Positions 1-64,000 of a DNA stretch of 64,000 nucleotides are shown in pieces; position 1 is the stretch's first letter, and each line of letters opens with the position of its first letter. The stretch is from Erythrobasidium yunnanense (taxonomy: Eukaryota > Basidiomycota > Cystobasidiomycetes > Erythrobasidiales > Erythrobasidiaceae). The translations under genes were made by a program, and so were the position numbers. Under the pieces are notes generated by a model. That model searched no databases. It saw only the letters and a list, made by a program, of their open reading frames with translations, and had not been told where the DNA came from. Location of the stretch: the NCBI GenBank assembly GCA_001600175.1, contig BCJC01000007.1, positions 1,388,115-1,452,114 on the forward strand, in the 5' to 3' direction.

Positions 1-3000
1 GCAAGCGCTTGAGCACGAATTGCTAGCAGTCCTGTTACACGAGCGCGGCGAGGCCCTGTCCGACTTCCCAACCTTCAGCACATCCGATATAACAGAAACA
101 GAAGGAAACGATGTGCAGGCCTGGCAGGACCGTGTCAAATCAAGCATAGAAGCCAAATCATCCAACATCATCCGAGGGCTTGTCCGCTGCGGCAAGCCTG
201 CTGTAGACAGCGCGTTAATAGCATGGCGAGAAAGCTCTCTTCGGAACCTGCGGCGCACTTTGCAGGATCAGCTACCGCAAGCGGCTGCCGAGGCGCATGA
301 CGATGACGAGGTCCGCAGCGGGGTTGACTCAAGTGGAAGATCGTCTTTCGAAGGTAGTCGGCCAACCATGGACGCGCCTGCATCCGGCTACTTGACCCTC
401 GCAAGCATGCCTCATTCTGCTTTCATGGAGCTCAGCAATCAGATCTATACGGCTATGCTCGGCTGTATATCCGTGACAGACCTTCAAGCCCAAGTCATGC
501 AGCAAACAGTCTCGCAAAGCCTTCTACCCACAAAGTCCGATAGTGCGACGGCTGGCAGCTCAGGTCAAGCTCTGAACGAAGCCTGGATAACAGCTCTACA
601 AGCAGAGCTTACAGAGACAATCCAAGCTGTTGCGGATCTTGCGAATGCTCGACTTGCCAAGCTGGTTACAGGTCGAGCCGATGCACACGCACACCTGCCT
701 TTGCGGCAGTTCGTCGAAATTTTCGAGTATACTTGGCAATTTGTGCTCAAGTGCGAAACCCTCGGTCGCAAGATGATCGTTGGGCTCCGGGGTGTCATTC
801 TCGCCCAGGTTAGTCATTACACAAGCTATCGATGGTATTCTCTGACTGAATACGCTCGTACAGTCGAAAACCTTCCTCCAGACATTCCATCAACGCCAGC
901 TTACAGCTTCTGCAAAGGCAGTGGAAACGGAACAATGGTCGCCCACCGACATTTCTGCAGCCATACAAAGCGTAGTCTCGCGCTTGGTAGACAGTGCGAT
1001 GCAAGATCCGCCTCAGCTCAGCTTCAAGAACCAGTCGCAAGTGTCTGAGCAGACATTATCAGTCTCCGCCAAACACCTTACAGTGGAGGACAAGGAGTTC
1101 TTCGCTGTCTCTGCTGGTCTCCGCTCTTTAGAAGTGCTAGAAGAATACCTACAGATAGTCATCAACCTACCTCAGCTTACTACCGATGTGATGAGCAAGA
1201 TCATCGAGTTCCTTAAGCAATTCAACTCGCGAACCTGTCAAGTCGTTTTGGGAGCCGGTGCGATGCGCTCAGCTGGGCTGAAGAACATTACCGCAAAGCA
1301 TCTTGCTCTAGCTTCGCAAGCTCTTTCAATCATGATCTCTCTGATCCCCTACATTCGTGAATGCTTGCGGCGGCATCTGCGCGCGAAACAAGCTGTTATT
1401 CTTGTTGATTTCGACAAACTCAGGCGGGATTATCAAGAACATCAGTACGAAATCCACGCGAAGCTAGTTGCTATCATGGGAGACCGTCTATCCGTACATT
1501 GCAAGACCTTACAAAGCATTGATTGGGAGAAAGAGGGTGACTCTGCGCCACCCAACGCATACATGGAGACGCTTGTCAAGGAGGCAGGAACGCTGCATAA
1601 GGTTCTGCTGAAGTACCTCCCCGGCACAGCATTAGAATTGGTAATGATGCAAGTCTTGTCGGCCATCAACTCGCGACTCGCGGACGAGTACAGCCGGATC
1701 GAAGTGAAGTCGGAGGGTGCGAAGGAGCGCATCTTAGCAGACGCAAAGTACATGCGAGTCAAGTTCTCCGAGCTGAAAGGTCTCGAAAGGCCTGCGCCTG
1801 GTGCAGTGCGTGGTAGTCTCATCGTATTTGAGCATAGACTGACCGTCTCCACAGGAACTGGAGAGCCTCATACAGATGAAAAAGGTCGTAGCCCCCGCAG
1901 CCGCTCCTACGCCTGCACCACCGGTCAAGTCATTCGTGACACCCTCTCTGACCAGAGCACGTACCGGCTCCGTCTCGCAGCATAAGCGGACACCTTCGTC
2001 TTTCTCTCTGACTCGCCCAGAAACGCCTGCGAAAGAGATCGAGAAGCCTCCCCCTACTCCAGAGAAGGAAGCCCCTCCTCCTGCACCCGTCTTTGAAGCT
2101 GAGGCGCCGCTAGATGTGGCGCAGGCCAGCCAGCAAGCCGAGCCTGTGGACGTCGCTACAGACTTACAGCCAATCGCTCCGGAAGACCTCAACGACGTTG
2201 ATGCTGTGAAGCCAGAAGTCGAGATCGAAGCTGGCGTATCCGGGCCGCTTCTCCCGCAAGAGATACCTCTACCGCTGTCGCCTGTACTGTTGGCAGACGA
2301 GAACGCAGCCGTGGAGCCTGTTGAGCCTGAGATCTCAGTCTCCAGTCTACCACCAGCTGCTCAAGACATGGTCCCCGTACTGTCAGCTCCAAGCAACGAG
2401 GGCACCGGTCCTGAACCTGTTGAGGAGCCTCTCTCCTTGTCGGTAGAGAGGCGTCCATCAGCTTCAGAGAGGCTTCTTGCATTAGTCGCGCCATCGACAC
2501 CTTCCAAGTCTGCAGACTTGCCCATAAAACCCGAGGAGCGACCTGCAGCTGTGTTACCAAGTGCAGCTCCGCCCAAAGCAACAAGTCCGCCGCCAGCTGG
2601 CAATGTCACGAACCGGCTAGCTGGCTTGTTCAGCAAACGTCCTGCAACTTCGCTGCCAAAAGTTAGCATCCCATCTTTACCATCCATCCTGAAACCTCAG
2701 CAGAACATCACATCTCCTTCACGAGGTACAGGAAGCCCTATTCAAGCGAAAGACTCGTTGGACTTGGCTCGGAGTCCGGTCAAGAGAGGTCCTTCCACTC
2801 TCGCTTTGCCGGAGAATGGGCATGTCGTTGCAAGACCGTCCGACGTCTCGACGGAAGACTTGCCAGCGTCTTTAAAGGAGGGAGAGCAGGACACCAACGA
2901 TAATCATAGCTCGGAGGCAGATGCAGTGGAGACAAATGAAAACCCAGCAGCAGTACATGAAGTAGAATCATCAGTAACGAACGTTAGGCACAGCTTGGAT

Positions 3001-3012
3001 AGTGTAGATTAG
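1..3012 (+). CDS. VPS54: Vps54, GARP tethering complex subunit (5' end outside window)
   Basis: GARP tethers endosome-derived vesicles at the trans-Golgi. The frame is open from base 2, so the N-terminus lies left of the window. Exons are <2-808, 864-1805 and 1855-3012; the introns (55 and 49 nt) join in phase. About 968 residues are visible. Recognisable Vps54 blocks are the middle segment LVTGRADAHAHLPL, the join FLQTFHQRQL..EQWSPTDI, and the C-terminal domain with ITAKHLALASQALS and LHKVLLKYLP, ending near LESLIQMKKV. After this comes an unusually long low-complexity tail of about 380 residues rich in Pro, Ala, Ser and Glu, with no domain I recognise. The gene converges on ATX1, with 65 bases between the two stop codons. 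Family assignment is from motif memory and is confident; the function of the tail is unknown. Confidence 0.88.
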
Positions 3013-3077
3013 ATAATAGTGTAACGAGAGTAATGAATTATGATCCGCCAGCAGATGTAACCCAGTCTAATCGCTAT

Positions 3078-3448
3078 CTACGCGCTCGCTTCGTCAGCAA
3101 CAGGCCATTTCTTAACACCGTTGTCCTCGCCCTTCATTACGGATTTCTGCGTGTAATGTTAGCCATGTACGCGTGGACCTGAGCAGGACTTACGCCGGTC
3201 TTTGCTATCTTCTCACGAACTGTGTCGAAGTCAGGCGTGCCCGTTGCCGACTTGACGATAACCTGTTTATCCTCCCAAGACACCTTCTCTACCTCCACGC
3301 CTGCCATGCATGACCGTCAATGACTGCGCCCGCTCGTGCCGACGCTGCTGTTCTCACCTTCGAGCTTGGACAACACACGGCTGACCGCGCCTGAGCATCC
3401 TCCGCAAGTCATGGCCACCTCGAAGGTGTATGTGTGGGGTTCGCTCAT
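3078..3448 (-). CDS. ATX1: Copper metallochaperone Atx1, 88 aa
   Basis: This cytosolic chaperone hands Cu(I) to the N-terminal domains of the Ccc2 ATPase. The model has three exons, 3448-3358, 3300-3194 and 3146-3078 (91+107+69 nt), joined by introns of 57 and 47 nt. It begins MSEPHTYTFEVAMTCGGCSG, with the copper-binding M-T-C-x-x-C motif. It continues with KLEGVEVEKVSWEDKQVIVK and a C-terminal lysine patch (IAKTGKSVMKG). The length is right for the family (yeast Atx1 is 73 aa), plus a short acidic tail. The gene is split into pieces shorter than 60 codons, so it is easily missed. Its partner CCC2 lies 7 kb to the right. Confidence 0.88.
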
Positions 3449-3979
3449 CTTGGATGTTTTTGGTGCAGAAGCCAGAGTTGAACGAAACAAAACACGCGAT
3501 AAGCAAGACGCGCTCGGATACCTCGAGGTTAGCTAGCAAACAGTCGCAAGGCAACGCGGGATGGCGCCTTCAATGCTTACTGCATCAACAAGCACTGGTT
3601 GCCCATGAATGTCAGCAAACCCATGCTGCGAGCTCTACGCGATGAAGATAGGGGTTCTGTTCCTGACCGCCCTCAAACACCATACCGGCTCTTCTTAGCT
3701 TCAACTTTGACATATCGCGCCTATTCATTGCACACCGATCCTCTTCCTCGGCCTCAGGCGCGTTCCCTGACACGGCCAGCGAGCCGGAGCCCTGTCCGTA
3801 CCCAGACAGTCGCAAAACGGCCCACAGCTGTCGAAATCGCTATCGCGTGTACAGGACATTGCGTACAGTCTCTGCGTAGTCTCTATCGCGCGTCTGACCC
3901 TCCAGTGCCCAGAAACTTGAGGAAAAAGCGAAATTTTGATTTATGTATGCTATGCCTGTCCCGACGTTACAATCCAGAA
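3449..3979. other. Intergenic, no gene seen
   Basis: Open frames here (for example 3599-3994 on plus) have no recognisable motif and no convincing intron borders. The stretch presumably holds the ATX1 promoter on its left side. Confidence 0.5.
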
Positions 3980-4167
3980 GGCCTAATGGTCTAGTAAGCT
4001 ACCTACAGCCATTCTACAATGCTCTAAGCTAATAACCAATCGAAGGTCGCATGATTTGTTCGTTCCCACCCATCTGCCCTCCAAAACTCCCGCTAAGACC
4101 TCCAAACAGCTGCTTTGGGTATAAACAACACTGCAGAAGGTCCTCGGTTCAATTCCGGGTTGGGCCC
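3980..4167 (+). tRNA. tRNA-Pro(UGG) candidate interrupted by three introns
   Basis: The 5' end GGCCTAA (3980-3986) pairs fully, with one G-U, with TTGGGCC (4160-4166). The T arm CTCGG-TTCAATT-CCGGG (4143-4159) is canonical. Between them lie two 52-nt segments with GT-AG borders, 3994-4045 and 4058-4109, each with a CTAA-type branch-like motif, and a 12-nt segment 4120-4131 at the usual 37/38 intron site. Removing all three leaves pieces 3980-3993, 4046-4057, 4110-4119 and 4132-4167, a total of 72 nt. That RNA has the tRNA-Pro D stem GTCT/TGAT, a 7-nt D loop, a perfect TCTGC/GCAGA anticodon stem and the loop TTTGGGT with anticodon TGG. One flaw is that the usual D-loop G18 would be C. A T5 run at 4224-4228 could end Pol III transcription. 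Alternatives are a decayed tRNA or a coincidence. Confidence 0.6.
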
Positions 4168-4858
4168 TTCGTTTCTGGCGCTCCTTCTTCATGTCTGTCC
4201 ATCCCGATGGGCGGCCGCCTTCCTTTTTGGCGTGGACGCCTACGGCTTGCTCGCAAGACCCTGCAAGGCCAACATGTCTTATTACTAGCGTCTAGTAGAA
4301 TGCTGCCCCTTTTGATGCGGGCGGGAAGAGTGCAGCAGCAGCCTGGCCAGATGCCTTTTAACCCCGACTCCTCCAGCAAGTCAAAGAATTTTTTATGATG
4401 TCGCAACACATCTATACATGTTCACATACACCAGAAGACCTCATATCATTCAAGGAAAACCCGCGGCGAACCTGTCTGCGGCTTGTAGGCCGATTTCTTC
4501 CTCACGCAATTTCGCATAATTCAGAAGTGCTCCCAAAAATTCAAGAAGCATCACAGATGTACCACACGATCTCTTGAACACGTATATACATTGGTTTAAG
4601 GTGTGCGAGCGTGAATAAATGGACTAGAGCGGATTTGACGCTGTTCGATCAAGGCTCACCGTTGGCTGCTTCACAGGCCTGCAGCGGCCACAAGACATAA
4701 TATCACATATACATACATGCTATAGCTGGCCTGTGTGGAGGCAAGACAGACTGTATCGACAATATGTCGCGTCGCCCAAAAAACGTGACTTTCGGCTGCT
4801 TGACCAAACGCGCTCACACACGACATGAAGCAGCAGTGTACGAGCACTCTGTTGTATT
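4168..4858. other. Intergenic, no gene seen
   Basis: No supported gene. It contains T runs at 4224-4228 and near 4389 that could act as Pol III terminators for the tRNA-like locus. Confidence 0.4.
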
Positions 4859-5220
4859 CTACGGTGTCTCTCCAGATGATCCGGTTGTCACGACTTCGAG
4901 TGTGTGCGGATTCGCCAAGTTGAAGTTTTCCTCGAAGAAGATCTGAGGTATCTCATCCAAAGAGGGTACCTGATTCTTCTGCGACCTTTCTTCTCCTGTC
5001 CTAGGTTACTGCCTTCGAGCGCTTGAGCAACGGCTTTCTTGCGCCGGCTAGCTTCTTCATCTAGCGACTCGTCCGCATCTATATCTTCTAGGATAGGTCT
5101 ATCGTTATGAGCAGTCTATAGCTTGCTCCATGTCTTGTAATCTGCCCGGATAGATTCGATGTACGCGTAGAAGTCTGTGCGGGAGACCAGTCTCGATTCA
5201 GGCACGGACGTCTCCTCTTA
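4859..5220 (-). pseudogene. Decayed fragment resembling the Vps54 N-terminal region
   Basis: Read on minus from 5217, one frame gives ESRLVSRTDFYAYIESIRAD and then, after an in-frame TAG, RPILEDIDADESLDEEASRR. A frame change near 4970 is followed by VPSLDEIPQIFFEENFNLAN and HTLEVVT, ending at TAG 4861-4859. The order and the xPQIFFxxxFNLxNPxTF block match what I know of the start of Vps54 proteins. The intact VPS54 sits 2 kb to the left on the other strand, but its own N-terminus is outside the window, so the two cannot be compared here. It is most simply a partial inverted duplication of a host gene. It has at least one stop and one frameshift and no start. Confidence 0.55.
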
Positions 5221-5417
5221 CAAAATTTGCGGGCTTGCTACAGCTTCTGCGGAGCAGAACAATAACTTCCTGACCGCTCTGCGCAGTCTGGAAAGCATTG
5301 ATCAGGGATTCCTCTGCATGTGATCTCACCGGTCACCGGCGAGGATAGGGAGTTTGAGCTATCATTGACTCATCGCTTCCGAACTTGTCTGCTGTGCTTG
5401 TATGTGATACCAACACC

Positions 5418-6941
5418 ATGCAATCAACGCCAGAAGAGTTCCCTCTGCAGCGCGTGCCGTCTCGGAAGCCGGCTCAGGAGGAAGAAGACATCACAACTGC
5501 AAGAAGCGTCGAAAACGATGACCGAGCATCAGCTCTTACTTCGCCATCTTTTGCGACGTCTACAAGCCGTCATGATAGTGTACTAGTCGAAGTGCAGAAG
5601 CCTAGCCAATTGTGCGCTAATCACACTCGCATCTAACCGGAAAGCTAACTCGCTTCTCACTACAGCCGCGAAGTTGTGATATGCCTATCTGCCTTCACCA
5701 TCGTCTTTACCGTCTGCGGCCTCAACTTCGCTTTCGGAGTCTACCAAGATTTGTACGAACAGATGTCACTTGAACCAGACACGCCTTTCACCGGAGCTTC
5801 TCAAGCTGTCATTGGTCTTATCGGCACCCTTTCTGTAGCCTTCATGCAAATCGCAGCGCCATTCACGAGCGCCGGATTGAAGCGATATAGCCCAAGACTC
5901 ATCCTCGCTGTCGGCGGAGTCTTGTTCTTCGCTGCTTGCATACTGGCAAGCTTCAGCACACAGCTATGGCAGTTCCTTCTCACGCAAGGGTTCCTCCTCG
6001 GTCTAGGCACCTCCCTGGTCTACACTACAGCTGTCACGATAACGCCTACATGGTACACAGCGCACCGCGGCCTTGCAATGGGCATTGTACTGGCAGGTAC
6101 AGGTGTAGGAGGGCTGGTATGGGCGCCAGCAATCCAGGCCATGAACTCGACCCTGGGTTTCCGAATGGGTCTCCGCATCAATGGTAGCCTCGCGGCAGCT
6201 ATCATAGCTGCATCCACATTTGTCCTCGATTGGGATGAGGCGAGCAAACAGCGGATCGCACAAGAAAGGGCCAATCAGCGAGGGAGTCTCCTTCAGATCC
6301 CACTGATCAACTGGCGAATTGCCAAAAGCAAGCCCTTCTTGGCGCAAGCTCTTGGTACAATGCTCCACGGCTCTGGATACTATGTACCGCTGTTCTACTT
6401 TTCCGCCTATGCTCGTACGCTCGGATATAGTAGCAAGGAGGGTGCCACCTTCATTGCGGTCTCCAATGCCTGCAACGCGAGCGGAAAGATTGTCATTGGG
6501 TATATCGCCGATCGATGGTTGGGCAGAACAAATGCGTTGGTCTTGACGACCATGATTAGCGCTTTGGGCACTATCGTCTTCTGGCTGCCATCAACACTGG
6601 TCGACATGCGTTCTTCTGGTAGAGGACTTTTCATTACGTATACTCTGGTCTACGGACTCTTCGCGAGCGCATACGTGTCCCTCTTTCCGACGTCTCTAGT
6701 GGAGATGTTCGGACCCGCTCACTACTCGTCAATCAACGGCGTTCTTTACATGCTTCGAGGGTTTGGCGGACTGTTCGGTACGCCGATAGCTGGTCTACTC
6801 ATTCGCAAGAGCGGCATGCCGTTCATGTCGAGGGCATACTGGTCAAGTGCACTCCTCGTTTCAGCCTTCACGACAGGTGCTACGCTAGCTGTGTGCTGGG
6901 CCTGGGTGGAGTTGCGGCGCAAGAAGCAGAGTGCGCCGTGA
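5418..6941 (+). CDS. MFS transporter, monocarboxylate-porter-like, 489 aa
   Basis: Two exons, 5418-5611 and 5666-6941, are joined by a 54-nt intron (phase 2). Exon 1 codes for a cytosolic, charged, Ser-rich N-terminus starting MQSTPEEFPLQRVPS. Exon 2 carries the membrane part. It opens with an MCT-type first helix (REVVICLSAFTIVFTVCGLN, FAFGVYQDLYEQM) and continues through repeated hydrophobic segments, with the cytoplasmic loop between helices 6 and 7 near RIAQERANQRGS. The second half has YIADRWLGRTNAL, typical of the family. Likely substrates are small carboxylates or a related solute; sequence alone does not say which. It converges on the CorA gene (143 bases between stops). Confidence 0.82.
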
Positions 6942-7084
6942 GAGACATGAGATGCTGTCAAATGGTGTACAATGTCTAGTATAAAATGCGCAAATTGTCA
7001 GATCCCCTGCTCATACGCGTACCTAGCTGACCTCCAGTCGATATACGATGTACGAATATATAACAACAGCGATGCCATGCTGAT

Positions 7085-10000
7085 CTACTTTCTGAATGCC
7101 CTATATGTCAAATAGCCGCCTGCCAACGCGAATGCTAGAAGTACAGAGACAATGCCAAAGAACCAATGCAGATTTTCTATACCTTCGCCAGGTACACGTA
7201 CGTTCATACCTGGATACAGCTGTTAGTACTAGTCAAAGACTACTGACGGCGAACTCACCCCAAAGACCGGTGACCAAGTTCATCGGAATCAATACGGTAC
7301 CCAGCGCAGTCAACTTGGATAGAACATCATTGATCTGATTGTTCGCATCTGTCATCTCGATAGAGATCTGTGCGAGATAATTGGAATGCGACCGAGACAG
7401 AATCTTCTCGTAGTGATTCAAATTTTGGGTCATGGTGATCAAGTGGTCCTGTAGCCGAAGTCAGCCATATTCAAGCGAGTGATAATGCATCGCACCTGAA
7501 TATCCGAAAGATAAAGCCCGATATCTGACTTGGGCGCCACCGACCAGTTCTCATTACATCGCTTGGCCAATCCCTTAACGACATCTGCCTTGTTGCCCAT
7601 CAAGCGCAACAGACCCATAACCTTCTTTCGGCAAGTACCGATTCTCCGCAACATATCGCTTTGTTCCGCGTCCTTCAAAATCAAGACAAGCTCATCGATA
7701 CTGTCTACCTCATACTCGATGTTCTGGATTAATGGACCGAAAGCATCGGTAATGTCATCGATGAGAGCATAGGATATCCAGTCGGAGGTAACGTTGATGA
7801 AGTCCTTGAGCTGCTTGATACGCCTTCGCACATTCTGCGGGTGCGGCGTGCCTCTGAAATGGAAGGACAGAGTACCTTCTCTGAAGACGACGATGTACAT
7901 GTTCAGCGCTTCCAGATAGGTAGGACTATAAGGATCTTGATCGAAAGATCGGAAACAGACGAGGTAGTAGTTTCGGAAGAGTTCGATCTTTTCGCGCGTT
8001 TCTTCCATGAGAATATCTTCAATGGTGAGCGGATGAATGCCAAAGACCTTGCCCAATACCTTCATCTCTGCGTCCGTAGGACACAGGACGTCTAGCCACC
8101 ATGTATTTGCTTCGGCGTCCTCAATAGACCGCATGAGCTGTGTCCGAGGCTTGGGCTGATATGTACCAGTACCAGACCTATGCATATTACCGAGTACTCC
8201 TCCGCCTGTCTTGTAAGAAGACAAGCTTGGACCAGTAGCACCAGGTCCTCCGACCGGAGTGTTGTAGCCAGTGCTACCTGGCTTCTGCGCTGGCAAAGCG
8301 CTATCGTTGATGTTCACATCGGCTCCGTTTGCCAGACTACCTTCCCACTCCTCTGGCGGCGGTGACGTCGTAGATCTGCCAACAAACAGCTCTTCGAAGG
8401 TCTGCCCTTCTGCCGGAATCTCCGCCAGGCTGCGAGCGTGAATGGTCGATGGAAGTGCATTCGAGTAAAAGGAAAAGCGGTAGGGCCGGGCCTTCTCGGC
8501 AGCCGAGTTGATGCTCCTATGTGTGCCATTCGTAGTCGCTCCAAAGCCGGGTCTCGTCTTGCTTTCGCCGGTAAGCAAAGGAGTCTTGACGCTGACGTCT
8601 GCCTTATCGTCTAAGCGCGGTCCACCGACAGAGCCGCCTTCAAATATTGCAAGCTTGCGCTGATACCGCCCGACATGGCCTGACCCCACGCTTTCACTCA
8701 GCTTCCGCTGTCGACGAGAAATACCTCCATTCATACGCTTCCTCATACCGCCTTCTCCATCGCTTTTATCAGGACTGAAGCTGATGGCCCTTGTGCCCGA
8801 TTGAGCCGATGTCGCCATCCCTGTATTGTGGTCTGCTTTACGTGACTTGGGAATGGCGATGCCGTGTTTCTCACGGTCTTCTTCGCAGAAGTCCTCAAGA
8901 GCATTGAAATCGAAGGGGAAAGGAAAATTGGGCAGTACTCCAGGCATGCCCAAGTTGTAATTGTTATTGAAGGAGCGGCGATGCATATGATCGCTGTTCT
9001 CGCGAGACGGTGAATGATCTCGGTGGCCTCGACCTTCCATATCCGCTTCACGCATTTCCAGCATGGGGTAACAGACGTCTTCCTCAACTTGGTGCTCATC
9101 AGACGGTCGCCGAGAAAGCGAAGGCGTTGCGTTTTGATTCTGACCACCTGAGCCCCTTCTCTTGCTTCTGTCCGAACGCTGTGATCTGCGAGAATGCCCA
9201 GAGTCGCGAGATGACCGCCGTTGCAGATACTCGCGAGGGAGGGCACTGTGATGTGATGCAGCGGGTCCATGATCGCGATGGTCAACAACTCCTGGTTCGT
9301 CCTCCATGCCGTCCGTAACTAGGGCGGAACCCTCAAGAGCGGCATCATCATAATCTTCCTGTAGCCCGTCTTTGGGCATATCAAAGGATGCCCTATGACC
9401 ACGCGCTGACATAGCTTCTGTCATGGCACTAGTATCTGGCCTGGAGGACGATAAAGCAGAAATCGAAGCACCAGTTGGGGTCCTGCCGTGCGACTTTGAA
9501 CCGCTTGGCGATCCTGGGGTTGGTGAAGAAGCCCTCATATCTTCTTCGACCCTATCTTGAGCATGTTCATCCTCGCTGTTCTCGCTATCGTCGCTATTCT
9601 CATGCGGAGGCGAAGTCTGGGCCTCTGCCCTTAGTTTGCTCGACTTGCTTCTTGCAGCTTTCTTAACCATATCTCGAGGGCTCAGATGCTTGGTATCACC
9701 CTTTCTGCCAGGTTTGCGATGCGACATCGAGGCTTGCGAACCACGGTGATCGATGAAGCCTGGCTGCGAATCTACTGATGTATCCGATAAGGTGCGTCTT
9801 CTGTTTTGGCGGTAGAAGCGTGCAGCTGCAGTGTTGGGAGATGGAGGCATTCGATGATTCGCACTGAGCATTTCCCGACGAGGTGACGCAGAGGCCTCGA
9901 AGAAATGGGCGTCTTGTTCGGCCTTTATCAAGGTAATAAGGGTCAGCACGCAACCTATGATAAGTCAAAAGGTGGTTGAGCATACCTGAGCATCTCGTAA

Positions 10001-10234
10001 CGACCTGTATACTTCCCCAGCCTCATCAATGGCCATATCCTTTCCGCCGCTTCTGCTTCTACTTCTGGTCCGTCGCACGTCCATTCCACGAGACATAGTT
10101 GTAGCCAGATGAAGGTCAACTTCTTGCTGATGTTCGCGCTCAGTGCGCTCTTCTTCTGTCTGAGGGAGATAAGGGCTGCTCGACCCAGAATGAGGCTCTC
10201 CCCGCCCAGCCGAAGGATAGGATGAGGCAGGCAT
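7085..10234 (-). CDS. CorA-family Mg/Mn transporter (Mnr2/Alr1 type), 996 aa
   Basis: Exons are 10234-9986, 9922-7496, 7448-7259 and 7209-7085. The first 600 residues are a Ser/Arg/Asp-rich cytosolic region without recognisable domains. The CorA core follows (TWWLDVLCPTDAEM, IHPLTIEDILMEETREKIE, YYLVCFRSF, SDWISYALIDDITDAFGPLI). The signature GMN tripeptide is at residues 956-958, and its G codon is split by the last intron. A final helix ends HWFFGIVSVLLAFALAGGYL. CorA proteins form pentameric channels for Mg2+; in fungi this long-tailed class sits in the plasma membrane (Alr1) or vacuole (Mnr2). The sequence does not decide between the two. The stop of CCC2 lies 245 bases upstream of its start. 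Confidence 0.9.
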
Positions 10235-10479
10235 GGTCGCAGTCGCAGTGGAAGATCTTCTTAGGATTGACTACACTTTGATATGATGTGGGATAGTCGA
10301 GAATGAATCAAAGGGAGGAAAGAATCAGCAGCCAGCACAGTGCCAAATTCTGCTTGATCGAGTGACGGATCCGCCAATAAATTATGTATATAGTCCATTT
10401 ACTAGTTACGACGACAGTACTAATGATTACTACGCAGACATCCAACTAATGCTGTGACCCAATCTAACGGAGGAAAACT

Positions 10480-13400
10480 TCATACCAAGTCATCGGCTGC
10501 CCGCACAAGCCGTACACTAGACGCGTTCGGTAGCAGCGAGTACATCCCTGCATCGTTTGACTCTGCGGTGGGTCCGTAGCCTTGAGCTGCCGGACTCTGT
10601 CCTCCGAAGCGGGCCAGTATGCTGGAGAAGCCACTTGACAGACCTCCGAAAGTACTAGATATCGGAGATGAAGATGGCGAAAGGGTCATACGACCTTTGG
10701 GCTGCCCAATCTGAGGTTTCTGCCAGCGCCTCAGCATCAGACTGCTGGTAACGACACTAACGCTGCTCAATGCCATAGCAGCACCCGCCAACATAGGATG
10801 AAGGTGAATTCCCCACGGTAGGAAGACGCCCATGGCAAGTGGGATGCCAATCATGTTGTAGACAGTCGCCCATATAAAGTTCATCCTGATCTTGCGGAAG
10901 ATGGTTCGCGAAAGGTCTAGGGCCGCGACTACGTCGAGCAAGTCTGCTCGCATGAGAACGATGTCTGCTGCTTCTATGGCGATATCTGTGCCGGAGCATA
11001 GTGCAATACCGACGTCCGCAGCTGCCAAAGCTGGAGAGTCGTTCACACCGTCCCCGACCTAAGGAATCGAGGACAATGTCAGCCAATCGCTCGACTCTTT
11101 GTTGTAGGATCAACTCACCATAGCGACTCGATGGCCTTGCCGCTGCATCTCTTCGACAAGCGCTCGCTTTCCATCGGGCTTCACGCCTGCATACACATCG
11201 TGCCCTTCGATACCAATCTCCGCTGCGATTGATTTGGCTGTGGACTCTTGATCTCCTGTCACTACTGCGACTTGGATACCCATATATCGCAGCGCTTCGA
11301 CTGCCTGCTTCGCCTCTGGCTTGACGGTGTCTGCAAGCGAGACAATGCATGCTAAATCTCCGCTGACAGCAATGAAGATGATTGTTCTGCCAATTGACTC
11401 TTCGCACTCCTTAAAGTGCATCATTTCCTGCGAAATGCTCGACCCATGCTTCGAAATGAAAGATTGGTTTCCGATAGATACGCTAGCTGTTGCTTGCCCG
11501 CCTAAGGAAGAGAAGGAGCCTGAGACATCGCAGCTGATACCTGAACCCGTGATGCTCTCGAAGCCAGATACGTAGATCGAAGAAGGCAGGTCGATGAAGC
11601 CAAGAGTACGCTTTGCGAAGGCTCCGACAGCTTTCGCGAGTGGATGTTCTGACTTGCTTTCAGCTGCAGCGACCATGAGAAGGATATCGGCTTGTCTTGA
11701 TGTCCAGTCCCCTCCGCGTCGCATGCGCTCGATATCGACGGAGACTCGCATTTTCTCCGAATGCGACCCAGTCCACATCATGCCCACAACATCCAGCTTG
11801 CCAACTGTGAGCGTGCCAGTTTTGTCGAGTATCACTCGGTCCACTTTGTGACTTGCTTCGAGAGGACCTGCCCCTTTGATAAGAATGCCATTCTGAGCGC
11901 CGACTCCAGTCCCTACCATGACAGCCGTTGGAGTACTGAGGCCGAGGGCGCAAGGGCAGGCCACCACGACCACGGATATGCAGAGCTTGAGGCAGACCAT
12001 GAACTTATCGGCGCCGCCTTCGTGGAAGACGCTTGGCAGGTGTTCACAAGCATGTGCGATGACCATCCAGATGAGAAAGGTAAGAACACTGAGAGATAGG
12101 ACAGCGGGCACGAAGTAGCCAGCGACGGTGTCTGCGAAAGCTTGGATGGGTGCTTTGCTCGTCTGTGCATCTTCGACAAGCTTGACGATTTGACTGAGAG
12201 CTGTGTCCTTTCCAGCTCTTGAGACTCGCATGTCGAAAGTACCAAGACCGTTGACTGTTCCGCCCATGACAGCATCTCCGACACGCTTGACGATAGGCAC
12301 GACTTCTCCAGTGACCATGCTTTCATCAATGCTAGATTCGCCTTTCACTACGAAGCCATCTGCCGGGATCTTGTCGCCTGGCACGATCTTGACGAAATCG
12401 TTGACCTGCACAAGCTCTGTAGCAATGCTTTTCTCGACACTGCAAGTTGGAGGGTCCGAGTATATAGTAGCCTTGCTCGGCGCAAGCGAGAGGAGCTTGC
12501 TGAGCGCGGCGGACGTTTTGCCCTTTGCCATGTTCTCGAGATAGCGGCCGAAGCTCACGAAGGTGATGAGCATGGTGGAGGTGTCGAAAAAGACAGTGGG
12601 GTGTGCATCTTCGCTCCCTCCAAATACCGTATAAAGTATGACGAAGATGGAATAGCTGAATGCAGCTGTTGTGCCGAAGATGACGAGAACATCCATGGTA
12701 GGTGCTTTATGCTTGATGGCTTTGTAGGCTGACTTGTAGAAGCGTGCACCGATACCAAACTGTACTGGTATCGTCAACAGGCCAGCGACGAGATCGCCAA
12801 GGTAGATACCTCGAAAGAGCTTGAAATTGACGATGGGTCGCAGAAAGCTGATCATTGGCGCAATCATGCTTATGAAGAATACTGGTGCGGCGAAAGCCAA
12901 CGCTCGCCAGAAAGCATCTCTCCAGGCTTGAATCTCCTTTGTTCGTGTGAGGGATTGCAGTTGCGTCGTGTTGGACTCGTCTGATGCCAGCACGGCATCG
13001 AAACCAAGGTCTTCGACTTGCTCGACTAGGTCTCGAACTCCTATGAGTGATCTGTTGTAGGTGATTTGCGCCCGGCCAGGCGTTAATGAGACTGCAACAG
13101 AGAGAACGCCTGGAAGCTGTTGTAGACCTTTCTCGACAGCCGAAGTGCATCTGCAATCATTCGCATCAGTATGTTATATGCAGGAAGACCACCTAGATAG
13201 CTTACGAAGCGCATGTCATGCCATAGAGTGAAAGGGTGATCGTGTCTTCGCCCGCGGGCAGCTCGGACGCCAACGGAGTAGCTTCGAAGCCCATGTCCTG
13301 CGGTACATACGTCAGCATCACATAGCGCTATGCAATAGCCTACTCACTTCGATCTCGCTGGCCAGTTTGGCAGGGTTCCAGACTGATGGATCGTATTCGA

Positions 13401-13669
13401 TTGTCGCTTTCTCGGCCCTGGTCAGACACGTTCGCAGCCAGATGAGCTCGATGTTCTCTGAATGATATGTTTCCGGCGATGGGCTCACAGCAAGGCGACG
13501 ACTATTGAGTAGATACCATCCTGCAACGCCAGGCCGCCTTCGATACTCTTGACACAGGCTGTCAAGCTAGCGTGAGCCAGCGATAGCTTGTAGTCTTGCG
13601 AAACGTATGCACACCTCCGCAAGTCATGCCCTGCACGCTCAGTACGGCCTTTTCAGTCATGGCAGCCAT
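10480..13669 (-). CDS. CCC2: Copper-transporting P1B-type ATPase Ccc2, 965 aa
   Basis: The enzyme pumps Cu(I) from Atx1 into the late Golgi for multicopper oxidases. Exons are 13669-13615, 13558-13489, 13417-13348, 13297-13207 (end at 13206), 13150-11119 and 11058-10480; the frame is continuous. Two heavy-metal domains carry MTCGAC (Cys17, Cys20) and MTCASC (Cys94, Cys97). The catalytic core has the TGEVVP actuator motif, the CPC metal site in [15 protein letters not shown], the phosphorylated DKTGTL near residue 537, SEHPLAKAV in the nucleotide-binding domain, and [11 protein letters not shown] at the hinge. The short early exons, each a fraction of a metal domain, make the N-terminus easy to lose in automated models. 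A Ser/Gly-rich C-terminal tail follows the last helix. Confidence 0.93.
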
Positions 13670-14264
13670 TGCAAGCTGTTGTTAAGCAGGGCCACCGCCA
13701 GGATGGACAGGAAAGCAGGATTAGGGAGAGTGTAGGGATGTAAGGCGTGTACAGATGCGATTAAGGATAGTCTTGAATGGGTATTAGATGCTGTTTTGGA
13801 GTCAGGAAGAAGAAAAGGTGTAAGAAAGCGTAAAGTCAACAAACAACCTTTCATGCTCCTCCTGACTACAAGGTAGACATCGCAATAACCGATTGGCAAT
13901 GTCGACAAGAGCTTTCACAATCTCACAATCTAATGTCGTTGAACCTATGCCGGAACGAACCTCATTATGCGAACGTCCAACGTCAAACGTCTTCCTGCGT
14001 ACCCGCAATTTGGTTCGCCCGGGATGAGTCGAAGTAGTGGTGCTCCATGTCCTTTTCCTTTGTTCCTCACTCGTCACAGCCCGTATCTACGTTGGCCAAC
14101 TGTCGTTACGAATCCTCAGGCGGTGTCGAGGTGACTGAGATTCTGGCTTGTTTGCGACGAAAGCTTCGCGGACTTGATGGCAACTTCCTGCTCCTCTGTT
14201 CTGCAGCGTTTGTTCATCTCATCTCCATTCTAATCGCTTCGCATCAGGATTCTAGAGCGACAGG
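13670..14264. other. Divergent promoter region between CCC2 and the membrane-protein gene
   Basis: No supported coding sequence. Open frames such as 14047-14421 overlap the next gene in another frame and look incidental. The stretch should hold both promoters. Confidence 0.45.
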
Positions 14265-17150
14265 ATGGGCCAGCTGCCCTCTTCTCACGGCGTGGCAAGC
14301 TGGTCTCAGACTTGCGCTCAGCTCAGTCTTGCAGACTACAATCAGACCTGCAATTCAGGCTTCATCAATCGCGATAATCAGCCCTGGCTGGCTGCTGGAA
14401 ACACCTCATGCCCTCCTCTAACTAGCATAGAAGATGTACAGGCTCAAGGCATCTGGGGAGTCGACAAGCCAACATGCGACAGAATCTGCGGATCAGATGT
14501 GATCTTTCAAAGCTTTCAATTCACCAACTTCGCATCTGCTTCTGCGAACTGGCTGTTACCTTGGCTCGCACTGTCTGCCCAGCTGCCTTACGAAGGTGCA
14601 GGCATCAGACACAACGCTATGTCCTTCTTCCTCGGTAGGCCGGGTCACATCCGAAGAGGCGAGGTTTGGCAGCTGAGAAGAGATCATTCGCAGGCATGGG
14701 CAGTCCTTGCCTGGTAGCTCTCAGCATCACACTTACTACTCTAAACCGAGTGCAAATCCGCAAGAACTTCACCTATCTCATCGTGGAGAAGGCCAGGCGA
14801 ATCGCAAACTCGATACCATTCTTTGAAGAGAGACTGGAAGCAGCATGCGAGCTTCTACAAGAAGCTCAACAGTGTCCTATGCGATTGAGTAACAAGGATG
14901 GCTGGCTGTCTAGCCTGATCCTGCTGCCCAATAATACGAGGTTTTGGGTGAGTAGGAGACTACCCGAAGTACTATGAGTCAATTGACGGTGATATACAGA
15001 AAGCGACTTTGAAATACCTTCGCACAACAAGACGTCGCACTACACCTTCGCTGGTCACTCAATGTCAGTGAGACGATTTGGCTGATTGTTCCATGTTTAT
15101 GCTAAAGCAGCATAACTAATCAGTACTTCTGGCGATCATCACCTACTTTTTCACCTTCTTCTCTATTGTGACGGATCCAAACAGTCAAGGAAGTACAAGT
15201 AAGCCGTCGCGAACGTTTTATACGAATAGATGGCTGACCACGTCAGCTTAGTTGTTGGCTTGAGCCTTGCATTCTCTTCTGGCTTCACATGGATGTTGTC
15301 AATTATGATGGGAGTCGTGTTCATCAGCAGTCAGCTCAAGGTGCACGCCATCCGCGATGCGCTAGACGAGCAAGAGGTAGATGATCGCAATTGTGGGTAT
15401 GACCCTGTCGTTAAGCAAACAATAGCTAAAAGGCCTTTCTAGACTCAAGCTGGAGAGCTACAGGTGTTGGGGTGTTTCAACGAGGTCTACAGGGCGGCAT
15501 TCGGTCACGCTCTGGACTGAATAATCTTATTCGCTGGAGGGCTGGCTATGGTGCAAGCAGGCTAGGGTCGCCTACAAAGCACTACTTCTATCCGCCACCG
15601 CTTTCGCCGCGTACTTCTGTGCATGGTGGTCCACCTCAACCGGCGCCTTCTTCCCATACCACCGCCCAGAATGGTCATCTACCCCTCTTGTCACCACAGT
15701 CAACGACTGCGTCTGACGTTCACGCTGCATTACCTTCGCTACCGCCCGGAGCTGCTATGCTGCGCCAGCGAACGGCTACAGCAAGCAGCAGTAGTAGCTC
15801 TAGATCCTCAATACACGGCAGAGCGGCTCCACAATCGCATTCCAACTTGCCCAATCGATCGGTGTCACCTCCTCCACCGCCGCACGATGCACCGCTGCTC
15901 ACTAACGAGCCTTTCGATACTTTCTGGGCACCTCCTGTGCCGAAAGTCTGGTTCTGGGCAATCGAAGGAGATGAAGCGAAGGAAGGTCCCGCATACGACT
16001 ATGCTCGCTTCTTCACGCAAGCCCAAGTTCAGAGGCAGATGTTACATGGCTTCACATCTGCTCTGCGCAATCTACATGCTGGCTATGGAGCTCCGACCGT
16101 CACTGTTGACGGTGCTTCCTTCGAAGCAAGTCCAAGACCACCGCTAGAAGAATTGATGTCGGGTACGACGGAACAGATGGCAGCTTTCACACATCTTCCT
16201 CCAGAGTCAGAACGGGATGTACCTTATCTGATGGCTGCTTACATGGGCTGGCGGCAGATAGACGCTGAGATGGTTCTGCACCTGCTGATCAGCCTGGCGT
16301 CCGGGTTGACAATTCTCTGGTGCGCCATCGGTGCAGGTTAGTCAGAAAGTGGCCACAACATTATTAAGCTAACCATTCTTGATCAGGTATCTACATCAGC
16401 TACCGAACTCCGCTGTACGGCTTGGGTAAGCTCATTAACCGGTTTGAAGGCTTGTGCTGACGGCTGCTACAGGCTGCCGATCTGGCTCCTTGCTCTTGTA
16501 TGGTACGTTCGGTAGCTGTTCACTCGTATGCTGTGTGTTTAGACTAATTACATGCATGTGGCCGGCCCCAGGAATCATGGCTACGTTCTCATGCATCCTG
16601 CTTCTCGCAAGCTCAGCTCTATCTCACGAAACTATGCGAGCATATCAGAAGATATTTCGAGAGCATTGTGAAGAGATCTCGGCTGCCTTCTATGACGATC
16701 AACCTTGGGGAAGGCATGATAAGACAATGTCTTCCAGACTGCGCCGCGGTGCTACTGTCGCGACCAGGTTGGAAGACCACCAGCTAAATACGATCACGGC
16801 TGACGATATTGGCCAGGGTACTCGGCAAGCTCATCGCTGTCGCCAACGCGATCTGGCTCATTACTGCTTGCATCATGGAGCTTTCTGGCTCCTTCGATAC
16901 CTGTACGTGCAGTCTTTGCAATAAGCCATATCTTCTAATTTTGATGTCCTGTTCAGGCTATTGCCAGACCGTCAGCCTCTCCTTGGGCGAAGCTGGCTCG
17001 GCCCTGATCTTCGTCAGTCAGAAGGATCTAGCAGAAGTCTCGAAACGCATCTGGATCCAGGGCTTCGTCTGGAGCTTGGCTGTGCCTATCGCTGCAGCTC
17101 TAGCTCTGGCGACTCTCGCACACAAAGCCGCTTCTCGCAGAGCGGATTAG
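14265..17150 (+). CDS. Fungal polytopic membrane protein of unknown function, 780 aa, 11 exons
   Basis: Exons are 14265-14634, 14694-14947, 15000-15063, 15124-15198, 15252-15392, 15443-16336, 16387-16425, 16473-16502, 16572-16767, 16817-16902 and 16957-17150; lengths sum to 2343 nt with every phase consistent. The protein opens with a Cys-containing luminal-looking segment (YNQTCNSGFINRDNQPWLAA, IWGVDKPTCDRICG), then NWLLPWLALSAQLPYE and a series of hydrophobic segments. A large Ser/Pro-rich cytosolic loop sits near residues 300-480, and more helices follow to the C-terminus. I recognise the IWGVDKPTCDRICG and NWLLPWLALxAQLPYE pattern from many uncharacterised fungal membrane proteins, but know no function. 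The exon 5/6 and 9/10 borders (GTGGGT and GTTGGA donors) are the least certain. Confidence 0.7.
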
Positions 17151-17588
17151 ATGAAGTTGGAAGCTATTGTCCTGCTCAAGCTTCGGGATCAAACTCAGAG
17201 ATACCCTATCTCTCTATCTCTGGGACGGCGTAACTGCTAGGATCTGTTCTGTCCGATACACACTTTTCCCTAGCGCGCTCTGACGGTCAGACTGATCCGC
17301 TCGTCTCCGGACTTCCACTTCCATGACAGCGGAGATGCTGACTCGCAGAGCGTGCAATGTCATGGAAGCGGAGGAAATACCTGGAAGATTCTGCACTATG
17401 ACTTGGCTCATTGCCAGGCATCTCTCCTTTCTTTTGCTTCATAATCTCATCTAATCTCTCAACTTAAGCCACTTCGTAAATACTTAATTCTAATTGCCTT
17501 CTAATTGTTATCAATTCCTCTCAGTGCTGGATGTTTATAGGAATCGACTTGGACAAATCTGTCCTACGCCTTGGATCGAAAAGTATCA
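17151..17588. other. Intergenic, no gene seen
   Basis: AT-rich stretch (17440-17520) following the membrane-protein gene, probably 3' UTR and a promoter. Nothing else is recognised. Confidence 0.4.
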
Positions 17589-20052
17589 TGCCCCGATGTG
17601 AGTATATTTCAGGAAGGCTTAACGCAATGTTGATCATCCTAACTGTAAAGTACCTGTCAACTCATTGTCGCTGCCTGACCGAAAGAGGTCCGAGCTCCTG
17701 CAAGAAGGCACTTCGTCGCAGCCAGACTCGATAACCTAGAGGTGAGTGATCGTCGCTTCTGAAGCTCTCTTCCGCCGACTATGAGTAAGTAGCGAGAACG
17801 TCGGCCCTATTGTTCCTTGATGGCTGTTCTGCAACATTTCTTCCTGGCTGGCGACACGTAGTCAACATCCTCCCAAGCCTTCCACCCCTATTGTCGATCG
17901 CCGCGCTATACTTGGAGACCGAGGACTCTGTCGGCCTGTATGCTGAGCGGGAGATCCCTCTACTCCTGCTCGATTTCCCAGAACACCAGCAGCCTCTACC
18001 TCTGGTCGGCCTGTCAATCCATCGGCAGCCTCTACCTCTGTTCTGGGCGCGGTATTGTGTGAACTCATAGGCACCGGGTCAGGCCCGAGGACGTCAGAGG
18101 AGAGATCTCTGCGGCTCGTCTATTTTCCCTTCGGCCTTCTTGCGACCTTTTCAAGCGCTGCTGCAGTCGAGATGCGACATCACAGCATTCGAACAGCATC
18201 AGCACCAGAGAAGAAAGCATTTACTGCGGGAAAGCTTTGCCCATCATTGGCGGATTTTCGAAAGTCGAAGCATTGTCAAAATTCGGTACTGGTGTTTTCA
18301 GTCTCTGGAGGGGCATCGACGGACTCGCTCAGCAGATCAAGATCACGGATGCTTGGCGCCGCATCAGCGATAAGTTGACTGTGCTGGCAACCTCTACGAA
18401 GCCAACCCTCCCTGCGCGAAATCGCTGCTGATTATGGAGCAGATCAGTGCAGACTTTGCTGATGTCGATTCCACCTTGAAGCTGGGAGGGCAACCCGACA
18501 GCAACACTCTGGCCTCATTCATCATCGATGTCCTTTACGCCAACCGATTGGACGTAGCCATACAGCAAGTCAGCGTTGTCACATGTCCTTCCAGACAATG
18601 CAAGCGTGTGCGTATACATGATTTCGTGGTGGATGGACGAGCTTGCGGCTGACACTATTTTCTCCAGGTTGCCGTTCCCTCTGTAAATCAAGGATCCAAC
18701 TTCACTCTCACTCTTCATCCCGACTACACCTCTGCCTCCCTCCCTTGGCTCCTGACAGATGTCATCTCGCAGACGGCACCCCTCATCGACTTCAAGTGTT
18801 TGACAGCGGACGATTGCAACAGAAGGAAGAACACTCATGTAAGCCAGACCATCTCCTACCCTCGCCTGACCTCCCAGGCCTCGTGCTAGGTTGTGGACTG
18901 CTTTCATCATCTCGCATCAGAAGCATGGCGGACTCCGAGGTTCTTGCGAATGCCCTCTCAACCGTCAGCCTTCCTTTGTTGGTTCTCTCGACTGCCTTCC
19001 TCCTACTTCCCACCACGGTGGGACTCGCTGTTTTGATATCGGACGGAACGAGAGTGTTTTAGAACTTGGTGTGTGGAGAGTTTCTGTACCCTTTCAAAAG
19101 GGCGTTTTCTTCACACCTACGCCAAAGCACTTTGAGGGCAGACTATTCAAAGCGGCACTCAGACCAGAGATTATGCACCTCCCGGCGGGAGGTTCGACCC
19201 GATCCCGTCAGATACGACGACTTCAAGACGGCCATCACAACTACTGCAGACGGAGTGAACTTCGGAGAGAGCGCTCTCGACCTGGCTAGCCTGAACGAGA
19301 CTGAAGCAGCATTGCAACTCCCCTTCCAAGGTGATCAGGGCCGAACATGGATGACAGTGGACAGGTCGTGGCTCCTCGCCAGAGCCCTCGATGTATCTAT
19401 CGACGTCTACCTGACCGGCGAAGAACTCCAGAGCGACGTCAATCCTGGCCGCCCGGTAACGATATCTATCTACTATCAGGCTTAGGTGCACATCGTGTTG
19501 TCATCAAGAATACCCACTCGCTGGCAGATAAACGCACCCTGCCTATCAGGGCATCCGAGGTGAAGAAGGTTATGATCAACAACAATTACGGCGGAGCGAG
19601 CAAGACATCCTGTTACAAGCAAGCTAGTGATTCTCGTCTTTACATCGATCCAATCATGTCTGGAGAATGGCTTCATCTGAGGACCCTCTTTGGTGCTGCT
19701 TGGCTTTGCACTGACTGACTGTATGTTGCACAGTGGACAAAGAGAACCCGACGCCAATCGTTGCGGGGCTAGCAGGAGATACTCAATCATGTTCCTGGTC
19801 GTTCCTGCTTACCTGCTGATTCGATGATTCTCTTTCGTAGAACTATTGACTGCATTCCTCAATGTCAACAAATACGAAGCCGTCGCTGCATCGAGTATGA
19901 CTTCTTTTATGGAACCAAGAGACATCGTCAAGACGGCTAGAGTAGCTACAGCGCCGGCCCTGAATGGAGACAGGACGTCAGGAGGAGACGGACGACCTAG
20001 CCAGAGTTGTAGATCTACAGAAAACAGTGGTGACTATGATACAGACCAGTAG
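17589..20052 (+). CDS. Unresolved multi-exon coding region, unknown product
   Basis: Several separate plus-strand blocks look coding, but I cannot assemble one convincing model. The clearest intron is 18609-18668 (GTGCGT donor, GGCTGAC branch, CTCCAG acceptor). It links a block ending IIDVLYANRLDVAIQQVSVV-TCPSRQCKR to one with VAVPSVNQGSNFTLTLHPDY and FKCLTADDCNRR. Other blocks are FGTGVFSLWRGIDGLAQQIK (about 18270), a strongly hydrophobic stretch STVSLPLLVLSTAFLLLPTT (about 18960), LQLPFQGDQGRTWMTVDRSW (about 19330), and RVVIKNTHSLADKRTLPIRA (about 19500). The last frame runs 19846-20052. No family is recognised. It may be one secreted or membrane-anchored protein with many introns, two genes, or partly decayed. 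The exact start and end given here are rough. Confidence 0.3.
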
Positions 20053-20099
20053 ACAGCTAAATGGACACAGTTGCAGCGCCAGGCTGCTAATATAATACA

Positions 20100-22239
20100 T
20101 TATTTACTCGCAACTAAGTAATTCTGCGGAATGAGACCTGTCTCTACTTCTTGCTCATTGCCTCCTTCATCGATGCGAACTTTGCCGCCTACTACCCATC
20201 CATCGCATAACTGCTCCCAAACTCTGACAAGGTCACCCTCTGCTAAAGACATCTCTTGCGGCGCTTCAGCAGTGAAGGCATAGGCAGCACGATGTAGGAG
20301 TCCTTCCAGAGGGTAGCTACCGTCTCCTGCAGCTGCTTGGCCATCTGCAGCAGAGTCGGAAGTCTCCAGATCCATCGGGGTGCCCGCTGCTTGCTGCTCT
20401 TCGCCATCTGACTCGTCGAACTCGTCGATGCTGAGCGCAGACCCCATCAGAGCAGAGGGAAGAAGTTCATCACCATTCGCAGCATTCGGGTCGCTGCTAG
20501 CGCTCCGAGATATTGAAAAAGGCGACATATTGCCGCTACTTCCGCCTTGCTCCGTCACAAAGCCCCAAGAGTACTTGCGGCTTCCAGCACTACCGTCTGC
20601 CTCATTCTGACTTTCATCCCCGTTTTGAGGCATACCCCAGCGCGCCCACTCATGCAAGCCAGCAGACGCAGGTTGAGGGCTATGATACTGATTGCCAAAG
20701 CCGAAAGCGCCAAAAGGAGGAGGTGTAAAGCTAGAGCTGAGAGAAGACGACGAGGAAGATGAAAGGATAGCGGAGGAGTTGTTTTGCTGATACCAGCTTT
20801 GGCTGCCCTGATCTGGGATGTTGATGGCTGAAGGATGCGCAGGCAGACCTTTGTAGCGTGGATCATCAACAGGGAAGGCGAAGTCTCTGATAACTATAAT
20901 GGGCTCGGTGAAGGTGGACGCTGCAGCACCCTCCGCGGAGATACTTTGTTCGCGAGCTGGCTTCAAAGTAGATGTAGATCTTGACTCTACAAGCTGACTT
21001 TGCCGCGAAACGCGCCGGGGTGGTAGAGTCGAGTCGGAAGCTTCAGAATCCGACCGTGGTTCATCAGCAGCCGACATCGAGCGATGACGGGCAGACTGGC
21101 CACTGGCTTTACGAGGAGGAGAACGCCCTTTCGAGGGTGCAGTCTCGGCTTGCGATTCTGACATGGCATCGTCGAAGCCCGGCAGGTTGCCATTCGTCGA
21201 TGCTGGCGAAGGCTGTTCCGAAGTTGGCTCAACTGAAGAGCCCAGCGAACTTTGCGAATCGCTCCGAGAGAACGTTGGCTGCAGGCCGCAATTTTGGCGT
21301 ATCCAGGATGATGCTGGCGAAGCTGTGTTGCTCGACGAGCCAGGACGGAGATAAGCTGAGAAGTCTGATAATGGCCTCGAAGCTTTTGCGCTCCTTTTCG
21401 CAGGTGTGGTACCACACGATACCGTCACTGGAGAGGACACGGCCGATGCAGGCGTAGACTGCGCTAGGCTTGAAGGTCCCGTATAGCTGTTCGGACGCGA
21501 CCGCCGCATAGAATTGGCCGGCGATAGCGGATGAGCTGCAGATGATCTTCGACGTGCTTTCGATTGACTTCCATTCGCCTCTTGCCCAGCTTGAACGCGC
21601 TTGGCCGACCCGCCCGTCAAGCTGTTGTTATGCTGATCAAGATTCTCCTTATCGGCATTTCGGCTATGTCTATCTCTTGATGCCTGTGACTGATCGTGCC
21701 GCCGCAGTAACTTCCTGAGACTTGCTTCTTCTTCGGTCGTCAGGCTTGGAGGGATTGTGAAGCCGGATGATGGCGAAGGAAACAGCGAAGACGACGACAT
21801 CGAACGAAGCCGAGAGGATGGTTCGCTGAAGAGTAACTGACTCGTTGCAGAATCTGATCCACGTCGTAACGGCCTATCTTTGCTGAACGAATCGGATCGA
21901 GAGACCGGCATCGAGCGTGGTGACCTGCTGCTTGTCGCTATCGCTGGCGCTTGCATAGGGTGCGAAAGGTCGAAGAACTCGGCTGTAGTCACACAAACAC
22001 ATTCCGGTCAGCTACTGCCCAATTCACTAGCGGTTTTGGGATGTTGTGATTTCGAGGGTTATCAGACGTTTTAAAGAGAGTTTTCTTCGGCAGAGCGGTC
22101 AAGCCCTTCTGAAAGCCTTGCATGTCATTTGTGTTTCTCTTTCGAATAGGTTATCATCATGTAGCGAGGGAGCGGGAACAGGTCGAGGGATCTCTGAGCG
22201 AGCAATGCGATGGGACTTACGAGCGAGAACGGCGGTCAT
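20100..22239 (-). CDS. SH3-domain protein with long Ser-rich N-terminus, 633 aa
   Basis: The main exon runs 21982-20100. A short first exon 22239-22221 (MTAVLA) is predicted from a GTAAGT donor and an ACTACAG acceptor; that 238-nt intron is long for this genome, so the start is uncertain and Met codons near 21960 are the alternative. The first 400 residues are Ser/Arg/Pro-rich and probably disordered. A conserved block IIVIRDFAFPVDDPRYKGLP sits about 250 residues before the end. The SH3 domain is C-terminal: HRAAYAFTAEAPQEMSLAEG, then WEQLCDGWVV and GLIPQNYLV, with the ALYDF-like, WW-type and YV positions visible. The layout recalls fungal Nbp2/Skb5-type SH3 adaptors, but I would not name it on that alone. 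Confidence 0.75.
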
Positions 22240-22649
22240 AGCCAGGCAGCAGGGCCGCTAGATTGCTGGATAGTTGAGCGTAATGAAGGTAAAGGCCAGC
22301 CTTAATGTTGCGAGAGAAGGTGTTAACAAGAATGTGCTGCGATGCAGGCTTTGGATGGGAGCGAACGCAAGAAGGAGATCTGAGCGCAGCCCGAAGGCAA
22401 GGCAGTAAACAGACCTCTCTAGGAGCGCTCTCGACATTGCACAGAGTAGATACACCGCAATAGTAAAGATTAGGCGCGTGCGATATCTACATATACTTTG
22501 TTCGCGAAGGCAGATCTGTCGAGAAACACCTCGCTATCAGTCGTATACCAATGCGCCTGCACCTATGAAATAATCTAAGTCAGAATGTCCATTCAGTCTT
22601 CCAAACTCCATGATTTCTGGGCCAAAGCCATCGCTGCGACCTGAACTAC
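22240..22649. other. Intergenic between SH3 gene and DUF1996-WSC gene
   Basis: No supported gene. It should contain the SH3-gene promoter and the 3' end of the DUF1996-WSC gene. Confidence 0.4.
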
Positions 22650-24673
22650 TCAGTGAGCGCGATTATCCAGTCTGCTGACACCGTCTAGGTGCCGCTTCTT
22701 GGTCTTCTGGTATAGTGTAAGTACACTGTATCCTCCACAGTTCTCGGTCACTGAAGATAGCACAGAAAAGGTCAACAAAGGAAGCCAAGCGCGGCGAGGG
22801 ATTCGTGGACTCACTCGATCCACTACATTGGAGGCCGCACAGAGCGGGATTGACGAGCTGACCACTCCCGCCGTTGGAGAATTTGTTGCCGCAGTAGCAT
22901 TCCTTCGCGTATTCGGTAGCGGCGCTGCATTGCGAGTTCAGCTGAGGGCATTGTAAGGGCTCAGACTTGAGTGACTGACTATGTGTATCCCTTGGAGCTG
23001 CAGAAGTCGGTGCAGCGCTTGCCGGTCATGCCAAAATCATCTTGCAAGAAAGCATCCGGCAAGAGTCGGCCAGAGATTCCTTCCGCGACACACTGTCAAG
23101 AAGGCAGTATCCCCATCAGGAAAGTAACGTAACGGAATCATCTTGATCGCCTACTCACTCCAACAACCTTGAAGCCTGAGGCGAGAGTGGAATTAGGGGA
23201 AGTGAAGCCAGGCTGCGTAGGAGGGCAGTAGTTGCAGTCGGTTGGCTTGTTTGGATTCGAAGTACTCCAAACGGGATTATCTCCTGGTAGCTTCTTGATG
23301 GGATGGTAGAGTCCGACATCTTCGTTGACAACTAGAGGAGGGCAGTTGTCGGTTCAGCTTTTTACCGAAGAATCTTCGGCAGTATGGTGATGGCCATATG
23401 AGCCACACGTACCTGGAGCTGTGATACGGCATGCTCGTGCAACATTCTCGTTGATAGACTTTGCCAGAGGCGGACAGGTCTCGATCGTTCCGGTGTTGAC
23501 GCACTGATCGATAGCCTGCTGAAGTACTTTGGTGTCCCAACCAGCAGCATAGTCTGCATGAAAGCCAGTGCCGGTATTGTCACCAAAGCTGAATGTCCAG
23601 GCACCTTTGCGGTATGGGAAGTTCTGAACGTTGTAGAACACCTCGTACATGAGGGTCGGCAGTCTAACCGGGTGAGTCGATGGACAATTGCCTCCTTCGT
23701 AAACTTCTGTGGGGTACGCTGCGTGTGATAAGTCTGGCTTTACGAGGTTCTTGCCATCCCCTATGATCGCCTATTTAGCTGGCTTCAATGGATTTCTGCT
23801 TATGCTTACAGCAAGATGGGAAGGTGATTGAGGCGCGCACGCCGCCAGGACACTGCTGCTGTGGAAAGTCGGGCCGTGATACGTAGCCATCCACTATTCC
23901 ACAAGGCTTGTCAGCGATGACCTCTCTCGATGTGTCATCTGACTAACCGCCAAAGCATGAATACTGCACTGCGTGATCGGCGACATTCGCCGGATTGAAG
24001 ACTCGGTGGTAAGGATTGCCGCCTATCATCATAAGACCGGTTGGGAAAGCTTGAATTCGCTCGCCAGGCTGGCCACGCTGGAAGTAGTACATGGTGATAC
24101 CTAGGTATAAAGTCAGCCCAGCAACTACATGCTCTGTTAAAGGACTCCGTACCGCTATTGATGTGGGAAAAGCTGCCATTCGACCATCGATAGTACATGG
24201 CTGGATACCAGTACCTAGACGAGGGATCAGAGGTGATGGTTGCTGCATTCTAGTCCATAACAGCGTACCATGACTTATCGGCTTGCACCGGGATTGTGGT
24301 GCACTGGCTCTTCTTCAGAGATGCCTCTGTGAAGGTGTGCCTAGCAGAAGAATGTAAGATTGTGAATGCCTAGTCACCGCTCTTCACACACGTCAAAGTA
24401 TCCGGACCTGTAAAGCAAATATACATTAGCCTTGCCCTTTAAGCACTCAGTAGCTGAGATCATACCGTAAAACGCATGGGTGTGGTTGCTTATGATACTG
24501 GAAGTCAAGTCTCAGCGGAGAACCTCAGAAGAGGCATCCTGGACGTGCCCGCTCTGCATAAGTGGGTCTAGACGTTGATATGCTAGTGTATTAGGTCCAC
24601 CGTAAGCCCACCAGGCTTCAGATCTTGCTGCGTTGATTAGTAGCAAGGCCAAGGCGGCCGCGTACTTCATCAT
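22650..24673 (-). CDS. Secreted DUF1996 protein with C-terminal WSC domain, 12 exons
   Basis: It starts MMKYAAALALLLINAARSEA, a clear signal peptide. DUF1996 blocks follow through eleven short introns: RLDPLMQSG, HTHAFYG, SQCTTIPVQADKSWYWYPAM, ITMYYFQRG, CPGGVRASITFPSC, WDGKNLVKPDLSHAAYP, TFSFGDNTGTGFHADYAAGW. Near the C-terminus VVGCVAEGISGRLL, YAATEYAKECYCGN and ENCGGYSVLTLYQ form a cysteine-rich WSC carbohydrate-binding domain. Intron 1 (24548-24498) has a GC donor (GCACGT) in the only phase that joins the two conserved halves. The last intron gives SMTENCGGYS, a typical WSC ending. DUF1996 proteins are extracellular or wall-associated and of unknown activity; the WSC part suggests glucan or cell-wall binding. 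Confidence 0.85.
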
Positions 24674-25275
24674 GGTCGTGGAAAGAGGGTGGTCTTAAGG
24701 AACGTGTGAGAGAGGGAGGACGTAGGACGATACAGAAGCTTGTGTAAGAAGCAGGAGGAGAAGAGACTCTCCCTTACTCAATCTCAATTTTGCTTTAGCG
24801 AGAGCACCCAAGACACTCGCCGCTGGTGAGCCGGTTGCACTATCGCCGAGTGAAGCCCACAGCAGGCAGTCAGCCCATTTCCTTTGTTCTGATCACATAG
24901 CTAGCGATGGCCGCAGCTACTCGGAGAGCCGTATGATAGCCCATCAGCCGGCGAGCTCTTCTCGCTGCACCAGCTTCAAGGGAACGCCCACAGCACAGTC
25001 GATGCCAGGAGCAGCATCGGCGATCGCAATGCAGCGAGTTGTTCAGGTTTGCGATTTGCTGGCATGCATGTGTCTTTACAGATCCTGCGAACGTGATCGC
25101 TTGTCGCGCAGGACAAGACAGTTTGCGTTTTGTTGAACTAGAGCGATGAGCTGACATTCAGAGAATCGCGCAGTCTCCATATGCATCTTTCCCATTCTTG
25201 ACGTCGCAGCTTCTCGGAGAGTTTCGGTCTTCTTTCTTCCCACTCTTTCTCAATCATTAGCAACAGCTAGATATC
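24674..25275. other. Divergent promoter region of DUF1996-WSC and first AKR gene
   Basis: No supported coding sequence in the 600 bases between the two start codons. The open frames at 24870-25157 show no motif. Confidence 0.4.
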
Positions 25276-26508
25276 ATGGCATCTCAGATTGACAGAATCC
25301 AGCTCAACGACGGTACAAGCATCCCTTGGCTTGCATGGTAAAAGCTTCAATTCGGTCGAAGGGAAAAGAAAAACATGGGCTGACATCTCGTCATAGGGGT
25401 AACGGCACTGGAAACGCAAAGAAAGAAGCCGTGGACGCTGGCACAGGTACTAAAGCTGACTTTCTTACTCTTCTCCGAGCGTAAAGATATCGAAGAGCTC
25501 ATGGCGAACCTGTTTTTGCGGGGCTTTCATGACAGCCGCCCTCAGAAGTGGAATAAATCACATCGACACCGCCCAGAGTATGCTAAGTATTCTAATGATA
25601 TCTGTGCATCTGCTGATGAAGAAAATCAGTCTACACCACAGAGGGATCTGTCCCTGAGGCTATCAAACAGGCCGGCGTAGATCGCTCGCAGATTTACGTT
25701 ACTAGCAAGCAATTCGATGCCTGTAACTCAGACGATGAGGTTCGCAAGGTATGTGGCTTTTTGTTTATCGGAAAAGACACGTTGTTGACTGGTCGTTCCA
25801 GCAAATCGATGAGTCCATTGCGAAGGCAAGTATGCAGAACGCAGGTGGTCCTTCGTATCAGTGACGTAAGCTGATGGCTATACGCAACAGCTCGGCAGTG
25901 TTCCAGACCTTTTCCTCATCCACAACCCCTTCATGGGCGACAAGCCAGAGCGAATGACATCCGTATGGGCCATCTTTGAGCAGTACAAGGACGCTGGAGA
26001 GCTCAAGAGTATAGGTGTCAGCAATTTCAGAACGCAGGACTTCGAGAAGCTGTTCAAAGTCGCGAAACACAAGCCAGTCGTCAACCAGCTTGAATTCCAT
26101 CCCTTCGTACTCAAACATCTCGAGCCAGTGCTCAAGGTACATGAAGAGCACAATATCGTAGTCGAGTCCTATGGCCCTCTTACACCTACCCTGCGTCACC
26201 CCACAAAGGGCGAGCCTTTAAAGCCTGCCCTCCAGAAAGCCGCCAAGAGACTTTCCGAGAAGACTGGTGAAGACATCGACGAGAATGCCGTCCTTTTGCT
26301 CTGGTGCAAGGCTCACAACGTGATAGCAGTGACTGCCTCAGGCCATGCGGAGAGAATCAAAAGCCTGGCTAAGATAGCTAAATTGAAGGAGGGTTTGACG
26401 AAGGAGGAAGTATCGGAGATCGATGAGATTGGCAAGAAATACCACTTCCGTCACTACACCGAGCACATGACAGTAGACTTCCCAGACCCCGACCTGCCTT
26501 CGCAGTAG
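25276..26508 (+). CDS. Aldo-keto reductase, tandem copy 1, 304 aa
   Basis: A NAD(P)H-dependent reductase with TIM-barrel fold, probably cytosolic. Six exons: 25276-25337, 25397-25446, 25536-25577, 25630-25748, 25802-25825 and 25891-26508. The catalytic tetrad positions are visible: Asp and Tyr in HIDTAQIY, Lys in YVTSK, and His in LFLIHNP. Also present are GVSNFRTQDFEKL, PVVNQLEFHPF and the cofactor region near LLLWCKAHNVIAVTAS. Intron 5 (25826-25890) begins GCAAGT, a GC-AG intron; the 24-nt exon before it is unusually small. No signal peptide. The substrate is unknown. The sister gene lies 500 bases downstream. Confidence 0.88.
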
Positions 26509-27006
26509 ACTGGGCCTGCAAGGAGAGAAGTCGAGCACGCACACAACCACATGCACGATGTACTTAGTCTCGCTTTGCAATTACAACAAGGCTTAGCAGG
26601 CGCTTCCGCTTCAAAGGTAGAACTGATATCCAGGAAAATTGGTCCGGACCCTTCCTCTCTTTACAAAGCATCATCAGTACTGTACAGCTGATTTATTAAG
26701 GAGATCGTCGAAAGTACTACCGGTCAAGTCTCTGCAGCTCAACGAGGCCTTCTCAGTGTCGATTGTGAAGAACGAATGATTCCACGGTCGCACGGTCACG
26801 ACCAGACGAGAATGGCCTTGCAATGTGCAAATTCGACATCATATCATCGCCAACGGTATTCGAGGCAACCTCACGCGCCTTCAGGACGCGCGACGGCATG
26901 AAACCCACCATAGCCGCGTGGGTTCCGCGCTTCGCTATTTTAACTTCTTTTTCAGTCTCCCTTCTAAGCCACCAACGAGACATCAGCAGTATCAGAGAGA
27001 CACAGT
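26509..27006. other. Intergenic between the tandem aldo-keto reductases
   Basis: No supported gene. Presumed terminator of copy 1 and promoter of copy 2. Confidence 0.4.
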
Positions 27007-28198
27007 ATGGCTTCTGCAATCGACACTGTGGAGCTGAGTGACGGTACAAGCATCCCGTGGCTTGCATGGTACCCCCATCCGCGTTCAATGCCAGCCAGAT
27101 TATCTGCAAACTGACGTTTGTCACACGCGACTTATATCCAGGGGCAACGGCACCGGCGATGCAAAGGAAGATGCCCTCAGAGCAGGCAAAGGTGCGCGCT
27201 GCGTTAAGAAGTAATCCTGTACTGATGCTATTGTTCCGCAATCTCTGTCGTAGCTGCACTGCGAGCTGGGATCAATCACCTCGACACTGCCAACGGTGAG
27301 CAAGCTCGCTCTTGCCTGCTTAATGGTGGTCGGCAACTGAGATATCCTGATCTTTTGGCAGTATACGGAACAGAGCCACAGACACTCCAGGCCATACAAG
27401 AGACTGGTATAGACCGCTCCAGCGTCTTTGTTACGAGCAAGATCTACAGAGCGCACCCGACTGACGAGGAGATTCGCGAGGCAGGTGCCCGCTGCTATAT
27501 TTGTCTGTGAGATTCGTCTGAGAGCATATAGACAGTCTATAGACGAGTCTCTCTCAAATCTAGGAGGCCCGCCAGACCTCTTCTTGGTCCACAACCCCCA
27601 GATCACCTTCCCGGACAGGCCCATTCCTATGTTCCAGGACAGACTTGTTCCCCTGTGGCAGATCCTTGAAGAGTACAAAGATGCAGGAAGACTCAAGAGC
27701 CTGGGTTGTAGCAATTTTCGTCCAAGCGATCTCGCAAAAGTGCTCAAGATAGCAAAACACAAGCCTGTGGTGCATCAGCTCGAGTTTCATCCTTTCGTCC
27801 TTAAGCATCTTGAACCCATACTCAAGATCCATGAAGAGCATGGTATTGTCACCGAGAGCTACGGGCCTCTTACACCTACGCTCCGACATCCAACCAAGGG
27901 GGCTCCGTTACGAGCCACCCTCGAGAGGATCGCCAAGAGGCTCTCAGAAAGTACGGGAACGGAGATTGATGAGAATGTAGTGCTGCTGCTTTGGTGCAAA
28001 GCCAAAAATATGGTTGTGGTAACAGCATCTGGTAATGAGCGGCGCATAGACGGGCTAGCGAAGGTCGCACGTCTCAAGGCAAGTCTTACAAAGGAGGAAG
28101 TGGAGGAGATAGATGCTATAGGCTCGAGGTACCACTTCCGGTTCTATACTCAACATATGACGGTGGACTTCCCAGCGCCTGATCTCCCTTCACAGTAA
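27007..28198 (+). CDS. Aldo-keto reductase, tandem copy 2, 311 aa
   Basis: Exons are 27007-27068, 27142-27191, 27254-27295, 27362-27480 and 27536-28198. The first four have exactly the same lengths as in copy 1 (62, 50, 42 and 119 nt), which shows recent tandem duplication. Catalytic positions are DTANVY, FVTSK and LFLVHNP; the C-terminal part matches copy 1 closely (KHKPVVHQLEFHPFVLKHLE, GPLTPTLRHPTKG). Copy 2 lacks the intron that in copy 1 separates ESIAK from LGSVPD. Its fourth intron (27481-27535) would have a GC donor (GCAGGT) if borders follow copy 1. A loop insertion ITFPDRPIPMFQDRLVP after HNPQ is specific to this copy. Confidence 0.85.
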
Positions 28199-28537
28199 CC
28201 TCTGGATGCAGCATTAGCTCCCGAGTGTATACAATGTTCGCATAAGCTAGACGATCATTCATTGCTTGTCAGCTTGTCAGCCCCTTTGCCCTTGTCAATA
28301 TAGACCTTGTAAATAAGCATAGAAATTTGACCAGAGCCTTTGGCCTACTAGGTAATGTAGCTACATCACTACAGAGACGTGTCGACTATGAAGAATCAGC
28401 TAACTGAGGACTATGAGAACAGATGAAGTTGCTATCAGGAAAGGCGCTACAAGAGAGAAGAAGCGGAAGCGCGAGAAAGATTGATTGAATCGGGGACTTC
28501 CTTTCGTGATGATACTATTATTGTGTTATTGGAATAT
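28199..28537. other. Convergent 3' region, no gene seen
   Basis: Lies between the stops of AKR copy 2 and MET30. Nothing coding is supported. Confidence 0.4.
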
Positions 28538-31139
28538 TTATGATTGCTGGGCGAAGCTCCAGATTCGCACTGTGCTGTCGTCTGAGCCAGAGATGATCTT
28601 ATCATCTCCCAGCGCGACCGACGTTACTGCTCCTCGATGTCCTACAAGGGTGTGCAAGCATCTACCGCTTGCTCTGTCCCAGATCTTAATGGTTCGATCG
28701 TGAGAAGCAGAGACGATACGGAGCTTATCCATGTCGAGCGCCCAGACACCTTCGATATGGCCGAACAGGGTGCGTGCGCAGGTGGCTTCTTCAACATTCC
28801 ACATCTTGATGGTACTGTGATTGTGAACAGTCAGCCTATGACGGATGTCCGAAAGGAAACTAGACTTACTTGTCGAGGGATCCGCTAATGACAAGAGGAG
28901 CTTTACCTTCACCGAAGTTGATGTATGGCAGAGTTGAAGGATCAGGAGGTGGTCTTGCAGCGGCTTGTAGAAAAGTAGCAGCAGTAGGTGGTCCATGCGG
29001 TACATCTGCTGCATTAACGAATCCAGCTGAAGTCGAAGCAGCAGGCATATCCTCAAAGAATCCATCGTAGCCGTTCCCATCGACGACTTGAGAGCGTCCT
29101 AGAGTCGGCTTGCGCTGTTCTGATGGCTGGATATAGCTGTTCTTCTCTTTGTCGGTAGTGCCGATCGGGAAGGAAGTACTTGAATGCTCGTCGATAGAGA
29201 GCACTTTCAAGCACTGTACTTGGGCAACATGCCCTTCTAACGTTCGCACGCATTGGCGAGTCAAAAGATCCCAAACTTTGACTGTCCCGTCATCTGAGGC
29301 TGAGAAGAGAAGCTTGATAGAAGGAGGAGCAGAAGAAGAGGATTGTTGAGGGTCATTTGGCTGAAGAGAGTCGGTGGCCATCTCGGCAGTGGTAGGCGTA
29401 GGTGAACAATCGGTAGAATCTGGAGACCAGATCTTGACCTGATTTACCCATTCTCGATGTCCTCGGAGAGTGAAGCACTCGGCGGTATTGAAGTTCCATA
29501 CCTGCAGAAACAGAGAATACATCAGAAATCACGTTCTTAAGGAAGTAAGGTCAAGTAACGTACTTTGATAGTAGAGTCAGCGCTTCCGCTGGCTAAAACG
29601 TGCTTATCGAAGCACAAGCTGATGACAGCATCTCTATGTCCTTCGAGGGTCCTAATACATTGTCCCGTTCTCCAGCTCCAGATCTTGAGAGTACAGTCCA
29701 TACTTCCGGAAATAAGCTTTACCGAATCGAACTGTATACATCTGACACCTCTCGTATGGCCTCGGAGGACGTTCTCGCAGTTTCCAGTCTCAGCATTCCA
29801 GATTCGGATAGTCCTGTCCCATGAACCTGTCATGAGGACTGGCCAAGCTGGGTTGTTGAGCGTCTCGTCGATCTGAAGACATGTGATGGCATCGGTGTGT
29901 CCCGTGAGAGTACGGAAATTGCAGTTGCCGCGAGCCCAGTTTCGTGCAATGGCTAGTCTTTCGCAATAGACAGACTTCCAAGGTCGAGTGATCTGTAGAC
30001 TTCGACTATTGCTATCTTGGAACGAAGTAGAAGCGGAAGAAGGTGAGGGAGGATTGGAGGATAAGTTGAGGTGATCTAGGTGTAAACTGGAGGAAGAAGG
30101 AGCAGAAGACTCGAGACGAGGTCTCTTGGCTGGGTTGACGAACGGTCTAGAAAGAGCTTCCTCGAGGCTCTTGGGCAGAGGAGTGTGATTATGCTGAGCA
30201 TTATCGTATTTGATCTGAGCTTGTGCAGTGCTTCCTGGCGCAGGGGACTTCTGCTTCCTCTTTCGCTCGAGTAGAGGTAGACCCCATCCGCACTTCTCAC
30301 ACTTCCTCTCGATATGCTGCTCGCACATAGTCCGCCAAAGCAGGTCATCGTCGGCCAAGGCTTTCCAGCTCTTGCTGACCTGCGCAGCGCGTCCAAGTGT
30401 GATAGCATCGAGGTAGCCCATGCACTTCAAGCTCAGCTCTCGTGGAAGTACGGCGAATGGGTCGAGTCTGCACTCGGCTTTAAGCTGTTCGGTGAGGAAA
30501 GATAGCTGAGAGGGACAGCATATAGCCAAGAGACCTTGTAAGGTGATGATGCGTGCTCTGCCAGATGACGATGAGAAGAGTGACCATATGGTATTCGCCA
30601 TCTGCTGCTCATTCTCAGACAGCTTTTCGAGGCGCTGTGGACAAACAAGGTTTTGCGGTGTCAGCTGACATCTAACGTGGCATGGAGGATGGATATCTCA
30701 CCTTCTGCAGAGCTACTCTACTACCTCCATCTACCATCCTCTGATGTCTAAGACAGATTCTCTTGCAGTCCCCTCCTGGCGGGCCTTGGACGCCAAACCC
30801 ATTCTGCGCTGATGGAGCGACTGCAGGGTTTTGCGGGTGATGTGGTCTGTACGGTGTACACGCTTCTGCATCATCCGACTCTTCGTTGCTGGCGCTGCTA
30901 GGCCTGGCCACGTCGAAGTCCATGCCAAGTTGAGGGAGGATAGGGGTGGTTTCGCTCATGCGTGCATCATCATCATGGTCGTCTTCATCCAGGACGGTAG
31001 CTCTTCTCTTTCCTTTGATGTCGATGCTACTATTGCTGTTGCTGACTGGCAACTCTGCCGTTTTCGCGCCTGGCGAGGCCGCGCAGTGAAAGCTGTCAGG
31101 GAGGTCCTCGATGGCCCTCGGTGACTGAGGTTTGTGCAT
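28538..31139 (-). CDS. MET30: F-box/WD40 protein Met30 (SconB type), 805 aa
   Basis: Substrate receptor of an SCF ubiquitin ligase that controls sulfur-metabolism activators in fungi. Exons are 31139-30702, 30634-29564, 29501-28870 and 28814-28538. The N-terminus has the family block KRICLRHQRMVD. The F-box lies near residues 200-250 (FAVLPRELSLKCMGYLDAIT, VSKSWKALADDDLLWR), followed by CEKCGWGLPLLERKRK, which is characteristic of Met30/SconB. From about residue 385 there are WD40 repeats, for example LTGSWDRTIRIWNAETGNCE, SGSMDCTLKIWSW, ASGSADSTIKVWNFNTAECF, SASDDGTVKVWDLLTR, SGSLDNTIKMWNVEEATCAR, SASHDRTIKIWDRASGRCLH and SGSDDSTVRIWSF. A low-complexity insertion of about 100 residues splits the propeller before the last repeats. 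Confidence 0.92.
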
Positions 31140-31843
31140 TGATTTGCTGTGATTGTTTCAAGAGAATATACGTCGTTATCGTTTCGAAATTGGGAGAAAG
31201 GAAAGCCTTGATAATCAGTGAAACCACCGAACTCGGCTTCTTCGACTTGGACTTCATGGCGTCTTCAAAGTGTGGCTGAGGGTTGACAAAGAATTGGGCA
31301 AACAAGACGCAATCCAGAGCAATGGTGTGTATATACACATGCTATACAGACATCAAATGAAACGTGCAAGATGAAGCTGCTTACCGAACTCGTCTCCCGA
31401 CGGTCTGGCGGGACCTGTCATGAATCTTAAAACACCCTGCCGGTCATTACCATACTTTCTCCCCTCAGCTTCTACACTGCTCCAGCCCTAGCCCTTCTCT
31501 CTTCAGACATTTCCATCCAACTTGCTCGATGTCCTGTCCCCAACTTCCCCCTATCTCGGTATCGTGTTATCTATCGGGTGCTGATGCATATTTTGTCTGC
31601 ATTATCTACATCTGCATAAGCAGATTAGCAGCATAACAGGGCACCGCAGACTATTCGTCGTCGCTCTAAGCGCCGTCCCCGCGTTTCGCAGCTCAACATG
31701 CCAATATTTGGCATGCTCGCTTAGCTACCTTGGACGTCTTCCAGCATCACGAAGACATCACGAGGTATCCTCGGCAAGCAGAGCATCTAGCGCTGCCTTT
31801 CTCCCTGCTCTCTCTCTCTTCTCTTACACGCAATCAAACGAAG
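31140..31843. promoter_or_regulatory. Divergent promoter region of MET30 and the BTB-like gene
   Basis: No coding sequence is supported over 700 bases. At 31697-31715 it holds a perfect inverted repeat, CATGCCAA-TAT-TTGGCATG (8-bp arms, 3-nt spacer), a plausible dimeric factor site. A pyrimidine-rich stretch at 31800-31830 precedes the BTB-like start codon. Confidence 0.4.
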
Positions 31844-32651
31844 ATGGAGAAGTCCTCAGTAGCTGTTAATGAGATCGTACATCCAGACTTCAGTGCGCTA
31901 CCAGATACCAACATATGCGTGCGTAGCGCACCGACCGTTATGAGAAAAAAGGAAAAGCCTACCACGACACTTTGCAACGGGTTCTCCAGCTAGAGGAAGA
32001 TAGTCACACAATCGCGCGTCTCCTCTGCAGCATCCAACAGAATGACGTAACCAAGCTGCCTGACGCTGCCAACCTGGATGGAGCTAGCTTGGTCGATCTT
32101 TTCACGGCTGCCTTGAAATATCAGATCATAACTCTTCAGGTGACCCTTGAACAAGGCATCCGGTAACCGAGGCAAGATTTCCGCTAGCGCGTGCACGGCG
32201 ACTGACTGCTCCCTTGTACAGTCTTCGCTTGCGCGAGATACCTTATTACTTGGACATCAACCATCTGGTTGCGTTGATGCAATTGGCTTGCACGAGCGAT
32301 CGCAAGACACTCATCGTAGACCTCACCACGGCAGCGACAGAACGCTCGACGGACCTGTCTGGCGACTGCATTCAGAGAATATGCAAGTGTCTCAATGGCG
32401 AAGGAAGCGCTCTATTGGTCAGTTCATTTCCATATCCCTGGATTCTTCAGCACTGACGGCAGGAGCAGTTGAGACTCGTTGGCGCAAAGCTGCAAAACAA
32501 GACGACAGCGATCGCAGCCCAGCTTAAAAGTCTCGAGAGTAAAATAGCTGAGATTGCGCCGGTACCGAGTGCTGGCCACACCGAGTGCCTGTCACTTCTA
32601 CAAAGCGTAAACCGTCAGCTAAGCGGCTGCAATCGGCTTCCAACATCCTAA
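31844..32651 (+). CDS. Short BTB/POZ-like protein, 208 aa, domain apparently incomplete
   Basis: Exons are 31844-31918, 31990-32162, 32222-32417 and 32469-32651; phases join and introns have good borders. The protein begins with a BTB-type start (HPDFSALPDTNIC) and later has LEEDSHTIARLLCSIQ and LVDLFTAALKYQI, which match the second half of fungal BTB domains. About 40-45 residues normally between these halves (the RVHRLVL-type segment) are absent, and intron 1 lies at exactly that place. The C-terminal part has EIPYYLDINHLVALMQLAC and a short coiled coil (LQNKTTAIAAQLKSLESKIA). The gene may be a shortened but working paralog, or decaying. An alternative last intron from 32607 would change the final residues. 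Confidence 0.55.
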
Positions 32652-33277
32652 TGAACAATAATAGAAGCACGAGGACGACAGACTGGTTGTAGCATGAGGT
32701 GGATGCATGACGAGCAATGCAAGCGAGTCTGGGGGAGATTAACCACGTTGGCCGCGGTGCACTGGGATGCTGACGGCGAGTCCTTTTCAAGTCTCGGGCC
32801 CCCTAAAGTGGCTTGGAGCGAAAGTACGAGCAGTCTACGAGGCTTACCGCAAGAATAATCCGCCAATACGCTCAGGCTTCTCCAAGCTCTCATACTCCTC
32901 TGAGATAGCGCGTGACATGATCACCAAGGTCATCATCACTATAATCTCTGCATGTCAGAGGCGCTTCGCTCTGTTCTCAATTGTTCCCTTCGGCCGATAG
33001 AACTAAAATACCATGCGATGTTTTCGTCAGCCTACACTGATCTCTGCATACTAAATACTCTGTACACATGCTTGCTCAATCTTCCAGAGCTTGAACGAAG
33101 AACTAGGGCCCAGCTGATGAATCCTTTCATGCTGAAAAGCGGTCGCGATCCGCTTCTGCTGTCCGCCAGAGCCCTCTCATTCGTGTCTGAAGACCTTCCG
33201 CTGACTCTCCAATACCAACAAGCACACGTCTGCTGCAGACTTTTCCGTTCAGCAGATTGCGAAAGCATTCGATCGCC
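32652..33277. other. Intergenic, weak coding traces only
   Basis: A 54-codon frame from 32695 (MRWMHDEQCKRVWGRLTTLA) vaguely recalls the tail of fungal BTB proteins and could be a remnant or an extra exon of the gene to the left. Nothing firm is seen. Confidence 0.3.
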
Positions 33278-33945
33278 ATGCGCGCTTCAATACTACTTCT
33301 TACAATCAGCACTGCCAGCCTAGCTGAAGCTGTAGCGATCCAGCAAGTATCCACTTATACGAACATGCTCCTGAAGCGAGTCGATGCGAATACGCTGACG
33401 GGCAACTTTGGCGTAACGTACTACAACACCGATGAAGTTCCCCTCGGCTTTGGGACGAGCGTCACATTTCCGCAGGTATGTCGTTACGGCAGAACGGCGG
33501 CATCAGAGGAACTGATACTTCGTTCGACCAGACAAATGATGGCTTTCGCATCAGCTGGCCAGGAAGCGAGACTGTGCAAATATGCCTAGAATGGCTGCCC
33601 ATGACAGGCCTGATTCAGACGTCGTCATGTTCCCAGTCAGCAGCCTCCACCGATCAGACGCCCTTCAACATCGCGTGCGCTGCGGAGCCAGCCTCAGGTG
33701 GAGCTAGAATCTGCGCATTCTATTATGGCGCCCTGAGTGAGAAGAGATGTGTAGGCGCTGGAAGTGCGGAGAATGGAGTCGTACAGCTGCCGCCTGAACA
33801 ATGCTTGCCGAATGACCCGGCATCCTGGGCTGTAAGTTCAGTCTATCCAGATTGCGCGGGAGAAGCTGAATATCGATCTTATGCTTGTGATTCGGCAGCT
33901 GTACAAGATCAAGAAACTCGAGGAATGAGTAAGAGGGAGGATTGA
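33278..33945 (+). CDS. Small secreted protein, 203 aa, unknown function
   Basis: Two exons, 33278-33475 and 33532-33945, with a 56-nt intron (GTATGT donor, AACTGAT branch, GACCAG acceptor). The start ATG gives MRASILLLTISTASLAEAVA, a clean signal peptide with an AEA-type cleavage region. The mature part has about eight cysteines spread through the second half (QICLEW, SSCSQ, IACAAE, RICAFYY, KRCVG, QCLPN, PDCAGE, YACDS), which suggests disulfide bonds. There are no transmembrane segments or GPI signal. I recognise no family. The size and Cys content are those of small secreted fungal proteins in general, which includes effectors but does not prove such a role. Confidence 0.7.
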
Positions 33946-34126
33946 GGGATTATAACCATCCGGGATCTGAAAGTAATTTAACACCGATGCATAAGTGGAA
34001 GTCTTGATGATCAGTCCGTTCTTCTATGATATGAAAGCTTCGTAATACCCAGAGACAGAGTGTACGAATAGCTTCAACCAAATTACTGACAACACAGAAG
34101 CCGCGACGCACTGCTCTGCCCGATGT

Positions 34127-35184
<1,058 letters not shown>

Positions 35185-35534
35185 GAACGAGGGAAGGCAA
35201 GAAGGTAGCCGTCGATTGACCAGTAAATGTACATTTGATCATTTCAACACACTAGGATATAACATATACAACCGTCCACGAGGCGAGATGTGGACGCTCA
35301 TTGCCCTTACCCATGAGAAAGCGAATAGCCGATAGGAGTATGGTTTGCACCACGATAGATAGCGAATGTGGGAGGGAGGGGATGAGAGTGTACCTCTGTA
35401 GTGTTACATACGTCGGCGACTCCGTATAGTCAGCAGGGCTGCCAAAATGCCGAACAGACAATTCTCGAGCCTGGAGAAGAGCATATAACGGTTATATACG
35501 GGAAGTCGTTTATTCACATTGGATCTTGTCCTTC
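35185..35534. other. Intergenic between URA6 start and BQT4 stop
   Basis: No supported gene; presumed URA6 promoter and BQT4 3' end. Confidence 0.4.
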
Positions 35535-37204
35535 TTAGAAGAAGTACGGTGCGGCAGCCCTACAGACAAAGGTCAGCTGAAAGTACGTCTGCGACGCAGC
35601 CTGTACCTACGTAGCTGCTCCCATTACGACCATGCCGGCCATAGCGATATAGCGTCGGCGATTGGCTACAGGCTGTACTGGCGCATTCGTCTGTGCCACC
35701 AGTACTTGAGCGCCATCCGGACTTTGCATAACTTGCAATTCTCCGATCCCCCTTCTTGCTTGTGAAGGGCGGCTTCTCTTAGTGCTCTTTGGCTTCCTGC
35801 CTAGCCATCGCTTGAGGACGCCCACTTCGGCAACCTCATCCTCCTGTGCTTCCTCTTCTGCCGCAGCTGCTTCGACAGCATCCTCGTCATCTTCCTCTCT
35901 GATTCTCTTCGATGTGCTGCTCTGCAATGTCCCCTGCTCTTTGAGGCTTTCGATGAGTTTTAGTGCATTCTCTGCGGCTTCCCTAGCTTGATCTTCTGTT
36001 CCAATCAATCCGTCTGATGCTTCGCCAACAGCCGCTGCCTTTCCTTCCTTGCCGGTGAAAGTGACTGTCGTCTCCTCGACTGACATGCCGGTAGTCTCAT
36101 CTGTGACGATCTCCTGAGTAATCTGTATGCCACCTGTCTCTTCAGGTTCAGCCATCTTCTCATCGGGAACAGCTGGAGGCTGAGAGGCAGCTGCTGTCTT
36201 GCTTCTAGTCGCTTTCGATGGTGTCGTGGTAGCGCTTGTGGGTGCTGCCAGCGCTTGAAGGTTGTTGGTAGAGCTTCGTGTTGACATAGGCGGGGACATG
36301 ACGCGCTGTCGCTTGCCTCGAGCTGATGTAGGCGCTGGAGATTTCGCTTTGCTTGGTGTCGGAGCTGCAGGTGACGATGTTGCGCCATTGTCTTGACCGC
36401 TAACATGCTTATAGGTGATCTGGATCAAGCCGTGTAAGCTGAGTTGCAGGAAGGCATCTAGACGCGTTCTTCACCAATTCAGTCGCAAACTTGGTAATAC
36501 CATACTCCTTGGCTAGGTTCGCAGCATCTTCGGTGGGTATCCTGGCATTTCGACGTGAGTTCAGCTACTCAGCGCGCATGATCTGGATCGCAGGTAATTC
36601 ACCATGTTCCGGTGAGTTTTCCCGAGCCTGTCTCATCTTCGTCGCCAGCAGCTTTAGTATTGTACTTCTTGATCAGATAGGTCATCTCTTCTTGCCTGTA
36701 CGGAAGCGTTCAGCCGGGTTAATTCCTGCAGGCCTAACGCGCAGAAGACGAACTCTGCATCGTCTTCAGCATTCGGGTAAGCAGCTCTGAATAGACTGCT
36801 AGCACTGAGAGCATCGGTATCGAATCTTCTGATGAGGTGTCTACGGCAAACGGGCCAATATCAGAGGGAAAGCCCGAGGTTCGCATTGCGTCCAGGAAGC
36901 GCACCCGCTGATTCCTTTAGGTGTAGGGACCTTAACACGAGCAATAACGATGGTAGAACCGTCCTCGAGCTTGAGTTCCTGCGTCTAAGGGCGCGAAATG
37001 GGTCAGCCACCTTTGGCTCTCTCGTTCTTTTGCTGGTGTTCCTCCTATTTCCTAGGTCTTGAAGCTTACTTTCACAGTGTGCAGTTTACCCTTGAAGCCT
37101 GCGAGCAGCTCGTTCGCTTGAGCTGTGGGCAGCTCGTGAGTTCTCGTCACGCCAGCTCCTCCAGCGGGAGACCGGGTAGAGCGTCGTCTTCTCGTAGGTG
37201 CCAT
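35535..37204 (-). CDS. BQT4: Bqt4-like inner nuclear membrane protein, 429 aa
   Basis: In fission yeast Bqt4 holds telomeres at the inner nuclear membrane through Rap1. Seven exons: 37204-37070, 36978-36905, 36840-36754, 36695-36603, 36541-36475, 36419-35611 and 35559-35535. The N-terminal half forms the APSES/KilA-N-like fold of this family: ELKLEDGSTIVIARVKVPTP, HLIRRFDTDALSASSLFRAA, EEMTYLIKKYNTKAAG, GTWIPTEDAANLAKEYGI. A long acidic, Ser/Ala-rich region follows. The C-terminal tail RRRYIAMAGMVVMGAATAAP-YFF is a single tail anchor. The domain order (APSES-like, disordered linker, tail anchor) is the Bqt4 order. RAP1 lies 20 kb away in the same window. Confidence 0.8.
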
Positions 37205-38172
37205 GTCGCGTTCGATGGTGTAGCAAAACGGGTGCTGTACTCTCTCGTCGTAATCGTCTGCCTCAGTTGCCTTTGTTGTGCCGGCCCTAGTACGCGAGAG
37301 ATCAAGGTCAAAACAAGTAAACACGGTCGCATGCCTTTGCTCTATCTGTTATAGACAGACTTTCTTGTACATTAGAAGTGAGCTCTGTAACAACAATGGT
37401 GCTCTGCATCCGCTACGATCTTCTGAACCGAGTGTCGGGCGACTTCAGGTTGCTCTCCAATGTGGAAGAATCATTTGCTATCTCCGATCTGCTCAGTATC
37501 AGTATCAATATCAGTATCAAGTCATACGTCAGCCGGCTATGCGAAAGTTGTCGCCTCGCGGCTCAGATGCAACCCCCGATCCGGAGGCGTGAGGTACGGT
37601 AGCTCGATAGGACGGAGGCTGGAAAAGCAAAGTCACTTCATTTGACCGACTGGTAGGAAGGAGTGCTTGCTCAGGATGTCTCAAGAATAAGCCTCATATC
37701 CTTTCATCGAGGTGTCTTACAAAATTGCGGCCATTGTCCTCGTAGGTAGCCTGGAAGTTCCTGATAGGTCGTAGAGTTAAATAGATAGCTGAAGTAGTGC
37801 AGGATGATCATAAAGGGTCCTCTGCCAGCTTAGCGCCATAATTATCATGCAGCCTTTGCCTGTCGACTTGTTGGCAGGCGGCCTCTCCCACTATACGAGT
37901 AGGCCCGGGTATCGCACGGAGGTGGTTGTAACACTGCATGTTAGATATTGTGTATGACAGAATACGGCTTGGCATGAAGAACTTCACGGCCTGATGGACC
38001 GCACTTTCCGATTATGTAAGCCTCATGTAGGCTGGCCGGCAGACGTACATTCGTAGTGTGTCAGGAGTGAGGGAACGAGTGTTTAGTATCAGCCTCCGCT
38101 TTCCATGAATTATGTCTCCCTGAAGACGTAGAGGTCTGGCTAACACCGACTCCTGACAGTCAACACGCAGCC
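37205..38172. other. Divergent intergenic region of BQT4 and TCP1
   Basis: Nearly 1 kb without a supported gene. It holds four tandem copies of a 6-mer (AGTATC, AGTATC, AATATC, AGTATC) at 37495-37518. Otherwise nothing is recognised. Confidence 0.45.
37495..37518. repeat. Short tandem 6-mer repeat, 4 units
   Basis: Units AGTATC x2, AATATC and AGTATC follow directly on each other. A small microsatellite-like run, likely of no function. Confidence 0.7.
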
Positions 38173-40301
38173 ATGTCTTCGATATTCCAGCGAGATCCTC
38201 GCGCCAACATGATGTTGGGCGGTGGTGAGCGCATTAGCGGGCAGGATGTAAGAGATTCAGGACTGGGAAAGGTCAAGGGATATCGCTGAAACTAGGGTTC
38301 GACAGGTTCGCGATTCAAATGTGGTAGCAGCGTTGAGCATAGCGAATGTCGTGAAGAGCTCGTTAGGTCCAGTTGGGCTCGACAAGAGTAAGCAAATCGT
38401 CCTGAAGGAAACAGGTCCAAAGCTGACCGAAAATTGTATCAAACAGTGCTCGTGGACGATGTCGGCGTGCGTTATACTACCATCAAAATACAACAATCTG
38501 GCCATACTGTCTGAGCTGACCGTTTTCGCGGACCTCGTACACAGGAAGTGACAATTTCGAACGACGGCGCGACGATTCTGAAGCTTATCAACGTCGAGCA
38601 TCCTGCTGGACGTATACTCGTAGAGCTTGCACAGCAACAGGATAAAGAGGTCGGCGACGGCACGACTTCGGTAGTCATCGTTGCGTCTGAGCTCCTGCGA
38701 CGAGCAAATGACCTCGTCAAGAATAAGATCCATCCTACGACAGTCATCAGCGGATACCGACTAGCATGCAGAGAGGCTGTCCGATTCATGGAAGCTCAGC
38801 TCAGCGTCAAGGTCGATTCGCTGGCCAGAGACAGTCTCGTCAATATCGCGAAAACTAGCATGTCGAGCAAGATTATCGGAAGCGACGATGAGTTCTTTGC
38901 AAACATGGCAGTAGATGCTATGCTTGCCGTCAAGAATATCAATGCTCGAGGCGAGACGAAGTACCCTGTCAAGGCAGTCAACGTTCTCAAGGCCCACGGA
39001 AAGTCGGCTACAGAGTCTGTCTTCGTCAAGGGTTACGCTATCAACGTTACAGTCGCGTCTCAAGGTACGTATGCAGCTTTCAAGTAGTGACCAAGCTAAC
39101 ATTCCGCTTGCAGCCATGAAGAAGCGTATCACAAACGCTAAGATCGCCTGTCTCGACATGAACCTGCAAAAGCAACGTATGAACCTAGGTGTACACGTGA
39201 CGATAGATGATCCAGAGCAGCTTGAGGCTATCCGCAGACGGTGAGCTCATTGTCTGTCCGATGAGACCTTGGCTAAATATGTCTGCAGCGAATCCGAGAT
39301 TACGCTCGAGCGCGTTCGCAAGATCCTAGCGACTGGCGCGAACGTCATTCTGACAACAAAAGGTATAGACGATCTCTGCTTGAAAGAGTTCGTAGAAGCC
39401 GGAGCGATGGCTGTGAGAAGGTGTAGAAAGGAAGATTTGAGGCGGATAGCGAAAGCGACTGGAGCAACCCTTCTTTCATCCTTGGCGAACTTGGATGGTG
39501 ACGAGAGCTTCGAAGCATCATCGCTTGGAAGTGCAGAGGAGGTTGTACAGAGCAGGATCAGTGATGACGAGCTTATCCTAGTCAAGGGGACTAAAGTCGT
39601 CAGCTCAAGTTCTATCATTCTACGAGGAGCAAATGGTGCGCAAACAGGCTGTGATTACCAATTCCCAGCTAATTCTTGTATCCGCAGACTATATGCTGGA
39701 CGAAATGGAGCGCGCCCTTCATGATTCGCTCAGCGTGATCAAGCGCACGCTAGAATCCGGTCGAGTTGTACCTGGCGGAGGAGCAGTCGAAACCGCACTT
39801 TCTATCTACCTCGAAAACTTCGCTACCACACTCGGCTCTCGGGAACAGCTGGCTATCGCGGAATTCGCACAAGCACTTCTCATCATTCCCAAGACCTTGG
39901 CTGTTAATGCAGCGAAAGACTCGACAGATCTTGTAGCGAAGCTGCGAGCATACCACAATGCTGCGCAGACGTGCCCCGCGGAAGACCCGAAGAGGCAGCT
40001 TAGATTCTATGGTCTAGACCTGATGAATGGAGTCGTGAGAGACAACGCAAAAGCAGGAGTATTGGAGCCTACTGTCAGCAAGATTAGAAGTCTGAAGAGT
40101 GCGCTCGAAGCCTGCACAAGTTTGTTACGAGTGAGTCGCCCGACAAAGGTAACCTTTCACAATATACTGACATGCTTCTCTTCAGATTGATGACCAGATC
40201 ACCGTACCGAAGGAGGAGAGACGTGAGTCCACAAATTATGTCTTTTCAGGGCGAAGCTGACTTTCGCACTCGCAGCGCAAGATGATGGACACGGGCATTA
40301 G
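38173..40301 (+). CDS. TCP1: Chaperonin TCP-1/CCT subunit alpha, 558 aa
   Basis: One of eight subunits of the cytosolic CCT ring that folds actin and tubulin. Nine exons: 38173-38247, 38306-38387, 38447-38466, 38545-39064, 39114-39240, 39289-39635, 39688-40130, 40186-40222 and 40276-40301. Group II chaperonin motifs are [14 protein letters not shown], the Asp of [18 protein letters not shown], the ATP loop [10 protein letters not shown], and GVVPGGG-type [13 protein letters not shown] near the end. The C-terminus ERPQDDGHGH is typical of CCT-alpha. The length equals the family norm. A 20-nt exon 3 codes the LVDDVG turn; the last exon is 26 nt. Confidence 0.95.
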
Positions 40302-40516
40302 AAGCTTAGATGTAGTCAAGAGTCCTGTAGTGCAAGCCTAACTATGCGTGATGCTGTTGACGCGCCTCTGCGGGTCCAGGCACCAAAATCAGTCGCGAAC
40401 CCCTGGGAGCAACCTCGATTTTGCCGCTGATTCTCGCCCTTCCCGCTCGCTGTTGCTGCTTTCCTCCCAACCAACTCAATCACTGAAATCTATAGCTCGT
40501 CGCGCAGATAAACAGC

Positions 40517-41516
40517 ATGGCTCGACAAAAGGTCAGTTGACGGTCTCAGCATCCTTCCAGTACTATCTCCCTCCTTCTCGCGCCTTCTTCACCTTGCTTT
40601 GACCTCGCGCTAATATCTGCGTCTCTCATCCCGTACCACTACCCTTACAGGCAGTGCCTCGCAAAGATTGTGTCAGGAAGACTGCACGAAAGGAGCCTGG
40701 TGCTTACGCAGGAAAGTCCATCAAGGCAGTACGAAAGTGTGTAGATGGTACGTGACGTACAGACTAACGGAAGGCTGATCATGTTCATATCTCAGGCGCC
40801 GATACCGCCCTGGAACAGTTGCCCTTCGAGAAATCCGAAAGTACCAGAAGGTAGGATGTCTGGCGAGCGCTCCTTCAAGGGTAGCTGAGTTGTTTGTCGT
40901 GCGAAAGGGCACTGAGCTCCTGATCCGAAAACTGCCCTTCCAGCGACTCGTCCGAGAGGTGTGTTCCAACCTGGTCTTAGCAAGCAAGCGCGACCCAGCT
41001 GACGCCGATAGCTGCACAGATTGCCGAAGACCGAATGATTGGTCTCAGATTACAGGCCTCCGCTCTTGGCGCTCTGCAGGAGGTGAGCTCCAACTTGGTG
41101 TGCGTCAGCGGTGGTAATGCCTTGCTGATGCGTGTGTATACATAGGCTGCAGAAATGTACATTATTGGTGTGTCAGGCTGCAGGTGCCTGCTACGACAGC
41201 TCAGCTGACCTCTGCGTTTCCATTTTCATCAAGGCCTCTTCGAAGATGTAAGACGCAGCGATTGTGTCTGCTGAATAGACGCTGAGGAGCCTTTGCAGAC
41301 GAATCTCTGCGCTATTCATGCCAAGGTACATACGAGCGTAAGCGCCACGTACTGCGAGCATTCACTGAGCGGAACTTGATCCGTAGCGTGTCACCATCCA
41401 GCCCAAAGAGTAAGCTTCTTCCGTCTCTCCGCTCTTGTACAAATGCTGAGTGTGGACACAGCATCCAGCTCGCTCGACGAATTCGAGGCGAGACGAACAC
41501 CTACAAGCCCACATGA
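40517..41516 (+). CDS. Divergent histone H3 variant, 141 aa, 10 exons
   Basis: Exons: 40517-40531, 40651-40751, 40796-40850, 40908-40958, 41020-41082, 41146-41167, 41234-41247, 41299-41325, 41387-41409 and 41462-41516 (426 nt, all phases fit). The fold is H3: [79 protein letters not shown]. Spliced this way it aligns to H3 residues 1-133 without a gap, and ends GETNTYKPT, five residues longer. In the tail K4, R8, K9, K14, R17 and K18 are kept. T3 is Q, S10 is D, T11 is C, K27 is S, S28 is I, K36 is D; in the core K79 is M. There is no CENP-A loop-1 insertion. The exon 2/3 border (GTGACG donor) is the weakest. Confidence 0.75.
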
Positions 41517-41833
41517 GGCTGCTTGCAAGGCTCAGCTACTAATACATCATGCTGGTGTCATGTTAGCTATGCTTTGTTACGGTAGTTGGGCCTCCACCAT
41601 CTACGATTGCAATGGAATTCAAGGAGTGAGTGTTCCTCCGAAACAATATCGAGGACCAGCGGACGCGCATACGTAGATGACTGGTTGCATGTGCCTTGCT
41701 CGACTAATGACAGAACATGTCTTTACGCGCTAATTCTTCTGTGCCGAGAGCAGTGAACCGCGGCCTTGTCAGAACAGCCTTGCATCAGAGTTCCGGGCTT
41801 TGCTTCTCACTATTCGCGAGCAGAAAAAGCAAC
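41517..41833. other. Intergenic between H3 variant and GFA-type gene
   Basis: No supported gene. Confidence 0.4.
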
Positions 41834-42433
41834 ATGTTCACCGGCAAATGCAACTGTGGTCAGTCCCATGGAGGTCTACTATGACGACGTTGGAAGCCTG
41901 ACTTGTAGCGTGACTTTTGACAGGCAAAATCCAATACGAGGTCGACATGCCTGAGAAGGATGCGCTGTCTGGAATAGGGTGCCATTGCAAGAGCTGCGTT
42001 ACGGCTTCTAGGTGCGCGAAAGCGAAAAAACGTTGAGAGTCTGACAGGCGGAGTTAGGCTGACACGCCGTAACCGGTTTCACCACAACAGCGGCAACAGC
42101 TTCAACATCAAGGTAAATCTACTCTATCTCTTCATAGGGAACTCCTCTGATCTTTTGTTCAATACAAAGCTCCCCCTATCTACATTGAAAGTCAAGCAAG
42201 GCACTCCTAGAGTATTTGAAGATAACACAGCCAAGAGCGGCAAGCCTGTTCATCGCAACTTCTGTGGAGACTGCGGCTCAGCTCTATGGACCAACACCGA
42301 TTCTGATCCAAGTATCACTTTCCTCAAAGTCGGCCCTCTCAGCATTGTGGACAAAGTCAGGATGGATGTAGAGATCTTCTGCGAGAACGCTTCTCCCAAC
42401 ACTTTGAGGTGTGCCGAACGCCATACTAGATGA
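41834..42433 (+). CDS. GFA/CENP-V-type zinc protein, about 130 aa
   Basis: Exons are 41834-41858, 41924-42011, 42091-42112 and 42170-42433. Zinc-binding cysteine pairs of the GFA (glutathione-dependent formaldehyde-activating) fold are visible: FTGKCNCGKIQY, IGCHCKSC, and FCGDCGSALW. Also typical are the segment SGNSFNIK, the strand LPLSTLKVKQGTPRVFEDN, and ITFLKVGPL near the end. Intron 3 ends CAAAG and intron 2 is 79 nt, longer than usual. At the C-terminus a further intron (GTGTGC donor at 42411) would swap the last residues for a slightly longer tail ending near 42514. Most members of this family have no known substrate, so the formaldehyde role is not implied. Confidence 0.75.
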
Positions 42434-42904
42434 CCGTGCCAAGAGCTGAAGGGTCGACTTCGCAGGTCTACAACTACCCATCTCGACTCGAAACTCCAGC
42501 CTTTCAAGGGATGAACGTAAAGCACGATACTAGCAGTGTTAGCGTGTCAAAATATGTCAGCAAATTAGCACAGCATCACCGCACGACCTTTCAAGGGTTT
42601 CTCATTCTAGCACGATCTGTGGAGAATATGGTATGTTAGCAGCATCGCATTATCTTAGCATCAATCTTATATGATCGCAAGAATCATCAACTTCGTCTGG
42701 TTTCGTCTGGTCTTGTCTTGTCTTGCCATGCTTCGAGCTCGAAGCAGCTTGAGTTAGCCTCCCAGTTGCACCAGACCGTCAGCCAAGCAGCATCAAAGTA
42801 GCACAGAAGTTTGTCGTATGCATTGCAGATTGCATTCTCTTTTATCGAGTGCCTCGTATGTCCCTGACTAAACTTTTCCTCGCGGCAGACGGCCAGGTTT
42901 CCGC
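42434..42904. other. Intergenic, 3' side of FBA1
   Basis: Includes a short TCTGG/TCTTG-rich stretch at 42700-42725. No supported gene. Confidence 0.4.
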
Positions 42905-44831
42905 TTAAAGTCTGTTCTTGGTGAGGAGATCGTCCATAGACTCGAGGACACGGGTCTTCATGGTCAGCTCTCCCTCTCTGACCCATACGCTGCAGTCATA
43001 AAACGCGTCAGAATACAATGTAGGAACTTGTCTTGAGGGTGTCGAAGCTTACCGCGGATCGTAGTACTGCAAGAGCCGACAATCAGTCAGGACAAAGATG
43101 CGAGGTGATTGAGATGTAGCTTACCTTCTTGTTTGGCTTGTCGGCACCTGTTGTTTGATAGAGCGAGCCCGGTCAGCCATGTTCAGAATAAGTTTCGTAT
43201 TATCGGACGAAACGCCGGCTTACCGTCTGGGTTTCCGACTTGGGTAGCGACGTAGTCTGCCTTCTTCTTGAAATAGTCTCTGAATCCGACCATGTAGCCC
43301 CTGCGAATATAGGTTGTCAGTCTCAGGCCCTGACCAGACATGCCCCTAAGGCGAGCCGACCCACCACTGGGTGTCTGTGTCAATCTGTGTTGTTGACGTA
43401 CGCGATAGTCAGCATGCTATACAATGGCCTGTCTATGCCGTAGAGCTCGACTCACGTTCATCTTGACGACTCCGGCCTTGACAGCGGTAGTGATCTCGCT
43501 CTTGGTAGATCCGGAACCACCGTGGAAGACCAAGAAGACGGGTCTGTCGTCGTCGGTCTTGAGCTGGTCCTTGACGTAAGCCTGGTGCTTCTGGAGGAGC
43601 TCTGGCTGGAGCTTGACGTTTCCGGCTGTGCGTCACAAATTACCCATACATCAGCTAAACGGAAGAGAGGAAGAGGGAAGAGAGAGAAGGGATGCGACGC
43701 ACGCTTGTAGACACCATGAACGTTTCCGAACGCCGCAGCGATAGAGAACATGGGCGTAATTTTGCTGAACGCAGAGTAAATATCCCAAATATCTTCAGGC
43801 TGGGTGTACAGAGAAGCATTGTCTACTCCAGTGTTGTCGACTCCATCCTCTTCTCCCCCTGTGATACCGATCTCCATCTCGAGCCAGAGATCAATCTTGG
43901 CCATCCTCTCGAGGTATTTGAGACAGATCTCAATGTTCTCTTCTTTGGATTCTTCAGAGAGATCCAGCATGTGGGAGCTGGCGTATAAACCGTTGGTTTC
44001 AGCTTATGCCTGGAAGAAACTAGGATTGGGGAGCGACCTACGAGAAGAGAGGCTCCTTGTGCTCCTTGTAGTAGGCCTCATCGGCTTCGAGCATACCGTC
44101 GAACCAAGGAAGCAGCTTCTTGGCACAGTGATCAGAGTGAATGATGACTGGTACGCCATAAGCTGGAGCGATGGCTCGGATGTAGTGAGCGGCTGCGACG
44201 GATCCAGCGATGGAGCCTTGCTGCTGGTCGTTCTTAAGACCTTTACCGCCGAAGAAGGCGGCTCCTCCCTGAGAGACTTGGAGGATGACGGGTGCTTTGG
44301 CTTCGCTGGGGACAGACAAGGGGAGGAAATTAGTTGAGCCTGTTGAAAAGGGAGAGGGAGACAACGCACCGAGCACCCTCGAGAGCTGCTACCACAGTCG
44401 AGGAGGATGTGCAGTTCTATGTAAGATATTAGCGCTTTTGTACCAGCCAGGCACGAGCGAGCAGTAAACCCACGAAAGCCTTGAGATTGGTCGCAGATTG
44501 AGCGGGCTAGTCAGTCTTCACAGTAGTATACGCTACGAGTGTGCACCTACAGGGATAGCAAACTGTCACCAGCAAAGGTTAGCTACCTGCATGGAATCGC
44601 TGAGCTTTGAAATGCCCTCACCTGGTTTGCCTTTGCGTACTGCAGGACCTTCATGCAGTTCTTGCCGGTGACGACGCCTCTGTTGTGTACATTGTTAGTA
44701 TACAAATCTGATATGCTTCAAGTGTCCCGCTCACGCCTGCAGATCATCAGGATTTCATGCTCAGCGGGGCAAGCTCCTATCTCTGCATTTAGTGAGGTTG
44801 CACTCACTGGTACTTCATCGAGGAGACCCAT
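42905..44831 (-). CDS. FBA1: Fructose-bisphosphate aldolase, class II, 358 aa, 14 exons
   Basis: Glycolytic, zinc-dependent aldolase. Exons: 44831-44808, 44736-44735, 44679-44622, 44562-44551, 44479-44474, 44416-44370, 44305-44042, 43977-43703, 43625-43456, 43384-43365, 43300-43224, 43147-43125, 43066-43053 and 42989-42905. The sum is 1077 nt, and 358 aa matches the family (yeast 359). Motifs: TSSSTVVAALEGAREAKAP, the zinc-site region VPVIIHSDHCAKKLLPW, EPLFSSHMLDLSEES, MEIGITGGEEDGVDN, IAAAFGNVHGVYKPGN, VFHGGSGSTKSE, VGNPDGADKPNKKYYDPR and WVREGE. The 2-nt exon is needed to give DEVPAGVVTG in frame. A 33-nt form of exon 5 (44506-44474) is also in frame but would insert extra residues in a conserved strand. 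Confidence 0.93.
44474..44479 (-). other. FBA1: 6-nt microexon of FBA1
   Basis: GCTTTC, between an acceptor ending CTCAAG and a donor GTGGGT. It codes Ala-Phe in FAIPAFNCTSSS, at the place where homologs read FAIPAINxTSSS. Confidence 0.6.
44735..44736 (-). other. FBA1: 2-nt microexon of FBA1
   Basis: Dinucleotide GC flanked upstream by CTGATGATCTGCAG (branch and acceptor) and downstream by GTGAGC. The following 55-nt intron holds TACTAAC and ends ACAG. It supplies two bases of the Ala codon in DEVPAGVV. Without it the first 24-nt exon and the exon from 44679 are out of frame. Confidence 0.7.
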
Positions 44832-45386
44832 GGTGTGTGTGTTATGTAGATTGTAATGCAGATGTAAGGTTGTTCTGGCTCTTCAACACTTGAAATGCGA
44901 CAAAGCTCAAGCCCAGGTCCGGCTAGAAAGCGACACTTTCACTCGGATGAACACGGTTAATCCTCCCAGGCTGCAAGGGAAGAGCCGGAAGTGTCGACTA
45001 CGGTACAAGGTGCTCTACAGAGAGCTGGATATCGATACTTTACTATGGTATAATTACTTGTTTGAAGTTCGCTGATATCAGTGCAGCTCAACGAGCAAGC
45101 TCGAAAGCTGGCTTTGCGTTTGAGCCGCGACGGACTGATCCATATCATGACAGCCATCTGCTAGGTATGTTTGATGATCAGTTTCATGCCTTGCGTTTGA
45201 GGTGTCAGCGCTACTCTGGTATGGCATGGTATGCTTGATGTTGCGGGACTCATCTACTCTTTACGCGTAGCTCGCTCGATCAAGTCACGCTTGTTTGTGT
45301 GTTTTGAGGGGAAGGGCGAGTAAATAGCTTCAGACTGAGAAGCAGCTTCAATCAATACAATATCAATCAGTCAAGAGTATCCAAGC
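44832..45386. promoter_or_regulatory. Divergent promoter region of FBA1 and the homeobox gene
   Basis: No supported coding sequence in 555 bases. No specific operator could be named. Confidence 0.4.
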
Positions 45387-47457
45387 ATGGCCGACATCGA
45401 AATCAAACGACGTCGCAGAACTACAAAGCAAGAGCTGGCCATCCTCGAGGATCTCTTCAGGAGCAATCCAAATCCACCAAAGGCAGAGAGAGCAAGAGTA
45501 TGCCAACTCATAGATATGCCCCCTAGAAAGCTGCAGGTATGTCCCTTACTCACTCTTCGCAAGAAAGCACTCTGCGCGGTCACGGTTGGCTGATTGTTTT
45601 GTTATTGTTGTCCCGCGACTATTTTGTGCATTGATTCAACAGGTCTGGCTTCAGAACAGACGGTGAGCGGCACTTCACATACTCACTCTACAGCACACAT
45701 ACTTACCCTAGCTCGCTCGCAGCCAAAAAGAAAAGAAGGACGCCGAGAAATGGAAGCCTGCAAGCTATACCTCCGAGGGCGTAAAGCTTGAAGAAGCGAC
45801 TAGCTCTGTTCCTTGTGCACCTTGCTCATCTTCTTCATCATCATCTGCTTGCGAAGATGCATCCACACCTCCGCCTTCATCTTCTGCGATCCCATCTTCT
45901 TCTGCCAAACCTCCTACTCTGCGATTACCACCTCTAGCAGTCGCAATAGGCAATACAGACGCCGATGCGTCACTATCACTCGCCTCTCCCGCTCCTCTGT
46001 CAACCTCAGAAACGCTCTCCGCAAGGTCGTATTCCCTACCTCTTCCGCCAGTGTCAGCACCTCCTTCGCAAACAGTATTCTCGCACGCAATGACGCGGAC
46101 CCTCACGGATCCTCCTCGATCAGCTATCGCTGGCTCTTTCCCTCCATCTATCTATGACCGTCCCCTGCTCAAGCGAAGCGATAGTTCCCTCTCCCTATCT
46201 TCCACGAAAGATGGACGAGCAGCAATGTTTGGACAGTCTATACAACTACCTTCTCTGTCCATCACGACGTGTGGAAATGCTGGTCTTACAGTTGCAGCGG
46301 CAGAAGGAGGAGAGAAGAGCGCCATCATCAGTCCAGTCGATGAGCTTTTAAGCAAATTGCAGAGTGATCCGGTAGAACCTGAGCTGCATGATAGACAGCA
46401 AGAGATGCAGAGTGTCATGTCGCCCATTCGACGAAGAGGGAGCGTGAGAATGGAAGATATCCTAGGCAGTCATCGCAAACAGCAGCAGCAGCAGCGAGAA
46501 GCCGACTCTGCGAGCAAGCAGGACAACAGGATCCTCCATACGCGAGCTCCGCTAGGACGAGCATACACTGCTCCTCAGCCTCTGACTCTTCCTACTTCCG
46601 CTATTCCCTTCCCTTCCTCCACAGGTCGTACGGTCCTAGGCAACTCCACTGCCCTTTCACTATCTCGCTCAAACAGCAACACATCATCCTATGCCGACTC
46701 GACTGGCTCGCGCAAGAAACGTACATACTCATATGCGAATGCATCGATTTTACAACGCTCGATCTCGTACGACAGCTTACAAGCCAACAAGGAGAACATC
46801 CATCCTTCTTCCTATTCCTCTTCGATGTATGATGATACACCTACTTGGGACAGCCATCTTCATCTAGGCGTACAGACGCGCCCTATGCTCTCTCGCTCGC
46901 GAAGCTACCAAGACCGCACTACTTCCTCTACTTCTGCTTCTATGCTAGTCAAGAAACAACGAACAGCCGTATCGCTTCATTCCAGCGAATCAGGCAGTGA
47001 TTTCGACGAGCTCGAAGACGATGCTACAAACGCAGGCGAAGGAGAGGGAGATGAACCGGACCTTACATTCTCCACTATCGCTTCTTCTACGAAGAAGGAT
47101 AGGTCCGCTAGATATAGCGAGACGGAAGCTAGTGATTCAGAATATGAGAACGGTACTGGAAGTCTTTCGACTTCTTTCTCGTCGTCATTCACGTCCTCGC
47201 TGGGCACTTCGTTCCTCGCCTCGTCGTCAGCTGCACGATCAACCCATGCTACACTCGCCAATACCCTCGCTCCTATCCGAGGACCCTCCATCGGCAGTAA
47301 AGGAAGAGTATATGGAAATGCCAAAGCAGGGAACGAGAACCAGAAGATACTATCGCCGCGAAAGGCTGGAGAAGATGTCGGAAGTGAGGATGATGAGGAC
47401 ATGTCGAGAGAAGAAGTGGATTGCGCTGCTGTCTTGCTGGGCTTCGGAAGAGTCTGA
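45387..47457 (+). CDS. Homeodomain transcription factor, 634 aa
   Basis: Exons are 45387-45536, 45643-45662 and 45723-47457. The homeodomain occupies the first 65 residues: KRRRRTTKQELAILEDLFRS, NPNPPKAERARVCQLIDMPP, then RKLQVWLQNRRQKEKKDAEK. Its helix 3 is split by two introns around a 20-nt exon. The DNA-contact Asn of WxQN is kept, but the usual Phe is Leu (WLQN). The rest is a long Ser/Thr/Pro-rich, probably disordered region with acidic runs (FDELEDDATNAGEGEGDEPD, EDDEDMSREEVD) that could act in transcription control. Being next to the divergent FBA1 implies nothing about targets. The DNA-binding call is firm; the biological role is unknown. Confidence 0.87.
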
Positions 47458-47936
47458 AGTACAGTATCGGAGAAGGAGATATGAAACATAAATGAAAGGA
47501 CGCGACGGCGCACACAACTGAACGCATACTATTGCTTGGATAGGATGAACGAGAACGCAATGATCACGACAAACAGATACCCAGACCCTAACGACCCTGT
47601 CAATGATCAATGACGAAACGTACATAAGATAAGCTGTTGAAAGCGCTTGTTATGAAAGCTGCTAGCGGATCACCGCTGTTGTCTTGTAGTTAGAATAGTG
47701 TATTACGTGAGACGAAGTAACAAGTAAGCCAAATGACGAAACGAGCTTTCTATGCAGAACGAGCTCCGCACTGTTGATACTTGATATACAGCTCGTTGCG
47801 CGTTGGAGGTAAATCATGTCTATCTTTGATGCTACACAAGGCGTATAAAGTGCGAAAGATTGCGGAAGTATAAACAATAAGAATCAGGTCTAAGGTCAAC
47901 TGCGTGCGGCACGAACGAATGCATTGCGTATCTACT
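47458..47936. other. Convergent 3' region, no gene seen
   Basis: Between the homeobox gene stop and the LEA2-like gene stop. No supported gene. Confidence 0.4.
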
Positions 47937-49173
47937 CTACGATCCTCCTCCACCGCCAAGCAGTCCGGAGACATCGCTTCCGCCAACCAAGCCTTGAACG
48001 TCCTGGAGAGACAGAGGGCCTAGAGACAAGCAATTGGTCAGTTCCATGTGAATCCCGGGTATCAGACAGGCTTTACGTACAGCCGAAGCTCGTTTGACTC
48101 TTAAACGTCGGGCTTATGGATATACCAGCGATGTTGAGCGACAATGTCAAGTCGTAGTTTACATTGATGTTGCTGGTTTGTGAGCCAATGAAACCACACT
48201 TTGTAGCTATGTCTTCGAGGATCGCATTGTTCGGATCGATGGCCTTCGTGTAGCTAGCCACAACGCGTTAGCCTCGCTCGCGAAGAATAATTGAAAGTGC
48301 TCACTTGATTGCGAAGGGAAAGAAGAGAGTATTATGACTGTGCGCAGGAATGCGAACATTGTTCATAATCCCTCCGCCGAGAGCAGTCTCGGTATTCGTA
48401 GGGTAGTACGCTTTAGCCTGAATCTTTTTGAAGGACGCGCCAAAGACTGCAATCGAAACAATCAGAAGGTTGGAAAACTTCAGGTAGATCGCAAGCCTTA
48501 CAATTCGGATTCGAGACTGCTATCTCGAGGTCCAGATTAAGGTTGAATCCGCCCGAGCTGATCGTGAGCTGCTGTGTTCCATCTTGCGGTGACATAACGC
48601 CCTTGAAAGCGACATTCGGAGGACGAACCTGTTGTTGTCGCAGATATCACGTGAAAATCAGCGCGTGCAGACATGGTAGCCAGGATGAATGAGACGCACC
48701 CAGAGAAGGAAAGAAGCGATGACTCCGATGATGATGATGAGTGCGAGGACGATGGTGCAGGCGCAGCATCTCATGCAAGTTCTGCGTTTCCCTCCCGCTG
48801 TAAAAGTGCCGTGATGCTCGTCCGACCTCCACATCTTGAGTCCTTCTTTCTTGGGTATCTTTCCTTCTGCAGCAGCTTGTAGCGCGATGCTGCCTCGCGT
48901 TGCCGAATGACCGTGGCCAGGCGTCCAATTCGATGTAGGCCGTATCCGCGGTATGGCAGGCGGTATCAGATCATCATCGTTATCGCCTGGTGTAGCACTG
49001 GCAAAGGCTGAAGTCGACTTTTCTAGCTTCTCGTCGTTGTTGGAGCCATACGACGCCTGGCGGGCGAACGAGACGCTAGGCCTCGATTGATGGTTCGGAG
49101 CTGCTGGCGATTCGCCCTTCTCGCTCGCACTGTTGGGTGGATAGCTGTACGTGTAGCCATAGTCTTTGCTCAT
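47937..49173 (-). CDS. Single-pass membrane protein with LEA2-like domain, 332 aa
   Basis: Exons: 49173-48700, 48628-48502, 48446-48305, 48253-48081 and 48019-47937. The N-terminal 130 residues are polar, Ser/Asn-rich and cytosolic. KRRTCMRCCACTIVLALIII-IGVIASFLLWV is a Cys-flanked transmembrane helix. The outer part follows the LEA-14/LEA2 pattern: VRPPNVAFKGV, LNLDLEIAVSNPNFFGASFK, AKAYYPTNTETALGGG, NNVRIPAHSHNTLFFPFAIN and VNYDLTLSLNIAGISI. It ends in a Gly-rich tail. Such proteins are frequent in fungi and probably sit at the vacuole or plasma membrane; the role is unknown. The start at 49173 is the first ATG in frame; upstream in-frame codons lack ATG. Confidence 0.78.
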
Positions 49174-49530
49174 GGCTGGATGACTGCTCGTAATGTCGCG
49201 AGCTGCAAAGGTCGTCAAGCGCGTGTTTGGTGTCGAAGCAGCTATGCGCGAGTGCAACTGGCGTTGTACAGAAGCGTGGAAATAGGGCTCGTAGTGTCAG
49301 AAAGTGGTCGGTGAGTTGGTAAGGTGCACAATACGGTCACAGCCAGCCGCGCGCAAAGATCCAAACAAACAAAAGAAGGCCAAACCGAGCTGACGAAGTA
49401 GACTGCAGATGAATGGTCCTTCATGCAGAAAGTTGGAATGAACATAAAGTACGTCGCATCTAGCGCTTCCCGCTGGATCCGAGCGATGGTCGCGCAAGCC
49501 ATTTACGCGAGCTTCGGATTGACTACATCG
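49174..49530. other. Intergenic, no gene seen
   Basis: Between the LEA2-like start and the alpha/beta hydrolase stop. Nothing coding is supported. Confidence 0.4.
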
Positions 49531-50526
49531 CTATTTCAGCCGCAGCCTACAAAGATCCTTCAAGACCGCCTCCCCATGGTCCACCATCATCTGCTCGTGT
49601 CCTGGGGCTTCAACAACCTTGAAGACGGGCTTGCGCAACTTCTTACTCAATTCTTTCCCTGCTGCTAAGGCTATAATCGTATCTTTCTCGGAATACCACA
49701 TCTTGATACCCTTATAACGAACTTCTGTGGGAGAAAAGCCCCAGTCCTTTTGCATAAGCTGAGTGTCCAGAAGAGCGCCCTCTGGGTTTGCGGTCGGAGG
49801 TAAGTCCAGCAGGTCATTGCCTAGCATACTGACTGCTTTTGGTAGGAAGGACTGCGCTGCTGAGGTGCCGACAGTCTTTGCCAGTACCTGATGGACACCG
49901 GCTAACGCGGTGGTCTGGAGAGCATCTGGGAGATTATTCACCACGATGAGCTTAGCGCGAGAGAGTGCATCGAGGTGAGGGTTTGCCATGTACCATGGAG
50001 GTACGCCAGCTACAATCGCGACTCCCAATACCTCACAAGGACTGAAGTATCTAAGCGAAGAGAGGAGATAGGAAGTACCGCCCGAGATGGAGATCATGTA
50101 GAACCTTTTGACTCTCAGATATCGCAAGATGGCTATCAGATACTTGTGAAAGTCTGGGATGACTCGTTCTGGATCATGAGTAGAGAGGCCTAGGCCAGGT
50201 CTGTCTATTGCAATAATCTTCAGAGACATTTTCTTGGCGGGGACATGCAGTTCACCAGCTTGCAGACTGTCCGTCGGTGTGCCATGAAAGAAGACAATAG
50301 GAGGAGAGCGGCTGTGCAAATCGCCATAAAGTCGGTAGGAGATCAGACCGCCGTGAAACGGCAGAGTCCGGAGCCTAGCTTTAGTGGCAACTGTAGACAA
50401 AAGAGTGGTCTTGCGAGTGCTGAGGATGTTGGCTGATCTGTCCGAGGAGGATGAGGACATTTCCGAGGAAGAGGTGAATGAGGACAAGGAAGAGGAGTAT
50501 CGTTTAGGACGCATGTTGCTCTGCAT
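49531..50526 (-). CDS. Alpha/beta hydrolase, 331 aa, intronless
   Basis: A single exon, unlike nearly all its neighbours. Fold markers in order: the oxyanion strand IVFFHGTPTD, the strand IIAIDRPGLGLSTHD, the nucleophile elbow FYMISISGGTSY (Ser in the SISGG context), the acid in IKMWYSEKDT, and the catalytic His in EAPGHEQMM. The first 45 residues are Ser-rich and could be a targeting or linker region. No signal peptide. The substrate is not predictable; related fungal proteins are simply called alpha/beta hydrolases. The start may be either of two Met codons five residues apart. Confidence 0.85.
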   Translation of the reverse strand: MQSNMRPKRYSSSLSSFTSSSEMSSSSSDRSANILSTRKTTLLSTVATKARLRTLPFHGGLISYRLYGDLHSRSPPIVFFHGTPTDSLQAGELHVPAKKMSLKIIAIDRPGLGLSTHDPERVIPDFHKYLIAILRYLRVKRFYMISISGGTSYLLSSLRYFSPCEVLGVAIVAGVPPWYMANPHLDALSRAKLIVVNNLPDALQTTALAGVHQVLAKTVGTSAAQSFLPKAVSMLGNDLLDLPPTANPEGALLDTQLMQKDWGFSPTEVRYKGIKMWYSEKDTIIALAAGKELSKKLRKPVFKVVEAPGHEQMMVDHGEAVLKDLCRLRLK

Positions 50527-50904
50527 ATACTACTCAAGGACTTGTTCAATCGCGCGAACGAGTTGTGAGAACAGCAGAGGGAGGTTTGGTGTAGATGTTC
50601 GGACAGAGCGGAGCACAGCCCTGACATCCACTCATCAACCTATCCGATCTTCTCTAGTATGCATACATGAGTCTGTGTATAGTATCAGTCTGATCATCTG
50701 CTCAAGCGGCCTTTGCTTGTAGCCGTCTTGCATGATGTATCTAGATCGCTCCTGTACCGCTGCAACCTCGCGACACGCGCATCACCTACTCGCGAGAGAT
50801 GCCAAGATTGTGTAGGTGATGCCTTCCGAGCAGTTCGGGCAGTGTAAAGAAATGGCCAGGGCATGAGGCCGGAATCCGGAAGTCAGCTCGATGTTCGCTT
50901 TCCT
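50527..50904. other. Intergenic, no gene seen
   Basis: Between the hydrolase start and the GNAT copy A stop. No supported gene. Confidence 0.4.
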
Positions 50905-51845
50905 TTAGAGCTTTTCTTCCTCCCTTTCACTCTTTGGCGGTCTGAACATAGTACATAACGGTACTGGTCCACCTTTCTCGCCTTCGAAGATGACGTCGGT
51001 AAAGATGACCTTGAAGCCAGCTCTCTTGTATACGCTGGCGCCAGCTGGGCTAGCCGTGAGGTATACTGCACGATCCTCTTCGTCCGCTTTGTTAAGACCC
51101 CACTGAAGCATCTGTGTACCAAGCCCTCGACCGGAATATTCGGGGACCACGCCTGCCCGACAGTGCTTAGCAAAAGCTTGGAAGGATGGAACCTCGAGCC
51201 GGCTCACATAGAAATGCGAGATACCAGTAGCCTGCTGCCTCGTGAGAAGCTTGGATATAAGGCTCCGTGCTTCTATCCATCTCTGCTTCCCAGCGAACCT
51301 GTCTATGGAGCCTGGCTGCATCTTCCGGGAAGAATCGAGCGTATAGCTTGGGAGGTATGACGGCATTGACTATAGCATCATATACCCTGAATGCCAGGGC
51401 TGCTAGACGCTCGAAGAAGCTGAGCTTTCGGAGGTGATGCCTTGCATTGTCAGTACTGGGAACAAGCCAGGTAGCAACCGCTACAGGTTCGCCATTGGCT
51501 TTATTGGAAGCAATGAAGATGTGATGTTTCCTCGAAACAAGTCCGCGCCGACTGCCAGGCAACCGAATGCGTCGTGTCTCTTGCATGGCTGCTGAGCGTA
51601 GAGGTGAAGTTGGAGCTGGCCATTGATATAGCTATACCTTGGAAGCAGTCAATTACGATATGCCTAACAACTCCGCAGGAGCTGCTCACCCAGTAGCACA
51701 TTGGGTCATCTCCAAATGTGTGCGTAAAAATATGACCAAGAAGCCTGGCATCTGCTAACGAAGCCCGACGCGTAGAGAGGCCAGGAGGTGGCCGTCGAGG
51801 TTGCTTTGCAGGCGAAAGCCCATCTTGAGATGCATGAGTACTCAT
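50905..51845 (-). CDS. GNAT acetyltransferase, tandem copy A, 279 aa
   Basis: Exons: 51845-51638, 51591-51208 and 51152-50905 (840 nt). The GNAT fold is seen in STRRASLADARLLGHIFTHT at the start, ATWLVPST, and the acetyl-CoA loop CVVPEYSGRGLGTQMLQWGL, which contains the RGLG form of the Q/RxxGxG motif. It continues with AVYLTASPAGASVYKRAGF, the usual end of motif A/B. No substrate is known for this fungal group. Copy B lies 560 bases upstream of its start on the same strand and has the same exon plan; copy A has a GT donor (GTGAGC) in the last intron. Confidence 0.82.
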
Positions 51846-52407
51846 AATGAAGAAGACAGCTTGTCAGTCTATTTCTGGGAAGGCAGCCCGAAGTATCACC
51901 GAGCAAGATGGGTCTGGAGGACTTTTTCTCGGGATATTGACAATATCTAGCTTACAACGTCCACAAACAGCCAGGCTGACTGAATGCTCGAAAGGAGACG
52001 CAGGTCTTGCTGATAGAAGGATGCTACTGATATAGACAATACGAAGCGTAACTCCGTTTTCAACACTTAACAGGCTACTGAACATCGCCAGTAAGGCCAT
52101 CTTTGTTAGACCCCCTATAAGCAGTCGCGCTTGTATGGCCGGGGGGATAGGCTCCCTTGCGGCATTTGATTGGCTTCAAAAGCTTGCACGTCGAGATAAT
52201 GGTGATCCTAGACATACCGTTGCCGCGATCTTCGAATCTAGACCCAGAGGGTCTCCCATACGGGCCATCAACGGCAGAGAGCAGGCGCAGCCTCGCGGCC
52301 AGGGATGCCGTTTACCGTTGCCGATCAGCGGTTACGAATCCTTGATGCTGTGTACCCACTACCAGAGGCCAGATATGTTGAGTTCCGGATAGGTCTCCGT
52401 TTAAGCC
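51846..52407. other. Intergenic between the two GNAT genes
   Basis: No supported gene; presumed promoter of copy A and 3' end of copy B. Confidence 0.4.
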
Positions 52408-53334
52408 TTAGCTGGCAAATAATAGCTTTTCTTGATCGCGCTCGCTCTTTGGAGGTCTATACATGGTGCATAGGTGTATTGGATCGCCTTGCTCGTCCTG
52501 GAGCACCATGGCGCTATAGATTGCCTGGAAGCCAGCTCGTTCGTACACTCGCGTGCCAGAAGGGCTCGCAGTCACATATACCGCTCGATTCTCTTCGTCC
52601 GCTTTCTCGAGTCCCCATTCGAGGAGTAAAGATCCTACCCCTCGACCAGCATATTCGGGAACTACGCCTGTAATGCTTGTGAGCAGGGTTACTCGACTCG
52701 CGATGTCTATGAGACTCGCAGATGAAGGAGAGGTGCCAGTAGCCTTCTTTCTCGTATATAAGGTGATTGCTGGGCTTGGGAGCTTTAGCCATCTCTGCTC
52801 GCCAGCGGACCTGTCTTTGGCGTCTTGCTTCGCCTTCGGGATCGAAGAGGGCGTATATCTTGTCCGGAATAAGGTTGTTGACTATCGCATCGTATAATCT
52901 GTACACAAGGCCTGCGATCCGCTCGTACAGGCTAAGCTTTCGTTGATGGTGTTTCGCATTCTCGGTGTTTGGTATGAGCCAGCCGACGGTGCCAATAACT
53001 TCGCCAGTATCTTCATCTGAAGCCATGAGGTAGTGATATTGGCTGGACACGAGTCTTCGCTTTGCATCAGGTAGCCTCAGGCGTTGTGCCTCTTGCATTG
53101 CTGCTGAATGTTCAGGAGACCCACGAGCTGGCCAGTGATAGTACTACGGCTCAGGAATCGTCAGACAGGACGGTCTTGAGCTTCTTCTAGAACTCTGCGC
53201 ACCCAGCTGCACATCGGGTCCTCCATGAATGACCGGCAGAACAGGGAACCAAGCAGCCTGGCATCTGCAAGCGAAGCACGCCGCATAGAGAGGTTCACAG
53301 TCGTTTTTCTAAGCTGGGCTCCCTTGGTAGTCAT
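52408..53334 (-). CDS. GNAT acetyltransferase, tandem copy B
   Basis: A paralog of copy A: SMRRASLADARLLGSLFCRS, MQEAQRLRLPDAKRRLVSSQ, TVGWLIPNTENAKHHQRKLS, then CVVPEYAGRGVGSLLLEWGL and AVYVTASPSGTRVYERAGF. The last exon is 52667-52408. The intron before it (52719-52668) starts GCGAGT, so it is a GC-AG intron where copy A has GTGAGC at the same site. The junction between exon 1 (ending after MCSWV near 53165) and exon 2 (from about 53100) could not be settled: the obvious GT donors leave the wrong phase. The start at 53334 follows the match to copy A; an upstream Met at 53574 would nearly touch the divergent transporter gene. Confidence 0.72.
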
Positions 53335-53589
53335 ATCGTTTGCGTATTTGCTGTCGACTGCCATCAAGTCCGAGAACGATTCTCCAGCCGTCAAGAAGAG
53401 CCAACCCTTGGGCCGTCGAGTAACTGAAGGCTGGGGCAGACGTTTAGTCACAATTGCTGCCTGCGACGCCGCCTGGACACAAGACAATTTCAAGGGTTTG
53501 CCTTCGCCAGGAGAAGAACCGCTGCATGTTGCTGGAGGTGGTAAAGTTTGGGCAATCACCTCAGCCAGCTGCATCTCTGTGACTTCAAG

Positions 53590-55448
53590 ATGCCATCCAC
53601 AACCCCGTATGGCTATGCGCTCCTCGAAGACGAAGCTGGACCCGCTGAGCAGGACATCGAGCTCTCAGACCGGTCCGCGACCTGTACTTCCTCGAATCTC
53701 AAAGCATACAAAGAGCACGATGTTCAGTCGGACGTCGACTCGATCCAACACGTAGCGGATGAGCGCAAGCTGGTTCGCAAGCTGGATATCGTTATTCTGC
53801 CATTCGCCATGCTGCTCTACACAAGCGCATACCTCGATCGAGGCAATCTAGGCAATGCTAGACTACAAGGTCTACAGAAGGATGTCCTCGGGGATGATGA
53901 TGCCAAATTTTCCTTTGCGCTTTCCTGTTTCTTCATCACCTATATCACGCTATCAATCCCTGGGACTTTGCTTGCCAAGGCCATCTTACCATCTATATCT
54001 ATCGCTTGCGGGGCGCTCATATGGTCTATCGGTGCTACGGCTCAGGCAAGTGTATATGGTCCTTCCGCCCTCAACGTGTGCCGTCTCCTTGTTGGTACTG
54101 GCGAAGCGATGTTTGGGCAAGCCATGTCGCTTTACTTTACCTTTGTGAGCCTGCTTAGCCTAATATTCTGCTGTAACGCTCACCCTACGATGACAGTGGT
54201 ACAAAAAATCTGAAATTGCAACTCGCGTCGGACTCTTTATTGCATGCGGAGCATTGGCTGGAGCCTTTGGCGGCCTCATTGCCTATGCCGTACAGGGTAT
54301 TCCCAACCCTCCATTTGCCAGCTGGCGCATCCTTTTCTTACTAGAAGGCTTTCCGAGCTTACTTCTGGCCATATCTGTGTTCCTCTTTCTACCTTCGAGA
54401 CCGGAAGAAAGTCGCTATCTGAGTCGTTCCGAGCGCTCTCTAGCCTCGCTTCGCCTCGCAGAGGACTCGTCAAGCTCGGAAGCAGTGGGCATCGATTGGC
54501 AAGATGTACGAGATACCTTCGCAGACTGGAAGATATATGTCATTAGCGTCATGTATAGCTGCATGAATTTCGGGCTCAGTAGGGTGTTTGGTAAGTCCTT
54601 CCATGATCGGTTCTGACTGCATCTACCTCGATAGGCAGTGTCTCTGGCTTTCTACCTACTATCATCAAAGGTCTTGGCTACACAAACGCTCAAGCTCAAC
54701 TCCTCACTGTTCCTCCATATGCTGTCACCGTGGTCTTCATGTACTGCGTTTCCAGCTATTCTGATACTCGACAGACTCGAGGCGTACCAGGTAAGCAAGC
54801 TTAGCTATGTCAAGGCCGATATAGCTCATGCAGACTGCTGTCAGCTGCGGCCATATTCCTGCTGGGCTCGTTGGGCTGGAGCATTTTGCATTCAGTAGAT
54901 GCGGTCAGCGGGAGTCTTCATGTTCGCTACTTTGCTTGTGTCCTAGGTAGGTCCCAGTATTTGCTGGACGACAAATGCTAACGCATGAAGATCAATGATA
55001 CAGTTGTGATGGCAGGACTTTCTGCAATACCGATCATAGTCGCATGGGTCAGGCGAGAGATGTCCCGTCTCTGTTGTGCTGTGCTCACGTCCTGCATCTG
55101 CTATAGCAAGCGAACAACTGTGCGACCGAATCTGGCAGGGCAGTCGCACTCGGCATGCTCAATACGGTAGGCTTTCGCATAAGCCAATTCTCTCGAGCCA
55201 TCTCTAACCCGCGACCTTCTTAGATCGGACAATGTCTTAGTATAGCAGCGAGCTATTCCTTCCCGTCAAGCGATAGTCCCCAGTTCTCGAGGGGAACCAC
55301 CCTGAACATACTGTTCCAATGCTTGGGCTGCTGTATCGCGCTGAGTATGCGGGCCTGGTACCGGCGGGAGAACGATAGATTGGAGCATCCCATGGCTTCA
55401 AGTATGCCAGCTTCGCGGAAACACCCGACATTTAGGTACATCGCTTAG
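53590..55448 (+). CDS. MFS transporter, allantoate permease/ACS family, 511 aa
   Basis: Seven exons: 53590-54144, 54197-54590, 54635-54790, 54845-54946, 55004-55047, 55107-55166 and 55224-55448. The N-terminus is cytosolic, then LDIVILPFAMLLYTSAYLDR and RGNLGNARLQGL, the helix 1-2 signature of the anion:cation symporter family that includes Dal5-type permeases. Further family marks are RLLVGTGEAMFGQAMSLYFT, WRILFLLEGFPSLLL, and late helices with RAVALGMLNTIGQCLSIAAS and SYSFPSSDSPQF. Substrates in the family are small organic anions such as allantoate or nicotinate; it cannot be narrowed here. The Met at 53590 is the first ATG of the frame. Confidence 0.87.
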
Positions 55449-55527
55449 TATTGTGGTCCGCTCTGTAGTACGGAAGTTTGTTGTTGTATTGCGGATCATA
55501 CAAGTCCAGCAAGTGTACTTACTGGGC

Positions 55528-57380
55528 CTAATGCCCTTGCTGCGCTTTCGCGAGAGCTAGCTCGAGCAGTATCTTGTTGATAAGAGCACGCTTCATGAAT
55601 TGTTCTCGAGAAAGGAGCCGGATCCGCTTCAAGAACCTTTCTAGCTCGTCTTGCGTCCGCGTATCGCTATTGAATGCTCGGCCAAGGTGGTAGACCGTAT
55701 CTTCCAGCGCATTGTCCTCTGCGACCAGGTCCAGTAGCCTATTTTGATAATTAGTCGACGCAAATAGCGTGAGACGGAAGAACCTACTGATTGTGCACGA
55801 CATTCGTCCCGCAGACGAGCTCATCGACTTCGGTGTCTGGTCGAGTATTCAGGTTTTCCGTATTCTGCTCCGCATCCGCGACCAGACTCGCCATTCTGTC
55901 TCTTACGTTCGCACATACATCTCGAACTGCCTCTAACCTCGCCATCTCGTCTCGTATTGCGGGCTCTCCTTTTTGAAGGTCTTCATTGAGCGCTCGTAAA
56001 TGGCCATTCTCGTTGTGCAGATGGCTTTGCAGCGTGTTCAGATGGTAGATGAGCTGATTATACAAAGCTCGTCGAAGGTTGAGCATTTCAGGATTAGTAG
56101 GCCGGGGTGGAGGAGGTTGAGCTGCATTCGACGGTCCCGACGATGGTTCGTCGTCCGCCTCGAGTACGTTCACTGGCGTTCGTAAAGCACGTATAGATGG
56201 TGAGGCGGCTTGCGATACTGAGGAAGCCTGCCGACTAGTATCTGGACGAGGAGGAATATATGGCATCGGTGAAGCAGTTCCACTTGCCTGAGGATGTTGT
56301 ACGTGGCTTGTTGACGATGCATGCTGATATTGTGTCGTTGGAGTATACTGTCGAGGAGGTCCTTGGTAGGGCTGCTGGGGTGCGGGTGAATAATCGCGCT
56401 GGTATGGCTGAGCGTGGGGTGCGGGGTGCATTGCAGGATTTGGACTTTGTTGGGGATATTGATACGAGTTCTGCTGCGAGTGCGACCGAGACTGACTGAG
56501 CTCAGTAGGTAGGGGAGGTCTCATCGGAGTCTGATTGTATTGGTCTCGTTGCTGATGCATAGGCGTAGGACTAGGTGCAGCTCGATAGCCGTTGACGTAA
56601 GGCTTGTTCGGAAGGGCAGGAGAGGGAGAAGGGCCTTGATGGTCGCTATTGCCATTCAATGAACCAGGTGCGGGAGGTGCAGGCCGACCTAGAGTGCTTG
56701 GAGCCCGTGAGGGTCCTGCGGTTGTCGCTGCACCATTCGTAGGGCCCGTAGGTTTGGCATACAAAGGTGGCTCCTTCGAGAACACTGCCTGAAGGAACTC
56801 GCTAAGGGCGAGAAGATTGCATCCCTGCCATAGATTGTCAGCCTGCATTCGCTTGCCTGGATGGACAACAGCTCCGTACCTCGTGCTTCCGCTGCCACAT
56901 CTCGAGATACTCTCCCTTGCATAATCCTGATATATCTACGTTTCTGCCTGGCCTGACCAGCATATTCGCATTCGGCGTTACATAGACGATAGGCGGTTGT
57001 CGGGGATATTCATGGGGCAGCCAGTACGCGACAGGGATGTTGTAGGCATTGTTTCTGAACTTTATCGGTAGCGTTCCCTGCAGAGTCAGCAAGAGGGCCG
57101 TTCTTCCATCGTCATAGGCTGAGTTGCGGAGGTCTCGTCAGCTAGGGGAGGTAGGTTCGCATGGAGGGCATATATAGATCACTGTAGCTGTCTGTACGCG
57201 GTCTGAGAGATGGAAGAGCGTTCAAGGTCCTATCGACGTCCGCAAAGACGGTGTTCCGGTGAGCATACTGATGAAGGCTCTTTCAGCCAATCTTCGCATT
57301 ATAGGACGGTGCAGATTGATCGAGCATACTGGAGGTAAGACGGTATGCAGCCATTGCTGGACCGGGTTAAGGCTGGTCAT
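55528..57380 (-). CDS. VPS23: ESCRT-I subunit Vps23 (Tsg101), 540 aa
   Basis: Sorts ubiquitinated cargo into multivesicular endosomes. Exons: 57380-57330, 57267-57183, 57118-56880, 56824-55788 and 55738-55528. The N-terminal UEV domain (about residues 1-160) reads VQQWLHTVLPPYAHRNTVFA, SLRPRTDSYTYDDGRTALLL, GTLPIKFRNNAYNIPVAYWL, PRQPPIVYVTP, CNLLALSEFLQAVFSKEPP. A Pro/Gln-rich linker, a coiled coil (MLNLRRALYNQLIYHLNTLQ onward) and the C-terminal steadiness box (LVAEDNALEDTVYHLGRAF, FLKRIRLLSREQFMKRALIN) follow in the usual order. Exon 1 codes only 17 residues. The start codon is 84 bases from that of RAP1 on the other strand. Confidence 0.9.
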
Positions 57381-57464
57381 AAAGGTTGTCGATAGGAGAA
57401 CAAGCCAAGACGGCTTTCTTGCCCTCTAAATCCTAAGAATTCTTGACCAACCAGCGATAATGCA
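57381..57464. promoter_or_regulatory. Very short divergent promoter, VPS23/RAP1
   Basis: Only 84 bases separate the two start codons, so both 5' UTRs and core promoters must overlap or be very short. No operator is recognised. Confidence 0.55.
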
Positions 57465-59206
57465 ATGACAATGGCTGGAAACGCAGGGAACGATGTCCTC
57501 GTAAGCCGAAAGTCTGGCAAACCACTACGCATCTGGGTCGCGAAAGGCCCGCGTCAAGCCAAGGTCGTGAAAGCCATCGAGGCGCGTGAAACCGACCATG
57601 TTTGAAGAGTTCTCCATCCTGATACGAATACACAGTTCCTCGGTGGGACCGCTCTGACTGGCCCTGTGGGAGATGCGCAATACGCATTGCTCGATAAAGG
57701 CGCGCCGGACCTCTACACTGTCTGGCAAGACATTCAGCGCCAAAGGGCCAAAACCGAGATACTAGATGGTCAGCTTGATGCCATCTTCCCGCTGCGAGAG
57801 CGCGTTGAAATAAGCCTCTAATGCTTACAGCTCAATGGGTCTTCGACTGCAAGATCCAGAATGACCGGCTGGAGAAACAGCAATATGTAATCCTCAAGCC
57901 TAAAGAGCCTCCTAGAAAAGCTACCCGCACAGCGTTCACTGCCGAAGAAGATGAGGCTCTGGCCAAGTTCCTGTACAAGCAGGGCATGGGCAAGTCAGGG
58001 ACAGCAGTATATGGTTTGATGGAGAAGCAGTATCCAAATCACAGTCTGCAGTCATGGCGGGAGAGATACAAGAACAACAAGAATAAGATGGAAGCGTTGA
58101 TACAGGTCTACAGCAAGATTGTGGAGAAACGGCGGGATGACCACGAAGATGTCATCTTTAGCGACGATGAGGAAAATCGAGTGACTCTGCAGAAGAGTGC
58201 TGTCGCAAAAGGCAAAGGCAAGGCGAAAGAACAAGAAAAGGGCAAGAAGCAGGAGATCCCCCCGCCTCGACTGAAGTGGACTGCTACTAGGGAGCCTCTT
58301 AGTCCAGGCCCTTCTGTCGCAGCCATATCCAAACAGACTCAGGCGGCCGAGCCAGAATCGCAAGAGAAGGATGAACTGGAATCGCAAAATCGAGCAAGTG
58401 TAGACGCATCGCCCTCTGCTTCGCCTGAGGTTCATCAGACGTCGAAAAAGCGGAAAAGACTGTCGGGTCCTCAACCATTGGAGTTTGCAGCTGTCGAAGC
58501 GAGGCGACCTGATGCGATATCGGCGGTCGAGCAATCGGGGAGTGTCAGGCAGGCCAAGAAGCAGAAATCCACGCACACATCAACAGTCGCATCAGATGCG
58601 GCGCCTGTAGCCAATCCAGCCGTACCAGAGCCTCAAAGTACAGCGCGTCGAGATCGATTCCTACCTTCCACTAGCCCTCTTCTCGATACAGAAGAACGCA
58701 GAAAAACTCCCCCACAAGTGGTCTCTCTCGAAATGGCAGAACGACCAAGTGCTATCCGCAAAGCCGATGTCGTTACCAACGCTGTATTGAAGACAGCTAC
58801 AAGGAATCCGCTTCTGTGTCGGGCTCCTCCCGCAAGTTTACGCGACAATGATTGGACAAGCAAGCATTTATATACTCTCCTAAGCATGCCGCAATTTGAT
58901 GATCTACAACATGCATGCTCAGGATCCGAGCAAATAGCATTCGACCTGGCTCAGCAGCTAGCGAAAGGTTCGCAATCCATAGTCAATCTCCATCTCGAAG
59001 CAGACATTCGCAGGTCCTTCTGGACTCCTGAAGAGGATGAAGTGGTATTAGCGTTACTGAGAGACGAGGATCCCGATGCCAAGGAGATTCTGCTGGATAT
59101 GCACGGGTCCGAGAAGGTCGAGAAGCGCAAGGCATACCTGAGCAATATATACAAGGATAATGTGAATCCAATGAGGGGAGTTCCCCGATGTTTCCCGTTC
59201 GCCTGA
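57465..59206 (+). CDS. RAP1: Rap1-like telomere protein (BRCT + Myb), 547 aa
   Basis: Exons: 57465-57599, 57636-57768 and 57831-59206. The N-terminal BRCT-like region begins RKSGKPLRIWVAKGPRQAKV and ends LDAQWVFDCKIQNDRLEKQQ. The Myb domain lies near residues 125-175 (RTAFTAEEDEALAKFLYKQG, YPNHSLQSWRERYKNNK). A Lys/Glu-rich linker with a basic patch (KGKGKAKEQEKGKK) follows. A second Myb-like stretch sits near residue 485 (FWTPEEDEVVLALLRDEDPD). BRCT then Myb is the Rap1 order. Rap1 binds shelterin partners and, in fission yeast, Bqt4. Intron 1 is only 36 nt, the shortest in the window. The family call rests on domain order; a typical RCT domain is not obvious. Confidence 0.75.
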
Positions 59207-59343
59207 GCTCATGCGCGCGTCGTTGTAACACCAACTCGTTCTATCTCGGCAATTCAGCCATTCCAGCAGACGCTGGGCTTGTTCAGCTTGGTCTTACATC
59301 GCGCAAGCTCCTTCAATGCCAGCGCCAATACGGTGACCCCAGC

Positions 59344-62300
59344 ATGTTCAGCAACTTCAAGAATATCGTGACTTCAGGTCTGAACGAGCTGGAACGGCTT
59401 GGAGACGAGCTCAACGCTTCTCAGAATCAGCGTGGCCAGCAACAGCTACATAGAGGATACAGCGAAAGCGTACTTCCGTCAGCGGGACAGTCGTCAGGTC
59501 TCAATGCTGGATTCAGCTTTCCCAGAGCTACTTCGCCATTGTCTCCGGCTACTTCATCCTATAGCAATGCTCCACAAGTGAATGGCGCTCCCAATGGCAG
59601 CAGCGGCGACCGCGACCGACGAGACAGCTTCGACAACTTTACCGCGTCGTTCGGCCTTTCCGGCTTGAAGCGCTCGCTGAGTGGACTACCGAAGACTAGC
59701 CTTGATCTTACTGGTCTTCGCAATTCTTTCGACATCAATGCGTCTCCGACTATGCGCGCCCATGCGTCGCAATCAGTGGACCTGACTCCGTCGCGAGATG
59801 GTCGCGAGCTGGGCGAGTACCCAGGCTTCACTGTTGGTGGCCTCTCCGGAGGCCTTTCATTGAACACGAACGTTCCCTCTACTTCATTACCGCCAAAGAA
59901 TCGCCTGAAGAGACGGGCTTCAGCGCGCTCAGCATCCATGTCTGGCCCATATACGCCGAACACGATGATCAAGATGGACCCTTTCTTCTTCGCAACCCTT
60001 CAAGGTCTTCCGGACGAGCTGAAACAGGCTGCCTTCACGCCCTTGCCTACGGAAGACGACGATGAACTATTGGAGCAGCTAGACGCCGAATTCAGCCCAT
60101 CCACCAGCAGGCCTCACTTTATACACCCATTCCTGAATAGTAAGGCCGGCTCTAGCATGCCGATATCAGCTCCTTCCCATCAATCTGGCTACCCTACCAC
60201 TTCTCTATCTCGAAGCTTACCAGCTTCTGTTCCTTCATCTTTCCGCCCTTCGTCAGCACCTGCTGGTGCCAGCTTTCCCTTCAGCTCTGCGACTTCGGTT
60301 AGGTCGCCTTTGGCTGAGCCAGCCCGGCTACTCAGCAGTGTGCTTGATGCGCACGAGGAGGAGCAGCTTGATGCTGTTCTTGCCGAAGAAGAGACAGAGG
60401 AGTCACCTTTCAGACATACGCTGTCTTTGGAGGAGGTACAAGGGACCGACCAGAGAGATAGGCAGACCGACGAGCGGACGCCGGGACCGATCTTCGATGA
60501 TCTACCGGATGATAGCGCGGGGTCTCCCAGGGGGATCAGAAATTCAGAGGGACAACAAGACGCGCCGCCTAAGGACGCAGTAAACCAGCCGCAGCAAGCG
60601 GAAGCAGCGGAAGACACACCATCTCTAGCAGCGCCAGAACCTGAATCCGATCCAACGCAAGCTTCATCTGCTCAACTTGAGCCAGTATCAGAAGCATCAA
60701 CCGCTGTAAATGACTCAGCAGCGCCTACGTGCGAATTATACAAGCCGGAGCAACTCGATCTGCCGGGCGCGCTTGCGGAGCCACCCAAGCCGAACGAAGC
60801 CCCTACATCAGCTTCAGAGACTACGATAGCCGCAGCTGAGGCACCTTTGGAGCCTTCCCCGACTCCGATAGCTCCTAGTAAGCCCGAACAGAAGGTGCCA
60901 GAAAGTGCACCTAAACTTGAGCCCGACACTCCCACTCCAATAGTCGTATCGCCTCCAAAGGGTGCTCCGCTAGCGTCTGCCACCCCTGCGAAGCACGAAT
61001 CCCTCGCAGCCAGACTCGCTCGAATATCGCGAGCCTCGTCGCCGAAGGCTCCAGCTGCTCCCTCACTGTCGACCACAGCCAAACCCGATCCACCTTCCTC
61101 CTCTCCACGCCAAAGCCTCGATATAGCCAGACCATCTTCGCCAGCCAATCTTCCCGAATCTCAAGGTAATTTACCTGGTCATCTTGTAAGTGGAGGCCCG
61201 TCCGTGCTGACATTTGAATCTTCTCTTCAGATTCTTCCACTTCCACAAAGCTACAGGATGAGCGAGCGAAGCTGGAGAAGCTATTACGGCAATATACCAC
61301 TGTTACGAGCGCAGCGGACTTGGCAGGCTTCGAAGCTTTCCTGAAGAGCAAAGCCAATGGCCCAACTCAAAACGATGTCGAGAGCCTCAGAAATCAGCTT
61401 GAGACGGAACGAGCGAAGACAAGTGCTGCCCAGAATGACTTAGCGGAAGCTAGAGCAGCTACTACGAAAGCCGAAACTAAAGCTAAGGACGAGGAGGAAA
61501 AGAAGGCTAAGAGTATTACACTACTAAAGTGAGCATCCGCGAGTAATGTCTGCGTGCCATATGCTGACGCATACAACAGGGCCGTCCGCCAAAAGCTTAT
61601 CAAGTCCGAGAAAGACAAGGAGGAAGCGGAAGTAATGCGAGATGCAGCCCGAGCGTCAGAGGAGCAGAGCATCTCTGAAGCCCGTCAACTCAGGCAACGC
61701 TTCGACTCGGAGACATTATCACTCCGGACGACCCAAGAACAACAGCTAAATCGTCTCAAAGCTTCTTTTGAGCGAGAAGCCAATTCGATAAGGGCAGCGT
61801 ATGAGCAGCAGGCTGCGACACGGAAGAATCAAGCAGAAGTTGATATCATGACCGTTCGGTCTGCTCATGCGAAAGAGCTATCAGCCAGAGACAGCAGGAT
61901 TAACGCTCTTGAGGAGAATCTGCGGGAAGCTCGAAGGGAAAAAGATAAGCTGTTCCAAGAATCGCAATCGCGGCAAGCTGAGGTAGAAAGCGCTACGAGC
62001 GAGCAACAAAGGCTACAAGCTGCCCATGAGGAGATGCAGTACGAGCTCAGAGACGCCAGGGATAAAGCTTCATCACTACAAGAAGAAGTACAGTCCTTCA
62101 AGAAGGCCCGACTAGATCAGACTCGCGACGAAGGCCACACGAGACGTTTGCTGGCAGAAGCGGAATCGAATCATGCTGAGAAAGTCAGAGGGTATGAAGA
62201 CCGAGTGAAGGCCTTAGAAAGGGAGCGCAGTGATATCGAAGAGCGTATGGCGAAGAAGCTCCAGGAGAAGCTGCGCGAGGTGGAACAGATGCGACGGGAT

Positions 62301-63059
62301 ATCGAGAAGAAAGAAGCTGAGAATGGAGAAGAGGTTCAGCTACGCGAGGAACGTCAGCAAAGGACAGAGAGAGCAGAAGCTCTCAATCGATCTTTGCAGG
62401 AACGAGTGACGGCATTGGAGATGTTCCTCCATGAAGCTAAAGACGAGAACTCCCATCTTCAAGAAGATCATAATACGACTCGCGAGCTACTTGCAGATCA
62501 GTCACGACGGACATCAGAGCTAGAAGCCAGGAATGAAGAGCTGCAAAGCAAAGAAGCACAACTGAGGGCAAGTAACCGGACACTGCGGGAAGAGTTACGC
62601 AAAGTCCAGTCTGGCGTTCTACTCTCAGAAAGGTCGAGAAATCCTGGGGTCGGCTACTTCAGCAACTTCTCCACTGCGTCTGGCGATTCGAGATCTCCGC
62701 CTTTCACTCCTCCACCTCAGGGTGCCGCTCTTTCGCGAGCGCCGAGCACGACAGGCAGTATCGCTGGTGCTGATCGCAGTCAAGATGTTCAACAGCAAGC
62801 TAGAAAGAGTACCGATACCATCGGAACGCAGAGTGGGCGCGAAGCGGAAGAAGCGCTCAATTTTGAGTACATCCGGAACGTCATTCTGCAATTCTTGGAG
62901 CACAAGGAGATGAGGGTACGTTTGAGCCTTCTCCTCATGAACACTGACACTGATCATGATCCATACATGCAACAGCCTCATCTCGTATCCGTTTTAGGTG
63001 TCATTTTGCATTTTACTCCTTCAGAGACACGGCGGCTTTCTGCTAAAGCATCAGCATAG
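59344..63059 (+). CDS. Golgin with GRIP/GRAB-type C-terminus, 1179 aa
   Basis: Exons: 59344-61165, 61231-61528, 61580-62915 and 62976-63059. It starts MFSNFKNIVTSGLNELERLG, a short amphipathic segment. About 550 Ser/Pro/Glu-rich residues follow, then a long coiled coil (roughly residues 600-1060; heptads in KLIKSEKDKEEAEVMRDAAR and LEENLREARREKDKLFQESQ). The C-terminal module NFEYIRNVILQFLEHKEMRP-HLVSVLGVILHFTPSETRRL is the GRIP/GRAB-like domain that binds Arf/Arl GTPases on Golgi membranes, as in fungal Imh1/Rud3 golgins. Its last intron splits that module. Golgi tethering is the expected role; which yeast golgin is the true counterpart is left open. RAP1 ends 137 bases upstream. Confidence 0.82.
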
Positions 63060-63361
63060 TCAGTGTCGTCGTGATTTGCGAGTCGCGTTGTGATCGTTTA
63101 GTCTTTGTGTGTTGTTAGACACGCAGTGCAGGCAATCTCTTATGCGGAAGCAGCTCGCCAGAATGAAGCAAATTCGCAGCAGTTGCTTACGACGGCTTAT
63201 GCTTTCTATACTGTAGGGAAGTTGCCTCAGATGTGAACACGCGCTACGTGGCCACTTCATATTTACGCATGCCTCCATCTATGGTGAACGTAAACCTGGT
63301 AGTAAGCATGGAAGCATCTAGATACTCTCCTTTCTAGCGTCTGTTACCTATCTGACAAGCT
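63060..63361. other. Convergent 3' region, no gene seen
   Basis: Between the golgin stop and the adenylate kinase stop. Nothing coding is supported. Confidence 0.4.

Positions 63362-64000
<639 letters not shown>

Follow-up and report, generated by a model that had tools for sequence, protein, structure and literature searches.

Introduction

Spliceosomal splicing is normally coupled to RNA polymerase II (Pol II), and in other fungi U6 snRNA precursors made by Pol III are also spliced. Introns in U6 are cited in PMC5832005 (2017), according to which frequent interruption by an intron is known, among small structured RNAs, for U3 and U6 alone, and PMC2586383 cites an mRNA-type intron in the U2 snRNA of Rhodotorula hasegawae as well as spliceosomal introns in ascomycete rDNA. 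tRNA introns away from position 37/38 are described in PMC4090602: archaea, the red alga Cyanidioschyzon and nucleomorphs carry several of them per gene, also in the D and T arms, a tRNA-Pro(UGG) of one archaeon included. Those of archaea and Cyanidioschyzon are cut by the splicing endonuclease at bulge-helix-bulge motifs, and those of the Guillardia nucleomorph are 3-24 nt long, with a cutting mode given there as unknown. tRNA splicing is stated to be independent of the spliceosome in a 2026 review (PMC13149111), and a survey of open-access papers outside preprint servers, which may have missed a report, returned no published case of spliceosomal introns in tRNA genes.

The present analysis concerns a tRNA-Pro(UGG) locus in a window of 64,000 nt (C7:1388115-1452114) of a 20.9-Mb genome in 10 contigs. 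The locus resembles the fungal U6, U3 and U2 cases in carrying GT-AG introns within a short structured RNA gene, U6 being made by Pol III, and a U2 candidate of the same genome has three such introns; in contrast, the small RNAs that PMC5832005 names do not include tRNA genes. With the archaeal, Cyanidioschyzon and nucleomorph genes it shares several introns per gene, placed away from 37/38, but the inserts of this genome measure 51-69 nt and bear mRNA splice signals, unlike both the bulge-helix-bulge introns and the far shorter ones of Guillardia. The introns of ascomycete rDNA are similar in being mRNA-type and in occupying a non-coding gene that is not made by Pol II, but there the product is rRNA and the polymerase Pol I. 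Finally, the canonical 37/38 introns removed by the TSEN endonuclease are matched by the 12-nt insert at 4120-4131 and by short 37/38 introns in other genes, whereas the two 52-nt inserts elsewhere in the gene, with their GT..AG ends, are unlike them. Judged from sequence, the locus is very probably a functional nuclear gene for tRNA-Pro(UGG) that is split by a pair of U2-type spliceosomal introns and, in addition, by an ordinary intron of the tRNA-endonuclease kind, an organization that would be common in this genome.

Results and Discussion

Anatomy of the tRNA-Pro(UGG) Locus

The gene occupies positions 3980-4167 of the window on the plus strand, as an exon of 14 nt, an intron of 52, an exon of 12, an intron of 52, an exon of 10, an intron of 12 and an exon of 36 nt. 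Exon 1 (3980-3993; read from the sequence and by ARAGORN) covers tRNA positions 1-14, that is, the 5' acceptor strand and the 5' strand of the D arm, and is followed by the first GT-AG intron (3994-4045; GTAAGC..CGAAG), which lies in the D loop (14/15) and contains a branch-like CTAAT at 4029-4033. The remaining D arm up to position 27 is provided by exon 2 (4046-4057), after which the second GT-AG intron (4058-4109; GTTCGT..AACAG) interrupts the anticodon stem (27/28). The signals of this second intron are weaker, with the GTTCGT donor and, found by eye, a branch-like CTAAG at 4093-4097 in place of a CTNAY motif. Exon 3a (4110-4119) completes the 5' anticodon strand and holds the loop with the anticodon TGG; exon 3b (4132-4167) comprises the 3' anticodon stem, the variable loop, the T arm, the acceptor strand and the discriminator C. 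Between them lies the 12-nt insert (4120-4131; ARAGORN i(37,12)), which has no GT..AG and which, being short and located one base 3' of the anticodon, has the character of a canonical 37/38 tRNA intron. The A box is split by intron 1, and the B box GGTTCAATTCC, an internal Pol III promoter element, is uninterrupted (4146-4156, plus strand; C7:1392260-1392270).

The earlier note on this DNA, made from the letters alone, had proposed a 7-bp acceptor stem closing over 188 nt together with a canonical T arm; both are found as described, with GGCCTAA/TTGGGCC paired at 7/7 positions and the T stem CTCGG/CCGGG at 5/5. The borders it had placed around the two 52-nt GT..AG inserts agree base for base, and the CTAA-like branch motifs are present, that of intron 2 being weaker than CTRAY. 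Once the two inserts are taken out, ARAGORN recognizes tRNA-Pro(tgg) and places a 12-nt intron behind position 37. The fully spliced product, as had also been proposed, is 72 nt long, with paired acceptor, anticodon and T stems and TGG in a 7-nt loop. No tRNA is called by ARAGORN in the unspliced locus, and none was found in the whole window by ARAGORN and by Rfam at its gathering threshold.

That the locus might instead be a decayed pseudogene with chance insertions, tRNA-Pro(UGG) being supplied by other genes, is hardly credible. According to PMC4090602, a short insertion in an arm of a eukaryotic tRNA gene is supposedly the sign of a pseudogene, and the locus is among the weaker cases by its flanks, with no TATA element upstream and the nearest downstream T5 run, a candidate Pol III terminator (TTTTT, 4224-4228, plus strand), 57 nt past the gene. 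The D loop, AGTCGCA, is one G short, so that one of the usual G18 and G19 is missing. The earlier note was right to point this out as a caution; however, it is not damning, since the same D loop recurs, by eye, in an uninterrupted tRNA-Ala(CGC) gene (L046). In its minimum free energy structure the spliced RNA does not form a cloverleaf, and of 500 shuffled sequences 100 fold equally well or better. Against decay stand the stems, which are still paired after splicing, and a BLAST search of the assembly with the spliced sequence, in which no other Pro(UGG)-like gene was found and the match was the 3' exon of the window's own locus alone. The intact Pro(UGG) set elsewhere that would have spoken for a dead copy here, and a count of which had been suggested, is thus not seen in this assembly. 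Furthermore, 14 other loci are built alike, several of them the sole copy of their anticodon within our partial search, and three paralogous pairs keep their mature parts, not their introns.

Excision Tests and Controls

A blind test was applied in which the candidates were all segments of 48-72 nt that began with a host-like donor, had CTNA[CTG] close to the 3' end and finished in AG; none, one or two of these were removed, and success was defined as an ARAGORN tRNA ending at the end of the acceptor stem. Some donors entered the list once the loci had been seen, which slightly flatters the real side, and the shuffled controls used the same list. For the Pro locus, one of 10 combinations gives a tRNA (score 104.5), and it is exactly the intron pair of the earlier note. 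Over the interrupted loci described below, a tRNA was obtained in 15/15, the assigned introns giving the best score in 14; the exception is Lys-UUU, where a score of 108.7 is reached by two longer excisions to which no identity is given, against 105.9 for the assigned one, called as Lys(ttt). With nothing removed, a weaker and different tRNA is called for Asn-GUU (L117) and for one Gly-GCC gene (L019).

Among 2100 shuffled regions in which the T arm was kept (4244 combinations), 13 calls of any kind were obtained, six of them with an intron removed; one of these six scored at least 104, and no two-intron tRNA appeared in the 2100 regions. Decoy B-box sites (24 sites, 50 combinations) gave no tRNA call. 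In a separate comparison of 11 loci, ARAGORN recognizes a tRNA in all 11 after splicing, and before splicing it reports nothing in six, another identity in three and the same anticodon in two; the unspliced Lys(UUU) gene (L007) is misread as Gln(ttg).

Interrupted tRNA Genes across the Genome

Inserts away from 37/38 are present in 15 of the 33 tRNA loci read, 18 inserts in total at many positions, and the other 18 loci lack them. The insert positions were assigned by eye. Besides Pro-UGG in the window (14/15 and 27/28), two inserts are carried by L050 (Arg or Trp; 13/14 and 48/49) and by the Lys-CUU gene L043 (5/6 and 25/26), whose counterpart L038 has the 5/6 insert. The remaining positions in the acceptor and D regions are 9/10 and 14/15 in the two Gly-GCC genes (L018 and L019, respectively), 15/16 in Ser-UGA (L055, identity by ARAGORN), 18/19 in Arg-CCU (L096, a GC-AG insert), 20/20a in Gln-CUG (L029) and 22/23 in Asn-GUU (L117). 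The anticodon itself is split at 35/36 in Thr-AGU (L030) and Lys-UUU (L007). Further 3', Arg-UCU (L035) is interrupted at 48/49, and the insert falls inside the B box in Leu-AAG (L116, with its twin L130; 53/54) and Gln-UUG (L129; 59/60). Several interrupted genes also carry short 37/38 introns. The earlier note had read the Pro locus as a Pol III-type gene colonized by spliceosomal introns; this is the best reading, and the recurrence of the same pattern in 14 further loci strengthens it.

These counts refer to a partial search. Rfam gave 17 candidates over the cut-off and 23 at E ≤ 10, with 63 of 397 candidates scored over the 20.9 Mb; all 51 places matching the B-box pattern GGTTCRANYCC were read, and of the 87 places matching AGTTCRANYCT under half were read (30 as loci, one as L117 and one inside L079), 10 others having been viewed as 66-nt stretches, two of which were extended. 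B boxes of the CGTTC type (175 places) lie outside the locus count. Since the search reached the majority of loci by way of an intact B box, genes split within it are under-counted, and many isoacceptors were not located in the Rfam subset and B-box places covered. Lastly, L049 and L050 are called Trp(cca) by ARAGORN and by eye could be Arg(CCG).

The 33-locus set leaves out L130, L131 and three copies of a Glu gene (L047, L053 and L054). L116 (C8:146390-146680, minus strand) and L130 (C8:149300-149560) are inverted copies of tRNA-Leu(AAG), about 2.7 kb apart, with the intron in the B box. L131 (C4:1080960-1081320, minus strand) has a perfect T arm, a 3' acceptor strand and a T5 run; no tRNA was obtained upstream of its T arm in 40 combinations with up to two introns removed, and it is perhaps a tRNA gene with more introns. 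The tRNA-Glu(UUC)-like gene occurs in four copies (L047, L048, L053 and L054) near contig ends (C6 right, C9 left), which is a subtelomeric duplication; in L047 and L054 the 3' acceptor strand is mismatched.

Comparison with mRNA Introns

The 18 tRNA inserts are 51-69 nt long and comprise 17 with GT-AG and one with GC-AG ends; 15/18 have G at +5, 17/18 a CTNAY motif, 13/18 the stricter CTRAY and 16/18 a YAG acceptor. For the first 14 inserts, the counts of +5 G (12), of G[T/C]NNGY donors (11) and of CTRAY (10) were each matched by 0/5000 interior shuffles, and the YAG count by 276/5000. Eight of these 14 have a border that can be slid with the same product, and each has a single GT(GC)-AG placement. 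Host mRNA introns taken from unsupervised bridging of reading frames proved to be mostly false joins and were replaced by homology-defined ones: six introns of the window, from its ATPase and MET30-like genes, measure 50-71 nt, with +5 G in 6/6, CTNAY in 6/6 and CTRAY in 4/6. In their ends, in the host donor and branch consensus and in the host length range, the tRNA inserts therefore have the features of U2-type introns. To take 52 nt as the usual intron length here, as the earlier note did, was too narrow.

These features bear on a rival reading, in which the tRNA endonuclease would excise the inserts as non-canonical introns at bulge-helix-bulge motifs, in the manner of archaea, the red alga and nucleomorphs, and GT..AG would be incidental. 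Such introns, several per gene, are known from PMC4090602, genes of the TSEN family (PF01974) are present at two places in the genome, and several of the same tRNA genes hold short 37/38 introns. An endonuclease route, however, needs none of the signals that the inserts share with host mRNA introns, that is, GT/GC..AG in 18/18, +5 G in 15 and CTNAY in 17. The GC-AG insert begins with GCAAG, a known spliceosomal variant, and inserts of the same kind occur in the U2 snRNA candidate. We therefore regard endonuclease cutting of these inserts as very unlikely.

An origin of the inserts as introners was also considered and rejected, no sequence common to them beyond the splice signals having been found. 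Among 17 tRNA and three U2 introns (190 pairs), the best local score is 12, and shuffled sets give a mean of maxima of 10.9 and a maximum of 14; the best pairwise score is within the shuffled range, so that no shared element is apparent.

Paralogous Pairs

The clearest case is the tRNA-Gly(GCC) pair. The 71 mature nt of L018 and L019 are the same, but the intron is 55 nt long and at 9/10 in L018, 57 nt long and at 14/15 in L019, and consequently each is the intron-free reference of the other. Their introns do not align (79/500 shuffles as good), whereas their downstream flanks do (0/500), which indicates that the gene was duplicated and that intron gain or loss followed. In the Lys-CUU pair, L038 and L043 differ at 1/73 exon nt and the 25/26 intron is present in L043 alone; the 5/6 intron that both possess does not align (99/500 shuffles), nor do the upstream flanks (174/500), and the downstream flanks are weakly similar (13/500). 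L049, which is uninterrupted, differs at 3/72 mature nt from L050, which has two introns. Mature parts that are conserved while introns are free to differ, as these three pairs suggest, are the pattern of working genes.

Transcription Signals

A T5 run is located within 60 nt downstream of 13/15 interrupted and 16/18 uninterrupted genes, compared with about 1.3% of random positions; the two misses among the interrupted loci are the Gly pair, with T5 at 79 and 80. T5 inside the gene body is found in 0/33 loci. T4 inside the body occurs in 5/15 interrupted and 1/18 uninterrupted genes, and such an internal T4 could halt a Pol III that terminates at T4. A TATA-like element at -60..-25 is present in 6/15 interrupted and 8/18 uninterrupted genes (3.2% of random positions), and the similar frequencies in the two classes indicate no shift of promoter type. 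The flanks thus appear to favor Pol III for interrupted and uninterrupted tRNA genes alike.

It is conceivable that real spliceosomal introns reside here in mRNA-like precursors made by Pol II, so that the splicing is ordinary and the gene class odd. This is a variant of the best explanation, with overlapping weight, and it agrees with the usual coupling of spliceosomal splicing to Pol II. The introns inside the B boxes of Leu-AAG and Gln-UUG, which should weaken the internal promoter, point in the same direction. In Leu-AAG, by eye, the intron's own 3' AG completes AGTTCGAATCC, so that the DNA still contains a B-box-like stretch; in Gln-UUG (L129) the 3' part of the B box is broken by the intron. 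Nevertheless, the T5 runs within 60 nt of most interrupted genes and outside all gene bodies, the unshifted TATA frequencies and the splicing of Pol III-made U6 precursors in other fungi speak against it, and we consider Pol II transcription unlikely. Of the two possibilities left by the earlier note, Pol II transcription or an unusual splicing route, the T5 flanks favor the second, in the form of Pol III combined with the spliceosome, and Pol II is the less favored.

Proposed Processing Route

With Pol III and the spliceosome as the preferred combination, the gene would be transcribed by Pol III into a precursor of about 190 nt plus leader and trailer, ending at the T5 run. The spliceosome would excise the GT-AG introns first, since the RNA cannot fold as a tRNA until the D arm and anticodon stem are whole. 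Trimming of the 5' and 3' ends of the resulting pre-tRNA would follow, and the TSEN endonuclease would cut out the 37/38 intron. What is seen in the genome is the anatomy, the splice-signal consensus, the recurrence, the paralogue pattern, the Pol III-type flanks and the TSEN-family genes; from these we infer expression, the transcribing polymerase, the splicing machine and the order of the steps.

snRNAs and the Probable Role of the Spliceosome

The U2 snRNA candidate (G000 C2:2011000-2011650; L133, L118) scores 28.3 bits, below the cut-off of 46, in a family search that gave weak matches at E ≤ 10 in 7/14 prokaryote controls and none over the cut-off. Its order of exons and introns is GGCCTTTTGGCTTAG, GC-AG intron of 59 nt, ATCAAGTGTAGTA, GT-AG intron of 53 nt, TCTGTTCTT, GT-AG intron of 54 nt, AATAGATTAACATCT. 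The branch-binding region is held by exons of 13 and 9 nt, and once the three introns are seen the locus becomes readable as U2 against the U2 consensus. U6 snRNA was not found by a family search of the genome, whose prokaryotic control genomes cannot discriminate. The genome has 23 occurrences of an internal-loop motif of U6 (control, 13), none of which reads as U6, and 20 of a 5' motif with three mismatches (control, 16), none established as U6; one 5'-motif candidate, whose sequence was examined, is not U6. The undetected U6 may be absent, diverged or split by introns.

Taken more broadly, it is likely that tRNA processing in this lineage cannot do without the spliceosome. Much of the nuclear tRNA set, including apparently single-copy isoacceptors such as Pro(UGG), would come from Pol III precursors with U2-type introns nearly anywhere (the acceptor stem at 5/6, the anticodon at 35/36, the B box at 53/54 and 59/60); many would pass two unrelated splicing machines in sequence, and U2 snRNA would itself be split likewise. 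If this is true, translation depends directly on the spliceosome. The system would make it possible to test in nature whether Pol II, a cap or exons of useful length (some measure 5-15 nt here) are requirements of the spliceosome, and how introns are gained where no reading frame exists. It is also a warning that such genes escape tRNA finders or receive wrong names from them, as the Rfam counts and the reading of Lys(UUU) as Gln illustrate.

Neighboring Genes in the Window

About 0.5 kb from the tRNA-Pro gene lies a copper-chaperone gene (3301-3448, minus strand; MSEPHTYTFEVAMTCGGCSG..), presumably ATX1-like, with a 57-nt GT-AG intron at 3301-3357 (GTGAGA..CAG) and probably a second intron further on. 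The best named relatives of the copper-ATPase gene are about 64% identical (Rhodosporidiobolus, Sporobolomyces, Microbotryum and kin), and environmental proteins reach 70-77%. An F-box/WD40 gene has a 97% match with jgi as its source. These matches place the fungus probably within Pucciniomycotina. A gene for a Rap1-like telomere protein with Myb and C-terminal domains is overlapped by a long open reading frame that has no Pfam match (57809-59203 and 59161-61341, plus strand).
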